From contig NC_005125.1 in the NCBI RefSeq assembly GCF_000011385.1, forward strand, positions 4,464,001 to 4,528,000: a stretch of DNA of 64,000 nt, given 5' to 3'. The position numbers and the translations under genes are program-made. Numbering within the stretch: the stretch's first letter is position 1; each line of letters begins with the position of its first letter. The stretch is from Gloeobacter violaceus PCC 7421 (GTDB taxonomy: Bacteria; Cyanobacteriota; Cyanobacteriia; Gloeobacterales; Gloeobacteraceae). A model generated the notes under the pieces. It saw only the letters and a program-made list of their open reading frames with translations, had not been told where the DNA came from and searched no databases. Below, piece by piece: positions 1 to 64,000 of the stretch.

Positions 1-768
1 GACTTGCGCCGGATCGGCTTGATGGGCAAACAAAAGGTCGCGGACGGTTTTGTCGTTCGCTTGCCGCGCACCTATCCGATCTACGCCGGCAATTACAAGC
101 AGGCCCTGGCCACCATCCAGGACTATCTGGGCCGGTTTGCCAATTTGCAGGCGGTGGGCCGCTACGGAGCCTTCAAGTACAACAACCAGGATCACAGTTT
201 GCTGATGGGTATCCTCGCCGCTGAGAATGTCGCAAATCCCGGCAAGCACGATCTCTGGTCGGTCAACTCCGACAGCGAATATCAAGAAGAAGCCAAATCC
301 GGCGAGAAAACGACCCCGGCCCCCCAGGGGCCGGTGACCCAGGGGCCGAAACTACCCGAGCCCATCGCCAAACTCGGCTCCCAGATGGGGGGATACCTGA
401 TCACGGGCGGTCTGGCAACGGTGGTGGACGTGGCGGTGTTTTCGGCCCTCACCCAAATCGGCCTCTGGTACGTGGCGGCGCTGTGCGTCAGTTTCTTCGG
501 GGGGCTTACCACCAACTTCGTTCTGAGCCGGCGCTTCGTGTTCGGTGTCTACTGGAACAACTGGCGCTGGCAATTCGTGGTCTTCGCCACCGTCGCCCTC
601 AACAGCCTGCTGGCCAACCTGGGGCTGTTGCAACTGCTCATCAACGACGTGCAGATGGACGCGACCTTGGCCCGGCTGATCAGCGCCGCCTGTGTGGCAC
701 TCTTGAGCTTCACAGGCCATAAACTCTATTCGTTTGCCAACCACGAGCGGGCGCTCAGCGCGGATTAG
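1..768 (+). CDS. FAD-dependent oxidoreductase C-terminus fused to GtrA-like membrane domain (5' partial)
   Basis: The reading frame is open to the first base, so the gene starts upstream of the window. The first ~85 visible residues resemble the C-terminal end of flavin-containing amine-oxidoreductase/UDP-galactopyranose-mutase-like enzymes (a TYPIY segment, then an RYGAFKYNNQDHS-type stretch and LAAENV). A polar, proline-rich linker follows, then from about residue 125 four hydrophobic helices typical of GtrA/DPMS family proteins, which help move lipid-linked sugars across the inner membrane. What is seen is one continuous frame joining both parts. The inference is a membrane-anchored sugar or lipid-sugar modifying enzyme. 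The cofactor-binding N-terminus lies outside the window, so the enzymatic class is tentative. Confidence 0.7.
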   Translation, partial: DLRRIGLMGKQKVADGFVVRLPRTYPIYAGNYKQALATIQDYLGRFANLQAVGRYGAFKYNNQDHSLLMGILAAENVANPGKHDLWSVNSDSEYQEEAKSGEKTTPAPQGPVTQGPKLPEPIAKLGSQMGGYLITGGLATVVDVAVFSALTQIGLWYVAALCVSFFGGLTTNFVLSRRFVFGVYWNNWRWQFVVFATVALNSLLANLGLLQLLINDVQMDATLARLISAACVALLSFTGHKLYSFANHERALSAD

Positions 769-876
769 GCAGAGGGTTTTGGCCGCTGCGGACGGTGTTG
801 AACCTGTGCAGCAGCCTGAGGCTTCTCGCTAAAACCAGCTAAAATAGCCCTCGGACAAAGTAAGGAGAAGCATCCC

Positions 877-1389
877 GTGCTGAAGCGTTTGCTCCGCTGG
901 TTGGTGGCGGCAAGTTTGGTTCTGGCGGCAGGGGTGTCACCAGGACAGGCGCAGTCGGGCTTCTGCCTGGTGGGCTGCGCGCAGGACGCCGACCTCATCC
1001 TCAACTACAAAGTCGAGGACCGCTCCCACGATTACACCTCCGACCGCTATTTCCTGTGGATCAAACCCCAAAAAATCGCCGTGCGCGAGGTGCAGGTTAT
1101 TGCCGGTCCTGATTTCGATGGCCAGTTCAACACCAAGTTTGTCGAAGTGGCCTCTCGCACCTCCGGCAAGTCCTACACGGTCGAGGATGTGAACTGGGAT
1201 CGGGATCTGCGCGCCTTGACCGTGGTGCTGGCCGGCCCGATTCCCGCCTCCGAAGAAATCCAACTCGTGCTGAGCCAGGTGGTCAACCCGAGCAGCGAAG
1301 GCATCTACAAACTCAACGCCCGCGTTCTGGGCACCGAACCCAACCCGATCTACCGCTACGTGGGCACCTGGGCCATCACCATCGAGTAG
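877..1389 (+). CDS. DUF2808 family exported protein
   Basis: A 170-residue protein starting at GTG, with an AAGGAG ribosome-binding site about ten bases upstream. Residues 1-26 are a signal peptide (KRLLRW basic start, hydrophobic core, cleavage near GQAQS). The mature part matches the cyanobacterial DUF2808 family: beta-rich, with an FLWIKPQ segment and an ending of the type GT(W)xITIE. DUF2808 proteins are periplasmic or secreted and have no established function. The next gene starts 7 bases downstream, so the two are probably co-transcribed. Confidence 0.8.
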   Translation: MLKRLLRWLVAASLVLAAGVSPGQAQSGFCLVGCAQDADLILNYKVEDRSHDYTSDRYFLWIKPQKIAVREVQVIAGPDFDGQFNTKFVEVASRTSGKSYTVEDVNWDRDLRALTVVLAGPIPASEEIQLVLSQVVNPSSEGIYKLNARVLGTEPNPIYRYVGTWAITIE

Positions 1390-1396
1390 GCGCGCC

Positions 1397-2065
1397 ATGC
1401 ACCTGGTCTACCTGCACGGCTTCGCCTCCGGCCCCAATTCCACCAAGGGCAGCTTCCTGAAGCGGCGGCTTGCCGAATTTGGATACGATCTGCACCAACC
1501 GGATCTCAACGCCCCCGCCTTTGAGGCGATGACCATCAGTTCACAACTGGCGGTGATTGCGCGCACCCTCGAAGGTCTGACAGGACCGGTCACCTTGTTG
1601 GGTTCAAGCATGGGGGGACTGCTGGCAGTGCTGCAGGCGACGCGCGATCCGCGCATCGAACGGCTGGTTTTGATGGCCCCGGCTTTCGGTTTTGCCCGGC
1701 GGTGGCAGGAGCGGCTCGGGGCGGCGGCGGTGGCCGAATGGCGCCGCAGCGGCAAGCTCGCGGTTTATCACTATGCCTACCGCCGCGAGTGCCGGCTCGG
1801 CTTCGAGATGCTCACCGACGCCCTCGGATACGACGAAGTGCAACCGCGCCGACCGGTGCCGACCCTGATCTTGCACGGTCGGCGCGACGAAGTGGTGGAC
1901 TTCGAACTCAGCCGCGCCTTTGCCGCCTCCCGGCCCAACGTCGCTTTGCGCCCCTACGATACCGATCACGCCATGATCGATGTCCTGGAGCCGATGTGGC
2001 AGGAAATCCGGGGCTTTTTAAAGCTCGAACGGCAGGGCGGATACCCTGCCGTTCGCAGCAGTTAA
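1397..2065 (+). CDS. YqiA/YcfP-like alpha/beta hydrolase
   Basis: A 222-residue alpha/beta-fold hydrolase. The start shows the family's YLHGFASGP oxyanion segment. The nucleophile elbow GSSMGG puts the catalytic serine at residue 71; D164 (GRRDEVV) and H191 (DTDHAM) complete the triad. The length fits the small YqiA/UPF0227 esterases, cytosolic hydrolases whose natural substrate is uncertain. It follows the DUF2808 gene closely on the same strand and runs convergently into the large minus-strand repeat protein. Confidence 0.85.
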   Translation: MHLVYLHGFASGPNSTKGSFLKRRLAEFGYDLHQPDLNAPAFEAMTISSQLAVIARTLEGLTGPVTLLGSSMGGLLAVLQATRDPRIERLVLMAPAFGFARRWQERLGAAAVAEWRRSGKLAVYHYAYRRECRLGFEMLTDALGYDEVQPRRPVPTLILHGRRDEVVDFELSRAFAASRPNVALRPYDTDHAMIDVLEPMWQEIRGFLKLERQGGYPAVRSS

Positions 2066-2079
2066 ATTCGGCTCAGCAC

Positions 2080-2840
2080 TCAGCGCGGCGCCTGAATCTC
2101 CCACTTGAGGTCGCTCACTGCCTGCAGCGCGACGGAGGAGACGAAGGTGGTGCCGTTCATGATCCAGATCGAGTTGGCGCCGGTGGCATAGTTGCGCCAG
2201 AGAATGTCCGGCTTGCCGTCGCGGTTGTAGTCGGCGGTGCCGCCGATGCGCCAGTTGAGATCGGCCACAGCCGAGAGCGTGACGCTGGCGACAAAAGCGG
2301 TGCCGTCCATCGTCCAGACGGTGTTGGCGCCGGTGGCCTGGTTGCGCCAGAGAATATCCGGCTTGCTGTCGCCGGTAAAATCGGCGGACCCCCCGATGCG
2401 CCAGTTGGGATCGCTCACTGCCGGTAGGGCGATGCTCTCGACAAAGTCGGTGCCGTTCATCTTCCAGATGGTGTTGGCGCCGGTGGTAAAGTTGCGCCAG
2501 AGAATATCCGGCTTGCCGTCGCCGGTGTAGTCGCCGGAGCCTTGAATTTGCCAGTTGAGGTCGGCCACCGCCGTGAGCGTTGCAGTGCTGGTGCGCGTAG
2601 TACCGTCCATCAACCAGACCGAATTTTGGCCGGTAGCCTGGTTGCGCCAGAGAATGTCCAGTTTGCCGTCGGCATTGAAATCGTCAGTACCGCCGATGCG
2701 CCAGTTGAGATCGCCGACGGTTTCGAGCGGAACACTGGCGGAAAAAGCGGTGCCGTTCATACCCCAGACCGTGTTGGCCCCGCTGCCGAAGTTGCGCCAG
2801 ACAATGTCGGCGTTGTCGTTGGCACCAAAGTCGCCATCTA
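2080..2840 (-). repeat. Five tandem 150-bp FG-GAP-like coding repeats
   Basis: The phrase gttgcgccag recurs at 2191, 2341, 2491, 2641 and 2791, an exact 150-bp period. Each unit encodes 50 residues with the core DGKxDILWRNxxTGxNxxWxMxGT. Conservation at the DNA level suggests recent duplication or gene conversion within the gene. Confidence 0.9.
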
Positions 2841-5031
2841 CAGGAACAAGAAATCTGCTGACAAACACGTCGGTGACGGCGTCGAAGCTGGTGTCGTAGG
2901 CGCCGCTGGTGGTGGGATACTTGGTCGAAGCGGTGGCACCGGCAATAAAGATCCGGCCGCCGCTGCCCACGACGACGCTGGAGCCGTAGTCGTCGGTGGC
3001 GCCGCCGATAAACGTCGAGTAGAGCAGCCGGTCGCCCAGAACGTTGAGCTTGGAGACGAACACGTCGCCAAAGGAGGTGCCGCCGTTGTAGCTGGTGTCG
3101 TAGGCGCCGAAGGTCACCGGAAAATTGGTCGAAAGCGTCGAGCCGGTGAGATAGGCGCTTCCGGCGCTGTCGAGGGTGATACCGAGGCCGACGTCACCGA
3201 GGGTGCCACCGAGAAAGGTCGAATAGATCAAAGCGGTGGCCCCGGCATTCAGGCGGGTGACAAATGCATCGGGCAGCAGGTTGAAGCTGGTGTCGTAAGC
3301 GCCGCTGGTGGTCGGAAAATCCGGAGAAGCCGTTGACCCGGTTACGTAGACGCTGCCGTCGCTTCCCAGGGCGATGGCGTTGCCGGAATCCTGGCCCGTG
3401 CCGCCCAGATAGGTCGAGTAGACGCGCACGCCCACATCGTTGAAGCGGGTTACCACCACGTCAAAGCCGCCGTTGAACGAGACGTCGTAGACGCCTGGAT
3501 TGGGAATCACCGGGTAACCGGCGCCGCTGGTGGTGCCGACTACGTAGACATTTTCACTTGCCCCTAGGACGATATCATTGCCGGAATCGGCCAGGGTGCC
3601 CCCAGTGAAGGTCGAATAACGAATAGCATTGCCTGCGGCCTCAAGGCGGGTCACAAATAAGTCGGAACCGCCGTTGAAACTGGTGTCGGCCACGCCGTCG
3701 GTGACCGGAAAATCGAAGGAGCCGGTGTTGCCGGTCACGTAGATGCCGCCACCGCTACCTACTGCGACACCGTTGGCGTTGTCCTCAAGGGTGCCTCCCA
3801 GAAACGTCGAGAACACCAGACCGTTGCCCGCAGCGTTCAACTTGAAAATGAACCCGTCGTAGGGGCCGCCGTTAAATGACGTGTCGAAGGCGTTCGCGGT
3901 GGTGGGAAAATCCGATAAACCGGTGGAGCCGACGACAATGGCTTCGTTGTTGAGCACCGCCAGATCGGAAGCAAAATCGTCACCCGAGCCGCCTACGTAA
4001 GTGGAATAGACCACCGTTGCACCATTGGCGTCGAGCTTGGTCACAAAGGCATCCCCAAAGTCGAAGCCGCCGTTGAAGCCGCCGTCGTAGGCACTCGCCA
4101 CAGGGTAGTTGGTGGAAAGCGTGTAGCCGGCAATGTAGACGCTGCCGTCGCTGCCGAGCACCACATCGTTTCCGACATCCTGGTTGGAACCACCCGCAAA
4201 CGTCGAGTAGCTGAGGATCGGATCGATGACCAGCGGCAGGCTGCGGTCGTACTCGCCCACGGCAAAGCCGACTTTGCGGCCGTTCAGCACATACCGACCG
4301 GCCACCTGGCGCTTTTGACCACCAATCTGCTGATAGACGACAGGCCGATGCTGACGCATCTCACCCAGGGCAGTGGCAATAATCAGATCGCCGTTGCCGT
4401 CGAGACGCAGGCTGCGGGCACCGGAGATGTCCAGTGCGATCCGTCCCGGGTCCGCCCCCGGCGCCGCTACAAAGTCGTACTCCAGTTGCCGGCCGTTTCC
4501 GTAATAGACCATATCGATCCCCGGCCAGACCCCCCGGGCCTCAACCCGCTCGAAAGTGTCCACATCGGTGTGCCATTTGCCGGCATCCTTGCCCGCCAGA
4601 TAGTTGACCTTACCGGGCAAAACGTCTTTGCCGGTCAGCCGGGCCTTGGGATTGGCGCCCACCAGGCGCATGCGGATGGCCGCCGTCTTGGGCTCGGATT
4701 GCTCAGCGGCGGTCATTGAGGAGCGCAGCTTGCTTTTGGAGCGATCCGCTCTGCCCAGGAGCACAACCGCCTCGGTAGGGCCGAGCAACAGACTGTATCC
4801 GGGACCGCGGGAGACGTACTGCACCCGCGAATCGGTCTGGCCGACATTCGGCTCGAAGCGCATGGGCAGCTTGCCGAAAGTTTCGCCGATGCGCGCCTGC
4901 GTATTGGGAGCAGGTCGCTCGGCCGCTGTCCTGGCCTGGGTGATGTGGGCACCGATAAGCAGCAACGTCGCCAGCAGCGCAACCGCCGACAACCCTGAGA
5001 GGGTTCGTTTATGAAAAGGTCTCGGTATCAT
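2080..5031 (-). CDS. Exported SBBP beta-propeller protein with C-terminal FG-GAP-like repeats
   Basis: A roughly 983-residue secreted protein. The chosen start (5031) has GGAAA a few bases upstream and gives a normal signal peptide (basic FHKR, then a long hydrophobic stretch); ATG at 5037 is an alternative, and the frame stays open to a TTG at 5142. After an N-terminal domain containing FEPNVGQTDSRVQYVSRG, which usually precedes SBBP repeats, come about eight or nine SBBP (beta-propeller) repeats of the form YSTFxGGSxxDxGNDVVLGSDGS. The last ~250 residues are five near-identical 50-residue FG-GAP/VCBS-like repeats (DGKPDILWRN). No catalytic motif is visible. A structural or adhesive surface role is likely but unproven. 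Confidence 0.8.
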   Translation of the reverse strand: MIPRPFHKRTLSGLSAVALLATLLLIGAHITQARTAAERPAPNTQARIGETFGKLPMRFEPNVGQTDSRVQYVSRGPGYSLLLGPTEAVVLLGRADRSKSKLRSSMTAAEQSEPKTAAIRMRLVGANPKARLTGKDVLPGKVNYLAGKDAGKWHTDVDTFERVEARGVWPGIDMVYYGNGRQLEYDFVAAPGADPGRIALDISGARSLRLDGNGDLIIATALGEMRQHRPVVYQQIGGQKRQVAGRYVLNGRKVGFAVGEYDRSLPLVIDPILSYSTFAGGSNQDVGNDVVLGSDGSVYIAGYTLSTNYPVASAYDGGFNGGFDFGDAFVTKLDANGATVVYSTYVGGSGDDFASDLAVLNNEAIVVGSTGLSDFPTTANAFDTSFNGGPYDGFIFKLNAAGNGLVFSTFLGGTLEDNANGVAVGSGGGIYVTGNTGSFDFPVTDGVADTSFNGGSDLFVTRLEAAGNAIRYSTFTGGTLADSGNDIVLGASENVYVVGTTSGAGYPVIPNPGVYDVSFNGGFDVVVTRFNDVGVRVYSTYLGGTGQDSGNAIALGSDGSVYVTGSTASPDFPTTSGAYDTSFNLLPDAFVTRLNAGATALIYSTFLGGTLGDVGLGITLDSAGSAYLTGSTLSTNFPVTFGAYDTSYNGGTSFGDVFVSKLNVLGDRLLYSTFIGGATDDYGSSVVVGSGGRIFIAGATASTKYPTTSGAYDTSFDAVTDVFVSRFLVPVDGDFGANDNADIVWRNFGSGANTVWGMNGTAFSASVPLETVGDLNWRIGGTDDFNADGKLDILWRNQATGQNSVWLMDGTTRTSTATLTAVADLNWQIQGSGDYTGDGKPDILWRNFTTGANTIWKMNGTDFVESIALPAVSDPNWRIGGSADFTGDSKPDILWRNQATGANTVWTMDGTAFVASVTLSAVADLNWRIGGTADYNRDGKPDILWRNYATGANSIWIMNGTTFVSSVALQAVSDLKWEIQAPR

Positions 5032-5065
5032 GGCCATTTCCGTAAGTATGTTTTCGAGGGAGTAA

Positions 5066-5148
5066 ACCGGTTTCGCAGCCAATATACACTGCTTCGTCCG
5101 GCAAAGTAGCTCACGGGGAAGATCGACCGGTTTCGTCGGCAATATACA
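5066..5148. repeat. 23-bp direct repeat pair, 60 bp apart, upstream of the SBBP gene
   Basis: Copies at 5066-5088 and 5126-5148 share accggtttcg, then five variable bases, then aatataca (20 of 23 positions identical), with a 60-bp start-to-start distance. A shorter accggttt occurs at 5201. The pair lies just upstream of the likely start of the SBBP gene and could be operator sites. It is equally possible that it is a relic of coding duplication, since the frame is open here. Confidence 0.5.
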
Positions 5149-5304
5149 TAGCCCAGCTGATCGAGCGGCACGGACATGGCGGAGCCAGGCTCAACATTTC
5201 ACCGGTTTTTCAGAACGCACCATACCATGGGCTGCGCGAATCAAAGATTTTGACCGAAGATCTTCAGAATTGTCGATCGAGCTCGACTCCCGGCCCGGCG
5301 CTTC

Positions 5305-6030
5305 TCAGGCGTGCACCTGGCCGTCGGGCATGACTGCACCGGTGAGGATGGCGGCGGTAAGCTTGACCATCAATCGACCGGCAGCACTCATCTGGGCACC
5401 GCGCAGGTTGGCGCCGCTCAAGTCCGCTCCGCTAAAGTCCGCGCCAATCAGATGGGCGTCCTGGAGGTTGGCACCGCGCAGATTCGCCCGCAGCAAATTC
5501 GCCCGAAAGAGGTTGGCTCCGGATAGATCCGCGCCGCTCAAGTTGATCTTGTGCAAAAACGCGTCGCTGAGGTCCGCGCCGCTCAAGTTGGCGTTACTGA
5601 GGTTGCGCCCTTCAAAATCTTTTTCTTTGAGATTGGCGCCGCGCAGATCCGCACCGCTCATGTCCGGACGGGATGGGGGCGGTGGTGGGGGCGGCGGGGG
5701 CGGCGGCGGTGGGGCAGGGCGCGGCCGGTAGGCGTTTGCAGGGGTCGCCGAAGCGCTCGGCCGGTACACCGGCCGGAAGTTGGAGGCGGGCTGAGTCTGG
5801 TGGGCCTGATGGACTTTGCGCGGTGACGGACGGTGCGAGCGCAGGTGCTCGTAGGCGCGATTGATCTCTTTGAGCTTCTCGACAGCCTTCTGGTGCAGGC
5901 GGGTGTTCTCGGTCGGAACGCGGTCGGGATGCCAGACGAACACCAGATCTTTGTAAGCCTGGCTCACTTCCTCCGGGGAAGCGCCAGACTCCAGCCCAAG
6001 CACCCAATACGATCGCTCCAGCTCATCCAT
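5305..6030 (-). CDS. J-domain protein with polyproline linker and pentapeptide repeats
   Basis: A 241-residue fusion. Residues ~5-65 form a J-domain with the diagnostic HPD at 34-36 (WHPDRV), which would stimulate an Hsp70 ATPase. A low-complexity linker with about 13 consecutive prolines follows, then ~19 pentapeptide repeats (A-D/N-L-x-x type) folding into a right-handed beta-helix. The start at 6030 is preferred over upstream in-frame codons because an AAGGTG sits 6-7 bases upstream and it avoids overlap with the transporter gene ending at 6096. The protein has no membrane segment. It is probably a co-chaperone delivering DnaK to a partner bound by the pentapeptide domain. Confidence 0.85.
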   Translation of the reverse strand: MDELERSYWVLGLESGASPEEVSQAYKDLVFVWHPDRVPTENTRLHQKAVEKLKEINRAYEHLRSHRPSPRKVHQAHQTQPASNFRPVYRPSASATPANAYRPRPAPPPPPPPPPPPPPSRPDMSGADLRGANLKEKDFEGRNLSNANLSGADLSDAFLHKINLSGADLSGANLFRANLLRANLRGANLQDAHLIGADFSGADLSGANLRGAQMSAAGRLMVKLTAAILTGAVMPDGQVHA

Positions 6031-6095
6031 GGAGAACACCTTAACACCGATGCCGCCGCCGGATGGTGCGGCCCGGCGGCGGTACTTTTGCACCT

Positions 6096-7454
6096 TCAGG
6101 CGGCAGGGCGGCGCGCCGCCAGCGCTTCGAGAATTTGCCGGTGCCGCTCGCGGGTAATCGGATAGCGCCAGGCAAACCACAAACCCAGCGCCGCCGCCGC
6201 CGCCGGAATCGGCCCAATGACCAGCCGCAGCACCACCAGGGCGCTGTCGGGTTGGACGGCGGCCTTGCCGTCGAAGCCCGCCGCTTCGAGCAGTTGCCCC
6301 ACCAGCAGCAGGCTGGCGGCCAGACAGACTTTCTGCAGCAGCACCAACAGCGCGTAGAAGACGCCCTCGCGGCGCTCGCCGGTCTGCAGTTCATCCAGGT
6401 CGATCACATCCGGCAGCATCGACCAGGGAATCAAATAGACCGTCGAGACGCCGACCCCGGCCACCACCGCCAGAACCAGCATCCAGACCGCCTGGCCGGG
6501 GCTGAGCAACATCAAGCCGAGCATCGCCAGCAAGAAAAACCCTGTCCCCAGATAAAAGACCCGCTTCTTGCCCAGGCGGGCGCTGAGGGCGCTCCAGACG
6601 AACAGCATCGCTAGAGCCGTGCCCTGGATGGCGAAGATCGTTGCGGCCAACCAGCTGTCCGGCAGGTTCATCCAGTAGCGGACGTAGTAGGGAACCACCG
6701 TGGCGATCAGTTGCACCGCAAACCACGAACACAGATAAATTCCCACTACATCCAGATAGGGCCGGTTGGCCAAGGCGATGCGCAATTGCCGGGCAAGCGG
6801 GAGGCGCTCGCTGGCAGGAGTCGCGAAGCGCTCGCGCGTTCCGAAGAAACACCAAAATAGCGGCAACACCGCGAGCACCGCCCAGATCCCGGCCCCCAGA
6901 GCGTTGCCGAAGGCGGGGCGGGTGGGAAAGGCCGCGAGGATGAGCGGGAAGGTCACCCCCGACAGCAGGCTGCCGCCGATTGAAAAAGCAAAGCGAAATT
7001 TCGACAAACCGGTGCGCTCGTCGTAATCGTCGGTCAACTCCGGTGTGAGGGCGGTGTAAGGCAAATTGACGGCGGTGTAGAGGCTGTTGAACAGCAGCGC
7101 CATCGCCAGGTAGTACCAGAAGGCGGCCCCCGCGTTGCCCGCGAAGGGCACCAGCCACTGGGCAAAGAAGGTGAAGCCAAAGGGAATGGCCCCCAGCAAA
7201 ATCCAGGGGCGGCGCCTGCCCCAGCGGCTGCGCGTGCGGTCGGTGAGCACGCCCACGATCGGGTCGTTGATCGCATCCCAGATTTTGCTGATGGCCAGAA
7301 TGCTGCCCGCCGCACCGGCGGCAAGGCCCGCGGCGTCGGTCAAAAACGGCAGCCAGAAGAAGACCAGTAAATTGGCGGTGACGGCAGGACCAAAGTCCCC
7401 CGCCCCGTAGGCGAGCTTCTGGGCCAGATTCAGGCGTTCGGGCTTAGGGGGCAC
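6096..7454 (-). CDS. GPH-family (MelB-like) sugar:cation symporter
   Basis: A 452-residue MFS permease of the glycoside-pentoside-hexuronide family. The N-terminus (LNLAQKLAYGAGDFG) and the motif WDAINDPIVGVLTDRTRSRWGRRRP are signatures of this family, and about twelve hydrophobic segments follow. Such proteins import sugars or sugar acids with H+ or Na+ across the inner membrane. The start is GTG at 7454. The substrate cannot be read from sequence. The neighbouring secreted carbohydrate-oxidase-like gene hints at, but does not prove, sugar metabolism. Confidence 0.85.
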   Translation of the reverse strand: MPPKPERLNLAQKLAYGAGDFGPAVTANLLVFFWLPFLTDAAGLAAGAAGSILAISKIWDAINDPIVGVLTDRTRSRWGRRRPWILLGAIPFGFTFFAQWLVPFAGNAGAAFWYYLAMALLFNSLYTAVNLPYTALTPELTDDYDERTGLSKFRFAFSIGGSLLSGVTFPLILAAFPTRPAFGNALGAGIWAVLAVLPLFWCFFGTRERFATPASERLPLARQLRIALANRPYLDVVGIYLCSWFAVQLIATVVPYYVRYWMNLPDSWLAATIFAIQGTALAMLFVWSALSARLGKKRVFYLGTGFFLLAMLGLMLLSPGQAVWMLVLAVVAGVGVSTVYLIPWSMLPDVIDLDELQTGERREGVFYALLVLLQKVCLAASLLLVGQLLEAAGFDGKAAVQPDSALVVLRLVIGPIPAAAAALGLWFAWRYPITRERHRQILEALAARRPAA

Positions 7455-7613
7455 AGCAGAGGTTCCTCGGGCGATACTGCCACGATCCCACAGGTGGGTC
7501 GCGGCGGTACCCCATCCTGGACATTGACCGAGCTGTCCCCCACCCGGGCGCGTGCCGGGCCGCCGGGAGCGCCCGATCGCTGCGCCGCCCGGACCACTGG
7601 CACAGGGAGCGCC

Positions 7614-8370
7614 CTAGCGCGGTCCGCTCAGTTGCCAGCCGGCCGCGACCGCCGACAGCCCCACCGACTGGACAAAAGCCGTGCCGTTCATCAGCCAGAC
7701 GGCGTTGGCGCCGGTGGTCGTGTCGCGCCAGACGATGTCCGCTTTGCCGTCGCCGTTGTAATCGCCCGCCGCCCCAATCTGCCAGGCGGTCGAGACCGCC
7801 GGTAAGGCTACCGACTGCGCCAGTGCCGTGCCACTCATCAGCCAGACGCTGTTGGCCCCGGTCTGCTTGTGCCGCCAGAGCAGGTCCGCCTGGGCGTCGT
7901 TGTTGAACTGTCCTGCTGCCACCAGTTGCCAGTTGGGGTCGATTACCGACGGTAGGGCCCGCGAGACGAGGTACTGGGTGCCGTTCATCAGCCAGGCGCT
8001 CACCTGGCCGGTGCTCGGATTGCGCCAGAAAATGTCCGGGCGCCCGTCGCCGTCGAAATCGCCCACCCCACCCACCTGCCAGGCGGTGCCCACCAGCGGC
8101 AGGGTGACTTTGGTGCGGTAGACGGTGCCGTTCATCAGCCAGAGGTTGTTTTCGCCGGTGGCCCGATTGCGCCAGAGCAGGTCCGGCCGGCCGTCGTTGT
8201 CAAAATCGCCGCTGCCGGTGATGAGCCAGTTGGGATCGGAGACAGCGGGCAGGGCCACACTCTGGGTGAAGGTCGTGTTGTTCATCAGCCAGAGGCTGTT
8301 TTGACCGGTGGCGCCGTTGCGCCAGACCAGTTCGGATTTGCGGTCGCCGCTAAAATCCCCGGCAGGCGCC
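7614..8370 (-). repeat. Five tandem ~147-150-bp FG-GAP-like coding repeats
   Basis: The phrase tgcgccaga or a close variant recurs near 7722, 7870, 8020, 8167 and 8317, giving a 147-150-bp period. The encoded units (DGRPDIFWRN, TGxNxxWLMNGT) are the same family as the repeats at 2080-2840. Confidence 0.85.
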
Positions 8371-9899
8371 AGGGTGCCGACACGTACCACCCGCCCCACC
8401 GAGGGGACGCCGTCGGCGTTGAGGACATAGAGCAGGTAGTGCCCGGGGGGGGCAAGATTGCCGTTTGCCGGGGCGGTGACGGTGAGGGTGTTGCCCGAGC
8501 GGGTGAAGGTCAATTCGTTGAAGCGCTGATTTTCATTGAAGGCGTGGGTCACCGAGGAGAGACGCACCCAGGTGACGCGCCGGATATCGGCCGCCTCGGG
8601 GCTCTGGACGGTAAACGCCTGGCCGTAGCCCACAGAAATCGGCGCGGCGCTCACTGTGGGGCGCGGCCCACGAAACAGATAGGGCGGCGAATAAATTTCT
8701 GCACTCGGGCGGTAGGCCGATTCGCCACCCTGGCCGCCGCCTGCCGAGAGTACCCGGCCGTCCGGCAATAGCGCCGCTATCGAGTGATAAATGCGGGGAG
8801 TGGGCATGCTTGCGAGGGTGCTCCAGCTTTGGGTGGCCGGGTCCCACAGTTCGGCGGGCAGAGCGGGGGCGGTCTCCTCGTACCTGCCGGGCGAACTGTT
8901 GCCGCCGGTGGCGAGGATCGTGCCGTCCGGCAGCACCGTGAGGTTGTGGTGGCGGCGCGGGTAAGCCATCGATTCGACCTGCTGCCAGAGCGGGGAGGCG
9001 GCGTTCAGATCGATGATCTCGGTGGTGGCGGTGGGGGGCGGGCCGTACAGGTCGCCGCCGGCCCCCCCCGAGATGAGTACTTTGCCGGGAGCGTAACTCG
9101 CCGCCGAACCGTAGTCGCGCGTATCGTTAAAGTTCGTGTGCGCCACCGGGATCCAGCGGCCGGTACCGGTGGTGTCGAGGTAGCGGGTGTCCGGCTCCGG
9201 ACCGGCGTAGAAGACCTGGCCGTTGGGAGCGGCAAACATATACGGGTAGTAGCCGTACTTCAGCGAGTTGGTGCCGTCCGGCAGCTTTTGGGCGTCGACA
9301 AGATCCCGCCACCCCCCCGTCGTCTTCCAGATCTGGGGCATCTGATTGATGTTCTGGTAACCCGCGTAGGTTCCGGCGATCACGAGCACCTCGCCGTTGC
9401 CCAAAGTGGTGGTCGTCGGATACCACCGCCGGGCGATCATGTCCTGGACTTTGGTCCAACCCTGGGTGATGTGGTCGTAAATGGTCGTGTCCACCAGGCC
9501 GCGGTCGTCATCTAAATGGCCGCCGGTGACCAGCAACCGCCCGTCGGGCAAAAAGGCATGCCCGGAGCAAAAGACGTTGGTGGTGCTGTTGAGGATGTTG
9601 TTGTTGACGAAAGTGTCGCTTACCGGATCCCAAACGCGCGCTTGTGTGGTCTTGCCATCGACTTGATTCTCGTCCCAATCGCGACCCCAGGTGAGAACCT
9701 TGCCGTCGGGCAGTACGTGGGCGTGGATGGCGACAAAACCCCAATCTTTGGTCGCGCTCCAATGGCCGAGTATATCCGGATCTGCAGACTGGGCACGACT
9801 GCTTTGCACGACAGCAGTGCCAAGGCCCACAGAAAAAGCCGAAACGCCCGTCAAAAATGCAATCGCTTGAACCACGAGGCTGGAAGGAGATTTACGCAT
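7614..9899 (-). CDS. Galactose-oxidase/glyoxal-oxidase-like copper radical oxidase with FG-GAP tail
   Basis: A 761-residue exported protein with a signal peptide ending around residue 37 (SRAQSA). Residues ~45-410 form a seven-bladed Kelch-type propeller and ~415-508 an E-set domain of the DUF1929 type. The copper and radical residues of galactose oxidase have visible counterparts: C111 (VFCSG, thioether Cys), Y160 (RRWYP, cross-linked Tyr), Y371-H372 (RIYHS, axial Tyr and His) and H452 (VTHAFN). Spacings resemble those of the fungal enzyme. Residues ~515-761 are five FG-GAP-like repeats nearly identical to those of the gene at 2080-5031. The likely reaction is oxidation of a primary alcohol or aldehyde with O2 giving H2O2. 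The substrate is unknown. Confidence 0.88.
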   Translation of the reverse strand: MRKSPSSLVVQAIAFLTGVSAFSVGLGTAVVQSSRAQSADPDILGHWSATKDWGFVAIHAHVLPDGKVLTWGRDWDENQVDGKTTQARVWDPVSDTFVNNNILNSTTNVFCSGHAFLPDGRLLVTGGHLDDDRGLVDTTIYDHITQGWTKVQDMIARRWYPTTTTLGNGEVLVIAGTYAGYQNINQMPQIWKTTGGWRDLVDAQKLPDGTNSLKYGYYPYMFAAPNGQVFYAGPEPDTRYLDTTGTGRWIPVAHTNFNDTRDYGSAASYAPGKVLISGGAGGDLYGPPPTATTEIIDLNAASPLWQQVESMAYPRRHHNLTVLPDGTILATGGNSSPGRYEETAPALPAELWDPATQSWSTLASMPTPRIYHSIAALLPDGRVLSAGGGQGGESAYRPSAEIYSPPYLFRGPRPTVSAAPISVGYGQAFTVQSPEAADIRRVTWVRLSSVTHAFNENQRFNELTFTRSGNTLTVTAPANGNLAPPGHYLLYVLNADGVPSVGRVVRVGTLAPAGDFSGDRKSELVWRNGATGQNSLWLMNNTTFTQSVALPAVSDPNWLITGSGDFDNDGRPDLLWRNRATGENNLWLMNGTVYRTKVTLPLVGTAWQVGGVGDFDGDGRPDIFWRNPSTGQVSAWLMNGTQYLVSRALPSVIDPNWQLVAAGQFNNDAQADLLWRHKQTGANSVWLMSGTALAQSVALPAVSTAWQIGAAGDYNGDGKADIVWRDTTTGANAVWLMNGTAFVQSVGLSAVAAGWQLSGPR

Positions 9900-10239
9900 A
9901 AATTCTTCGGACTAAGGGGAGGAATTCGTCGCAAATTTATCAGCTGCAATTGGCCGGGGCGAGTTAGAAAAGGCGATTTTGAGCAAATTTCCGTGGATTT
10001 CGTACAAAAATGTGCCAACCACCGGCAGTGCTTACTCGGCTTTCGACCCTCTGAAAGCTGAATTATTCGCAGTTCCTATAGCAGTAAAAACACTGATTGT
10101 TCTGCACCATACCCCGTCGACGGCGGCGAGGGGTCAGGCCGGAAAACACCCGATTATCAACATATTATTCTTGAGCCGGCTCGCTGGATAATCGGCCATG
10201 GATTCGACTTTGTGATCAGATAATAGGGAAGCCCGCCCT
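9900..10239. other. Divergent intergenic region, 340 bp
   Basis: The region separates the minus-strand oxidase from the plus-strand GntR regulator and is more AT-rich than its flanks. It must carry both promoters, but no convincing -35/-10 pair stood out. Short TAAT-containing blocks occur at about 10188 and 10221. A possible 70-codon frame at 9979-10191 has no family resemblance and no ribosome-binding site, so it is not called. Confidence 0.4.
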
Positions 10240-11229
10240 GTGCAGATTCAAATGAAATTCCGATTTCAGCTCCAAAGCGACAGCGACGTGCCGGCATCGA
10301 CCCAGTTGCTCAATCAGATCAGTTTTGCCATCGCCTCACGCCAGTTTCCGCCGGGCTACCAGCTGCCCAGCACCCGTCAACTCGCCATGATCACCGGCCT
10401 GCACCGCAACACGATCAGCAAGGTCTATCACTTGTTGGAGGAAATGGGTCTGGTCGAAGCCCAGGCCGGTTCCGGGATCTATGTGAAGGCTCTGGGCGGA
10501 GTGGGCGCACGCGCCACGGCCTTGGAGCGTTTTCCCGAAGCGCGTGCGCTGGTGCAAAAGAGCCTCGATGCGCTTTTGGCCTGCGGCTGTTCGCTGGAGC
10601 AGGCGCGGGGCTTGTTTCTGGCGGAAATTGATTGGCGCCTGCGGTGCGGGGCGGTGCTGCTGGTGGCAGCCCCGGCGCGGGATCTGGGGTTGGGGGAGTT
10701 GATGAGTTGGGAGTTGAACCGGGCGCTCGGTATCCCGGTGCAGCGCGTGGCCCTCGAAGAACTCGACGCGGTGCTGGAACAGACCCGGGCCGGCACCGTG
10801 GTCACCAGCCGCTATCACCTGGCCCGGGCCGCTGCGGCAGCCGAGCCGCGGGGGATCCGGGTGTTGCCCCTCGACATCACCGACTTCAGCCGCGAACTGG
10901 CGTTGGTGGCGGCTCTACCCAAGGACAGCTGCCTGGGTCTGGTAAGCCTCAGTTCCGATTTGTTGAATGCGGTGGAGATGTTTCTGCACAGCCAGCACGG
11001 CGACGATGTCCTGGTGTTGACCACGCAACTGGAGGACACCCCTCGCCTGCGGGCGATCGTCCGCTCCGCTCAGCTCATCGTCACCGATCAGGCAAGCTAC
11101 GGGCCGGTCGCCCGACTCATCGAGAAGCTGCGCGCCGATCTGGTCCGCCCGCCGCAACTGGTCAGCTGCGGCGATTATCTGCAACCGGCCTCCGTCGCGG
11201 CGCTCAAGCGCGAACTGGGCCTGGGCTGA
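10240..11229 (+). CDS. GntR-family transcriptional regulator
   Basis: A 329-residue regulator. Residues ~15-85 are a GntR winged helix-turn-helix: QISFAIASRQFPPGYQLPSTRQLA and then LHRNTISKVYHLLEEMGLVEAQAGSGIYV. The C-terminal ~230 residues are an effector-binding region of the type seen in cyanobacterial GntR-like proteins, without aminotransferase features. The start is GTG at 10240; ATG at 10252 is possible. The deacetylase gene follows by 15 bases and is probably co-transcribed. The DNA target and ligand are unknown. Confidence 0.85.
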   Translation: MQIQMKFRFQLQSDSDVPASTQLLNQISFAIASRQFPPGYQLPSTRQLAMITGLHRNTISKVYHLLEEMGLVEAQAGSGIYVKALGGVGARATALERFPEARALVQKSLDALLACGCSLEQARGLFLAEIDWRLRCGAVLLVAAPARDLGLGELMSWELNRALGIPVQRVALEELDAVLEQTRAGTVVTSRYHLARAAAAAEPRGIRVLPLDITDFSRELALVAALPKDSCLGLVSLSSDLLNAVEMFLHSQHGDDVLVLTTQLEDTPRLRAIVRSAQLIVTDQASYGPVARLIEKLRADLVRPPQLVSCGDYLQPASVAALKRELGLG

Positions 11230-11244
11230 GCGGGGGTAACTCTT

Positions 11245-11940
11245 GTGGCAAGCATCCCAGTGGACCTGTACTCAGGCTTTTATACGGCAGCACACCAGCT
11301 CTTGAGCGGCATTTTTCCAGATTGCCTCTGGCAAGGCGATCCGGGTGTGCCGGAGGTGGCGCTCAGCTTCGACGACGGCCCGGATCCGCGCTACACACCG
11401 CCGCTGTTGAATGTTCTGGCCCACCACCGGGTGCAGGCGAGTTTCTTTTTGTTGGGCAACCGGGTGGCGGCGTCCGCCGGGATTGTCAGGGACATCTACG
11501 AAGCGGGGCATTGGCTCGGCCTGCACGGGTACGACCACCGCCCTTTTTTGCGCACCGCCGGTCTGCGCGAAAGTTTGGAGCAATCGCGCACGCTGGTCGC
11601 TGCAGCCTGCGCTCTGGAGCCGGGGCACCTGCGCGACGTGCGTCCGCCCTACGGGATCGCCGCCCCGGCGGTCCTCACCGCTCTGGGCCGGTGGGGATAC
11701 CGTCCGGTGATGTGGCAGGTGCTCTCGGACGATTCGCAGCGGCCCGGCGTCGAGACTGTCGTGCGGCGCACCCTCGCCCAGGTGCGCAACGGCTCGCTGA
11801 TTGTGCTCCACGACGGCAACGACGGGGCCGGTGACGATGTCGCCCGCGCGACCGACCGCATCGTGGCAACGCTCCTGGCGCGCGGCTATCGGTTTGTGAC
11901 GGTGGAGCGTTTCTGGCAAGTGCGCACCTCACCGAAGTAG
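11245..11940 (+). CDS. Polysaccharide deacetylase (NodB domain)
   Basis: A 231-residue carbohydrate esterase family 4 protein. The metal-binding triad is D44 (SFDDGPDP) with H94 and H98 (LHGYDH). The substrate-groove motif RPPYG lies at 133-137 and the final LHDG at 188-191. These enzymes remove N-acetyl groups from chitin-like oligomers, peptidoglycan or exopolysaccharide. No clear signal peptide is visible. The start is GTG at 11245. It lies directly after the GntR gene. Confidence 0.87.
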   Translation: MASIPVDLYSGFYTAAHQLLSGIFPDCLWQGDPGVPEVALSFDDGPDPRYTPPLLNVLAHHRVQASFFLLGNRVAASAGIVRDIYEAGHWLGLHGYDHRPFLRTAGLRESLEQSRTLVAAACALEPGHLRDVRPPYGIAAPAVLTALGRWGYRPVMWQVLSDDSQRPGVETVVRRTLAQVRNGSLIVLHDGNDGAGDDVARATDRIVATLLARGYRFVTVERFWQVRTSPK

Positions 11941-11945
11941 CGATG

Positions 11946-11973
11946 AAAAAACCCGGGGCCGGATGGCCTCGGG
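11946..11973 (-). terminator. Rho-independent terminator, minus strand
   Basis: A 9-bp stem (CCCGGGGCC with GGCCTCGGG, one wobble) around a GGAT loop is followed on the minus strand by six T. It lies 40 bases beyond the truncated hydrolase gene and could also stop plus-strand readthrough from the deacetylase. Confidence 0.7.
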
Positions 11974-12012
11974 GGCAAGCTTTTGCAGGTGTGGACAAAT
12001 CGCGGACAGGCG

Positions 12013-12405
12013 TCAGAAGTTGTCGCCCATTTTCTGCTGGAGGCAGGAGCGGACGGCCTGCCGGTCCTGGTTCTGCTGTCGGCACTGCTCGATGGCCACC
12101 CAACCAGCGTGCGAAAGGCTCAAAGGAATCACCTGCCGCGCACCGCCGGCCTCCACCAGGGCGAGGGCGTCGGCCACCAGGTCCGCTGTGGAAAAATCAC
12201 TGTTGAGTGATTCTGACTCGCCGTGGCTTCGCAGCTCCAGGTTGAGAACGCGCCTGTGCTGACTGATTTCCTGGCCGAGGGCGTCGAAGGCGGAGCGGCT
12301 GACGCACCAGCCGGGCAGCAGCAGCACCGCCGGTTCACCCTGACCCCAGTCGTCGAAGGAGATGCTGGTAGTGTACTTATCGATTCTGGACAACGTTGCC
12401 TCCAT
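12013..12405 (-). pseudogene. Truncated alpha/beta hydrolase
   Basis: Only 130 residues remain, about half of a normal alpha/beta hydrolase. The N-terminal part is intact: LLLPGWCVSRSAF (oxyanion region), ELRSHGESE, and a nucleophile elbow SLSHAGW in which the first Gly of GxSxG is replaced. The frame stops 30 residues later with a sequence unlike the family, and the Asp and His parts of the triad are missing. No continuation was seen downstream before the terminator. A decayed gene is most likely, though a small functional protein cannot be excluded. Confidence 0.55.
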
Positions 12406-12616
12406 ACACGCGCCTCACAACCTCGGAATCAATGGCGTGCAGTCGATTCCAGTGTGCCTGGGTCGAGCGATACGCTCAAGCAATTAATTGCGCCCTCAAG
12501 AGATAAGGAGTAGCTCCAGCTCAAGAAGCTCACTGTGAATCTCCAATCGCGCTATAGTACAAAAAACGAACTTTAATGGATGAATTCACCAGCTTATGTG
12601 CAACAAAAGGCACAAC

Positions 12617-13873
12617 ATGAAATTGAACGCTGTGCAGTTGGGTGAGCGCTTGCGGGCTGCGCGCGAAAGACGGGGCCTGAGTCAACAGACGATCGGGGAT
12701 GCCCTGGGGCTGAAGCGCACGGCTGTGACTAATATGGAGAGCGGCAAGCGGGCAGTCTCTACACTGGAACTCACGCGACTAGCCCAGATGTACGACCAGC
12801 CAGTAACTTTTTTCTTGATGGATCGGACGGATGAGGAAGATCTTGCCACTGTCCTGTTCCGTATCGTGCCGGAATTTGCTGAGGATAGCCTTCTCAGACA
12901 GGCCGTCGAACGCACCCTCGATCTTTGCCAGGAGGGCGTCGGCTTGCGGCGCCTGCTTCGCTACGAGCAAGAGGACACCTTGCCCAACTACAGCTTGCGG
13001 ATGCATACCGCCGGTGAGGCTGTCTCTCAAGGCGTGTGGGTGGCCCAGGTGGAGCGGCAACGGCTGGGATTGGGCAACGCGCCGGTCGCCGACATTGCCA
13101 AGTTGATTGCCGAGCAGGGTGTGTGGGTTGCCGCTGCCGAATTGCCCGAATGGCTATCGGGCCTGTATCTTCATCACGCCTCCATCGGTCTTGCCATCCT
13201 GGTCAACGGCGCTCACCCCTTCACCCGTCGTCGCTTTTCCTATGCGCACGAGTACGCTCATGCATTGTTGGACCGCTCCTTGACCGTTCAGCCGACGCGC
13301 AAAGAAAATAGCTCCGAACTGGTGGAAAAGCGGGCAAATGCCTTTGCCGCAGCCTTCTTGATGCCCGCAGACGGAGTGACCGACATGCTGCACAGGTTGC
13401 ACAAAGGGCATCCCAGCCGTTCGACTCAGACGGTCTTCGACGCGGCAACCGGTGGGGTGATGGAAGCAGAGATTCGGCCCCGTCCAGGTACGCAGGCCAT
13501 CACCTTTCAAGACATCGCCGCCATCGCCCGTCACTTTCAGGTCAGCTACGAGGCTGCCGTCTGGAGGCTCAGGAGCCTGGGCCACATTGGTGCTTCCGAG
13601 TGCAGTGCGCTTATCGAACAAAAGGATCACGGCAGGCGCTACATGCGCTTACTCGGAGCGTCTGAAGAACCAACCGAAAGCCTGTCCCACGAGTCGGGAA
13701 CGCCGAGTAAGCCACCCGCCGACGAACAACTGCGCCACCACCTGGCTCGGCTTGCCATCGAAGCGTACCGTCAGGAGGAAATTTCCCGGGGCCGCCTGCG
13801 GGAACTGGCCCGGAAACTCGGCGTAGCTTCGGAGGAACTTCTCGACCTTGCTGAAGCGACCCGTGCCGAGTGA
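12617..13873 (+). CDS. XRE-type regulator with ImmA/IrrE metallopeptidase domain
   Basis: A 418-residue protein from the preferred ATG at 12617 (AAAAGG six bases upstream; ATG at 12596 is also in frame). Residues ~5-60 are an XRE helix-turn-helix (LGERLRAARERRGLSQQTIG, KRTAVTNMESGKR). The central part carries the ImmA/IrrE (DUF955) zinc-peptidase motif HEYAH at 211-215, with the downstream Glu at 237 in a VEKRANAFAAAFLMP segment. Related proteins cleave or inactivate repressors, or act as antitoxin-like regulators of mobile elements and defence genes. Its stop lies inside the next gene, which encodes a PIN domain, so the two form a translationally coupled pair. Confidence 0.88.
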   Translation: MKLNAVQLGERLRAARERRGLSQQTIGDALGLKRTAVTNMESGKRAVSTLELTRLAQMYDQPVTFFLMDRTDEEDLATVLFRIVPEFAEDSLLRQAVERTLDLCQEGVGLRRLLRYEQEDTLPNYSLRMHTAGEAVSQGVWVAQVERQRLGLGNAPVADIAKLIAEQGVWVAAAELPEWLSGLYLHHASIGLAILVNGAHPFTRRRFSYAHEYAHALLDRSLTVQPTRKENSSELVEKRANAFAAAFLMPADGVTDMLHRLHKGHPSRSTQTVFDAATGGVMEAEIRPRPGTQAITFQDIAAIARHFQVSYEAAVWRLRSLGHIGASECSALIEQKDHGRRYMRLLGASEEPTESLSHESGTPSKPPADEQLRHHLARLAIEAYRQEEISRGRLRELARKLGVASEELLDLAEATRAE

Positions 13874-14450
13874 GCTGGAGCCGCCTTCACCCGGCAACAC
13901 GCCCATCGTCGCCGACACCTCTGTTCTCATCAATTTTCTGAAGGTTGACCGGATGGACCTCATTGGTACCCATCCCTCTCGCTTCCTGGTGCTCGATCAT
14001 GTTGCGGAGGAGATTTCTGAAGACTATCCCCAGCAGTACAAACGCTTCGAGGCTTCCCTTGCCGCCGGATACATCGGGCTTGAGAGGGTTACTGATCCCA
14101 CCGAGGTCCATGTGTTTTTGCTTCTGGCCATCGGCAATCGGCTAGGAGCGGGCGAGCGGGCGGCCATCGCCGTTGCGCTATCCCGGAAATATGCCCTTGC
14201 CATAGACGATCGCAAGGCAATAAACCGCGCTCTGCGCGAAGCGGGCATCGCTTCTACCCGGCTTCGGATCCTCCGCACCCAGGACATCGTTGTTACTCTC
14301 ATCCAAACGGGTGCGCTTTCGATTGCACAAGCGGACGGAATGCTCGCCGATTGGGCCGCAAACCATCGTTTCAAGCTCAAAATCACCAGCTTCAGAGCAC
14401 TACTTGGGCCGTCGTCCGCGGAAGCCGAGGGCGAATCACCTGAGCGCTGA
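13848..14450 (+). CDS. PIN-domain ribonuclease-like protein paired with ImmA/IrrE regulator
   Basis: A 200-residue protein from TTG at 13848 with GGAGGAA upstream. It overlaps the regulator gene by 26 bases. PIN acidic residues are visible: D23 (VADTSVLINFL), E103 (GAGERAAIAVA) and D120/D121 (AIDDRKA). The fold is that of metal-dependent RNases such as VapC toxins and of the PIN proteins that accompany ImmA/IrrE regulators. The last 59 bases overlap the 3' end of the convergent monooxygenase gene. GTG at 13863 is an alternative start. A toxin or effector role is inferred. Confidence 0.8.
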   Translation: MLKRPVPSELEPPSPGNTPIVADTSVLINFLKVDRMDLIGTHPSRFLVLDHVAEEISEDYPQQYKRFEASLAAGYIGLERVTDPTEVHVFLLLAIGNRLGAGERAAIAVALSRKYALAIDDRKAINRALREAGIASTRLRILRTQDIVVTLIQTGALSIAQADGMLADWAANHRFKLKITSFRALLGPSSAEAEGESPER

Positions 14451-15444
14451 AGCGCTCCATCTCCTCGCGCTGAGGACTCATCTGCAACAGCAACAGATCC
14501 ACCCCGGCTTCTAAGAAGCGTTCAATCTGCTCTGCCACCTGCTCGGGAGTGCCGACCAAGCCGGTGCGCAGGCCGCGGTTGGAGACTGAATATTCTTCGA
14601 TCGACATATTCTGTTCCAGCTGGGTGCCGGATAGCCACTGCCGGTAGTTGGCAAAGCCTGCGGCCGATTGGCGTACATCGGTGATCCGGGCCAGTTCTGC
14701 CTGCGCTTCGCGCTCAGAGTCCCGCACGATTGCGTAACCGGCTGCCCCGAAAGTCATGGGCGGCAGCCCCAACTTTTCGCGCCGGACAGTCATATCGGCG
14801 ATCTTGGCTGCCACCCGCTCGGGCGGATCGCCGTGCATCAGGTAGGCGTCGCACTTGCGGGCAATCAAATCCTTGGCCGCCTCCGATTCGCCCCCGGCAT
14901 AGATCGTCGGGCGAGGGCGGCTTGCGGGCTTCGGTTGCAGAACGTTGTCGTCCACCCGGTAGTAGCGGCCTGCATAAGAAAAGTGATCCCGGCTCCAGAC
15001 GCCGTCGAGCACCTCCAGCCACTCGGAGGTGCGCGCGTAGCGGTCGTCGTGCTGCTCGAAGTGCACGCCGTACATTTTCGCTTCGTCGGCCCACCAGGAG
15101 GAGACGACGTTGAGCGATAAACGCCCGCCCGCAATCTGGTCGATGTTGGCGGCCTGTTTGGCAAGCAAAGCCGGCAGGTGAAAAGTCGGCCGCACCGCCA
15201 CCATGATCTCCAGCCGCTCGGTCACCGCCGCGAGGGCTGCCGCCGTTGACCAGGCGTCCAGGGCCGGGGCCTGGATGCCCTTGATGTCGTTGAGGTTCAG
15301 TTCGGCCACCAGGGTCAGATCGAAGCCGAGTCCCTCGCTGCGGCAGGCCAGATCCCGCACGTAGGGCCAGTCGGCTGTCATGTTCTCATCCTCGACGTTG
15401 CGCAGCCAGCCGCCGAAGACCGGCAGCCAGTAGCCGAAGCGCAT
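14392..15444 (-). CDS. LLM-class flavin-dependent monooxygenase (SsuD-like)
   Basis: A 350-residue luciferase-like monooxygenase. The start MRFGYWLPVFGGWLR, the MVAVRPTFHLPALLAKQAANIDQIAGGRLSLNVVS-type region and the SSWWADEA segment are typical of FMNH2-dependent alkanesulfonate-type enzymes. Such enzymes need a separate flavin reductase and cleave C-S bonds or hydroxylate small substrates. The start at 15444 lies 4 bases after the stop of the ATP-grasp gene, so the two are tightly coupled. Its 3' end overlaps the PIN gene on the opposite strand. The substrate is unknown. Confidence 0.87.
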   Translation of the reverse strand: MRFGYWLPVFGGWLRNVEDENMTADWPYVRDLACRSEGLGFDLTLVAELNLNDIKGIQAPALDAWSTAAALAAVTERLEIMVAVRPTFHLPALLAKQAANIDQIAGGRLSLNVVSSWWADEAKMYGVHFEQHDDRYARTSEWLEVLDGVWSRDHFSYAGRYYRVDDNVLQPKPASRPRPTIYAGGESEAAKDLIARKCDAYLMHGDPPERVAAKIADMTVRREKLGLPPMTFGAAGYAIVRDSEREAQAELARITDVRQSAAGFANYRQWLSGTQLEQNMSIEEYSVSNRGLRTGLVGTPEQVAEQIERFLEAGVDLLLLQMSPQREEMERFSAQVIRPRLPRTTAQVVL

Positions 15445-15448
15445 CTTC

Positions 15449-16459
15449 TTAGTGCCCAAAGCCCCCCTCCCGCTCCAGAAAATCGACCAGCCGGACAAAC
15501 GGGTCGAAACCGACCACCCGCTCACCGTCAGAAACAAAGTTCGACAGGGCGTTGATGTCGTAGTAATAAATCCGTCCGTCCCGGTCGTCCACGAGGTACT
15601 CGACTCCCCCCACTTCGATTCCCGCCGCGGCCACAATCCGCTCGACATCGGCAATCACACTTTGCGGCGGTTCGTAGCCTTCTACCCGCAAACCCGCCTT
15701 GGGCGCTTCCACCGGGCAGGCAATGTCAAGGGACTCCCCGCCGATGGTCCGGCAGATGTCCGCCGGGCAGAGATCAAAAGTTTCGCCCGTGAGATGCACG
15801 CGAATGGCGTAAAGAAACTTGCCTCCCACCACCTCCACCCGGGTAATAAAGTCGCCCCGGGCCGGAAGAAATTCCTGCACCAGCGCGACGCTATCGAGAC
15901 CCAGATCGAGGGCGTCCCCGCAAGCCGCCTCGGCCAGTTGCTCGGGCGTGTCGAAGCGGGTCACCCCGGCGCCGCTGCCGCCGACGTTAGGCTTGACCAC
16001 CACCGGAAAGCGCAGGCCCACCGCCGCCCGGGGGGCGTCCGCGGCCCGGCAGAAGACGTGGGCGCGGGGAAAAGGCAGGCCCAGAGCGCGCAGCAGCGAC
16101 AGTTGCAGCGCCTTGGAAATTTCATGTCTGAAGGCGCGCTCGCCGTTGACTACCCGCAAACCCTGCCCTTCGAGGTGGGCCAGCCAGCCCAGGGTGTAGT
16201 GGATGTGGCGGCCGCCGCCGCGGCGGTAGGCCGACGGGCTCATCCGGTTGAAGAGCAGGCCCACCCCCCGCTCCGCCGCCAGATTAGTCGGATCGTAAAA
16301 ACGGCCCTCGGCGGGCATTTTGAGATAGGGGGTTCCGCGGCGCTCCAGTTCGGCAAACAGCGGCTCGAACCAGCGGGGGTGCTCGTAGTAGACGGCGAGC
16401 GGCCCCCGGGCGCCGGGCACCTGGGTGGGCAACGATCCGGCGGCGGGTGAAACGGTCAC
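15449..16459 (-). CDS. ATP-grasp ligase, RimK-like
   Basis: A 336-residue protein from GTG at 16459, which has GGGGAGG six bases upstream; TTG at 16474 is an alternative. The ATP-grasp fold is indicated by FPVVVKPNVGGSGAGV (ATP-binding lysine and glycine loop), by LVQEFLPA, and by the metal-binding end GRIYYYDINALSNF. ATP-grasp enzymes join a carboxylate to an amine through an acyl-phosphate. No substrate can be assigned. It sits between the epoxide-hydrolase-like gene and the LLM monooxygenase in one minus-strand run. Confidence 0.83.
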   Translation of the reverse strand: MTVSPAAGSLPTQVPGARGPLAVYYEHPRWFEPLFAELERRGTPYLKMPAEGRFYDPTNLAAERGVGLLFNRMSPSAYRRGGGRHIHYTLGWLAHLEGQGLRVVNGERAFRHEISKALQLSLLRALGLPFPRAHVFCRAADAPRAAVGLRFPVVVKPNVGGSGAGVTRFDTPEQLAEAACGDALDLGLDSVALVQEFLPARGDFITRVEVVGGKFLYAIRVHLTGETFDLCPADICRTIGGESLDIACPVEAPKAGLRVEGYEPPQSVIADVERIVAAAGIEVGGVEYLVDDRDGRIYYYDINALSNFVSDGERVVGFDPFVRLVDFLEREGGFGH

Positions 16460-16484
16460 GCGGGGCCTCCCCAAACGGCTGGAC

Positions 16485-17360
16485 TCAATCGAAGATAGCC
16501 TGACGACCGGGTTGGGTGAGAAAGGGCACCAATAGCTGATTGACGCCGGTCGGATCTTCCTGGTGCACCCAGTGGCTGCAATCGGGCAACCGTTCGACCT
16601 GCAACGGACCGCTCACGAAGCGCTCCAGGTTGCGGGTGAGACGGGTCTCGAGGGCAAAATCGCGCTCTCCCCAGATGAGCAAAGTCGGGCAGGCGACCGG
16701 TTGGTTGTAGGTTTCAGGGGGTGGCGGGGCGCTGAGGGCGCTGCGGTAGTACTGGAGGGCGCAGGTCATCGCCCCGGGCATCGCCGCCGCCTGCTTGTAG
16801 CGGCGGATCTCCGCGTCGCTGAAGCTGCCGGGGCGCACCTCGGCGTGGCGAAAGGCCGCCTCGATAAAGTCGTAATCGTTCCATTCGATGAGTCGCTCCG
16901 GCAGCCAGGGCAGCTGAAAAAACAGAATGTACCAGCTTTTGAGCAGCTGCTGGGGGTTAGAACGCAACTCTTCGGCAAAACGCAGCGGGTGGGGAGCGTT
17001 GAGGATCACGAGCTTGGTGCACATGGCCGGGCAGCGGTGGGCAAAAACCCAGGCGATCGCCCCGCCCCAGTCGTGGCCCACCACGATCGCTTCACGGGCT
17101 CCCAAGGCCAGGATCAACTCCCGCACGTCGTCGCTGAGGGTCAGCAGGTCGTAGCCGCCTGCGGGTTTGTCGGTGAGGTGATAACCGCGCAGGTCGGGGG
17201 CCACCACCCGAAAGTGCTCGCCGAGGACCGGGATCTGGTGGCGCCAGGAGTACCAGAAGTCGGGAAACCCGTGCAGCAAGAGCACCAGGGGGGCGTCGGG
17301 CATGCCCTGCTCCGCGTAGTGGAAGCGCAGGTCGTTGGCTTCGAGAAAAGCGTGGCGCAT
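16485..17360 (-). CDS. Epoxide-hydrolase-like alpha/beta hydrolase
   Basis: A 291-residue alpha/beta hydrolase. The HGFPDFWYSWR oxyanion region (H30-G31) and the nucleophile elbow GHDWGG with Asp97 instead of Ser are hallmarks of the epoxide hydrolase/haloalkane dehalogenase branch. The catalytic His is in DCSHWVHQEDP near the C-terminus. It would open epoxides to diols in the cytosol. It begins 8 bases after glgC and ends 25 bases before the ATP-grasp gene, so it is probably in the same transcript. Confidence 0.85.
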   Translation of the reverse strand: MRHAFLEANDLRFHYAEQGMPDAPLVLLLHGFPDFWYSWRHQIPVLGEHFRVVAPDLRGYHLTDKPAGGYDLLTLSDDVRELILALGAREAIVVGHDWGGAIAWVFAHRCPAMCTKLVILNAPHPLRFAEELRSNPQQLLKSWYILFFQLPWLPERLIEWNDYDFIEAAFRHAEVRPGSFSDAEIRRYKQAAAMPGAMTCALQYYRSALSAPPPPETYNQPVACPTLLIWGERDFALETRLTRNLERFVSGPLQVERLPDCSHWVHQEDPTGVNQLLVPFLTQPGRQAIFD

Positions 17361-17368
17361 GGGTCGAA

Positions 17369-18655
17369 CTAGATCACGGTGCCGTCGGGGATGACGGTGT
17401 CCTTGGGGACGATGACGATGCCGTGGCGGATGTAGAAGCCCCGCTCGGGGTGGTCCGCCGAGTCGGGCCGCTCCTTGTTGAGGATGCGCACGTCGTTGCC
17501 GATGCGGGCGTTCTTGTCGATGATCGCCTTTTGCAGCACGCAGCGCTCGCCGATGCCCACCGGCGGCAGGCCGCGGCGCAGCGACTCCTCGCGCTGGATG
17601 GGCGTCTCGTAAAAATCGGCTCCCATCAATAGCGAATCTTCGATGCGCACCCCCGACTCGATGCGCGAGCGCAGACCCAATACCGAGTGGAAGATGCGCG
17701 CCTGCTTGATGATGCAGCCCTCGGTGATGATCGATTCGGCTATCTGGCAGTCGATGAGCTTGCTGGGGGGCAAATAGCGCGGCCGGGTATAAATCGGCGC
17801 CGGGTGGTAGAAACTGAAGGGCGGCGCGTTCTGGCTGGTGAGGGCCAGATTCGCCTTGTAGAACGCCTCGATGGTCCCGATATCTTCCCAGTAATCGTCG
17901 AACAGGTACGCCTGCACGTTGTAATCGTCGAGGCAGGCGGGCAGGATTTCTTTGCCGAAGTCGGTGCGGCTTGGGTCGTCGCGCAACAGCTTGAGCATCA
18001 CATCGTGGCGAAAGACGTAGATCCCCATCGAGGCGACGAAGGGGCGGCGCTCGGCTTCTTCGAGGGTGAGCCCCAGGGTGGTGGTGTCGACGCGCATGCG
18101 CTCAAGCTCGGCCCCTTTCGGTTTTTCGGTAAACTGCACCACCCGGCCGTCGGCGTCGGTTTTGATCAGGCCGAAGTCGCTCGCGCGCTCAAGGTCGCAG
18201 GGCAGCACGGCAATCGTCACATCGGCGTTGGTCTCGCGGTGGCGGCGGACGAACTTGCTGTAATCCATCCGGTAGAGGTGATCGCCCGAAAGAATCAAAT
18301 ACTCGGTCGAACCGCTGGGTTCAAGCAGCCACAGGTACTGGCGCACCGCGTCGGCGGTGCCTTGAAACCAGTTGGGGTTCTCGTCGGTCTGCTCGGCGGC
18401 CAGGATCTCACAGAAGCCGTCGCTGAAGCGCGAGAACTGGTAGGTCTGGGAGACGTGGCGGTTCAGGGAGGCGGAATTGAACTGCGTGAGGATGTAGATG
18501 TGCTGGATGCCCGAATTGATGCAGTTACTGACCGGAATGTCGATGAGGCGGTACTTGCCGCCGATGGGCACCGCCGGTTTGGCCCGGCGTTTGGTCAGTG
18601 GATACAGGCGGGTGCCGCGCCCACCCCCCAATATGATCGCCGTCACCTGCCGCAT
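17369..18655 (-). CDS. glgC: Glucose-1-phosphate adenylyltransferase (ADP-glucose pyrophosphorylase)
   Basis: A 428-residue enzyme of cyanobacterial length. It makes ADP-glucose from glucose-1-phosphate and ATP, the committed step of glycogen synthesis. The N-terminal nucleotidyltransferase motif [21 protein letters not shown], the [10 protein letters not shown] stretch and the C-terminal left-handed beta-helix ([18 protein letters not shown]) are all present. The start at 18655 is set by a strong GGGAGG about nine bases upstream and by the family's usual N-terminus; the frame extends to 18721 without similarity. It is known to be allosterically activated by 3-phosphoglycerate in cyanobacteria. 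Confidence 0.95.
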
Positions 18656-18721
18656 GATCTCCCGCCTCCCTGCCGCGTCACCTATTAGAGTAAACCGGCC
18701 GGTGGGACTATAGGACATCAA

Positions 18722-18907
18722 TTAACGCTTGCGGCCTGCCGCCCAAAGCCACAGCGCCACGAGGGCCGCCGGGGCTGCGATGGGCAGCCACACTGTGAGT
18801 GGGTCCGGTTGCCGGATCCAGACGGGCAGGACATACTTGACCAGGACGGAGAGGGCCGCGGCCAAAAGTAGCATACCTCCCAGCAGGCGCCATTCCTGCA
18901 CACGCAC
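18722..18907 (-). CDS. Small two-helix membrane protein
   Basis: A 61-residue hypothetical protein from GTG at 18907, with two hydrophobic stretches (about 8-29 and 39-56) and a positively charged tail (GRKR). GGAG lies immediately before the GTG, an awkwardly short spacing. It sits just upstream of glgC on the same strand and divergent from the TPR gene, with 21 bases between. No family was recognised. The call rests on coding-like composition and placement. Confidence 0.5.
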   Translation of the reverse strand: MRVQEWRLLGGMLLLAAALSVLVKYVLPVWIRQPDPLTVWLPIAAPAALVALWLWAAGRKR

Positions 18908-18928
18908 CTCCGAGGATTTGAGCGGACC

Positions 18929-19591
18929 ATGGCCAGCAACAACCGCAAAATTTTGCTTCTGGGTATCGCGATCGTGGGCACCTTGGGCTTCGTAGGCCCC
19001 CTCCTTTTTACGCTCATTTCGATTTTTTCAGGGACCGAGCAGGCCCCGGCCCCGGCCGCAACCTCTCAGAACCAGCCCGATCCGGCCCGCACCGCCCAGG
19101 AAATTGCCGGTTATCAAAAGATTCTCGAGCGCGAACCGAACAATCCCAACGCCCTCAGCAATCTCGCCTCTCTCTATTTGCAGCAGTTCCAGTTCGACAA
19201 GGCGATTCCGCTGGTGGAGCGGCTCGCCGATGCGCAGCCGGAGAATCCGAACGTCCGCCTGCAACTGGCCCAGCTCTACCAGGTGACCGGCAAGGCCGAC
19301 AAAGCCGGGCAAACCTACGACAAAGTGCTGGCCACCGACAAAAATAATGTCGGCGCCCTGATTGGCAAAGGCGACCTGCTGCTGGCCAAGGGCAACAAAG
19401 CCGACGCCCAGAAGCTCTACACCCAGGCCGAAAAAGCCGCCCCCGAAGAGGGCAAAGAGCGGGTGCGCGAGTACGTCAAAAATCGCCTCAATCCGCCCAA
19501 GCCACCCGCTCCCCCTCCTGGTGCCAAACCCGAAACAAAACCATTCGCCCCGGCGGCCAAGCCCGACAAAGCTGCCCCCCAGGCACCCTAG
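18929..19591 (+). CDS. Membrane-anchored TPR protein
   Basis: A 220-residue protein with one N-terminal transmembrane helix (about 8-34), then an Ala/Pro-rich linker and three to four TPR motifs (ANALSNLASLYLQQFQFDKA-type, residues ~58-165), ending in a Pro/Lys-rich tail. TPR domains mediate protein-protein contacts; here they would face the periplasm or cytosol from the membrane. No enzymatic motif is present. Its stop codon overlaps the stop of the convergent rhomboid gene. Confidence 0.8.
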   Translation: MASNNRKILLLGIAIVGTLGFVGPLLFTLISIFSGTEQAPAPAATSQNQPDPARTAQEIAGYQKILEREPNNPNALSNLASLYLQQFQFDKAIPLVERLADAQPENPNVRLQLAQLYQVTGKADKAGQTYDKVLATDKNNVGALIGKGDLLLAKGNKADAQKLYTQAEKAAPEEGKERVREYVKNRLNPPKPPAPPPGAKPETKPFAPAAKPDKAAPQAP

Positions 19592-20301
19592 CGCCGCTTG
19601 TAAGGGTCCGTTTCGCGCGCGAAGACGCGCACCAGCACCAGGCCCGCCACAAACCCGGCGGCGTGGGCGAAGTAGGCGACCCCGCCTTCTTCCATGTCCG
19701 GGACGTTGCTGGTGTTGACCGTGGCGAGGGTGCTCAAAAACTGCTGCAAAAACCAGATGCCGATGAACCAGACGGCCGGCAGTTTGAAAGGGATAGGAAT
19801 AAATCCGAGCGGAAAAATTCCTTGTACCGGGGCGCGCGGAAACATGACGATGTAGGCTCCGAGCACCCCGGCGATCGCCCCGCTCGCCCCGAGTGAAGCG
19901 ATCTTGGAGCCGGATTCTAGAAAGGTCTGCGCCAGAATCGAGACCACGCCGCAAATCAAATAGAACGCCAGATAACCAAAGTGGCCCATGCGCTCCTCGA
20001 CGTTGTCGCCGAAGATCCACAGATAGAGCATGTTGCCCGCCAGGTGCAAAATGCCGCCGTGCAGGAACATCGCCGTCACCAGCGGCGCCAGCAGGCCGAC
20101 TGCCCCCAAATCGCCTTGAAAGATGGCGCCCAGGGCCGGCACGATCACCGCCGGCACCGCTGCGTACTGGTTGATAAAAATTTCAAGCTGCTTTTCGCCC
20201 AGCGAAATTTCGTAGATAAAAACTGCGATACAGGTAACGATCAAGCCGTAGTTGACCCAGGGGATGCGGTACCCCCGATTTTCATCCCACAGTGGGACCA
20301 T
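19588..20301 (-). CDS. Rhomboid intramembrane serine protease
   Basis: A 237-residue integral membrane protein with the rhomboid signatures: HGGILHLAGNMLYLWIFGDNVE in the first half, catalytic Ser in GASGAIAGVLGAY, and catalytic His in YFAHAAGFVAGL. Six or so hydrophobic helices are visible. It would cleave transmembrane substrates within the bilayer. The N-terminus MVPLWDENRG is typical of this bacterial subgroup. The last bases overlap the TPR gene end. Confidence 0.92.
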   Translation of the reverse strand: MVPLWDENRGYRIPWVNYGLIVTCIAVFIYEISLGEKQLEIFINQYAAVPAVIVPALGAIFQGDLGAVGLLAPLVTAMFLHGGILHLAGNMLYLWIFGDNVEERMGHFGYLAFYLICGVVSILAQTFLESGSKIASLGASGAIAGVLGAYIVMFPRAPVQGIFPLGFIPIPFKLPAVWFIGIWFLQQFLSTLATVNTSNVPDMEEGGVAYFAHAAGFVAGLVLVRVFARETDPYKRR

Positions 20302-20478
20302 GGCACCCGCAGCGATAGAGCTGGCTGTATTCTACCGCCCACCCGAAAATCGCCGCATCCGCCAGGGGAGGTGCGGGAATTACGCCACCTTCCCGGGGGA
20401 GGACCGCACCCGGCCGCCCGGCGGCGGCGGGTACGGTAAGAAGAGATTCAAGGCGCGAGATGCCCGTAAGGAGAAGTC

Positions 20479-22395
<1,917 letters not shown>

Positions 22396-22415
22396 CCGAA
22401 ACTTCTTGTAGGTAA

Positions 22416-22449
22416 CCCGCGGGGGGCGCGTCTTCCCGCGGGCTTTTTG
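22416..22449 (+). terminator. Rho-independent terminator after dnaK
   Basis: Two copies of CCCGCGGG, which is self-complementary, at 22416-22423 and 22435-22442 form an 8-bp GC stem, followed by CTTTTTG. It lies 20 bases after the dnaK stop. Confidence 0.9.
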
Positions 22450-22464
22450 TGCACCTGTCCTTGC

Positions 22465-23349
22465 TTAGGGGGAAACTTCCTCGTAGGTGGCTTTGGAGTT
22501 GCCGATGCGCACCTCGTCGATATACAGCGTGCGACTGCTGGTTGTCGATTCGGCAGGATCGTATTTCCAATCGGGCTTGTAAATGCCCAGCTTCAAATAG
22601 GGGCCTGTTTGATCGTTGTAGGTGTTGGGACCCTCGCGCGCCAGGACCAATACCCCGTTTTTCCAGACTTCCAGCACGCCGTTGTCCTCGTAGGACCAGT
22701 TGACGTGGAGCACCCAGTCGGTCCAGACCCCTTTGCTGTAGGGACCGAGGCCGATCGACTCCGTGCCGCCGCCCGGGCCGGGGGTGTTGTCGTAAGTGAC
22801 GGGATTGGGATCCCAGCGCCGATTGATTTTCCAGTTGCCCGCCGCCACCTGCAGATTCAACGCCGGGGAGCGCCAGGTTTCGCCGAGGTCGAAGTCGGGA
22901 GAATCGTGCCACTGGGCAATGATGTCGTAGGAGTCCTCGTCCGTCTCCCAATCGACCGGCAAGTAGACGCTGAAGGCGTACCAGCGGGAGGAGTCGGCCT
23001 TGACGGTGCCTAGACGCAGCTCCGCCCGCCTGCTGCTGGAGACGTCCGGATCGGACTTGCGCAGATTGAACTGGGCGGCGTAGCGCCCGGCCCTGACCGG
23101 GGGGACGGTGGTGCCGACTTTTTTGGGAGCGGAGATCACCAGAACAGCATCGCTACAACAAATTTCGGTGTCGAAGCCAGTCAAATCGCCGCTCTCAAAG
23201 TCACCTACAAAGTAAACATTGCTCGATTCGGCAGCTTGAGGTGCCGGCGGCGCTGCCGCAAGCTCCACGCCCAATGCCGTTTGCGGGGAGATCAGCAGAC
23301 AACATGACCCGCAGACCGGCAGCAACTTCAGCGCAAGGTATCGTCTCAT
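22465..23349 (-). CDS. Secreted polysaccharide lyase, heparin-lyase-I-like
   Basis: A 294-residue exported protein; the signal peptide covers about residues 1-28. The mature domain resembles the jelly-roll polysaccharide lyase family (heparin lyase I-like): GDFESGDLTGF start, RAELRLG, WYAFSVYLPVDWE, IIAQWHDSPD, NRRWDPNP, then VWTDWVLHVNWS and a final TLYIDEVRIG. Members cleave acidic polysaccharides by beta-elimination. The substrate here is unknown and could be an extracellular polysaccharide of its own or of neighbours. Confidence 0.8.
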   Translation of the reverse strand: MRRYLALKLLPVCGSCCLLISPQTALGVELAAAPPAPQAAESSNVYFVGDFESGDLTGFDTEICCSDAVLVISAPKKVGTTVPPVRAGRYAAQFNLRKSDPDVSSSRRAELRLGTVKADSSRWYAFSVYLPVDWETDEDSYDIIAQWHDSPDFDLGETWRSPALNLQVAAGNWKINRRWDPNPVTYDNTPGPGGGTESIGLGPYSKGVWTDWVLHVNWSYEDNGVLEVWKNGVLVLAREGPNTYNDQTGPYLKLGIYKPDWKYDPAESTTSSRTLYIDEVRIGNSKATYEEVSP

Positions 23350-23543
23350 ACGAATGCGTTCCTATTGAGAAGGATTACGATACTTTTAGCATTCAATGAT
23401 GTGGGTATATCCCTTTTACGTGGAATCACTTCCAGATTGGGTGCAGCCAGTGTGCGCCGAAATTGACCGGTGCGCCCCCGGAGCCGCACCGATGGCCCGG
23501 TGTGCTACGATGCGCCACGAAAGGCAGGGTGCATATCGGCGGC

Positions 23544-24062
23544 ATGGCACTTATCGACCCGCAGGGCAGGCTTTTTGGCAAGATCAACGTCATCGACGCG
23601 GTGGTGGTGGCTGCTGTGATCCTGGCGCTGTTTGCGTTTTTGCTCTCGCGCGGCGGCAGCCAGGCGCAAATTGCCACCCAGGGTGGCGACCAGCCGGTGG
23701 AGGTGGACATGCTCATCCGCTCGCTGAGCATCGGCGATCCGAATGTCTTCCCGGTGGGTAAGCCGACCTCGGTGATTATCCGCAACCAACCGGCCGGGGA
23801 ACTGACGATCCGGCGGGTGCGGGTGATCCCCCATCTGGTGCCGGTGGTGGTGGGCTCCGAAATCCGCAATATTCAAGATCCCGGCGATCCCTACGGCCGG
23901 GACTACGTGGTCACCCTCGCGGGCGATGCCAGCGCCACCGGCGACGGTCTGGTGATCGGTCGGGTGAAGGCCAAGATCGGTACCCCCATCGAAATCGAAG
24001 GTTTCAAATACATCCTGCGCGGCAGTATTGTCGATGTCCGCCAGCTCGAAAAGCGGTCCTAG
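23544..24062 (+). CDS. DUF4330 family membrane protein
   Basis: A 172-residue protein starting MALIDPQGRLFGKINVIDAVV, the typical N-terminus of the cyanobacterial DUF4330 family, with one transmembrane helix at about 15-35 and a soluble beta-rich remainder. Function is unknown. ATG at 23544 is preferred by family alignment; GTG at 23529 has a closer AGGCAGG-like site. dnaJ begins 112 bases downstream. Confidence 0.78.
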   Translation: MALIDPQGRLFGKINVIDAVVVAAVILALFAFLLSRGGSQAQIATQGGDQPVEVDMLIRSLSIGDPNVFPVGKPTSVIIRNQPAGELTIRRVRVIPHLVPVVVGSEIRNIQDPGDPYGRDYVVTLAGDASATGDGLVIGRVKAKIGTPIEIEGFKYILRGSIVDVRQLEKRS

Positions 24063-24174
24063 CAAGCTTTACGGGTTGGTGTGGCTGTCCTGGGCAGGCT
24101 TGCGGGTCCTCCGGGCGGTAGAGATACTAGACTATGTAAGGATTTCCTAAGCAACCGGGGTCCGCCCAACCAGC

Positions 24175-25326
24175 ATGGCCAGAGATTTATACGAAACCCT
24201 CAACGTCAGCCGCGACGCCTCCAAAGAGGACATCAAGCGGGCCTACCGCAAGCTGGCCCGCCAGTACCACCCGGATGTCAACAAAGACGCCGGGGCAGAG
24301 GACACGTTCAAAGAGCTCTCGCGCGCCTACGAAGTGCTCTCCGACGACGATCAGCGGGCGCGCTACGACCGCTTCGGAGAGGCCGGTCTCAACGGCGGCG
24401 TGGGCGGCGGCCCGGGGGATTTTGCAGGGGCGGCGGGCTTCGGCGACATCAGCGATATTTTCGAGAGTTTCTTTGGCGGCTTCGCCGGGGCGGGTACCGG
24501 CGGCCGGCGCGCCACCCGGCCGGGCGGACCCACCCGCGGCGACGATCTGCGCTACGACATGGTGCTCGAATTTCAGGAGGCCATCTTCGGCGGCGAAAAA
24601 GAGATCACCATCAACCACCTGATCACCTGCGAGACCTGCCGCGGCTCCGGCTCCAAACCCGGCTCCGGTCCTATGACTTGCCGCAACTGCGGCGGCCAGG
24701 GCCAGATCCGCCAGGCGCGGCGGACCCCCTTTGGGCTGTTTACCCAGGTGGCGGCCTGCCCCAACTGCCAGGGCACCGGCGAGGTGATCGAAAGCCCCTG
24801 CCCAACCTGCAGCGGGCGCGGGCGCAACCAGAAGCAGACCACCATCAAGATCACCATCCCCGCCGGGGTGGACGCCGGATCGCGCCTGCGGGTGCAGGGC
24901 GAGGGCGACGCCGGGATGCGCGGTGGCCCGCCGGGGGACCTGTTCATCTACGTGAGCGTGCGCAACCACCCGGTCTTCCGTCGCGAAGGGCAAGACATCT
25001 ATTCGATCGCCGAAATTTCTTATCTGCAAGCGATTTTGGGCTCGCAGATGTCGGTGGAGACCGTCGACGGTCCGCAGACGGTGGTGGTGCCCCCCGGTAC
25101 GCAGCCCGAGACGGTACTCACCCTCGACGGCAAAGGCGTGCCGCGCATCGGCAATCCCACCCGCCGCGGCAACCACTACCTGCAGCTCAAGGTGGTCATT
25201 CCCACCAAACTGGGCGCCGAGGAGCGCGAACTGCTCACCAAGCTCGCCAAGGCCCGCGGCGAAAAAGTCTCCAAAAAAGAGGGGCTCGAAGGCCTGATCG
25301 ACAGCATCGGCAACCTATTTCACTAA
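24175..25326 (+). CDS. dnaJ: Chaperone DnaJ (Hsp40, type I)
   Basis: A 383-residue full-length type I J-protein. It has the J-domain with HPD at 32-34, a Gly/Phe-rich region (~70-125), and four zinc-binding repeats ([32 protein letters not shown]), then C-terminal substrate-binding domains. It delivers unfolded clients to DnaK and stimulates its ATPase. rsgA follows by 9 bases, so they are probably co-transcribed. Confidence 0.97.
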
Positions 25327-25335
25327 GGCGCACCG

Positions 25336-26367
25336 ATGGGTACCACCGGCACGGTCCTGGCCCAGGAAGCCAACTTCTACCGTGTCCGGCTCGACGACGG
25401 TCTGGGGATGGTGCTGTGCACCCGCCGCGCCCGGCTCAAAAAAACCGGCCAATCGGTGCTGGTGGGCGACCGGGTGGAGGTGGCCGAGATCGACTCCGCG
25501 AGCGGCCGGGGGGTGATCGCCGCCACCTGCGCGCGCCGTTCGGTGCTCTCCAAGCCGCCGATCGCCAACTGCACAGGCGTGCTGGTGGTCTTTGCCTTGT
25601 CGGAGCCGGCTTACGATCCGGCTTTGCTGAGCCGCTTTTTGGTCCATATCGAAGCGGAAGATCTGGGGGTCATCGTCTGCCTCAACAAAATCGACGAAGT
25701 GCCCCCCGAGGCGGTGGACGGTGTCGCTGCCGCTGTGGGCGGTTGGGGGTACACCGTGCGTCCGGTGAGCGCGCGCACCGGGGCGGGCCTAGCAGCGCTG
25801 CGGGCCGAACTGGCGGGTACGTACGTGCTTGCAGGCCCCTCCGGTGCCGGCAAATCGAGTTTGCTCAACCACCTGCACCCCGGTCTTGCGTTGCGCGTGG
25901 GGGACATCTCCGCCCGCCTCGGCCGCGGGCGGCACACCACCCGCCATGTCGAGCTGTTTGCCCTGAACGCGGAGGCGTTGGTGGCGGACGCGCCCGGATT
26001 CAATCAGCTTGAATTGACCCTGGCTCCGGAGTTACTTGCCGGTTACTTTCCAGAATTTCGGCCGTACCTGGGCCGCTGCCAGTTTCGCAACTGTCTGCAC
26101 CGCGACGAGCCGGGTTGTGCGGTGCGCGAGGCCAACCTGGAGCGCTATGGGATGTATCGGGATTTTCTCGCCGAGGTGCTCGTAAGCGCCCAGAAGCAGC
26201 GGCGAACGGCCGAACCGGAGGAGGCGATCCGCCTGCGCGGCGGGCTGCGCCGCGACAAGGCCGTCGCGGTACCGCGCCTGGAGGAGCAGTTGCGCGAGAC
26301 CTCGCGGCGCACCGCCCGCCAGCGACTCGGCCAATGGGACGAAACGGACGCAGAGGAAGCGGATTAA
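25336..26367 (+). CDS. rsgA: Ribosome small-subunit-dependent GTPase A
   Basis: A 343-residue circularly permuted GTPase. It has an N-terminal OB fold, then G4 NKID before the G1 loop GPSGAGKSS and the G3 DAPG, which is the permuted order diagnostic of RsgA/YjeQ. The zinc knuckle CQFRNCLHRDEPGC follows. It acts in late 30S subunit maturation. The C-terminal ~60 residues are a charged extension (RLRGGLRRDKAVAV and onward). It is adjacent to dnaJ and is followed by the AT-rich cassette. Confidence 0.95.
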   Translation: MGTTGTVLAQEANFYRVRLDDGLGMVLCTRRARLKKTGQSVLVGDRVEVAEIDSASGRGVIAATCARRSVLSKPPIANCTGVLVVFALSEPAYDPALLSRFLVHIEAEDLGVIVCLNKIDEVPPEAVDGVAAAVGGWGYTVRPVSARTGAGLAALRAELAGTYVLAGPSGAGKSSLLNHLHPGLALRVGDISARLGRGRHTTRHVELFALNAEALVADAPGFNQLELTLAPELLAGYFPEFRPYLGRCQFRNCLHRDEPGCAVREANLERYGMYRDFLAEVLVSAQKQRRTAEPEEAIRLRGGLRRDKAVAVPRLEEQLRETSRRTARQRLGQWDETDAEEAD

Positions 26368-26504
26368 CAATGCCGACCGATTGGCAGAAAACCATGATCC
26401 CATTTCGAGAATAGAGAACCCTACCCAATCGAAAATTTCAGCGAAGCAATTTATGTTGATCGCGAGAGTGCTTTGACGGTAATTTAATATTTCATAGAGG
26501 TAAA

Positions 26505-27245
26505 ATGATGGAACAGTCTGAACGCAGGCAATATCCTAAGCCACCCATCATTGAAGCTCTCATTAATCTTCAGTTTGAGCTTGCTAAGCAACCCTCTATG
26601 GGAAGTATTTTTGAAATACGTAAATACATTGCTGATTCTTATCCGATAAAAGATGACATGTTCCGAGACAACGTCACGCTAAGTAGAGAGCCGATAAAAG
26701 CTGAGAGAGAGCACATTGGGTACCGCTTTGCAAGTTCAGACAACAAGCAAATTCTTCAAGCTCAAGTAAGTAGCTTTACCTTTAGTCGACTTGAGCCTTA
26801 TATTTCTTGGGAAAACCTGAGAGATGAGGCTCATCGTTTGTGGGGAATTTACTTAAAAACAGTTGATGCAGTAGACGTCAGTCAAGTTGCTGTAAGGTAC
26901 ATCAACAAAATTGATCTGCCGTTACCTATAAGAGACTTTAGAGATTATTTTCGGACGTATCCAGAACTCTCGTCAGACATGCCTGTTGGGCTTAGCGGGT
27001 ACTTAATGCAGATTCAAGTGCCTTATCAACTTCCAACGCAAGCTCAGCCGCCGATTATCACACTTAATCAAGCTTTAATGCAGCAAAATATTCCTGATGT
27101 TATTTCAGTATTGTTGGATATTGAGATTGCAAGCAAGATAGCAAATACAGATATACCTTGGGACATATTGGAAAATCTGCATTCTCTAGAGAATCAAGTA
27201 TTTGAAGCTTCTATTACCAACCGCACAAGAGGGCTATTCCACTAA
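26505..27245 (+). CDS. TIGR04255-family protein in AT-rich cassette
   Basis: A 246-residue protein of the sporadically distributed TIGR04255 type: N-terminal YPKPPIIEALINLQFE, then FTFSRLEPYISWENLRDEAHRLWGIYL and VSQVAVRYINKIDLP. No catalytic motif is known for the family. AGAGG precedes the start; ATG at 26508 is equally possible. Base composition is sharply AT-rich (a sampled 60-base stretch at 26581 has 20 G or C), unlike the GC-rich neighbours, which suggests recent acquisition. Its TAA overlaps the next ATG by one base (TAATG), implying coupled translation with the following gene. Confidence 0.75.
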   Translation: MMEQSERRQYPKPPIIEALINLQFELAKQPSMGSIFEIRKYIADSYPIKDDMFRDNVTLSREPIKAEREHIGYRFASSDNKQILQAQVSSFTFSRLEPYISWENLRDEAHRLWGIYLKTVDAVDVSQVAVRYINKIDLPLPIRDFRDYFRTYPELSSDMPVGLSGYLMQIQVPYQLPTQAQPPIITLNQALMQQNIPDVISVLLDIEIASKIANTDIPWDILENLHSLENQVFEASITNRTRGLFH

Positions 27246-27841
27246 TGCCTACAACAATCGACTCAGAAACCGAGCATAAGGGAATCTCTACAGCGTCATT
27301 TCTCCTTGTGAGCAGCAACCAGCCTTTTACTGGATTAGTAGCTCACTCTGGGCGCTATCAAACTCAAGCCTCGGCGGCCCGAGAGCTTGATGAAAAAAGA
27401 GAAGCAATTGATCAGCAAATCAGAGCTGCGCAAAGCGTACGTGTAGCTGAGGAGCTGCGTGCACAGGCAGTAAACTTGATTAAAGATATTATCCGAAGCA
27501 GTGACGTAGAGGATGCTTTGCATGCAGAGAATGCGCTGTATACTTTGTTAAGTGGCCGTGACGATATTTTGGGTATTATTGCGATGAGCAAAGCGGAATT
27601 CATCAATGTTCGTGCGATGGCTGCTCGCTTGTTTTTCGCAAACCCCGCATCTTATCCAAATAGTCAGAAAATCGATAGTTTACACAAGGCTCTTGAAAAA
27701 CACGATAGTCCTCTTATCCGTCTGGGGGTTGTACTTGGTCTGGCCGATGCAGGCGCTTGGGAGCAGGTAGAGAACTTTTCAGGAGATGCCCATCCCACGG
27801 TGGCAGAGCGAGCAAGGGAATTGCTTGATGAGGCGATGTAA
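27245..27841 (+). CDS. Hypothetical protein with HEAT-like C-terminus, second gene of AT-rich cassette
   Basis: A 198-residue protein of unrecognised family. The first ~60 residues are polar. Residues ~65-110 are predicted helical and rich in Ala, Glu and Gln (EKREAIDQQIRAAQSVRVAEE). The rest looks like paired alpha-helices of HEAT-repeat type (IRLGVVLGLADAGAWEQVEN, HPTVAERARELLDEA), usually a protein-binding scaffold. It starts on the TAATG junction with the TIGR04255 gene and overlaps the third gene by 14 bases. Function unknown. Confidence 0.72.
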   Translation: MPTTIDSETEHKGISTASFLLVSSNQPFTGLVAHSGRYQTQASAARELDEKREAIDQQIRAAQSVRVAEELRAQAVNLIKDIIRSSDVEDALHAENALYTLLSGRDDILGIIAMSKAEFINVRAMAARLFFANPASYPNSQKIDSLHKALEKHDSPLIRLGVVLGLADAGAWEQVENFSGDAHPTVAERARELLDEAM

Positions 27842-28397
27842 AGCAATTAGTTATTTACGGTTTCCGAGCAGAGAGCCCTCTCTTTTCCAGATTCCAGATG
27901 ATCCCGAGGCTTATTCAACTGCTGTTGAGGCTGCTTCTCTAGAGTTTGAGCCGCGCTCAGTAGATAGAGGGTGGCTATCTGTTTGGAAAGCTCAGTTTGA
28001 TTCAGAAGAAGAAAATATTCAAGCCGGTTTCGCTGCTCGACGGGAAAAGCAACAAACATTGATTTGTTTAAGGCTGCATCAAGATACTTTGAAAGATGCA
28101 GGCGTTATGATTAAGCACGAGCCAGATCAGAACACTTTTTCCTGTATTGCAAATATGCATTATTGTTTGCATTTGGAAGACCAATCGGTCAGAACAAAGC
28201 TAGTAAACGTCATCCTAGACAGGCTAAAATCAAATGTAATATGCAAGGACGATATTTGTTCAAGAGTAACAAAGGCAAGCATCATTCCATTGCTGCAAAA
28301 AGCATATGCTCGATGTTACTCCACGAATGCCAGCATTGATTTAAGTAAAGCTCAACAATGGGCTCAAGATGCTTTGAAAAGCAGTCCTCCTTCTTGA
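27828..28397 (+). CDS. Hypothetical protein, third gene of AT-rich cassette
   Basis: A 189-residue protein of unrecognised family. The chosen ATG at 27828 has AAGGGA upstream and lies inside the end of the previous gene; an in-frame ATG at 27786 would enlarge the overlap. The sequence is soluble, with several Cys and His residues in the second half (MHYCLHLED, VICKDDICSR), but no recognisable metal site. AT-rich codon use matches the two upstream genes. Function unknown. Confidence 0.7.
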   Translation: MRRCKAISYLRFPSREPSLFQIPDDPEAYSTAVEAASLEFEPRSVDRGWLSVWKAQFDSEEENIQAGFAARREKQQTLICLRLHQDTLKDAGVMIKHEPDQNTFSCIANMHYCLHLEDQSVRTKLVNVILDRLKSNVICKDDICSRVTKASIIPLLQKAYARCYSTNASIDLSKAQQWAQDALKSSPPS

Positions 28398-28404
28398 GAG
28401 GACT
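28383..28404 (+). terminator. Possible weak terminator closing the AT-rich cassette
   Basis: AGTCCTC (28383-28389) pairs perfectly with GAGGACT (28398-28404) around an 8-base loop containing the stop codon; the tail is TAATAATTT rather than a T run. It may stop transcription of the cassette. Confidence 0.35.
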
Positions 28405-28453
28405 TAATAATTTAGATGACTTGGATTGAGTGGGCGATAAGTGCTGACTTCAC

Positions 28454-29050
28454 CTATATTCCGCTGTAGCGCTCCTCGGCAAACGGTTCGCCCCGGCGGT
28501 GGTAGCCGTTCACTTCCCAGAAGCCCAGTTGCTCCTGCTCGGTAAATTCCAGGCCGTTGATCCACTTGGCGCTTTTCCAGGCGTACAGGTGGGGCACCAC
28601 CAGCCGCATCGGCCCGCCGTGCTCGGTCGGTAGCGGTTCGCCAAATAGCTCGTAGGCAAAGAAATTTTCTTCGCGCGCAAAATCTTCGAAGGCGATGTTG
28701 GTGGTGTAGCCGCCGTAGCAATGGGCGAGGACATGCTTGGCTTTGGGATCGATTTCGACGAGTTTGAGAAAATCGGTGACCCGGATACCGGTCCACTGCA
28801 CGTCGAGCTTGCTCCAGCGCGTCACACAGTGAAAATCGGCGGTGAACTGGCTTTTGGGCGTGGCCACAAAGTCGTCCCAACTGAAGACTTTTTCTTTTGC
28901 CAGTCCCCAGACTTTGAAGCGCCACACAAACGAGGCCATGTCCGGCGTGCGGCCGTAGGTCAGCACCGGAAATCCGTTGGTCAGATACTGTCCGGGGGGC
29001 ACGCGGTCGTTGCGCTCCGCGTCGGGCTTTTTGAAAAACTTGCCAAGCAT
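28454..29050 (-). CDS. Sulfite-oxidase-like molybdopterin enzyme
   Basis: A 198-residue protein of the oxidoreductase molybdopterin-binding (sulfite oxidase/YedY-like) fold. The molybdenum-coordinating cysteine is C75 in HCVTRWSKLDVQWTG; LAHCYGGYTTNIAFED and GGPMRLVVPHLYAWKSAKW complete the pterin-binding pattern. No twin-arginine signal is visible, so it is probably cytosolic. Substrate unknown. A molybdate uptake operon is encoded elsewhere in the window. Confidence 0.88.
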   Translation of the reverse strand: MLGKFFKKPDAERNDRVPPGQYLTNGFPVLTYGRTPDMASFVWRFKVWGLAKEKVFSWDDFVATPKSQFTADFHCVTRWSKLDVQWTGIRVTDFLKLVEIDPKAKHVLAHCYGGYTTNIAFEDFAREENFFAYELFGEPLPTEHGGPMRLVVPHLYAWKSAKWINGLEFTEQEQLGFWEVNGYHRRGEPFAEERYSGI

Positions 29051-29080
29051 GTCCAGTCCGCCGAGGTGTCCAACGCCATT

Positions 29081-29746
29081 TTACCGGCGCTCCCCCGGAA
29101 CCAGACAGCCGTTGCCCTCGGCCAAACGCATCACCCAGTCGCTGGCCCGACCGGCGACGGTTCCCCAGCGTCCCTCGCGCACTTCACCCTGGGGGGCGAG
29201 GGCCTGGCCGACCCCGACGGCGGTCGCCCCGGCGGCCAGGTAGTCCAGATAGTCATCCTCGCCGATGCCCCCGGTGGGCAAGAGCGGCAGGTCGGGAAAC
29301 GGCCCGCGCAGAGCCTTTAAGTAGGCAAGCCCTCCCACCTGGGCGACCGGAAACACCTTGATCAGATCCGCTCCTGCCTGCCAGGCCGCCACGATCTCAT
29401 TCGGGGTGAGGGCGCCGCCGATGGCGAGCGCGCCCAGTTGATGGGCGGTGGCGATAATTTCCGGGTCCGTGTGGGGACTGACCACAAAGTGTGCCCCCCA
29501 TCCGATCGCCCGGCGGGCTGCCTCGGGGGTCAGGACTGTGCCGCAGCCGACCAACACCTCGCCGCCCGAGCCGCGCAACTCGCCCACCACCTGCTCGGCG
29601 CCGGGGGTGGTGAGGGTCACCTCCACCAACCGGAAGCCGCCAGTGACCACCGCCCGGCCGATGGCCAGGGCGGCCGGGGCCGAGTCGGCGCGCACGATGG
29701 CAAGCAGACGGTGCTCAATAAAGCGGTGGCATAGGGCGTGGGACAC
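29081..29746 (-). CDS. eda: KDPG/KHG aldolase
   Basis: A 221-residue class I aldolase that cleaves 2-keto-3-deoxy-6-phosphogluconate to pyruvate and glyceraldehyde-3-phosphate (Entner-Doudoroff pathway), and often 4-hydroxy-2-oxoglutarate as well. The Schiff-base lysine is K130 in ADLIKVFPV; E42 in VEVTLTTPG and the phosphate site PTGGIGEDD are present. It ends 31 bases upstream of the sulfite-oxidase-like gene start on the same strand. Confidence 0.9.
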   Translation of the reverse strand: MSHALCHRFIEHRLLAIVRADSAPAALAIGRAVVTGGFRLVEVTLTTPGAEQVVGELRGSGGEVLVGCGTVLTPEAARRAIGWGAHFVVSPHTDPEIIATAHQLGALAIGGALTPNEIVAAWQAGADLIKVFPVAQVGGLAYLKALRGPFPDLPLLPTGGIGEDDYLDYLAAGATAVGVGQALAPQGEVREGRWGTVAGRASDWVMRLAEGNGCLVPGERR

Positions 29747-29869
29747 GCGCGTGACGCTTTCGGGCGATCAGCCTCCCAGCATAGCGGATCCACCCACAAG
29801 GGGATCAGCCACAAACGTCCGGTCTGGATACACTGATGAGGAGCGTTGAATTTCTTTACAAAACCAACC

Positions 29870-30271
29870 ATGTCCGGCCCCCTCTTGCTTTATGGCTGCC
29901 TGGCGGCAGCGGCGGCTCTCATCTACGTTCCCTTTGTCCTGGTCGCCCTTGGCCGTCTGCAGGTGGGGTACGATTACGCTGCCCCGCGCGCGACGTTCGA
30001 CAAGCTTCCTCCTTACGCCCAGCGCGCCACTTGGGCGCACCAGAACGCTTTTGAGGGATTCGCACTTTATACCGCTGCGGTGCTGATGGTACTGGTAAGC
30101 GGACAAACCGGTGAATTGGCCAACACGCTGGCCGTGGCCTATCTAGCCTTTCGGGCCGGACACGGACTTTTCTACATTGCCAATTTGCCCTGGTTGCGCT
30201 CCGGGATGTGGGCGCTCGCGATGACCTGTATCGCAGGGCTGATGGCAATCGCTCTAGGTATGCTTGGATAG
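29870..30271 (+). CDS. MAPEG-family membrane protein
   Basis: A 133-residue protein with four transmembrane helices and the family pattern of a polar loop (RATFDKLPPYAQRATWAHQNAFEGFALY) between the first two helices. The MAPEG family includes glutathione S-transferases and related membrane enzymes; bacterial members are mostly uncharacterised. ATG at 29870 gives the usual length. TTG at 29846 is also in frame with GAGGAG only two bases upstream. Confidence 0.83.
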   Translation: MSGPLLLYGCLAAAAALIYVPFVLVALGRLQVGYDYAAPRATFDKLPPYAQRATWAHQNAFEGFALYTAAVLMVLVSGQTGELANTLAVAYLAFRAGHGLFYIANLPWLRSGMWALAMTCIAGLMAIALGMLG

Positions 30272-30304
30272 TCTGAGTTGCTCTACGTAGTGAGGAGTCT
30301 ATCC

Positions 30305-30985
30305 ATGCGAATCCATCCGTTTTCACAATCGCAAGTCACCGGTCTTTGTGCCCAGCTGGGGATGGGTCTGGCGCTGTTGGCCCCCTTTGGCGCCCTCGCT
30401 TCCGGTACGACCTTTGCCTATGCAGTCCCGGCGCCCCAGGCCGATTCCGTCTCTGCCCAGCGACTCGTCCAGGCTAAAATAGACATTGTCGATACATTGG
30501 TGGCCAATGGTTCGTTCACGACGCTGGTGCAGTTGGTCAAACAGGTCGGTATCGTCGAAGACTTGCGAGGCTTCGGACGGTTTACGGTCTTCGCACCGGA
30601 CGACAATGCCTTTGCCGCTGTGCCTCCCGATGTGCTCCAGATTCTCAAAAGCGACAGTGCCCTACTCGCCAGGGTACTCACCTACCACGTCGTCTCCGAT
30701 ACCGCACCGTTTCTGGCGGCCCAACTGCGCGACTCGAAACCCCTGCGCACCCTGGAGCGCTCAGAATTGAAGTTTACCGCCCGCGACGGCGGCTTGTACG
30801 TCAATGACGCCCGGGTGCTGCAGGCGGACATCACGGCCACCAACGGCGTCATTCACAAAATCGACAAGGTGTTGGTACCCGAAGCCGTCATGGTCGACAT
30901 TCGCAAGCGCCAGCAGATGATGAAGCCGGTGCCCTCCGTACCGCCGGTGCCGTCTGTGACGCCCGTCCCGTCCATTCCTAAATAG
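30305..30985 (+). CDS. Fasciclin-domain exported protein
   Basis: A 226-residue protein. The start at 30305 has GAGGAG about eight bases upstream. Residues ~1-40 are a signal peptide. One fasciclin (FAS1) domain follows (~60-195): VDTLVANGSFTTLVQLV, FTVFAPDDNAFAAVP, LTYHVVSD and ATNGVIHKIDKVLVP. The tail contains a short P-V-P-S-V repeat. FAS1 domains mediate adhesion or surface interactions. The gene ends 15 bases from the convergent sulfotransferase. Confidence 0.9.
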   Translation: MRIHPFSQSQVTGLCAQLGMGLALLAPFGALASGTTFAYAVPAPQADSVSAQRLVQAKIDIVDTLVANGSFTTLVQLVKQVGIVEDLRGFGRFTVFAPDDNAFAAVPPDVLQILKSDSALLARVLTYHVVSDTAPFLAAQLRDSKPLRTLERSELKFTARDGGLYVNDARVLQADITATNGVIHKIDKVLVPEAVMVDIRKRQQMMKPVPSVPPVPSVTPVPSIPK

Positions 30986-31000
30986 ACAGCTGCGTCCGCT

Positions 31001-31993
31001 TCAGCTGGACACGAGCAACCGCTCCTGCATGCCGAACGCGGTAACCACCGCTTCGATGAGGCCGCGTTCGCTCTCGCTGAGTTTGTTTTTCCAACTCGAC
31101 ACCCGTTGTTCACCGGAAACCTTTTTGCTCCCCTGGGACCAGCTCCAGTCGGTGGAGGAAGGGCGAAGCAGGGCGGTGGCCCCCAACGCCTGCGCTTCCA
31201 GCCCAAGGCTTTCGAGGAGCGCAGCCAAAGCCTGTGGCCCGCCGCCAATCAGTTTTTCGTACTGGACGTGGGCAAACTCGGAAGTCACCCCTTGAAAACT
31301 GTCGAGGACATGGCGTTCAGTCAAACAGTAATAGGCTGCGATACGGCCGAAATCGTTGGTTTTGTCGATCGCTTCGATATCGCTTGCCCAGCGCTTAAAG
31401 TACTCCCGACGGCCGTCGTCGACCTCCAATAGGTGGGCACGCAAGGCAAAATTCTGGAACGCCCCTCTCGCGAAGTCGTTGCCGAGCGTCTTAATTGAGG
31501 CGATTACCGCCCGTGGATCGCGCGTGATGTGCAGGATCGGAACAGAAAAAGTATTGGCGATAGCGCGCAAGCACAGAGCACCCCGTGTAAACTTGGTGAC
31601 CACGCGCGTGCGCAAGCACTCCTTTAGGCGCCGTTGCTCCTGACTTCTCTTGGAGACATGGGAGTAGGCCAGTTGGCCAAGTAGAGCTTGTTCTACAACG
31701 GCATAAAGGGCAGTTCCGGCCACCAGACGATCGGAGGCGTAGGGCATCAGGGAACTGATAAATTGAACATCTTTGCGGGGAGGATGGATTTCCCGTAGGC
31801 ACTGACGGAGGTGCTGGATTCTGAAGGGTTCGAACACCGTTTTGGCCTCCAGCATACTCATCGCGGTCTCCAGAACCCAGGTTGTACCGCTACGCCAGAA
31901 GCCGTTTACGACAAGCCCTTCCTTGGGGTCAACGCGCAAACCGTTGGCGTAGTCAAACGCGGCATAGACTCCTACGCGAACTTTGCTCAGCAT
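31001..31993 (-). CDS. Sulfotransferase family protein
   Basis: A 330-residue protein. The 5'-phosphosulfate loop of PAPS-dependent sulfotransferases is GFWRSGTTW at residues 31-39, and the 3'-phosphate-binding motif is in ITRDPRAVIASIKTLG. It would move a sulfate group from PAPS to an acceptor, possibly a polysaccharide. ATG at 31993 is chosen because AGGTGAA precedes it; earlier in-frame codons lack similarity. No membrane segment is seen. Confidence 0.83.
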   Translation of the reverse strand: MLSKVRVGVYAAFDYANGLRVDPKEGLVVNGFWRSGTTWVLETAMSMLEAKTVFEPFRIQHLRQCLREIHPPRKDVQFISSLMPYASDRLVAGTALYAVVEQALLGQLAYSHVSKRSQEQRRLKECLRTRVVTKFTRGALCLRAIANTFSVPILHITRDPRAVIASIKTLGNDFARGAFQNFALRAHLLEVDDGRREYFKRWASDIEAIDKTNDFGRIAAYYCLTERHVLDSFQGVTSEFAHVQYEKLIGGGPQALAALLESLGLEAQALGATALLRPSSTDWSWSQGSKKVSGEQRVSSWKNKLSESERGLIEAVVTAFGMQERLLVSS

Positions 31994-32259
31994 CGATTTC
32001 ACCTGTCTTCTCGTCGTGGTAGTCAATATATTGTGAGCACGCTGTCTTACTGCGGATCTGTAATGATAGTTATGCCGGTGTTGGGCGTCCGGCAAACAAG
32101 CCTAAAAAGACAAATAAAGTCTGATAAGCGAAAAACGACGGCTGGAATGCATGTGTAGCATTCTCGGTCAATCGGGACTAGTGCGCAAGAGCCTCGCCGG
32201 TGAGACACAGCGGCGTTCAAACATGTTGTGCATTCTGGCGGCCCGCGAAGAGCGTTTCG

Positions 32260-33123
32260 TCAATCTTCGCCGCTTGCCGCCCAGAGCTGGATAGCGGTCA
32301 CCAGCAGCACTCCCACCAGCAGCAAGGTGGCGGCGGCGGCCGATAGGCCGAAGTTGAACAGACCGAAGGCTTGCTCCCAAACGTAGTAGACCAGAATGTT
32401 CGTGGTGCCGAGCGGACCGCCGCCGGTCATCACGTAGACCGGCTCAAAGCTCCTAAAAGTAAAAATGACCGTGGTGATCGTGGCGAACACGAGGGTTGGC
32501 CGGATGCCCGGCACGGTAATAAACCACAATTGCTGCCAGCCGTTGGCCCCATCGAGTTCGGCCGCTTCGTAGCGGTTCTTGGGCACCGCGCCCAGGCCCG
32601 CCAGAAAAATCACGACATTGAAGCCGATTTGCTTCCAGGTGGCGACGAAGATGAGCACCGGCATCGCCCAGGTGGGACTGGAAAGCCAACTGACCGGCGA
32701 AGCTCCCAGCCAAGCGACGAGCGCGTTCACCCAGCCTTGCGGGTGGAAGAGCCAGCGGAATGCTACCCCCGCCGCTACCAGCGAGATAATCGTGGGCAGA
32801 AAGTAAGCGGAACGCAGCAATCCCTGCAAAGGCACCGACCGCGAGAGCACCACCGCCACCAGAAGCGCCAGCACCACACTCGGAATCGCCGAACCGGCAG
32901 TAAATACGAGCGTATTGACGAGCACCTGCAGGAAGCTCTCACTGCCCAACAGCCGCTCAAAGTTGGCGGTGCCCACGAATAGGGGGTCGCGCAGCGAGCC
33001 GTCGGTGAAGCTGAGGCCGACCAGGTAGGTCACAGGCCAGAGCACGAACAAGCCCAACAGCAGCAGGGCCGGCAAAAGGTACAGCCAGGCGCTCAATGTG
33101 TCGAAAGGTCGGCCTTTGGGCAT
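32260..33123 (-). CDS. Sugar ABC transporter permease, MalF-like
   Basis: A 287-residue inner-membrane permease with six hydrophobic segments and the EAA loop EAAELDGANGWQQLWFITVPGIRPT that contacts the ATPase. It belongs to the binding-protein-dependent carbohydrate uptake class (MalF/UgpA type). No MalG-type partner, solute-binding protein or ATPase for sugars lies next to it. The components must be elsewhere or the system is incomplete. Confidence 0.87.
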   Translation of the reverse strand: MPKGRPFDTLSAWLYLLPALLLLGLFVLWPVTYLVGLSFTDGSLRDPLFVGTANFERLLGSESFLQVLVNTLVFTAGSAIPSVVLALLVAVVLSRSVPLQGLLRSAYFLPTIISLVAAGVAFRWLFHPQGWVNALVAWLGASPVSWLSSPTWAMPVLIFVATWKQIGFNVVIFLAGLGAVPKNRYEAAELDGANGWQQLWFITVPGIRPTLVFATITTVIFTFRSFEPVYVMTGGGPLGTTNILVYYVWEQAFGLFNFGLSAAAATLLLVGVLLVTAIQLWAASGED

Positions 33124-33167
33124 GGCACTCGGTGCACCGCTTTGCAGAATACACGTAGCACACCGGC

Positions 33168-33743
33168 CTAACGGCTGCGAAATTCTTCGATCGAATACAA
33201 CGCCTCGAATGGATAGCCGCGCCCGGCGTAGAGTGCTCCGCCGCCCTGGTGGCGGTCGACAAGGGCCAGGATCTTGACGACTTTCAAGCCTGCCTCCTCA
33301 GCTTTTTCGGCTGCCTGCAAGCCGCTCGCGCCGGTGGTCACTACATCGTCCACAATCACTACCGGTGTGCCCACAGCAAGGCTCGGCCCTTCAATCCACT
33401 GCTGGGAGCCGTGTTTTTTGACTTCCTTGCGCACGATAAAGGCTCCCACACCGCCTGCGGGATGGCGCAGGGCCGAGACCACGGCCACCGCCGTCACGAT
33501 CGGATCGGCCCCGAGGGTCAGCCCGCCGATCGCCGCCGTGCCTTCGGGCAGCCTTTCGTAGAGCAGCGAGCCCGCGAGCAGGGCACCTAGCGGATGGAGC
33601 GTCGCTTTTTTGCTGTCGATGTAGTAACTGCTGCTCTGGCCGGAGGAGAGCTTGAAGTCGCCCTCGCGGTAGCAGAGCGTGCGCATCAACTCCAGCAGCT
33701 CGCTGCGCTGTCTGGCCAGATCCCAGTCGAGGGGCGAGGACAT
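33168..33743 (-). CDS. pyrE: Orotate phosphoribosyltransferase
   Basis: A 191-residue enzyme of de novo pyrimidine synthesis that converts orotate and PRPP to OMP. The PRPP-binding motif VVIVDDVVTTGAS and the early KLSSGQSSSYYIDSKKATLHP segment are diagnostic. ATG at 33743 gives the usual length; GTG at 33794 is in frame, but it would place the start inside the promoter proposed for rpoC1. It diverges from rpoC1. Confidence 0.93.
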   Translation of the reverse strand: MSSPLDWDLARQRSELLELMRTLCYREGDFKLSSGQSSSYYIDSKKATLHPLGALLAGSLLYERLPEGTAAIGGLTLGADPIVTAVAVVSALRHPAGGVGAFIVRKEVKKHGSQQWIEGPSLAVGTPVVIVDDVVTTGASGLQAAEKAEEAGLKVVKILALVDRHQGGGALYAGRGYPFEALYSIEEFRSR

Positions 33744-33787
33744 CGGCGTGCAAATCACGAAACAAGGCGCATCCAGCGTAACAGCTG

Positions 33788-33817
33788 TTGACACTTGGCC
33801 GTTGCGCGACTTACATT
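33788..33817 (+). promoter_or_regulatory. Candidate sigma-70-type promoter reading toward rpoC1
   Basis: A perfect TTGACA at 33788-33793, a 17-18-base spacer, and TTACAT/TACATT at 33811-33817 (four of six matches). It points to rpoC1 and implies a ~240-base leader containing a small ORF. It overlaps the possible upstream start of pyrE on the other strand. Confidence 0.6.
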
Positions 33818-33849
33818 AGATATCCAGCTTTCCTAATAGAAGGGAACGT

Positions 33850-33978
33850 ATGCCCTGTTTGCTCGGCCATCCTTCGCCTTGTGCTTACTCTACCTGCCAT
33901 GAGTCTCAGAGTAAATCGGTCGAGAGTAAGCTTCGCAGGCGCCGGCGACGGGGTTCGGTGATTGGCGTTCGTGCATAA
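33850..33978 (+). CDS. Possible 42-codon leader ORF upstream of rpoC1
   Basis: An ATG with GAAGGG five to six bases upstream opens a 42-residue frame, with four Cys and several His/Ser in the first half and a run of six consecutive Arg (residues 29-34) in the second. It lies inside the predicted leader of rpoC1, 88 bases before it. No family was recognised. It could be a regulatory leader peptide or chance. Confidence 0.35.
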   Translation: MPCLLGHPSPCAYSTCHESQSKSVESKLRRRRRRGSVIGVRA

Positions 33979-34066
33979 GGTTTGATCCAAAGCCGGTGTG
34001 GGGTGCCTTTTGCTTTTGGCTGGGCTCCTTGCCTCCGGCAGCGCATTGATTCGGGAGTAGAAGCTC

Positions 34067-35893
<1,827 letters not shown>

Positions 35894-35907
35894 CGAAGGG
35901 AAAAGCC

Positions 35908-38900
35908 ATGACGCAAGAACCGCAACCCAAGTTCATCAACCGCAAAATCGACAAGAAGGGTCTGGGCAAGCTCATCTCCTGGGCTTTCTCCCATTACGGC
36001 ACGGCGCGCACGGCGCTTTTGGCGGACAACCTCAAAAACCTCGGCTTCCGCTTCGCCACGCGCGGGGCGGTGTCGATTTCTGTCGAAGACCTGCAGGTGC
36101 CCGACAGCAAAGTCAATATTCTCGAGACCGCCGAGCGCGAGATTCAGCGCGCCGAGGAACGCTTCACCCGCGGTGAGATCACCGAGGTGGAGCGCTTTCA
36201 AAAAGTGATCGACACCTGGGCGGGGGCCACCCAAGAACTCACCGAGGGGGTCAAAGAAAACTTCCAAGAGCGCAACCCCCTCAACTCGGTGGGCATGATG
36301 GCCTTCTCAGGGGCGCGCGGCAATCTCTCGCAGGTGCGCCAGCTGGTGGGGATGCGCGGTCTGATGGCCAATCCGCAAGGCGAAATCATCGACCTGCCCA
36401 TCAAGGCCAACTTCCGCGAGGGCCTGAACGTCACCGAGTACATCATCTCCTCCTACGGTGCGCGCAAGGGTCTGGTCGACACGGCCCTGCGCACCGCCGA
36501 CTCGGGCTACCTCACCCGCCGCCTGGTGGACGTCTCCCAGGATGTGATCGTGCGCGAGGAAGACTGCACCACCCAGCGGGGCATTTTCCTGGGCAGCCTC
36601 AGAGACGGCGACAAGATGATCGTTTCGCTGGAGGAACGGCTGGTGGGCCGCGTCGCCGGCCGCGACGTCGTCCATCCAGTCACAGGCGAAGTGCTCGCCC
36701 CGCGCAACACCCAGTTCGACTACGATTCGGCCGCGCGCATCGCCCGCTCGGGGGTCGATGCGGTGATGGTCCGCTCGCCCTTGACCTGCGAAGCCAACCG
36801 CTCGGTCTGCCGCATGTGCTATGGCTGGTCGCTCGCCCACTCCCACCTGGTCGACATCGGCGAGGCGGTGGGAATCATTGCCGCCCAGTCGATCGGGGAA
36901 CCCGGCACCCAGCTGACCATGCGCACCTTCCACACCGGCGGCGTGTTCACAGGCGAGGTAGCCAAGCCTCTCAAGGCGCCCTTCGACGGCAAAATCAAGT
37001 TCTCGAGCGCCCTCAAGGCCCGGCCGATGCGCACCCGCCACGGCGACGACGCCTATCAGGCGGACCAGGCCGGCACGATGTCCCTCGAAGGGTCCGACGG
37101 CAAAAAAGAGACCGTCACGATTACCCCCGGCTCCCTTTTGCTGGTGCGTGACGGCCAGCGCATCGAGGCGGGCACGATGTACGCGGAACTGGCCCTGGTC
37201 GGCAAGACCGCCCGCAAGAGCACCGAAAAAGCCCAAAAAGAAGTCTTCTCGGATCTGGCCGGGGAGATCAAGTTTGCCGACCTGGTGCCTGAGGTCAAAA
37301 CCGACCGCCAAGGCAACGAGACCCAGTACGCAAGCCGACTGGGCCTTTTGTGGGTGCTCTCCGGCGAAGTCTACAACCTGCCGCCGGGGGCGGAGACGTC
37401 CCTGGAGCGCGGCGGAAAAGTCGAGCAGGGGGGGGTGATTGCCGAGACGCGGCTGGTCACCGAGCACGGCGGCGGTGTACGCCTCAAAGAACAGGATGCC
37501 AAGGGCGGGCGCGAGGTCGAGATCATCACCGCCTCGGTGATGCTCGACAAGGCCATCGTCCACGAGGAGAAGTCCCAGGGCCGCGAGCACTACAGCCTGG
37601 AGACCGACAACGGCCAGGTCTTTGCCCTCAAAGTCTCGCCCGGCACCAAGGTCAACAATGGCCAGGTGGTGGCCGAGCGGGTCGACGACCGCTACATGAC
37701 CAAATCCGGCGGCCTCATCAAGTACTCCGAAGGGGTGGAGGTAGCCAAGGCCCGGGGCAAGCAGGGCTACGAGGTACTCAAAGGCGGTACGCTGCTGTGG
37801 ATTCCGGAGGAGACCCACGAGGTCAACAAGGACATCTCGCTGCTTGAAGTCGAAGACGGCCAGTACGTCGAAGCCGGTGTGCAGGTGGTCAAGGACATCT
37901 ACTGCCTCACCTCCGGCGTAGTCGCGATTGCCCAGCGCAACGACATCCTGCGCGAGGTGGTGATCAAGCCCGGTGAATTGCACCTGCTCGATGCGCCCAG
38001 CGACCTCAAAGTTGCCCACGAGTCCTTTGCCTATCCGGGTACCGAGGTGATCCCCGGGGTGGTGACCACCGACTTGCGCTACGTCGAGCAGGTGGAGACG
38101 CCCGAGGGCCTCGCGGTGCTGCTCAGGCCGGTCGAGGAGTTCCCGGTGCCCGACGAGCCGGATGCCCCCAGCCAGGAGGCTTCGCAGCAGGCGGGCAGCT
38201 CGATTCGCCTGCGCGGGATGCAGCGCATCCCTTACCGCGACGGCGACCGGGTCAAGGCGATCGACGGCATCGAGCTGCTCAAGACCCAGCTGGTGCTTGA
38301 GATCACCGACCAGGCGGCACAGCTGGCCGCCGATATCGAGTTTGTCCCCGACGAAAAAGACCCGTCGATGGTGCGGCTGCAACTGGTGATTTTGGAGACG
38401 CTGCTCATCCGCCGCGACGTGGCGGCCGACTTGCTGCACGGCTCCACTTTGACCCACATCCTGGTCAAAGACGGCGAGCGCATCGGACCGGGGGCAATCA
38501 TCGCCCGCACCGAAATCCTCGCCAAGCAGGCCGGTACCGTGCGCGGCATCTCCCGGGTCGGCCAGACCGTGCGCCGCATTTTGCTGGTCACCCAGAGCGA
38601 TCTGGTGAATGTGCCGGTCGAGGGCACACTCACGGTCAAACCCGGCGATCTGTTGCGCGCCGGCGACAAACTGGCAAAGGATTTTGCCTCTCCCGAATCC
38701 GGCCAGGTGGTGCTGGCGGAATCCGGGCGGGTCGTCGTGCGCATCGGCCGACCCTACCTGGTCTCCGGCGGTGCGATTTTGCTGGTGGTCGACGGCGATC
38801 TCATCCAGCGCGGCGACAACCTGGCGCTGTTGGTGTTCGAGCGGGCCAAGACCGGCGACATCATCCAGGGTCTGCCGCGCGTCGAGGAGCTGCTCGAAGG

Positions 38901-39696
38901 CCGTAAACCCAAGGAGATGTGTGTGCTGGTGGAGCGCCCCGGCAAGGTGCAGATCACCCAGATGCCCGACGAGTCTTATCAGGTGAGCGTCGTCGAGGAC
39001 GACGGCGGGGTGACCAACTATCCGATCATCGGCCAGAGTCTGGTGGTGGTAGACGGCCAGCAGGTACAGACGGGCGAGTCGATTACCGACGGCCCGTCCA
39101 ACCCCCACGACATCCTGCGCATCTTCACGGCGCGCGAGGGTCTGCAAAAGGGCATCGAATCGGTCCAGCGCTATCTGGTCAACGAAGTCCAGCAGGTCTA
39201 CCGCTCCCAGGGCGTCGAGATCCACGACAAGCACATCGAGATCATCGTGCGCCAGATGACCTCGAAAGTGCGCGTCGAGGACGGCGGCGACACCACCTTC
39301 CTGCCGGGCGAACTGGTGGAACTGCGGCAAATCGAGCAGGTCAACGAGGCGATGGCGGTGACCGGCGGCGCCCCGGCCGACTGCACCCCGGTGCTGTTGG
39401 GGATCACCAAGGCGTCGCTCAACACCGACTCGTTCATCTCCGCCGCTTCGTTCCAGGAGACCACCCGCGTGCTCACCGAGGCGGCCATCGAGGGCAAGTC
39501 CGACTGGCTGCGCGGCCTCAAAGAAAACGTGATCATCGGACGGCTCATCCCGGCCGGCACGGGCTTCAACGCCTACGAGGAAGCCGAAGAAGTGATCGAA
39601 GACGACGAGCTCATCGACGACACTCTTGGCCTGCGAACGGTGGGGGTGGCCTTTGCCGGGGACGACGACTTCGTCGAAGAGGAAGACGAAGACTGA
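35908..39696 (+). CDS. rpoC2: RNA polymerase beta' subunit (C-terminal part)
   Basis: A 1262-residue subunit. It includes the trigger-loop region ([25 protein letters not shown]), the cysteine-containing [10 protein letters not shown] segment, the large insertion typical of cyanobacterial rpoC2, and the conserved C-terminal region ([41 protein letters not shown] in part). It completes the core enzyme with rpoC1, rpoB and rpoA. A GAAGGG site lies before the ATG. The C-terminus is unusually acidic ([10 protein letters not shown]). Confidence 0.98.
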
Positions 39697-39800
39697 CACC
39701 GGCACTGCGGGGGGCTAAGCCCCCTGGCCGGACCCGCTGCTGTGGCCCTTCCCCCGCATAGGCGTCCTCGCACACCATCTACACGATCGGCGGGAAGAGT

Positions 39801-41606
39801 ATGACAGCCCTATCACTGCAGCAACAACTCGCCGAGAGCATTTACACCGCTCTCGGCACCGCTTTTGAGGCCGGGCAACTGGGACAACTCACCCAGTTGC
39901 CCCCGCGCCAATCCGTCGTCGTCGAAAAGCCGAAAGTCCCCGAGCACGGCGACTACGCGACACCGGTGGCGATGAGCCTGGCCAAGCCCTGTCGCCTGGC
40001 GCCCCTTGCCATTGCCGAGGCTATCGCTTCCTACCTGGCAAGCGACGAGATCGGCGTCGAGGTGGCAAAACCGGGCTTTATCAATTTGCGCCTCGGCCAC
40101 CGGTTCGTGGCCGTCGAATTGCAGAACATCTTAGAACTCAAGGGTGACTACGGCCGGACGGTGCCGCAGCAGCCCGAGCGCATCCTGCTCGAATTTGTCT
40201 CGGCCAATCCGACCGGGCCGCTGCACCTGGGCCACGGGCGCTGGGCGGCGCTCGGCTCCAGCCTGGAGCGGATCTTGCAGTTCGCAGGCTATACAGTCGA
40301 TAGCGAATTTTATATCAACGATGCGGGCAACCAGATGCAGCTGTTGGGCCTCTCGCTCAAGCAGCGCTATTTGCAGGTTCTAGGTGAGGCGGTCGAGTTG
40401 CCCGACGGCGGCTACAAGGGCAGCTATCTGAAGGAGCTGGCGGAGCAACTGGTGGCCGACAAGGGCGACAGCCTGGGCGGCGAACCCGTCGAGTGGTTCA
40501 GCGCTTACGCCGAGGGCCGGCTGTTGGAGCAGCAGAAGATCACCTTGCAGCAATTTCGCACCGAGTTCGACCGCTGGTATTCCGAGCGCTCGCTGCACTG
40601 TGCGGGGGCCATCGAAGCGGCTCTTGCCGATCTGGAGGCGCGGGGGATGCTCTACCGGGCGGCCCGCTCGCGCCAGGAGCAAAGCGGCGAAATTACCGGC
40701 CGCTCCAAAAAGGTGCAGGCCCCGGCCGCCTTCGAGGAAGAAGACGGCGGTGGCGAGGCGCTGTTTTTCAAGGCGGCGGATTTTGGCGACGAGATGGACC
40801 GGGTGGTCAAGCGCGCCGACGGCAACACCACCTACCTCGCCGCCGACATCGCCTACCACTGGGACAAGTACCAGCGCGGCTACGGGCGGCTCATCAACAT
40901 CTGGGGCGCCGATCACCACGGCTACGTGCCGCGGATGAAGGCGGTCGCCCAGGCGCTCGGACACCCGGCCGACTCCCTGGAGATCTTGATCGGCCAGATG
41001 GTGCGGCTGTTCAAGACCAACCCCGAGACCGGCCAAAAAGAAGAAATGCGCATGTCGAAGCGCCGGGGTGAACTGGTGAGCGTCGACGATCTGATCGAAG
41101 AAGTGGGGGTCGATGCCGGGCGGTGGTTCTTGCTCAGCCAATCGCTCAATACCACGGTCAATTTCGACCTCGACCTGGCCCAGTCCGAAAAATTCGACAA
41201 CCCCGTCTTCTATGTCCAGTACAACCACGCCCGCTGCTGCAGCATTCTGCGCAAGGCCCCCGAGCGGGGGATGCCCATCCTTGAGCGCTTCGAGTTTCTC
41301 AAGCCCGACGGCGGACTGTGGCTCGAAACCCCGCAGGAGCGTACTCTTGCGCTACGGTTGCTTGCCGCCCCGGACGAGTATCGTTTTGCGGCCGTCGACC
41401 GGACTCCCCAGCGGCTCACCCAGTACGCCTACGATCTGGCCAGCGACGTGAGCCAGTTCTACGAGCACTGCCCGATTTTGCCACCTCTGGCGGAGAACCT
41501 GGAGCCTGCTTTGCGTTACGCTCGGCTCGGCCTCGTTGTCGCCACGCGGCAGGTGCTGGCCACTACCCTCACCCTGCTCGGCATCGAGCCGCGCGAATCG
41601 ATGTAG
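39801..41606 (+). CDS. argS: Arginyl-tRNA synthetase
   Basis: A 601-residue class I synthetase that charges tRNA-Arg. The HIGH-type signature is HLGHG at 142-146 and the KMSKS-like loop is MRMSKRRGELVS. The C-terminal DALR anticodon-binding domain is present, ending GIEPRESM. It lies 104 bases downstream of rpoC2; a GC-rich palindrome without a T run is the only structure seen in the gap. The ZIP transporter begins 3 bases after its stop. Confidence 0.97.
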   Translation: MTALSLQQQLAESIYTALGTAFEAGQLGQLTQLPPRQSVVVEKPKVPEHGDYATPVAMSLAKPCRLAPLAIAEAIASYLASDEIGVEVAKPGFINLRLGHRFVAVELQNILELKGDYGRTVPQQPERILLEFVSANPTGPLHLGHGRWAALGSSLERILQFAGYTVDSEFYINDAGNQMQLLGLSLKQRYLQVLGEAVELPDGGYKGSYLKELAEQLVADKGDSLGGEPVEWFSAYAEGRLLEQQKITLQQFRTEFDRWYSERSLHCAGAIEAALADLEARGMLYRAARSRQEQSGEITGRSKKVQAPAAFEEEDGGGEALFFKAADFGDEMDRVVKRADGNTTYLAADIAYHWDKYQRGYGRLINIWGADHHGYVPRMKAVAQALGHPADSLEILIGQMVRLFKTNPETGQKEEMRMSKRRGELVSVDDLIEEVGVDAGRWFLLSQSLNTTVNFDLDLAQSEKFDNPVFYVQYNHARCCSILRKAPERGMPILERFEFLKPDGGLWLETPQERTLALRLLAAPDEYRFAAVDRTPQRLTQYAYDLASDVSQFYEHCPILPPLAENLEPALRYARLGLVVATRQVLATTLTLLGIEPRESM

Positions 41607-41609
41607 GCC

Positions 41610-42392
41610 ATGCACCCAGTCTTCCTCGGAACCTTCGCCAGTCTGATCGCCGGCCTCGCCACGGCTGTAGGGGCCTTGCCGGTGCTCTTTGCCCGCAAGC
41701 TCTCCCAGAAGACCCAGTCGATTTTGCTGGGTTTCGGCGGCGGGGTAATGCTCGCCGCTTCCGCTTTTTCGCTGATCGTGCCGGGCACGGATATTGCCGT
41801 CAAGCAGGGTTACTCCCGGCCCGTCGCGGCTCTGATCATGGCGGTCGGCATTCTGCTGGGCGGCCTATTTTTGTGGCTGGCCAACCGCTACTTTCCCCAC
41901 GAGCACTTCATCAAAGGCCCGGAGGGCGCCAACCCCAGTCCTGAGCGTCTCAAGCGCATCTGGTTATTCGTGGGGGCTATCGCCCTGCACAACTTTCCGG
42001 AGGGGATGGCGGTCGGCGTCAGCTTCGGGGGCGGCAGCATCGCCGAAGGTTTGCCGGTGGCGGTGGGCATCGGTCTGCAGAACATGCCCGAGGGGCTGGT
42101 GGTGGCCGTCGCCCTGTTGGGCCAGGGCTATTCGGTGGGCTACGCGCTGTGGGTGACGTTGCTTTCGGGTCTGGTCGAACCGATTGGCGGTCTACTGGGG
42201 GCGAGCGTGGTGAGTGTTTCCCAGGCGATCTTGCCCTGGGGGATGGCCTTTGCCGCCGGGGCGATGCTGTTTGTGATCAGCGACGAAATTATCCCGGAGT
42301 CGCATCGTCAGGGCTTTGACCTCGAAGGGACGGTGGGGGTGATGGTGGGATTTGTGGTAATGATGTTTCTCGATATTGCCCTGGGCAGCTAA
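41610..42392 (+). CDS. ZIP-family divalent metal transporter
   Basis: A 260-residue membrane protein with eight hydrophobic helices. The ZIP metal-site motifs are HNFPEGMAVGVSFGG in TM4 and QNMPEGLVVAVALL in TM5, with ISDEIIPESH further on. It probably imports zinc or another divalent metal. It starts 3 bases after argS and is likely co-transcribed. Its end faces the convergent modC, 5 bases away. Confidence 0.9.
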   Translation: MHPVFLGTFASLIAGLATAVGALPVLFARKLSQKTQSILLGFGGGVMLAASAFSLIVPGTDIAVKQGYSRPVAALIMAVGILLGGLFLWLANRYFPHEHFIKGPEGANPSPERLKRIWLFVGAIALHNFPEGMAVGVSFGGGSIAEGLPVAVGIGLQNMPEGLVVAVALLGQGYSVGYALWVTLLSGLVEPIGGLLGASVVSVSQAILPWGMAFAAGAMLFVISDEIIPESHRQGFDLEGTVGVMVGFVVMMFLDIALGS

Positions 42393-42397
42393 AAAAC

Positions 42398-43108
42398 TTA
42401 CCAGCTAAATCGGGCGTTGTTGCCGGTGCGGGGGGGGGGACTGAGTACCGCCGCTGCGCTGCCCAGGGCCATCACCTGCCCAAACTCCAGGCGCACGACG
42501 GTATCGGCCAACTGGAGCGCTTCTGAGCGGGTGTGGGTGACCATCACGATGGGCAGAGCAAGCTGGATTTGCAGCCGCTTCAATTCGTCGCGCAACTCCT
42601 CGCGTAGTTCGGGGTCAAGGGCGCTGAAGGGCTCATCGAGCAGCAACAGGTGCGGGTGGGGCGCCAGGGCGCGGGCCACGGCCACGCGCTGCTGCTGTCC
42701 GCCGGACAGTTCCGCCGGATAGCGATGGGCCAGGCTTTCGAGGCGCAACAGCGCCAGCAATTCTCGAAGACGTTTGCGCTGAAAATCTTGACTCTCGCGG
42801 TCGATCGCAAAGCAGATGTTGCGCTCGACGTTGAGGTGCGGAAACAGGGCGTAGTTCTGGAAGACGAGCCCGACGCGGCGCCGCTGGGGTGAGACGTGGA
42901 TGCCGCACGCACTGTCGAAAAATACCTCCTCGCCCAGGGCAATCCGGCCGCTGTCGGGCCGCAGCAGTCCGGCGATGGTCGACAGTATGCTCGACTTGCC
43001 GCAGCCGCTCGGCCCGAACAAGATCGTCAATCCGCACTCGACGGCGAAATCGACCGACAGCCGAAATTCGCCCAGGTGCTTTTGAATCGACACCGCGAGC
43101 TTTACCAT
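42398..43108 (-). CDS. modC: Molybdate ABC transporter ATP-binding protein
   Basis: A 236-residue ABC ATPase. Walker A is FGPSGCGKSS (31-40), the signature is LSGGQQQRVAVARAL, and Walker B is HLLLLDEPFSALDPELRE. It lacks the C-terminal Mop/TOBE domain usual in ModC (about 350 residues), which is encoded separately upstream as a small Mop protein. The ATG at 43108 overlaps the end of modB by 7 bases. The longer frame that continues upstream is a modB shadow. Confidence 0.93.
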   Translation of the reverse strand: MVKLAVSIQKHLGEFRLSVDFAVECGLTILFGPSGCGKSSILSTIAGLLRPDSGRIALGEEVFFDSACGIHVSPQRRRVGLVFQNYALFPHLNVERNICFAIDRESQDFQRKRLRELLALLRLESLAHRYPAELSGGQQQRVAVARALAPHPHLLLLDEPFSALDPELREELRDELKRLQIQLALPIVMVTHTRSEALQLADTVVRLEFGQVMALGSAAAVLSPPPRTGNNARFSW

Positions 43109-43767
43109 GGACGCCCCTGGGCGAGGCGGTTGGTGGCCACCAGTACCACGAGGGAGGTGGCGGTCAGGACCGCCACCAGCACCAGGGCGGTAGTGTCTTC
43201 GCCCGTCTGGGTGGTCTGGTAGATGGCCAGGGGCATGGTCTGGGTTTTGCCGGGGATGTTGCCCGCCACCATCAGTGTGGCGCCAAATTCGCCGAGGGCG
43301 CGGGCGAAACTGAGCACCAGCCCGGCTGCGATCCCTTTCCAGGCGAGCGGCAGGGTGACTTGAAAAAAGGTGCGCCAGCGGCCCTTGCCGAGGGTATGGG
43401 CGGCCTGCTCGTAGGCGGGATCGACGCTCTCGATGGCGGCGCGCGCCGTCTTGACCATCAGGGGCATCGCCATCACCGTGGCTGCGATCACCGCCGCCTG
43501 AAACGTAAACAAAATCTCCCAACCCGTCCAGGCAAACAGAAACTGTCCGAACCAACCGCGCTTGCCCAGTAGGCCCAACAGGTAGAAGCCGACGACGGTG
43601 GGCGGCAGCACCAGCGGCAGGGTGAACAGGGCATCAAGCAAATCTTTGCCCCAGAAACGGGATTTGGCCAGAAAATAACCGGCGGCGGTGCCGATCACCC
43701 CGACGATGAGGGTGGCAAGGGTGGCGACGGCAAGCGACAGCCGCAGCGAAAACCAGGGGTCTGTCAT
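43102..43767 (-). CDS. modB: Molybdate ABC transporter permease
   Basis: A 221-residue inner-membrane permease with five or so hydrophobic segments and the cytoplasmic EAA-type loop around EQAAHTLGKGRWRTFFQVTLPLAWKGI. The N-terminus FSLRLSLAVATLATLIVGVIGTAAGYFLA and LPLVLPPTVVGFYLL are typical of ModB. It sits between modA (18 bases upstream) and modC (7-base overlap). Confidence 0.94.
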   Translation of the reverse strand: MTDPWFSLRLSLAVATLATLIVGVIGTAAGYFLAKSRFWGKDLLDALFTLPLVLPPTVVGFYLLGLLGKRGWFGQFLFAWTGWEILFTFQAAVIAATVMAMPLMVKTARAAIESVDPAYEQAAHTLGKGRWRTFFQVTLPLAWKGIAAGLVLSFARALGEFGATLMVAGNIPGKTQTMPLAIYQTTQTGEDTTALVLVAVLTATSLVVLVATNRLAQGRPW

Positions 43768-43785
43768 TTTTGGCCACCGTTGTCT

Positions 43786-44553
43786 CTACTTGTTTGCGCC
43801 CAAAAAGCCTTTGCTCAGTAATATCTCCTGCCCCCGCGCGCTGAGTACAAAAGTCACAAATGCCCGTGCCGGATCCGGCTGTTTGCTGTCTTTGACGACT
43901 GCGATCGGATAGACCACAGGCTCGCTGTAGTTCGCGGGCACCAGAAAACCAACGTCCGCTTTCTGGCTGGCGCGCGCGTCGGTGACGTAGACGATCCCCG
44001 CATCGACGTTGCCGTCCTCGACGTAGGCGAGGGCCTGGCGGACGTTTTCAGAGAAGACGATCTTCTGAGACGCAAGTAAAGTATCATAAATTCCTGCTTT
44101 GGTGAGCGCCTCGGCGGCGTACTGTCCCGCCGGCACCGTCTTGGGGTTGCCGATGGTCAGACGGCCGACTTTGGACAGTTGCTCGAAGGAAGCCACCTTC
44201 GTCTGCCCCTTCGGCACCACCACCACCAACCGGTTGCGGGCGAAAGGCTGGTTGGTGCCCGCCAGAAGCAGCCCTTTTTTGTCCAGGTCGTTCATCTGCT
44301 TGAGGGCGGCGGAGGCGAACACATCCACCGGCGCTCCGCGCTCAATTTGCTGGGACAACTCGCCGGAGGCGGCAAAATTGAAGTTGATTTTGTCGCCCGG
44401 ACGGCCTTTTTCAAACTGAACGGCAATCTCGCCGAAGGCTTCTTTGAGGCTGATGGCCGCCGAGACCGTGAGTTCCGCCGCTTGGGCAGCAGCACCCAGG
44501 CCCCAGCACGCCAGCGCAAGCGAGACAAATCCCACCAGAAGTCTAAAGTGCAT
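43786..44553 (-). CDS. modA: Molybdate-binding periplasmic protein
   Basis: A 255-residue solute-binding protein with a signal peptide of about 25-28 residues ending AAQAA. The ModA pattern includes LTVSAAISLKEAFGEIA, FNFAASGELSQQIERGAPVDVFASA, and VEDGNVDAGIVYVTDA. It captures molybdate (or tungstate) and hands it to ModB. Its start abuts the stop of the mop gene with no gap. Confidence 0.95.
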   Translation of the reverse strand: MHFRLLVGFVSLALACWGLGAAAQAAELTVSAAISLKEAFGEIAVQFEKGRPGDKINFNFAASGELSQQIERGAPVDVFASAALKQMNDLDKKGLLLAGTNQPFARNRLVVVVPKGQTKVASFEQLSKVGRLTIGNPKTVPAGQYAAEALTKAGIYDTLLASQKIVFSENVRQALAYVEDGNVDAGIVYVTDARASQKADVGFLVPANYSEPVVYPIAVVKDSKQPDPARAFVTFVLSARGQEILLSKGFLGANK

Positions 44554-44772
44554 CTAAGGCATCTCCTTGATCACCATCGCTTCTGTGGCTTTGACCAGCA
44601 CGCTCACCTCGTCGCCGACTTTGAGCCCCATCTGCTCGGCGCTGCGGCGGGTGATCACCGCTTCGACGACAAATTCGCCCACCTGCACAACGACCTGGGC
44701 CATGATGTCCCCCAGGAGCAATTCGATTACTTTGCCCGGCAACTGGTTGCGCCCGCTGATCCGGATCGCCAT
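44554..44772 (-). CDS. Mop/TOBE-domain molybdate-binding protein
   Basis: A 72-residue single Mop domain: MAIRISGRNQLPGKVIELLLG start, then ITRRSAEQMGLKVGDEVSVLVKATEAMVIK. ATG at 44772 has AGGAG about seven bases upstream; the frame is open upstream to 44832. Such molbindins bind molybdate oligomerically, for storage or to control transport. It lies directly before modA and may substitute for the regulatory domain missing from ModC. Confidence 0.88.
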   Translation of the reverse strand: MAIRISGRNQLPGKVIELLLGDIMAQVVVQVGEFVVEAVITRRSAEQMGLKVGDEVSVLVKATEAMVIKEMP

Positions 44773-44838
44773 CGCCTGCTCCTGCGCAAGACTTTCCGGT
44801 CCATCGTCGCCCGACACCCGCCATGGACGCAACGTTCC

Positions 44839-45477
44839 TCAATCAGGTCCAGGAACAATGGCTCCGGGGTGGATGGGGGCTGCCCGCCCGTACAAAGGTT
44901 CCACCTCGAACCAACCGGGGCGCAGGCCGCCCTCGAAGCGTGCGCGTGCCAGATGCATCAAGGCGGCGATGGGCGGCTCGGGCACAGCATCGCCCGCGAT
45001 CACCCGGCAACCGGGCGGCAAGATGCCCTGCCAGGCTTCCCAGTGTGCTTCGAGGACCAGTTCTACTTCCCGCAGAGTTATCAAGACACTGTCGGCGCGC
45101 TCGTAAAGGGCGGCGTAGCGGTCGCCGCGGCGGGCATCCAGCCAGACGGCCACCGAACCGTGGCCTGGGTGGGCCGCCGCCAGAGCTTCGAGCGCATTGA
45201 CGCCCAGAAGCGGAATAGCGAGAGCCTGGGCAAGGGTGCGCGCCGTCACCACCCCCAACCGGGTGGCCGTAAAGCTGCCGGGGCCGATGCAGACAGCGAT
45301 CCAACCCAGCTCACTAAAACTCCGGGGAACTAGAAAATCCTGCAGCCGCACCTGCAACGTCTCGGAAAGGGCGCGTCCCTCCGCGAACAATTGCGTTCGC
45401 AAGTTCGCCCCATCCCAGAGGGCAAGGCCCAGGGTGTCAGTGGAAGTGTGCAGGCCCAGCCCGGCGGCGCCGCTCAA
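44839..45477 (-). CDS. tsaB: tRNA t6A biosynthesis protein TsaB
   Basis: A 212-residue ASKHA-fold protein. It is the partner of TsaD in making the N6-threonylcarbamoyladenosine of ANN-decoding tRNAs. The family motif is IAVCIGPGSFTATRLGV; many homologues have GPGSFTGxR. The start is TTG at 45477, overlapping the TGA of the aldolase gene as TTGA. The mop gene starts 66 bases downstream. Confidence 0.9.
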   Translation of the reverse strand: MSGAAGLGLHTSTDTLGLALWDGANLRTQLFAEGRALSETLQVRLQDFLVPRSFSELGWIAVCIGPGSFTATRLGVVTARTLAQALAIPLLGVNALEALAAAHPGHGSVAVWLDARRGDRYAALYERADSVLITLREVELVLEAHWEAWQGILPPGCRVIAGDAVPEPPIAALMHLARARFEGGLRPGWFEVEPLYGRAAPIHPGAIVPGPD

Positions 45478-46253
45478 CTTTCGAGCAGATCCGGCTGTTC
45501 GCGGACGATGCGATCAAAGAGCGGCTGGAAGCTGAACCAACCCTGGTGGTGGCTGCCCACCTGGCCGCAGGCGAGGCGGGCCTGGTGCGGATCGATCAGC
45601 GCCGGCTCGCCCGCCGCTTCGGCCAACAGCTGCACCTGGCAGGAGCGGTCCATGGCGATGAACCACCAGGCTGCCTCATCGACGCTGCGGCCGACGGTCA
45701 AAAGGCCATGGTTGCGCAGGATGACCGCCTTGTGGGGACCGAGGGCCGCCGCGATGCGCCGCCCTTCGGCAGGGTCGAGGACGAGCCCGGTGTAGTCTTC
45801 AAACAGACCGTGGTCCTCGTAGAACGCACAGGCGTCCTGGGTGAGCGGGTCGAGTTTGCGGCCGAGGGTGGACCAGGCTTTGCCGTACATCGAATGGGAA
45901 TGGGCCGAGGCCACCACGTCGGGGCGATGGGCGTGGATTTGCGAGTGGATGGCGAAGGCGGCGGTGTTGAGCGGGCGGTCCCCCTCGACCACCGCACCTC
46001 CAGCGTCGACCAGCAGCAGGTCGCGCACGCGGATGTGGCCGAAGTACATCCCGAAAGGATTGACCCAGAAGTGGTCCGGCCGCCCGGGGTCGCGGGCGGT
46101 GATGTGCCCGGCGATGCCGTCGTCGAAGCCGTAGCGGGCAAACAGCCGGAATGCGGCCGCCAGACGTTCCTTGAGGTGGCGACGCTCCTCGGCCGGATGG
46201 GTAAAGACCGGCGGTTCGGGAATGGCCGGTTGCGGGCGGGTGATCGTTTCCAT
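45474..46253 (-). CDS. Class II aldolase/adducin-family protein
   Basis: A 259-residue protein. The metal-binding histidines appear in VVASAHSHSMYGKAW and in AVILRNHGLLTVG; FDDGIAGHITARDP near the N-terminus is the usual phosphate/entry segment. Members include L-fuculose-phosphate and rhamnulose aldolases and some decarboxylases, so the substrate is uncertain. ATG at 46253 is chosen; the frame extends upstream without similarity. It overlaps tsaB by four bases. Confidence 0.87.
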   Translation of the reverse strand: METITRPQPAIPEPPVFTHPAEERRHLKERLAAAFRLFARYGFDDGIAGHITARDPGRPDHFWVNPFGMYFGHIRVRDLLLVDAGGAVVEGDRPLNTAAFAIHSQIHAHRPDVVASAHSHSMYGKAWSTLGRKLDPLTQDACAFYEDHGLFEDYTGLVLDPAEGRRIAAALGPHKAVILRNHGLLTVGRSVDEAAWWFIAMDRSCQVQLLAEAAGEPALIDPHQARLACGQVGSHHQGWFSFQPLFDRIVREQPDLLES

Positions 46254-46341
46254 GGCCTTGGGGTGCTGAGCGTCGGCGACGCGCCGACACCTAAAATTGT
46301 GGCACGGAGCGCGGCGGTCCCCCGCGAAAAATGGTTGCACC

Positions 46342-47160
46342 GTGGAGCTGTGGGAGCTGGATTTTTATCGCTGTCCGCTGGTGGGAGCCGATGGACAGGT
46401 GCGCTGGGAACTGCTCGTCTGCACCGCCGAGGGCGGCCTGCTACGCGCGCAATTTTGTCCGGCAGACGCAGCGAACGTGGTGTGGCTTGAAGCGCAACTG
46501 GCAGAACTGGTGGCGAGCCGGGGCGGGCCGCCTTTGCAGATGCGTGCCTTTCGCACCGCCGCCTTCAACCTGGCGGGACCGGCCTGCCGCCGGTTGGGCA
46601 TTCCCCTGCGCCATAGCCGCCGGGCCATCGCGGTGCAGCGCCGGCGCGCCGAACGCGAGGAGTCGCTGTACCCGCAGATGCCGGACTACCGCCCACTGCC
46701 CCCCGGCGTACCTCAGCAAAAGGCCGTTCCCGCCCCCATCCCCGACGCCCGGCTTCCGGATCGCTGGGGATTTAGCGCCCTGCCGGGAGCCGAACTGGGT
46801 CAGCTGCGGCAACTGCCGATTGCTTACCTCGAAGTGCCCCTCCTCGCCGGTATCGACGCGCCGGTGCCCGGGGTGTTTTTGTTTTCCAGGCGCGACCGCG
46901 ACCTTGCCTCCTGGCTCGCCGCCCGCGAACCGGTGAGCCTGCAGTACACCCGGGCGGAAATCGACGGGCTGATACTGGAGGCGGGCCTCGACGAGCGTTG
47001 GATCCTCGCCACCTTCGACGACCCCGGCATGCGCGAGCGGGGACGCCAGTTCGCCGAGCGGCTCGCGGGAAGCCGCGGGTTGCACTTTCTGGCGGTCCAA
47101 CCGGCGGAGGGCAGCCCCCAGATCGCAGGCTTCTGGTTACTGCAGACCCCCAACGCCTGA
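46342..47160 (+). CDS. Tab2/DUF1092-family RNA-binding protein
   Basis: A 272-residue protein of the Tab2/Atab2 (DUF1092) family. It is recognised by the N-terminal VELWELDFYRCPLV, then VRWELLVC, by MRAFRTAAFN and RRLGIPLRHSRR, and by the C-terminal LHFLAVQPAEGSPQIAGFWLLQ. In chloroplasts Tab2 supports synthesis of photosystem I subunits. Cyanobacterial members are conserved but less studied. The start is GTG at 46342; no clear ribosome-binding site is seen. Confidence 0.87.
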   Translation: MELWELDFYRCPLVGADGQVRWELLVCTAEGGLLRAQFCPADAANVVWLEAQLAELVASRGGPPLQMRAFRTAAFNLAGPACRRLGIPLRHSRRAIAVQRRRAEREESLYPQMPDYRPLPPGVPQQKAVPAPIPDARLPDRWGFSALPGAELGQLRQLPIAYLEVPLLAGIDAPVPGVFLFSRRDRDLASWLAAREPVSLQYTRAEIDGLILEAGLDERWILATFDDPGMRERGRQFAERLAGSRGLHFLAVQPAEGSPQIAGFWLLQTPNA

Positions 47161-47294
47161 CAGGCTACCGGCGCAGGCGATCCCCGTTCACCGACTTCTT
47201 TGTAAAGTTTGATAAACTTCGTGCTGTCATACTGTTTGCGGCCTGTAGTATGGGCGGCATCCCAGTCAGTTGCATCCCGATGAAGGGATTTGAA

Positions 47295-47639
47295 ATGGAC
47301 GACAGCAAGCACAAAGTCACGCTCTACCTGCCGCCGCAGTTGCATCGCCAACTCAAGATCAAAGCCGCCGTCGAGGAGCAGCCGATGTCGGTGCTCGCCG
47401 AGCGCGCTTTGCAATTTATGCTGGCCCACCCGGAGGCGGTCGAGGCGACCCACGGCCGCGCCCACCGGGTCTACCAATGTCCGGAATGTCGCACCGCCGT
47501 GGTGTTGCGCTCCGACAACCTTGAAGCCCTGCCGCGCACCAAGGCGATTCTGGCCGACGCGTCCATCGCCGAAGCCGCGGCAGGCGTTCCCGAAAGCGGC
47601 ACTGTTCAGGAGCGCGAAGAGTTGTCCCTGGTGCACTGA
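47295..47639 (+). CDS. Ribbon-helix-helix-type protein with CxxC segment
   Basis: A 114-residue protein. The N-terminal ~45 residues (HKVTLYLPPQLHRQLKIKAAVEEQPMSVLAERALQFML) have the beta-strand plus two-helix pattern of CopG/Arc DNA-binding proteins. A CPEC motif at about residue 62 could hold a metal. ATG at 47295 has AAGGG seven bases upstream; ATG at 47280 is also in frame. It lies 28 bases before ycf46 and could regulate it. Confidence 0.7.
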   Translation: MDDSKHKVTLYLPPQLHRQLKIKAAVEEQPMSVLAERALQFMLAHPEAVEATHGRAHRVYQCPECRTAVVLRSDNLEALPRTKAILADASIAEAAAGVPESGTVQEREELSLVH

Positions 47640-47667
47640 GATCCTCCCGGCCACGCGGTGAATCGCC

Positions 47668-49182
47668 ATGCAAGAGTTAGAAGTTCTCATCCAGGCTCAC
47701 TACCCTCTTATCTATCTGCTGACTCCGGAAGAGGAGCGCGCAGAGCAGGCTATCGCCGCCATCTCCCAGCTGAGGCCGCCGCGCAAGATCTTCTTGTGGA
47801 CGGTAACCCACGGCATCATCGAGTACGGCCGTCCCCGCACGCTCACCCAGCACAACACGGTATCGCCCGAGGCGGCCATCGAGTGGGTCACCCGTCAGCG
47901 CGAGCCGGGCATCTTCATCTTCAAAGATCTCCATGCGTTTATCGAGTCGGCCTCGGTGACCCGCTGGCTGCGCGATGCGATTGCAGGCTTCAAGGGGATG
48001 AACAAGGCGATCGTCTTGATGTCGCCGGTGCAGCGCATCCCGGTCGAACTCGAAAAGGACGTGGTGGTGGTCGAGTTTCCGCTCCCGACCATGGGCGAAC
48101 TCGACGAAGTGCTCAACACCCACCTCAAAAACGGCAGCTTCACCCGCACCCGGCGGCTGAGCACCGAGGGGCGCGAGAAACTGCTTAAAGCCGCCCTCGG
48201 GCTCACCAAAGACGAGGCCGACAAGGTCTACCGCAAGGCCGAAGTCGTCTCCGGACGACTCACCGAAGCCGAAGTCGACATCGTCCTCTCCGAAAAAAAG
48301 CAGATCATCAAGCGCAACGGCATCCTCGAATACCTCGAATTCGACGACACCATCGACTCGGTCGGCGGACTCGCCGAGCTAAAGCGCTGGCTCACCCAGC
48401 GCTCCGACGCCTTCACCGAGCGCGCCCGCCAGTACGGCCTGCCCCAACCCAAGGGCATGCTGATCCTGGGGGTGCCCGGCTGCGGCAAGTCGCTGATCGC
48501 CAAGACCACCGCGCGGCTGTGGGGTCTGCCGCTGCTGCGCCTCGACATCGGCCGGGTCTACGACGGTTCGATGGTGGGCCGTTCGGAGGCGAACCTGCGC
48601 AACGCTCTGCGGGTGGCCGAATCGATTTCGCCGGTGATTTTGTTTATCGACGAAGTGGACAAGGCGTTCGCGGGGGCGGGGGGTTCGTCGGACTCAGACG
48701 GCGGGACGTCGATGCGGATTTTCGGTTCGTTTTTGACGTGGATGCAGGAGAAGACCTCTCCGGTGTTCGTGATGGCGACGGCGAACCGGGTGGAGCGGTT
48801 GCCGAGCGAGTTTTTGCGCAAGGGCCGCTTCGATGAAATCTTCTTCGTCGACTTGCCCAACTTCGAGGAACGCAAAGAAATCTTCCGCATCCACCTTGGC
48901 AAGCGGCGCGAGGACATCGCCCGCTTCGACATCGATTCGCTGGCGGGGGCCTGCGAGGGCTACTCGGGAGCCGAGATCGAGCAAGGCATGGTGGCTGCGA
49001 TGTACGACGCCTTCGCCCAGGATCGCGAATTTACCCAGTTCGACATCCTCGCGGCGCTCAAGTCGACGCTGCCCCTGTCTCGGACGGCGACCGAGCAGGT
49101 GACGGCGCTCAGGGAGTGGGCCAGGCATCGGGCACGCCCGGCCGCGTCCATGGTCGCTGAATACCAGCGCATGGAGTTCTAA
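47668..49182 (+). CDS. ycf46: AAA+ ATPase Ycf46
   Basis: A 504-residue protein matching the plastid/cyanobacterial Ycf46 family. It has a non-catalytic N-terminal domain (~1-200) and an AAA+ module with Walker A GVPGCGKS (268-275), Walker B VILFIDEVD (322-330), sensor-1-type VMATANRVERLP and the second region of homology with Arg finger FLRKGRFDEIFF. In cyanobacteria it has been linked to inorganic carbon use and photosynthetic regulation. ycf35 follows 113 bases downstream. Confidence 0.93.
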   Translation: MQELEVLIQAHYPLIYLLTPEEERAEQAIAAISQLRPPRKIFLWTVTHGIIEYGRPRTLTQHNTVSPEAAIEWVTRQREPGIFIFKDLHAFIESASVTRWLRDAIAGFKGMNKAIVLMSPVQRIPVELEKDVVVVEFPLPTMGELDEVLNTHLKNGSFTRTRRLSTEGREKLLKAALGLTKDEADKVYRKAEVVSGRLTEAEVDIVLSEKKQIIKRNGILEYLEFDDTIDSVGGLAELKRWLTQRSDAFTERARQYGLPQPKGMLILGVPGCGKSLIAKTTARLWGLPLLRLDIGRVYDGSMVGRSEANLRNALRVAESISPVILFIDEVDKAFAGAGGSSDSDGGTSMRIFGSFLTWMQEKTSPVFVMATANRVERLPSEFLRKGRFDEIFFVDLPNFEERKEIFRIHLGKRREDIARFDIDSLAGACEGYSGAEIEQGMVAAMYDAFAQDREFTQFDILAALKSTLPLSRTATEQVTALREWARHRARPAASMVAEYQRMEF

Positions 49183-49295
49183 ACATGCCCAGAGGTACTG
49201 ATTCAGGAGGTGGTCGCCCCGCTTGTTGAGCAATCCGATTGCTAACCATCCGGTTCCATTTCAACGCTTACCTTTCATTCCTTCAGGAGGAAACC

Positions 49296-49673
49296 ATGTC
49301 TCATTTCAGCACTCTCCGCACCAAGATCACCGACGCTGAGATCCTCAAGTCTTCGCTGCGCGACCTCGGCATCACCGTCAAGACCGTCGCCGATGTGCGC
49401 GGCTACAACGGCCAGCGCGTGCGCGCCGACATCGTCGCCACCCTTGACGGCGAATACGACCTGGGCTGGTCGCGCAACTCCGACGGCTCCTTCGATCTGA
49501 TCGCCGATCTCTGGGGCGTCGCCAAAAAGCACAACCAGACCGAGCTCATCAACTCGATCAACCAGAAGTACGCCGTCAACAAGACCCTGGCGGAAGTCAA
49601 GCGCACGGGCCACTCCGTGGTCTCCCAGAGCGTTGGCGCCGACGGCTCCTACAGGCTGACGATTGGCCGCTAA
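49296..49673 (+). CDS. ycf35: Ycf35/DUF1257 protein
   Basis: A 125-residue protein of the plastid/cyanobacterial Ycf35 (DUF1257) family: MSHFSTLRTKITDAEILKSSLRDLG, then GYNGQ and DLGWSRNSDGSFDLIADLWG. Function is not established. The start has a strong AGGAGG seven bases upstream. It is closed by an excellent terminator. Confidence 0.92.
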   Translation: MSHFSTLRTKITDAEILKSSLRDLGITVKTVADVRGYNGQRVRADIVATLDGEYDLGWSRNSDGSFDLIADLWGVAKKHNQTELINSINQKYAVNKTLAEVKRTGHSVVSQSVGADGSYRLTIGR

Positions 49674-49694
49674 CCCTTCTTCAATCGCGTTCCC

Positions 49695-49721
49695 AAAGCG
49701 GGCCTGTGGCCCGCTTTTTTA
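49695..49721 (+). terminator. Rho-independent terminator after ycf35
   Basis: A perfect 10-bp stem, AAAGCGGGCC (49695-49704) with GGCCCGCTTT (49708-49717), around a TGT loop and followed by further T residues. Confidence 0.95.
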
Positions 49722-49847
49722 TTGGCTGCATTAGAGAAAGCGGATGGTGATCTGCGAACTTTTGACCGTCGAGACACCGAGGCGACGTTCGGCCATGCGG
49801 TTCTGGGCGGCCAGGCACTAGGATTGGGAGTAAACGACCGGCCCCAC

Positions 49848-50441
49848 ATGATGCACCCAGAACTGCGCGATCCCACAGCGGCCATGCCGGAGCAACGACT
49901 CACCCTCTACGGAGTGAGCTGGCAGGAGTACGAGATCTTGGGAGCAACCCTGTCCGATCGCCCGGGATTGCGGATGACCTATCTGGAAGGAACACTGGAG
50001 ATCATGACCACCTCCCGTGAGCACGAGGCGCTGAAGACTACCATTGCGCGTCTTATCGAAGCTTATGCGGAAGAAATGGATATCGATCTCAATGGGTACG
50101 GCTCGATGACCTTCAAAAAAGCGGCCAGACAGCGGGGTCTGGAGCCGGACGAATGCTACTGTGTCGGCGCCATGGGCGACATTCCGGATATTGCCCTCGA
50201 AGTGGTCATTACCAGCGGCGGCATCGACAAGCTGCGGGTCTACGCGGGACTGCGGGTGCCGGAGGTGTGGTTCTGGCAGGACGGCGTTTTTTCGCTGTAT
50301 CACCTCGAAGGCTCCGAGTATCTGCCGATTGCAAGCAGCCGATTTTTGCCGCAACTAGATTTGCCAAACCTGAACCCATTTGTCGATCCCAACAACCAGA
50401 CCCAGGCGGTCAAAACCTACCGCCGAACACTTCGTGCTTGA
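49848..50441 (+). CDS. Uma2-family (DUF820) endonuclease-like protein
   Basis: A 197-residue protein with the PD-(D/E)XK-like Uma2 fold: MTYLEGTLEIMTTSREHEALK, then DIALEVVITSGGIDKLRVYAGLRVPEVWFW with the catalytic D, E and K in order. Members are abundant in cyanobacterial genomes and are predicted nucleases of unknown role. ATG at 49848 (or 49851) is chosen; the frame is open to 49722. Confidence 0.88.
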   Translation: MMHPELRDPTAAMPEQRLTLYGVSWQEYEILGATLSDRPGLRMTYLEGTLEIMTTSREHEALKTTIARLIEAYAEEMDIDLNGYGSMTFKKAARQRGLEPDECYCVGAMGDIPDIALEVVITSGGIDKLRVYAGLRVPEVWFWQDGVFSLYHLEGSEYLPIASSRFLPQLDLPNLNPFVDPNNQTQAVKTYRRTLRA

Positions 50442-50784
50442 TCTCCCGCCTTGGGCGAACTCGGCGGACCTTGCCGGAAGGCTGCCCGCTTCGGTTAAGT
50501 TTTTTGCAACTTCGGCGCCGGTTTGATTAGACTCATTCAAGATTAGGTTGTGTCTTCAACTGCAGCCTGTCCACCGAACGCATCGCTGTTGTTCACCGGC
50601 ATTTTGTGTGTCCTGCTTTTTCGCGATGACGACCGGTAGCTATGGACTGGTTGTATTCGATAACAACTGTCTGATTTCTTGCCGAGAGAGCCATTGACTT
50701 CTGGGGCATTGTTCCTGGGAGCGCTGTCGGTGGATCGCATCTGTGAATTGGCAAGTTCCAATTGCCCAATAAGGAGTTGAAATC
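50442..50784. other. Intergenic region before the ferritin-like gene, 343 bp
   Basis: No gene is recognised. AATTGG (50746-50751) and CCAATT (50758-50763) form a perfect 6-bp inverted repeat around a 6-base loop, 6 bases before the AAGGAG ribosome-binding site of the ferritin-like gene. It could be an operator or a translation-controlling hairpin. TTGACT occurs at about 50694 without a convincing -10. Confidence 0.45.
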
Positions 50785-51357
50785 ATGGCCAAAGTAGCAC
50801 GCGAGATGGTAGAAAAATCCGGCGTCAACGTCGATGAACTCGTCGCAAAGCTAGTACGCGCCGCTTCTGCGGAGTTTACAACCTACTATTACTACACGCT
50901 GCTGCGCGCCCACGCGATCGGCTTTGAAGGTGAGGGACTCAAGGAGATCATCGAGGATGCCCGCCTGGAGGACCGCAACCACTTCGAAGCGCTTTTCCCG
51001 CGCATCTACGAGTTGGGTGGAGATCTGCCCCGCGACATCCGCGATTTTTCTGATATGGCGGCCTGCGCCGATGCGTATCTGCCTGACAACCCAAACGATG
51101 CCCGACAGCTCCTGGGGGTCTTAGTCGAAGCGGAGCGGTGCGCTATCCGCGTCTACACCGAAATTTGCGACATGACCTTCGGCAAAGATCACCGCACCTA
51201 CGAGTTGGCCCTGGCTATCTTGAACGAGGAAATTGAGCACGAAGCGTGGTTCAGTGAATTTTTGGGCGAAGGGCCTTCCGGCCACTTCCGGCGCGGCACC
51301 CCAGGCGAATCGCCCTACACCAGCCGCTTCCTGGTCGTGCCGAACGGCCACAACTAG
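50785..51357 (+). CDS. Ferritin-like protein of the DPS-like (DPSL) type
   Basis: A 190-residue four-helix protein with two E..ExxH-type di-iron motifs: E30 and E62/H66 (LEDRNHFEA) in the first half, E117 and E148-H152 (EEIEHEAW) in the second. C119 and C128 flank E126, resembling the paired cysteines near the ferroxidase site of DPS-like proteins. Such proteins oxidise iron with H2O2 and protect DNA. AAGGAG precedes the ATG. The Rieske gene follows by 7 bases. Confidence 0.8.
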
Positions 51358-51364
51358 GCGGCCG

Positions 51365-51742
51365 GTGCAGTACCTCGCCGTGGCCTACACCCGGGATATC
51401 CCGGCCGGCCGGGTATACCCGGTGCTGGTGGGGGGACGGGAGCTGATTCTTGTCCGCGACGGGCAGGACAATGTATACGCCCTGGACGGCCTCTGTCCCC
51501 ACCGGCACCTGCCCCTGGCGGGGGCCGAGGTCTGGAAGGGAGTGCTCGAATGCCCCTGGCACCACTTCCAGTACGACGTGCGCACCGGGGAGAATCTCTA
51601 TCCGCGCCGGGTCTATCCGGCGCAATTGGCTGCCCGCCTCGGCGACCATGTCCGTCCCCTGCGCATTTACCCAGTGCGCACAGTCGATGAGCAAATCCAG
51701 GTGGGGATGCCGGAGGCAGGCGGAACCCCACGGTTCCCTTGA
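51365..51742 (+). CDS. Rieske [2Fe-2S] protein
   Basis: A 125-residue single-domain protein. The cluster ligands are C44-x-H46 (CPHRH) and C63-x2-H66 (CPWHH), and a YALDGLCPHRHLPLAG context is typical of ferredoxin components of oxygenases or nitrite-reductase-type small subunits. The start is GTG at 51365, 7 bases after the ferritin-like gene. It probably carries electrons to an unidentified partner. Confidence 0.88.
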   Translation: MQYLAVAYTRDIPAGRVYPVLVGGRELILVRDGQDNVYALDGLCPHRHLPLAGAEVWKGVLECPWHHFQYDVRTGENLYPRRVYPAQLAARLGDHVRPLRIYPVRTVDEQIQVGMPEAGGTPRFP

Positions 51743-51753
51743 GAGGTTGCACG

Positions 51754-52485
51754 ATGGCAGAACTGGCAAGACATCAGATTGTCCTGAGCATCATCAACAC
51801 CCCGGCGGGCGCAACGTTGCGCTTTCGGGGCCTCAACCTCGCCGGTCTCGATCTGTCGGGAGGATTGGATCTATCGCGGGCCAATTTTTCGCTTGCGGAC
51901 CTGAGCGGGGTACAGCTACAGCAGGCCGACCTGGAGCAGGCGCGCTTCTGGAAGACGGATCTGCGCATGGCCGATTTGCGGCACACCCACCTGGCCGGGG
52001 CGATGCTTGCCGAGGCGCGTCTGGCGCGGGCCAACTTGCGGCAGGCCGACCTGCGGGGGGCAAATCTGCAGGGGGCGAATCTGGCCCATGCGGATCTCAG
52101 TGCAGCGGATCTCACCGATGCCGCCCTGCAGGGAGCGGACCTCGCCGGGGCGATCCTGGACGATTGCAAACTTGAAAGGGCAGATTTGAGCGGCGCTGTG
52201 CTGACGGGCGCCAGCCTGCAGCACGCGGTCCTCATCGACGCCAATCTGCACGGAGCGAGACTGACGGGGGCGGATTTGCAGGGGGCGCACCTGATCGACG
52301 CCACCTGCACCGGCGCGGATCTAAGCGGCGCCAGCCTGCGGGCGGCGGATCTGTCGCGGGCCGTCCTGGTGGACACGGACCTGAGCGGAGCGAACCTGGC
52401 TGGAGCCGATGTCACCCACACGGACCTGCGCCGGGCCATCCTGCGCAACGTCCACTGGGACGGCCCTTCCTATTCGCAAAGCTGA
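51754..52485 (+). CDS. Pentapeptide-repeat protein
   Basis: A 243-residue protein made almost entirely of pentapeptide repeats (A-D/N-L-x-x), about 40 from residue ~25 to the end, forming a right-handed beta-helix. A short N-terminal segment (AELARHQIVLSIINTPAGATLRF) precedes it. ATG at 51754 has AGAGG seven bases upstream. It begins 11 bases after the Rieske gene. Confidence 0.92.
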   Translation: MAELARHQIVLSIINTPAGATLRFRGLNLAGLDLSGGLDLSRANFSLADLSGVQLQQADLEQARFWKTDLRMADLRHTHLAGAMLAEARLARANLRQADLRGANLQGANLAHADLSAADLTDAALQGADLAGAILDDCKLERADLSGAVLTGASLQHAVLIDANLHGARLTGADLQGAHLIDATCTGADLSGASLRAADLSRAVLVDTDLSGANLAGADVTHTDLRRAILRNVHWDGPSYSQS

Positions 52486-52502
52486 GCCCTTCTCCTGGGC
52501 AG

Positions 52503-52616
52503 CTACTGGGCAACGAAGCCCGCTACCACGACGCTGATGGCCCACAAAATTGCCATGGTCCCGAGTACTACGCCGGCGTCGGGAGCGCCGCGCCAGGGAA
52601 ATTTGTTTCTGTTCAT
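52503..52616 (-). CDS. Very small single-helix membrane protein (37 residues)
   Basis: A 37-residue frame from ATG at 52616 with a charged N-terminus (MNRNKFPWRGAPDAG) and one transmembrane helix (LGTMAILWAISVVVAGFVAQ). Small single-helix proteins of photosynthetic complexes have this size and shape, but no family match could be made. It is not in the strand or run of the pentapeptide gene, and no good ribosome-binding site is seen. Confidence 0.45.
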   Translation of the reverse strand: MNRNKFPWRGAPDAGVVLGTMAILWAISVVVAGFVAQ

Positions 52617-52769
52617 TGCCGTCGCCTGAGCGAATACTCCCTTCAGGATAGCGGCCGATTCACGTTGTGCTACGAACGGGCCTTCTGTTCGTGGTAGCTG
52701 GAGATCTTCTCGTAGACCTCCTCGGGGCAAGTCAGTTCTTTATAGACGTTGCAGGCGGGGGGATATCGC

Positions 52770-54053
52770 TCAGCCCTCGGGCAGAACCCGGATGGCGGTG
52801 CAAAAATCCTGCACCTCGCTGCTGGCGCGCAACTCGGCCAGGGCCGCCCGCAGGCGCGCTTCCGCCACGTCGTGGGTGATGATCACCAGTTCGGCGGCGG
52901 CCCCGCGCGGGTTCTTCTGGACGATCGAGGCAAGGCTCACCGAGTGGCGACCGAAGATCTGGCCGATATGGCCGACCACCCCCGGCCGGTCGAGGGCGCG
53001 CAGGCGGATATAAAAGCGGGTCTGGACTTCGTCGATGGATAGATAACCAGGCGGCGGTTGGGCAAAGTCGGCGGGGGTGGGTCCGGCGGGCCGGTCGGCG
53101 AGGATATTGATCAGATCGGAAATCACCGCGCTTGCGGTGGGACCGCCCCCGGCCCCGGGACCAAAGAACATGATCGACCCCACCGGTTCCGCCTCGATGA
53201 GCACCGCGTTGTAGGCACCGTCCACCCGGCTGAGGGGATGATCGACCGGCACCAGCGTCGGGTGCACCCGCAGATCGAGCCGTCCGTCCGGGCAGCGCTC
53301 CGCCAGGGCCAGCAGTTTGATCCCAAAACCCAACTGCTGGGCGTTGATCACATCGGGCAGATCGATTGCGGTGATCCCCTCGCGGTAAATCGCCTCCAGA
53401 GGCGGCAGCGGGATGCGAAAGGCGATGCTGGCCAGGATCGTGAGCTTCTCCTGGGCGTCGGCCCCCTCGACGTCCGCCGCCGGGTCGGCCTCGGCGTAAC
53501 CCAGGGCCTGGGCTTCGGCGAGGGCCTGGGTGTAGGCCATCTGGCGGGTGGCCATCTGGGTGAGGATGTAATTGGTCGTGCCGTTGATGATGGCCGTCAC
53601 CGAGTGGATGCGGTTGGCCCCCAGGCACTGCTCCAGCGGTTGAATGAGCGGGATGCCGCCGCCCACCGCCGCCTCGTAGCGCAACTGGCGATTTTGGGCG
53701 CGCGCCAGGGCGAACAACTCCTGGCCGTGGCGGGCAAGCAAGGCTTTGTTCGCGGTGATCACGTGCTTGCCCGCCTTGAGCGCCGCGGTCAACAGCCGGT
53801 AAGGCAGATCCACTCCCCCCATCACCTCGGCTACCACATCCACCTCCGGATCGCGCACCAGTGAGAACGGGTCGTCGGTGAGCGGGGGCAACACCGGCAG
53901 GTCTCTGGGTCTTTCGAGATCGCGCACGGCCACACCCACTACCTGTACCGTGCCCAGCCGCGCGTCGCGCCCGGCCGTGTCGTGCAAAATACGCAGGACG
54001 CCGCTGCCGACCGTACCCAGCCCGATGAGTGCCAGACGCAAGGGGGTTGCCAT
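52770..54053 (-). CDS. hom: Homoserine dehydrogenase
   Basis: A 427-residue NAD(P)H-dependent enzyme that converts aspartate semialdehyde to homoserine, feeding Thr, Met and Ile synthesis. The N-terminal Rossmann loop is LIGLGTVGSGV; TANKALLARHG and GGGIPLIQPL with IINGTTNYIL are family hallmarks. A C-terminal ACT domain (FYIRLRALDRPGVVGHIGQIFG) probably mediates feedback control by threonine. GGAGG precedes the ATG at 54053. Confidence 0.96.
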   Translation of the reverse strand: MATPLRLALIGLGTVGSGVLRILHDTAGRDARLGTVQVVGVAVRDLERPRDLPVLPPLTDDPFSLVRDPEVDVVAEVMGGVDLPYRLLTAALKAGKHVITANKALLARHGQELFALARAQNRQLRYEAAVGGGIPLIQPLEQCLGANRIHSVTAIINGTTNYILTQMATRQMAYTQALAEAQALGYAEADPAADVEGADAQEKLTILASIAFRIPLPPLEAIYREGITAIDLPDVINAQQLGFGIKLLALAERCPDGRLDLRVHPTLVPVDHPLSRVDGAYNAVLIEAEPVGSIMFFGPGAGGGPTASAVISDLINILADRPAGPTPADFAQPPPGYLSIDEVQTRFYIRLRALDRPGVVGHIGQIFGRHSVSLASIVQKNPRGAAAELVIITHDVAEARLRAALAELRASSEVQDFCTAIRVLPEG

Positions 54054-54610
54054 GGTCCTCCGCCAACCGTAGCAGGCTATCACAATCCCACCGGCCCCGG
54101 CACCCGGCGCGGCTCCCCAGCCCGGGTACATGCGGGGTCAGAAATTGGAAGCCGTATTGCAGTACTTTATGCTCGCCGCAGTCTGGCGGATCGGGAAGCG
54201 GCCGGTTTCTGTTACTTAGATCTGTAATTCCAAATGGTTATCCAGTCGATTCCAGCATTGCAGGCAGGCGCCTTTTATGTCAGAGATGCTGCACAAATTG
54301 GCTACTCAGTGGTCTTGGCTACAATACCGCATAGGGGTGATGGGTATCGTTAACCACTAAAGAGAAGGTAGGTCGCGTCCTGAGAGGCCAAACTCTCAGG
54401 CTGTGTGATTTTTGCGCCGACAGCGGTTTAACTGCAGGTGCAATTATCTTCCTGTCCCCCCACCCGTTAGTGCTTTGAAGGTTGATAAAGCGATTCCATT
54501 TTGGAATCTTTCATCAGAATATGCCGATGGCAGAGCTGTTTGCCCGGCTTCCAATTGGTGTGCCTGTCCGCGAGCAAGATTGGTTGATTGATTTGTGAGG
54601 AGCAATCGGG
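54054..54610. other. Leader region of the TonB-dependent receptor, 557 bp
   Basis: No gene is recognised. CCTGAGAG (54379-54386) and CTCTCAGG (54393-54400) form a perfect 8-bp hairpin, followed after ~7 bases by a short T run. It might act as an attenuator for the receptor gene. The CTCTCAGG string resembles part of glycine riboswitches, but the rest of that motif is absent. No Fur-box consensus stood out. Confidence 0.4.
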
Positions 54611-57361
54611 ATGAACAAGAGAATCGGGAGTGGAATGGAGAGTCGGTTTGTAAGCGCGCTGGTATTGCTTGCGGGTTCGTTCACCGTGGGGTGGACGAGC
54701 GCGGTGTCTGCCGAAGTGCCCCCCCCGGTACTGGCGCGGGCGAGCGCACCGGAGCCTATCCGCGCGCAGGATTTGCTGCGCGAGCACACCGGCCGCCAGG
54801 CGATCGATTTGAAGGCGGTGCCGTCCGCGTGGGATTGGACACAGCCGGTCATTGAACCGCAGGTGGGCCAGGCGCCCCCCGCCGCTCCAACTCCTGCGCC
54901 GGCCGCTACTGCGGAGGAGCCTGCCACCGCCCAGCAGACCGACGAAGGCGACTTTCTCGACGAGGTGGCGGTGACGGCGACCCGGCGCCCCACCCGGGCG
55001 CGCGATTCCACCCAATCGGTCAATGTCATCAAGCGCGAAGATTTTCAGGCCCAAGGGGCGGTGACCGTCTCCGACGCGCTGCTATTGATTCCGGGCTTCA
55101 ACAACTCCACCCCGGCATTGGGTGGCCAGAGTAATTTGAGCGCCAACTTCCTGCGCGGTTTCGGCGACACCCAGTATGTGGTGTTGCGCGACGGCGTGCG
55201 CCTCGGATCGCCCTTTAACGGCCGCTCGGATGTCTCCGCGCTGGTACTCGACGACCTGGAGCGCATTGAGGTGATCACCGGCGGTTCGACGCTGCGCTAC
55301 GGTTCCGGTTCGGTGGGCGGCGTCATCAACTTGATCACCGAGACGCCCAAGGGACCGCCCAAACTCAGCCTCAGCTACCAGTACGGCAGCTACTCGTTCA
55401 ACCGCTTCGTGGGCAAGTACTCGGGCGGCGACGATACGTTTTCCTACAACTTGATCTTTACCGGCATCGCCGCGGGCAACAATTACCCGTTCGGCTTCAC
55501 GCTGCCCACCTCGCCCCAGTTTTACGGCCCCAACGACGTGGTGACTGGTTCCAGTTGTGTCGGTCCCCTGGGTCGAGCCTGCGGGGACGGCAGTTTGCCC
55601 AACGGCACGAATCTCTACGGTTTTCTCAAGCCCGAGGTCGGTCCACCCACCAAGGTGCAGGGGATCAACGATCTCTCCCACGTCGGCAACGACAACTATA
55701 TGGGCAAGTTCACCTTCAAACCCGACACCGACAACAAACTGACCCTGCGCCTCAATCAGCACAACCTGAGCATCGGCGATCGCAGCCCCGGCTACTTCGA
55801 CTACAACATCTGCGGCTTTTTTACCGGCCCCACCACCACCTCCAACGGCACCTACTTCAACAACGATTTCGGCGTGGCGGCGCGCTTTTTGCCCCTCAAC
55901 GCCCAGGGCCAGGAGGTGCGCTGTCCAGTGCAGACTTATCTGCCGGTCACCCCTTCCTCCACCCTCGCTTTTCCGTTCAACTACTCCCGAAATTACGCCG
56001 GCAATCTTTCCGTTCCAACGGGCACCGCCTTCCCGCAGGCAGAAAGAGCCCAGGGCGACGACTCGTTTTTCAGGCAGCGTAGCCTGAGTGAAACGGAGGC
56101 ATCCCTGACCTGGGATTGGGATATTTCGCCTTCGCAGTCGGTCAACAGCTACCTCGCGTACTACAAGCAATCGCTGAACTTTTTCCGGCCCAACCTGTAC
56201 TACTACAACACGGACGTCTTAGGCGGTCAGGCAGCGAACGGTCCCACCGCGAGCGGCGTGGGCGAACTGCAGGTCGGTCCGGTGTTTCGCCCTTATATCG
56301 AAGGCCAGCGCTTCGAAGTCCAGAGCACCTACAATGTCCAGCTCTCGCCTGGGCAGATCCTGAGCGTCGGCGCCAACTTCGTGCAAGACCGGATTTATGT
56401 GCAGACCAACACCGACCGGGACGACTTTAATGTGCTTACGGTTTCGTATCAAGACGTCGCCACCAGCCGTACTTCGATCTTTATCGTCGATGACATCAGC
56501 TTCAGCGACCTGCTCAAGACCAACTTCGGAGTGCGATACACCTACAGCGACCAGTTCGGCCAGATTCTCACCCCGGCGGCGGGGGTGCGGGTGAACCTGG
56601 CCAATAACCTGTCGCTGCGGGGCAACTACTCCCAGGTCTTCAACGCCCCGAGCCTTAACAACCTGTATATCAGCACCGGCACCTACGGCCAGAACACCGG
56701 CATTCCCAACCCGAACCTCAAGCCCGAGACGGGGATCACCTTCGACGTGGGGGTCGACTACAGCCCGCTGCGCAACCTGTTTGTGAAGCTTACCTACTTC
56801 AGCACCTACGTCGACAACACTTTCCAGCGCCGAATTTTCCTGAACCCGAACTTTACGCCGGGCAGCACCACCGAATCGATCATCATCGATCAGACGATCA
56901 ACCTGGGCAGCCGCCGGGGTAACGGCATCGAATTTTCGGCCGACTGGCGCTTTGCGGATCAGTGGCAGCTTCGGGCGATCTGGACGAATGTCGACGCGCG
57001 CCCCTACGGCAACTATTCCGACGACATCGATAGTTTCACCTATCCCAACTTCAAGGAGTACCAGGATTACAACATCCCCTACAACAGCGCAATTGGCGCC
57101 CTCACCTATGCCAACAAGGGGCTGACCGCCACGCTTTTGGCCCGCTACGACGACGGCAAGTACCGCTTTCGCGGGGACAACAGCACCCGGGTACCCTCGT
57201 GGTTCACCCTCGACCTCAACGTCGAAATTCCGATCACGCCGCTCTTTACGCTCACCGGCAGCGTCTTCAACCTCACCGATACCCAGTACGAATACCTGGA
57301 TGCCAACCCCGCCCCCGGCACCACCTTTCGGATCGGCGGACGCTTCGACATCGGTGGGTAG
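54611..57361 (+). CDS. TonB-dependent outer-membrane receptor
   Basis: A 916-residue outer-membrane protein. The signal peptide ends at about residue 34 (AVSA). An unusually long N-terminal Pro/Ala-rich segment follows. A TonB-box-like DEVAVTATR stands at ~118-126, then a plug domain (VNVIKREDFQAQGAVTVSDALLLIPGF, and the RGFGDTQYVVLRDGVRLG region), then a beta-barrel ending RIGGRFDIGG. It probably imports iron chelates or another scarce nutrient. The ligand is unknown. No TonB/ExbBD genes are in the window. Confidence 0.93.
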   Translation: MNKRIGSGMESRFVSALVLLAGSFTVGWTSAVSAEVPPPVLARASAPEPIRAQDLLREHTGRQAIDLKAVPSAWDWTQPVIEPQVGQAPPAAPTPAPAATAEEPATAQQTDEGDFLDEVAVTATRRPTRARDSTQSVNVIKREDFQAQGAVTVSDALLLIPGFNNSTPALGGQSNLSANFLRGFGDTQYVVLRDGVRLGSPFNGRSDVSALVLDDLERIEVITGGSTLRYGSGSVGGVINLITETPKGPPKLSLSYQYGSYSFNRFVGKYSGGDDTFSYNLIFTGIAAGNNYPFGFTLPTSPQFYGPNDVVTGSSCVGPLGRACGDGSLPNGTNLYGFLKPEVGPPTKVQGINDLSHVGNDNYMGKFTFKPDTDNKLTLRLNQHNLSIGDRSPGYFDYNICGFFTGPTTTSNGTYFNNDFGVAARFLPLNAQGQEVRCPVQTYLPVTPSSTLAFPFNYSRNYAGNLSVPTGTAFPQAERAQGDDSFFRQRSLSETEASLTWDWDISPSQSVNSYLAYYKQSLNFFRPNLYYYNTDVLGGQAANGPTASGVGELQVGPVFRPYIEGQRFEVQSTYNVQLSPGQILSVGANFVQDRIYVQTNTDRDDFNVLTVSYQDVATSRTSIFIVDDISFSDLLKTNFGVRYTYSDQFGQILTPAAGVRVNLANNLSLRGNYSQVFNAPSLNNLYISTGTYGQNTGIPNPNLKPETGITFDVGVDYSPLRNLFVKLTYFSTYVDNTFQRRIFLNPNFTPGSTTESIIIDQTINLGSRRGNGIEFSADWRFADQWQLRAIWTNVDARPYGNYSDDIDSFTYPNFKEYQDYNIPYNSAIGALTYANKGLTATLLARYDDGKYRFRGDNSTRVPSWFTLDLNVEIPITPLFTLTGSVFNLTDTQYEYLDANPAPGTTFRIGGRFDIGG

Positions 57362-57432
57362 GGGCGAATTGATCCCGCAGCGTCAATAAAAGTAGCGACG
57401 CTCATGAGTTTGCTGCAGTCCACTCCTTGCCC

Positions 57433-57467
57433 TAGCCGCCCACTTCGGTGCGCGGCTACTTTTTTTG
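57433..57467 (+). terminator. Rho-independent terminator after the TonB receptor
   Basis: TAGCCGC (57433-57439) pairs with GCGGCTA (57452-57458), with an inner CAC-TTCG-GTG stem-loop, followed by CTTTTTTT. Confidence 0.93.
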
Positions 57468-57518
57468 GAAGCACGGGGGATAATCGTTCTAATTGCTGTG
57501 GACAGGGGGCCAGCTTCG

Positions 57519-58601
57519 ATGCGCTACCCGGGTGAGGTTCGCGTTCAGCAACTGGTCATTCATGTGGTGGACCCGCACCGCGACAACGTCGTTTTCTCCG
57601 AGCGAGATGTGCCCCTCGACGGCGCTGACCGTCTGGTCGAATACTTCGGCCACCACATCCGCAACTCGCTGCAGGACCCGGTGGCCGGGGCGGGCCGCTT
57701 CGAAGCGGATAACGGCTGTGCGACCTTCGCCCTGTGCCGGGCGATGCTGCACGAGGGTCTCGATCTGATTGGCGGCTCGGGCAAACTGGCCGGGCAACTG
57801 GCCGAAATTATCCGGCGCAACCGCAGCATCTCGCCGGGGGTGCTGGTGGCGGGGTTTTATACCGACAGCGGGCGGCCCGAAGTCCCCCGGTTTCTGGCCC
57901 TGCTGAAGATGGACCCTTCCCAAGTGTTTCGCCACGTCGTCGAGCGCGAGGCGACCACCGGTAGACGCTACGTGCGGCTTGCCCTCGAAAGCGACGTGTT
58001 GCCCAGCGAGCGCGAAAAGCTGCAAAAATGCGCCTTCGTGCAGCCCCTGGAGCCGCGCCACGCCGAGTACGACATGCTCCTGCTCGACCGCCAGACGCGC
58101 GTGCCCACCGAGGTGCCGGTGGCGAAGTTCTTTGTCGAAGGTCTGCTCGGGGCGAAGCTCGCCCTGGATGCCCGTGCGCGCACCGACCGGCTCTTCAAGG
58201 GACTGATGGGCGCCTACAACGATCTCAAGTCGGTACTGCCATCCGGGCAGGGCGAACAACTGCGCCAGGCCGTCGACGCGGCGGTGCGCCAGAGCACCAT
58301 CGACCTCGAAGACTGGCTGGAAAGCCTGCCCTTGGCCGAAGAGCACAGGCGGATCATCGACCGCCACCTTGCGGGGCAGCATCTGAACGAGCGCACCTTC
58401 GACATCGACCGGACCTACGGCCGCAGCCTGCTCAAAAAGCGAATCTTTCGCGGGGATCATCGCCTGCGCGTCGAGGTGTCGGCGGACCCGGACAAGGCCC
58501 AACAGGTGATCCAGAGCGCCGAGCGCATCGAGATCCCCGGTACGCTCCCTTACTACCGCGTGGTGCTGCACACCGAGCGCTGGGACGAAATCGCCCAGTG
58601 A
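57519..58601 (+). CDS. Nucleoid-associated protein NdpA-like
   Basis: A 360-residue protein of the NdpA/37-kDa nucleoid-associated family (PF04245 type). The N-terminal VQQLVIHVVDPHRDNVVFSE and the C-terminal KRIFRGDHRLRVEVSADP are characteristic. It is thought to bind DNA in the nucleoid. ATG at 57519 is chosen with AGGGGG ten bases upstream; GTG at 57498 is also in frame. It converges on the glycan cluster. Confidence 0.83.
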   Translation: MRYPGEVRVQQLVIHVVDPHRDNVVFSERDVPLDGADRLVEYFGHHIRNSLQDPVAGAGRFEADNGCATFALCRAMLHEGLDLIGGSGKLAGQLAEIIRRNRSISPGVLVAGFYTDSGRPEVPRFLALLKMDPSQVFRHVVEREATTGRRYVRLALESDVLPSEREKLQKCAFVQPLEPRHAEYDMLLLDRQTRVPTEVPVAKFFVEGLLGAKLALDARARTDRLFKGLMGAYNDLKSVLPSGQGEQLRQAVDAAVRQSTIDLEDWLESLPLAEEHRRIIDRHLAGQHLNERTFDIDRTYGRSLLKKRIFRGDHRLRVEVSADPDKAQQVIQSAERIEIPGTLPYYRVVLHTERWDEIAQ

Positions 58602-58605
58602 CCAC

Positions 58606-59466
58606 TCAGCGCAAGTAAGTGGCAGGCAGCACCGCCCGACACCAATCGTGGGCCTGCGCGAACAGTGGGTGCTCCCGAAAAAACAGCACCGCTCCGCGCC
58701 CCTTTTCGATCGCCAGATTCCGGTTGCAATAAAAAGAAGTTTCGCCATCGGTGCCGGTGGTGTACAGCACGATGTGCCAGTGGTAACCCCGCCTGCGCAT
58801 CTGGGCCACCTGCTCGCCCGCTTCCCAGTTCAAAACCGGTTTGTCGCCGTACTCGCAGGCCACCACAGCACAACCCAGTTCGCCAAAATCCTGCAGCAGC
58901 GGCAGGGCACTCGCCTCCGGAGCCACCCGCACCAGACCCACGGCGGTCGTCGCCCGCGGCGGTGCGGCGAGAACTTCGAGGGCGAAACCCGCCTCCTGCA
59001 AAAACGCCGCCGCATCGTCGTCGGCTTTGGCGGTCACCGCCGCCGTGCGCGCAGGCAAAAAACTGTACAGATGGGCAACAAGCGCCAGCACCGGCCGGGG
59101 CGAATCCGTCAGACGGACGATGATGGGGGTGTCCCCCGGTTTCAGCCGCTCGGCCGGCGCTCCCGGCAGTGGGTTCTGGCCCGCAGCCAGTTTCTCCAGC
59201 GAGGCGGTCAGACGCTCGGCTTGCTTGTGCTGCGCCTCGGCCTGAAAGGCCTGGAAGGCCGAAATTTTTTGAAGGAACATCTCTTGATCGAGACTCTCGC
59301 GGCTCTGGCTGTCGACTAGATAGGTGCTTGCCTCCAGCGAAGTCGTCACGCTCTTGAGCGTCGTGTTTGCCGCGGCTTCGATGGCCTCGACCCGTTCGAG
59401 GATGCTGTCGAGCTTATCTAAGAACAGATCTTTGATCGTTTTGATTCTGCCCAGAAACGAAACCAT
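58606..59466 (-). CDS. Hypothetical protein with coiled-coil N-terminus
   Basis: A 286-residue protein. Residues ~10-90 are predicted coiled coil or helical (ILERVEAIEAAANTTLKSV, AFQAFQAEAQHKQAERLTASLEKL). The C-terminal ~150 residues form an alpha/beta domain of unrecognised family containing WHIVLYTTGTDGETSFYCNRNLA. ATG at 59466 has AGGAG six bases upstream; an ATG at 59508 would overlap the previous gene. It is in the minus-strand glycan cluster and could be a glycan-modifying or scaffold protein. Confidence 0.68.
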   Translation of the reverse strand: MVSFLGRIKTIKDLFLDKLDSILERVEAIEAAANTTLKSVTTSLEASTYLVDSQSRESLDQEMFLQKISAFQAFQAEAQHKQAERLTASLEKLAAGQNPLPGAPAERLKPGDTPIIVRLTDSPRPVLALVAHLYSFLPARTAAVTAKADDDAAAFLQEAGFALEVLAAPPRATTAVGLVRVAPEASALPLLQDFGELGCAVVACEYGDKPVLNWEAGEQVAQMRRRGYHWHIVLYTTGTDGETSFYCNRNLAIEKGRGAVLFFREHPLFAQAHDWCRAVLPATYLR

Positions 59467-59504
59467 TCCACGCTCCTGTTTCACGCCTGGCCCCGACGCC
59501 CCGT

Positions 59505-60755
59505 TCATCGTCCGGCCGCCCCGCCCAGACGGGCAAAGCGATCGTCGATGGGACGGCCCGCGGCGAGCGACCCCCAGATCCACTCGTCGGTGCCCCGGGC
59601 GGCAAAGGCGGGGGCAAGCCTCGCGGCGTTCTCGCGCAAGCTGCGCTGGGTGGCGGGCTCTGTGACCCACTCGACCGCCTGGCGAAAACTCGCCGGTTCG
59701 TAGGCGCTCACAGTCCCGATGCCGCACTGGGTGACAAAGCGGGCGGCGGCGGTCTCGGGACTGCCCAGCACGATAATCGGGGTGTTGGTCGTGGCCAGAA
59801 TGAACACAATGCGGCTGGGAAGGCTCAACCGGGAGATGGCCGGGTTGTCGTCGAACGCATCGAGCGTCCCGGAGGGGACCACCGTAAACATCCGGCCGCG
59901 CAGATCGGCCACCAGGCCCGCCTCGGTCGGGATGGGCGGCTTGAGCAAGATGCCGTCGCGTTCGAGGGTGGCGCGGTCGGTCTGCTCCCGGTCGAGCCAG
60001 GAGCCGCCCGTCCAGTACCAGTGGACTTGGATCCCGGTGCCGCGCACCGTCTCGCGCAACATCGCAAGCCAGCGATCGCTCCAGATGTTGCCGATGATTG
60101 CCCCGATGCGGGCCTCGGTGCTATCCGGCGCGGGTGGCCGCGCCTCGCGCGACAGCAGGGCGTCGGGGACGACGGGGGGCACAAAGTGCATGGGCAGGTC
60201 GTATTTGGCCTGGTAGGCCCGCTGCAGTTCGGGCGAGATGGCCAGCCGCAGACCGGACTTGCGCAACAGCTCTCCCATCAGTCCGTCCGGGATCGTCTGC
60301 ACCGAGATGTTCTGGTCGTCCATCACCCAGACCGCGAGCGGCACGTCGAACAATTCTTTGATCGCCAGGGCCGTCATCACATCTTCGACATAATAAGGAA
60401 CGCACAGGATGCGCCGCGGTTCGATACCCGCCAGGACGCGCATGACATTGTAAAACGCCTGCAGGCGCGTCCCTTCCGGGTGGGAAAGGCACAGATCCAC
60501 CGCCCCAAAGCGTTGTTCGCCGCCATAGATATTGCGCGAACGGATCGAAAGGACATCCGGGCAATGGCCGAACAGCCGGTCGATGAGCACCCCGGTGCCG
60601 TGGCGGCCGTTCACCTCGTTGGGGGTGATAATCACATCCATGGCGCTGCCGTGCGCCTTGGGCGGCTCGGCGGTGACCCGTTCGAGCAGCGAGGTGAGCT
60701 TCAAGCGCGCCTCGGCGTTGTCTTCGATAATCTTGACGAGTCGCTCATCCAGCAT
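59505..60755 (-). CDS. Glycosyltransferase-like protein of the surface-glycan cluster
   Basis: A 416-residue protein with a GT-B-like pattern: an N-terminal segment (VIITPNEVNGRHGTGVLIDRLFG), a central VWVMDDQNISVQTIP and a C-terminal half with IGAIIGNIWSDRWL, TEAGLVADLRGRMFTVVPSG and PIIVLGSPETAAARFV. It resembles bacterial glycosyltransferases, but the donor-binding motif is not clear, so the class is tentative. The hypothetical gene after it starts 38 bases beyond its stop. Confidence 0.7.
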   Translation of the reverse strand: MLDERLVKIIEDNAEARLKLTSLLERVTAEPPKAHGSAMDVIITPNEVNGRHGTGVLIDRLFGHCPDVLSIRSRNIYGGEQRFGAVDLCLSHPEGTRLQAFYNVMRVLAGIEPRRILCVPYYVEDVMTALAIKELFDVPLAVWVMDDQNISVQTIPDGLMGELLRKSGLRLAISPELQRAYQAKYDLPMHFVPPVVPDALLSREARPPAPDSTEARIGAIIGNIWSDRWLAMLRETVRGTGIQVHWYWTGGSWLDREQTDRATLERDGILLKPPIPTEAGLVADLRGRMFTVVPSGTLDAFDDNPAISRLSLPSRIVFILATTNTPIIVLGSPETAAARFVTQCGIGTVSAYEPASFRQAVEWVTEPATQRSLRENAARLAPAFAARGTDEWIWGSLAAGRPIDDRFARLGGAAGR

Positions 60756-60867
60756 GGCGTGCGCCTATGGGCGGTAACACTTTATCACCTGCGTCCATCG
60801 GCAAGCCATGGCGCACCGGGTGCCCCATCTGCCGATGTCGCTCAGCGGCCGGGCAGCCCAGGGCGTC

Positions 60868-62598
60868 TCACGGTTCTTTCTTTTGCTCCTCAATGCCTGG
60901 AGACATATCGGTGTCTATCCCCAACTTATTTTTCAGCTCAAACCAGGAGTTGCGCAGCTGCCAGAATTTACTGCTTTCCATGCCTGCGATTTGTTGTTGC
61001 AACGCCTGCCGGGCATAGTGGCTCCGGTCGAGCTCTCCCCGCGTCTGCCACAGCAGACCTTGCGAGTCCCAGTAATCCTTCCGGGTCGCCTCTAGTTCCT
61101 GCCAGGTCTCATGCAGTTGCTGCCGGGTCTTCTCGAGCTGCGAGCGCAGATCCTGCACCTCCAGCCTCAGGCATGCGGACTGCACCTGCTTGGCCATCGC
61201 GGCAAAAGTCGGGCCGCTGGTTGTCTCCACCGCCGCCTGGATTGCTGCATCCCGCGCGGCTGTAGCGGTCTGTAAAACCGACCGCGGCTGATCCAAGAGC
61301 ACGTCGCGGTACAGCTCCAGATACCGGGCCGCCTCCGTCGTCCCCGCGTAGTGCGCCTCGATCAGTCGGCGGCCCTGCCGGCCGTACTCGGCCAGTTGGG
61401 GATCTTGCAGGCACTCGCCGATCGTCCTGGCCAGGGCCTGCACATCGCCCACCGGCACCAACCGACCGTGCACGCGATCTTGCAGCACGTCGAGGGTGCC
61501 TCCCGCAGCAAAGGCAATCACTGCCGTGGCGCAGGCCATCGCTTCTAGCAGCGTGTTTGGCAGGTTATCTTCCAGCGACGGCAAACAGAACAAGTCGGCG
61601 GCAGCATAAATGCGCCGCAGTTCCTCGTCGGAGCGGATTTCGCCCAGGTGCACCACCGGCAGATCCGCCAGATCCAAAGAGCCGATGTAGCCAAAACACC
61701 AAAGCCGAAGGGTCTGGTTTTTGATGCGTTCGTGGAATTGCGGCTGCTTCAAAAATAGACGCAAAGCGGCGATCATCTCGGAGAAACCCTTGCGGCGCTC
61801 GGTGCAGTTGTGGGCGCCAAAGAGAATCACTTGAGAGTGCGCCTCCAGGCCGAGGGCGAGTTTTGCCTCCGGCTTGGCGACGGGAGCGAAGATAGCCGTA
61901 TCGAGGGCGTAGGGGATGACCTCGATACGGCTGTGGGCAAAAAATGTACTTGCTCTTGCACAATCGGCCAGCCACCGGCTGGGGGCGACCACGACAAAAT
62001 TTTTGCCGTCTAAAAAGTCGATTTTGTCCTGCAGCAGCATGGCCGGCAACTGGTAAGGATCGTCCTGCAGTTGCGGGCAGTTGCGGCAATACTCGCGATA
62101 GCCCTCGCACCCTGCCGAGAAATGACAGCCGCCGGTGAAAGCCCACATGTCGTGGAGAGTCCAGAACACCGGCTTGCGGTGTGCTTCGACAAGCTTGCTC
62201 AGGGTCACAGGCGACTGCCAGCGAGCCACCCAGTGCAGGTGCAGGATATCGGCGGAGGTTATTGCGGCCACGCTGCTGAGATCGACGGCGGGATAGGGCA
62301 GCGTAAAGATCGTATTGGACAGATCCGTCCGGTTGTGATCGATGTAGTACGCCTGCACCCGGGCCAAATCGTCGAGCGTCTCCAGTTGCGCAGAAGCTTC
62401 TATCGGCAAGACAGCCCGCGTGCTCGGGTCGTCGGAGTGGCGAATGCGGACGTGGAGCGTCGCATCCTGGCCCAGCTGCAGCAATCCCCGATGCAGCCGG
62501 TAGGCGGCCCGGGCGGCTCCTCCCTGGAGATCCCAGGTGCTCAGCGACGCGACGCGCAGGGTGTCGCCCGCGATTATCTGCGGGGGGGTGTTTGCCAT
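60868..62598 (-). CDS. Glycosyltransferase family 4 protein with C-terminal coiled coil
   Basis: A 576-residue GT-B enzyme. The N-terminal domain contains LQGGAARAAYRLHRGL and ADILHLHWVA; the C-terminal Rossmann domain contains VILFGAHNCTERRKGF, IYAAADLFCLPSLEDNLPNTLLEAMAC and the ExxxxGG-type donor segment. It probably adds a sugar to an exopolysaccharide or lipid-linked glycan. Residues ~450-576 form a coiled coil ending in a MESSKFWQLRNSWFELKNKL tail, also found in the next gene. The start ATG at 62598 overlaps the previous gene's end. Confidence 0.9.
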   Translation of the reverse strand: MANTPPQIIAGDTLRVASLSTWDLQGGAARAAYRLHRGLLQLGQDATLHVRIRHSDDPSTRAVLPIEASAQLETLDDLARVQAYYIDHNRTDLSNTIFTLPYPAVDLSSVAAITSADILHLHWVARWQSPVTLSKLVEAHRKPVFWTLHDMWAFTGGCHFSAGCEGYREYCRNCPQLQDDPYQLPAMLLQDKIDFLDGKNFVVVAPSRWLADCARASTFFAHSRIEVIPYALDTAIFAPVAKPEAKLALGLEAHSQVILFGAHNCTERRKGFSEMIAALRLFLKQPQFHERIKNQTLRLWCFGYIGSLDLADLPVVHLGEIRSDEELRRIYAAADLFCLPSLEDNLPNTLLEAMACATAVIAFAAGGTLDVLQDRVHGRLVPVGDVQALARTIGECLQDPQLAEYGRQGRRLIEAHYAGTTEAARYLELYRDVLLDQPRSVLQTATAARDAAIQAAVETTSGPTFAAMAKQVQSACLRLEVQDLRSQLEKTRQQLHETWQELEATRKDYWDSQGLLWQTRGELDRSHYARQALQQQIAGMESSKFWQLRNSWFELKNKLGIDTDMSPGIEEQKKEP

Positions 62599-64000
62599 GT
62601 CGGTCTCAAAAGTTTCTTGAGCCGCAACCATTGCCCGCGCAGCTTCCAGAACTTGCTGCTTTCCATGGCGGCAATTTCTGTCTGCAGTCCTTCGCGTTCG
62701 ACCTGGGACTGCTGCTTCAAGTCGGCGTAGAACTCCTGCAGGCTGTGCACGTACTTCCAGGCTCTCTCCAGCTCGCGATAGTTGCTTTGCAACTGCTCTG
62801 CCGCCGATTTTTGAGAAGTCACCAACTGCTGCCAAGCCGTCAACAACAAGAAGAATTCGCGAGGCGACCATGTTTGAACAGGCAGGCGGGCAAGGCAGGT
62901 GCGCAGAAAAAACTGCTCCCTCACCGCAAGAACCGCCCCCGGCTGCGCTGCGGGTGCCCGGCCGCAGGTGTAGAGCGGGTAGGGATAATGGGCGATCTGC
63001 GCGCCGCCGGCAACGGCTCCTGCCAGCCATTCCAGACCGGCGGCGGGGCCTTCTGCCACCAGCGGCGCGAGCGATTCGACCAGACGGCGCTCGTAGAGGC
63101 CGCAGGGATAGGCAAGCTCCACCGCCCGCAACAGACCGTTTAGAGAAACGGGAATCACATTGACGGCGCGCTCGGCCCTCGCTTGAGCGAGCGCCGGGCT
63201 GAAGACCGCCTGAGCGGAGACGGCCGCGCTCAGCAGCACCTCGAGGGCGCCGGGCAACAGTTGGTCTGAAGCCGCGAGTACCAGCAGATGGGTGCTGCCG
63301 GTGCGCGCGAACCAGTCGCGGCACTGTATCCCGGTTGCTGTCATCACCGGCGAGTGCAAGAAGGTGTACCGGTCCCGGGGCAGGGTGTCAAGCTGGGCTT
63401 GAAAATCTTTGTCCACTGGACAGGCAAGCAGAACGGCCACCGCCTGCAGCTTCCGGGTTTGGATATCCAGGCTCCGGAGGCAGGTGGACAGAGCCGAGCT
63501 GCCCTCCCGGCAGAGGACGAGCGCACTGACGGTGGCATCGCGATCCTGGTTCAGGGCGGCCGGTCGCGCACCAACCTGCGCAATGTGCTGCAATTTTTGC
63601 TGTGTCAGGCTCTTGTTGAGTTCCTGCAATCTGACCGCATCCGGGATATCCTGCACCGGTGCCGTTTCGGCCAGCGCCAGCTTGGCGGCTCGAGCCAGCG
63701 AGCGCGAGTCTTTGGGTGAAAACCAGTGCACTCCCTGCGAGCGCCCCAAAAGCCCCAGGGTTTCTCGAAAACCGCCGGTATCTGAGACGATGAGTTGCAC
63801 GGGCAACTGTCCCATCTCCAAAGCCGTGTTGGGAAAGTTTTCTTGGTGGCTTGCCAGAACGACGAGCGGGTGTTCCAGCGCGTGGATGAAGCGGATGGCC
63901 TGATTACTGAAAAAATCGGAGTGGATAGAAAAACTGACAACACCGGCAAGTTGGTCCTGGATGTACTCATCGCTTGTGCGGTTGACCAGCTCCGGGGAGT
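62574..64000 (-). CDS. Large multidomain glycosyltransferase (5' partial, open at window end)
   Basis: The frame is open to the last base, so only the C-terminal ~475 residues are seen. The first part is a GT-B donor domain (HQENFPNTALEMGQLPVQLIVSDTGGFRETLG). It is followed by a domain of GT-A/GT2-like character (VSALVLCREGSSALSTCLRSL, with HLLVLAASDQLLPGALEVL), which may be inactive. The C-terminus is a coiled coil ending MESSKFWKLRGQWLRLKKLL. Probably a multifunctional glycan polymerising enzyme at the membrane. It overlaps the next gene by 25 bases. Confidence 0.85.
   Translation of the reverse strand, partial: SPELVNRTSDEYIQDQLAGVVSFSIHSDFFSNQAIRFIHALEHPLVVLASHQENFPNTALEMGQLPVQLIVSDTGGFRETLGLLGRSQGVHWFSPKDSRSLARAAKLALAETAPVQDIPDAVRLQELNKSLTQQKLQHIAQVGARPAALNQDRDATVSALVLCREGSSALSTCLRSLDIQTRKLQAVAVLLACPVDKDFQAQLDTLPRDRYTFLHSPVMTATGIQCRDWFARTGSTHLLVLAASDQLLPGALEVLLSAAVSAQAVFSPALAQARAERAVNVIPVSLNGLLRAVELAYPCGLYERRLVESLAPLVAEGPAAGLEWLAGAVAGGAQIAHYPYPLYTCGRAPAAQPGAVLAVREQFFLRTCLARLPVQTWSPREFFLLLTAWQQLVTSQKSAAEQLQSNYRELERAWKYVHSLQEFYADLKQQSQVEREGLQTEIAAMESSKFWKLRGQWLRLKKLLRPTWQTPPRR

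Follow-up and report, generated by a model that had tools for sequence, protein, structure and literature searches.

The window analysed here is a stretch of 64,000 nt from the genome of Gloeobacter violaceus PCC 7421, in which three closely packed plus-strand genes lie in DNA much richer in AT than its surroundings. A first-pass annotation, made from the letters alone, had read these genes as a horizontally acquired, translationally coupled cassette of defence, toxin or signalling type. The locus raises the questions of where the genes came from, whether they belong together and what they do. The segment and its genes, P1 to P3, are as follows:

26376..28454, no strand, acquired segment; empty site in sister genomes; GC 0.427 vs 0.627
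26505..27245, plus strand, P1, 246 aa; NCBIfam TIGR04255; constant subunit, proposed chaperone-like adaptor or antitoxin sensor
27245..27841, plus strand, P2, 198 aa; weakly HEAT-like; slot of the antitoxin-like gene (g2), by position, coupling and size
27828..28397, plus strand, P3, 189 aa; slot of the toxin-like gene (g3); W-type g3 family member

Acquisition of the segment and its three genes

The acquired segment is about 2.08 kb in length (about 26376-28454), slightly larger than the 26440-28404 of the first-pass annotation. Its GC content is 0.427, whereas the other 2-kb windows of the 64 kb have a mean of 0.627 (sd 0.022, minimum 0.571), and the AT-richness that had been noted against the GC-rich flanks therefore holds over the whole cassette. 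The values for P1, P2 and P3 were 0.404, 0.481 and 0.416, with GC3 of 0.36, 0.42 and 0.34, respectively. Milder GC dips (0.54-0.57) were also seen at about 9501-10500 and about 50001-51500 of the window.

The insert is flanked by rsgA and a molybdopterin-oxidoreductase-like gene, which are convergent, so that it lies between their stop codons. The same two genes directly adjoin in three sister genomes, leaving a clean empty site; the flanks of two of these (L127 and L128) are about 93% identical to the window and those of the third (L129) about 74%, and the alignments break at about 26376 and 28454. Since the more distant sister also lacks the segment, insertion is likelier than repeated loss. 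Horizontal acquisition, which had been proposed from base composition, is thus demonstrated by the empty sites. This genome harbours one TIGR04255 gene and the sister genomes harbour 3, 1 and 0, located at sites other than that of the window's cassette. At the ends of the insert, AATGCCG (26369-26375) and TATTCCG (28456-28462) show an imperfect similarity over 6-7 nt, and the empty site in the sisters carries AATGCCG; these may be what is left of a short target duplication that has diverged, or a chance likeness. No terminal inverted repeats were found at the insert ends.

The ORF coordinates agree with a coupled unit, the overlaps being 1 nt for P1/P2 and 14 nt for P2/P3, and the P3 start at 27828 is consistent with the starts of its homologues. 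Against NCBIfam, P1 matched TIGR04255 over model positions 1-251 of 252 (E 2.2e-45, 155 bits, cut-off 30). With a score far above the curated cut-off, it is a full-length protein of the family that the earlier reading had named. The entry, 'sporadTIGR04255', as returned gives a name and no function. In Pfam P1 was assigned to no family, and it showed no SecB homology by sequence and no recognised DNA-binding domain.

The other two proteins had been described as without recognised family, and this holds. P2 matched Pfam HEAT_2 below threshold (E 0.002; 18.8 bits, cut-off 27.7), which falls short of the 'HEAT-like scaffold' suggested for it, and P3 matched no known family and no known toxin family in the Pfam, NCBIfam and PADLOC models. 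Partial and inconsistent weak hits of P2 to CARF models (PADLOC, E 5.7e-4) and of P3 to Cas3d (PADLOC, 0.011) and TFSII (NCBIfam, 0.033) were taken as chance, and the predicted structure of P3 was unusable (pLDDT 54). Queried as single sequences, neither P2 nor P3 had a match in 194 cyanobacterial genomes or plasmids, and P3 likewise had none in genome_contigs and viral contigs; its remote relatives came from profiles only.

TIGR04255 loci in other genomes and the exchange of gene pairs

TIGR04255 homologues were drawn from cyanobacterial genomes, plasmids, genome_contigs (80 loci, many phyla) and viral contigs, and the 89 other loci with enough downstream sequence were examined for the layout TIGR04255, coupled second gene (g2), third gene (g3). 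The results showed this layout at 88 of the 89 loci, compared with 19 of 471 other genes of the same loci that were put through the same test as controls. One locus (L019), where g3 begins 136 nt beyond g2, was still scored as coupled, since this g3 clearly belongs to the family of P3. The g2 products range from 82 to 231 aa (median 166) and the g3 products from 75 to 211 aa (median 149); a 4-nt overlap is the commonest TIGR04255/g2 junction (46 cases), and a fourth gene of at least 100 aa follows closely behind g3 in 8 loci. At 85 of 86 loci the cassette has a higher AT content than its flanks (46.5% vs 54.0% GC, paired p 6e-30), and TIGR04255 is patchy in its presence (10 of 194 cyanobacterial genomes), which together with the empty sites shows that the module is mobile. 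A shared palindrome or conserved operator was looked for upstream of the TIGR04255 cassettes and none was found.

Individual loci gave some further observations. In L016 and L017 (G101:C7) the TIGR04255 gene is interrupted by an internal stop and reads as two overlapping fragments; this copy appears to be decaying. Within about 6 kb of TIGR04255 there are an argonaute-like gene, cas6 and a VapC toxin gene on the Thermus brockianus plasmid pTB1 (L005), and restriction-modification genes on a Crinalium plasmid (L003).

P3 belongs to one of the g3 families obtained in this way, the W-type. It scored 26.6 bits against the profile of the other W-type g3, while shuffled P3 reached at most 4.8 and the next best other g3 2.5, and it matched a four-member profile with E 4.8e-7. 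The invariant columns are S51, W53, I64 and H111 (P3 numbering); the cysteines, by which P3 had been characterised in the first-pass annotation, are not conserved. The W-type group was found in 5 of 386 cyanobacterial genomes, and in all 5 it stands beside TIGR04255; with the coupling at 88 of 89 loci, this means that the partners do not occur singly at random loci. Against other g2, P2 scored 5.3 bits, which is not significant, as shuffles reached 5.0; it resembles the W-type g2 in position, size and weak HEAT-like character.

Clustering gave at least seven groups of g3, each with its own kinds of g2. The g2 and g3 genes are thus a matched unit that is swapped together, and TIGR04255 is the constant part; the fixed trio of TIGR04255, HEAT-like and Cys-containing proteins proposed earlier gives way to a constant first gene with an exchangeable pair behind it. 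On the TIGR04255 tree, which is poorly resolved, the g3 types are clustered (24 changes against a shuffled mean of 56) and have been exchanged several times. The P1 of the window falls outside the clade of the other P3-type cassettes, and this position weakly hints that its g2/g3 pair, too, may have been exchanged.

Candidate toxins and antitoxins in the exchangeable pair

Pfam analysis of 87 g3 products found DUF7689 in 16, HEPN in 5, PIN in 1, PemK/MazF in 1 and zeta in 1. The HEPN-type cases form one group on the TIGR04255 tree, and the single PIN and zeta cases (the zeta-like toxin is at L004) could be chance neighbours. The MazF case (L086) has the clearest identity: its g3 is MazF (E 4.5e-34), and residues 53-94 of its g2 align with 48-87 of the 87 model positions of MazE (E 3.4e-7), so that the part of MazE found at the end of this g2 is the C-terminal half only. 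The N-terminal half of MazE is its DNA-binding part. Unlike ordinary MazEF, L086 has a tag in place of the MazE N-terminal half and a TIGR04255 gene in front.

Those g3 that can be recognised are a toxin, a toxin-typical family or DUF7689, and by this analogy g3 would be the toxin slot, as in type II toxin-antitoxin systems; P3 matches none of the known-family toxins of the other cassettes (MazF, HEPN, PIN, zeta). The two largest g3 groups, YRsv and DUF7689, contain no characterised toxin. The family of P3 contains none either, so P3 is called a putative toxin, and P2 its putative antitoxin, by position and analogy. At the level of the whole cassette, the earlier interpretation stands in so far as the genes are acquired, coupled and, judging from the g3 of other cassettes, probably of toxin or defence type; its fixed trio, HEAT scaffold and conserved cysteines do not.

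Another arrangement was seen at L146 (G024), where a QGDLL-type g3 (about 1501-2031, plus strand) has a small gene in front and, before that, a gene for a protein of about 260 aa. This protein, not a recognised TIGR04255, is of comparable size and, as judged by eye, looks alike in its pattern of strands and helices; it may represent a second, diverged accessory family.

The g2 gene would be the antitoxin slot. A short motif, roughly G-[ILVMF]-[SG]-x-[ED]-[SA]-x-x-[LIV], recurs in the first 40 or so residues of g2 from families whose C-terminal parts differ. The strict pattern was found in 12 of 89 g2, against a mean of 0.1 and a maximum of 2 in shuffles, and in 0 of 88 g3. Since it was drawn up after the sequences had been viewed, a profile comparison between families is the fairer test, and here cross-family matches of at least 4 bits were obtained for 12 of 74, against 6 of 1480 shuffled. 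These values weakly suggest an N-terminal tag common to several g2 families and present in a minority of g2. P2 has no clear tag, its GISTASFLL at residues 13-21 fitting the motif only loosely. A VapB-like tail of the g2 of L112 was a likeness by eye only, for which a search found nothing.

The DUF7689 genes allow a comparison of antitoxin candidates with and without TIGR04255. There are 13 cyanobacterial loci in which DUF7689 occurs without TIGR04255, as judged over about 1.5 kb on either side, and the same partner domain lies just upstream in all of them. The partner profile made from the TIGR04255 cassettes spans the N-terminal 40 or so residues; in most of the 13 TIGR04255-free partners the match to it starts at position 36-48, and in three at 15-24, therefore the N-terminal tag is missing in most of them. 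At L134 the N-terminus of the partner is instead DUF433 (E 2.6e-22), which is a known antitoxin family of PIN toxins and is abundant in cyanobacteria (PMC2701414, PMC3834315, PMC4963859). A ribbon-helix-helix N-terminus at L136 and L137 and a Phd-like one at L133 were seen by eye, and Pfam gave no confirmation. These DUF7689 pairs with 'HPAYQ.IIGMG' partners (L132-L144) look like an undescribed two-gene toxin-antitoxin family.

A proposed role for TIGR04255 and its alternatives

The cassette is probably a variant of a mobile toxin-antitoxin module with three components, where TIGR04255 would help the antitoxin by way of the antitoxin's N-terminus. In such a module g3 (here P3) would be the toxin, g2 (here P2) its dedicated antitoxin and g1 (TIGR04255) the constant accessory protein, which would bind the N-terminal segment of the antitoxin and keep it folded and stable; when TIGR04255 is lost or titrated, for example by a phage product or under stress, the antitoxin would decay and the toxin would be freed. 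We infer the binding, the chaperone-like action, the trigger, the toxicity and a part in phage defence.

The closest known systems are the TAC modules (Mtb HigBA1-SecBTA and CmdTAC), in which a SecB-like chaperone recognises a segment added to antitoxins from families unrelated to one another, and the toxin is set free when a phage capsid protein titrates the chaperone (PMC5105189, PMC11618068). The TIGR04255 cassettes are alike in that a third protein accompanies unrelated toxin-antitoxin families and in that the antitoxins have an extra terminal segment missing in stand-alone relatives (PMC5105189, PMC11618068). They differ in that TIGR04255 is not SecB by sequence, in that it is the first gene, in that the segment linked to it is N-terminal whereas the chaperone-addiction extension of TAC is C-terminal, and in that the antitoxin, at least in the MazE case, is without its N-terminal half. 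The omega-epsilon-zeta system and the PaaR2-headed operon share the three-gene order, with an accessory gene first and then antitoxin and toxin, and one TIGR04255 locus, L004, has a zeta-like toxin as the former does. Their first genes encode DNA-binding repressors, omega in the one and PaaR2 in the other, whereas TIGR04255 has no recognised DNA-binding domain. The repressor role of PaaR2 has been described (PMC8630535).

An AF2 model of P1 (pLDDT 94.1) predicts two similar halves of strands and helices. Its fold matches to phosphagen kinase/McsB (Z up to 8.8), to AdoMetDC/prozyme and to TBP (Foldseek E 2e-3, VIA Z 6.9, TM 0.3-0.46) are all weak and cover a common arrangement, and because of this no homology is claimed from them. 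SecB is absent from the fold lists obtained for this model, an absence that does not exclude a SecB fold, and sequence searches of the PDB gave nothing useful.

These comparisons bring in the alternative that TIGR04255 is a trans-acting DNA-binding regulator of the operon, serving an antitoxin without a DNA-binding domain of its own. A regulator-antitoxin-toxin gene order, the loss at L086 of what in MazE is the DNA-binding half, the other N-terminal parts on TIGR04255-free DUF7689 partners and the TBP-like matches of P1 would all agree with it. We nevertheless regard it as unlikely: the TBP match is weak, the TIGR04255 family is mostly acidic (mean charge -5.3), no conserved palindrome was found upstream, and in L155 (G386) and L156 (G388), from sister Gloeobacter, TIGR04255 precedes an antitoxin-like gene with its own HTH_3 above threshold. 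Because of the acidity, the missing palindrome and the HTH_3 partners, a chaperone-like role is preferred, short of proof, to a DNA-binding one. The third gene of L155 and L156 contains 'THDCDL', a motif resembling the 'TQSCDL' found in QGDLL-type g3.

The same genes could also make up a defence or signalling unit other than toxin-antitoxin, with TIGR04255 as the sensor of a trigger, g2 as an adaptor and g3 as an effector that stays inactive until triggered. Exchangeable effectors behind a constant sensor would give the same picture, and the nuclease folds among the g3 families and the patchy, mobile distribution suit this too, but the MazE/MazF pair and the DUF433 fusion are toxin-antitoxin parts and the DUF7689 pairs occur without TIGR04255; we consider this explanation rather improbable. 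Hardly any weight is left for a chance cluster of unrelated hypothetical genes acquired together without joint function: the lack of any detectable homologue of P2 and the remoteness of those of P3 would suit it, but the co-occurrence of 88/89 against 19/471 already contradicts it and, in cyanobacteria, the P3 family is found only beside TIGR04255.

The preferred three-component toxin-antitoxin module can be extended, more tentatively, to a general reading: TIGR04255 might be a common non-SecB chaperone-like platform that captured many unrelated toxin-antitoxin pairs through a short tag at the antitoxin N-terminus and, through its own titration, senses phage or stress. In the open-access papers that were searched, we found no published description of such three-part TIGR04255 systems and no mention of TIGR04255 or DUF7689. 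What is new here is the fixed place of TIGR04255 at the head of a g2-g3 pair. This gives TIGR04255, an unassigned family sporadic in many phyla, a testable role, and marks several unassigned protein families as likely toxin/antitoxin pairs. If the platform reading is true, the P3 family, YRsv/EYF/NRxSE, QGDLL and DUF7689 would represent several new families of toxins. Should TIGR04255 work as proposed, the 'chaperone addiction' of antitoxins would have arisen on more than one occasion, each time with partner proteins unrelated to the others, and the swapping of cassettes would show how one sensor can control many toxins.
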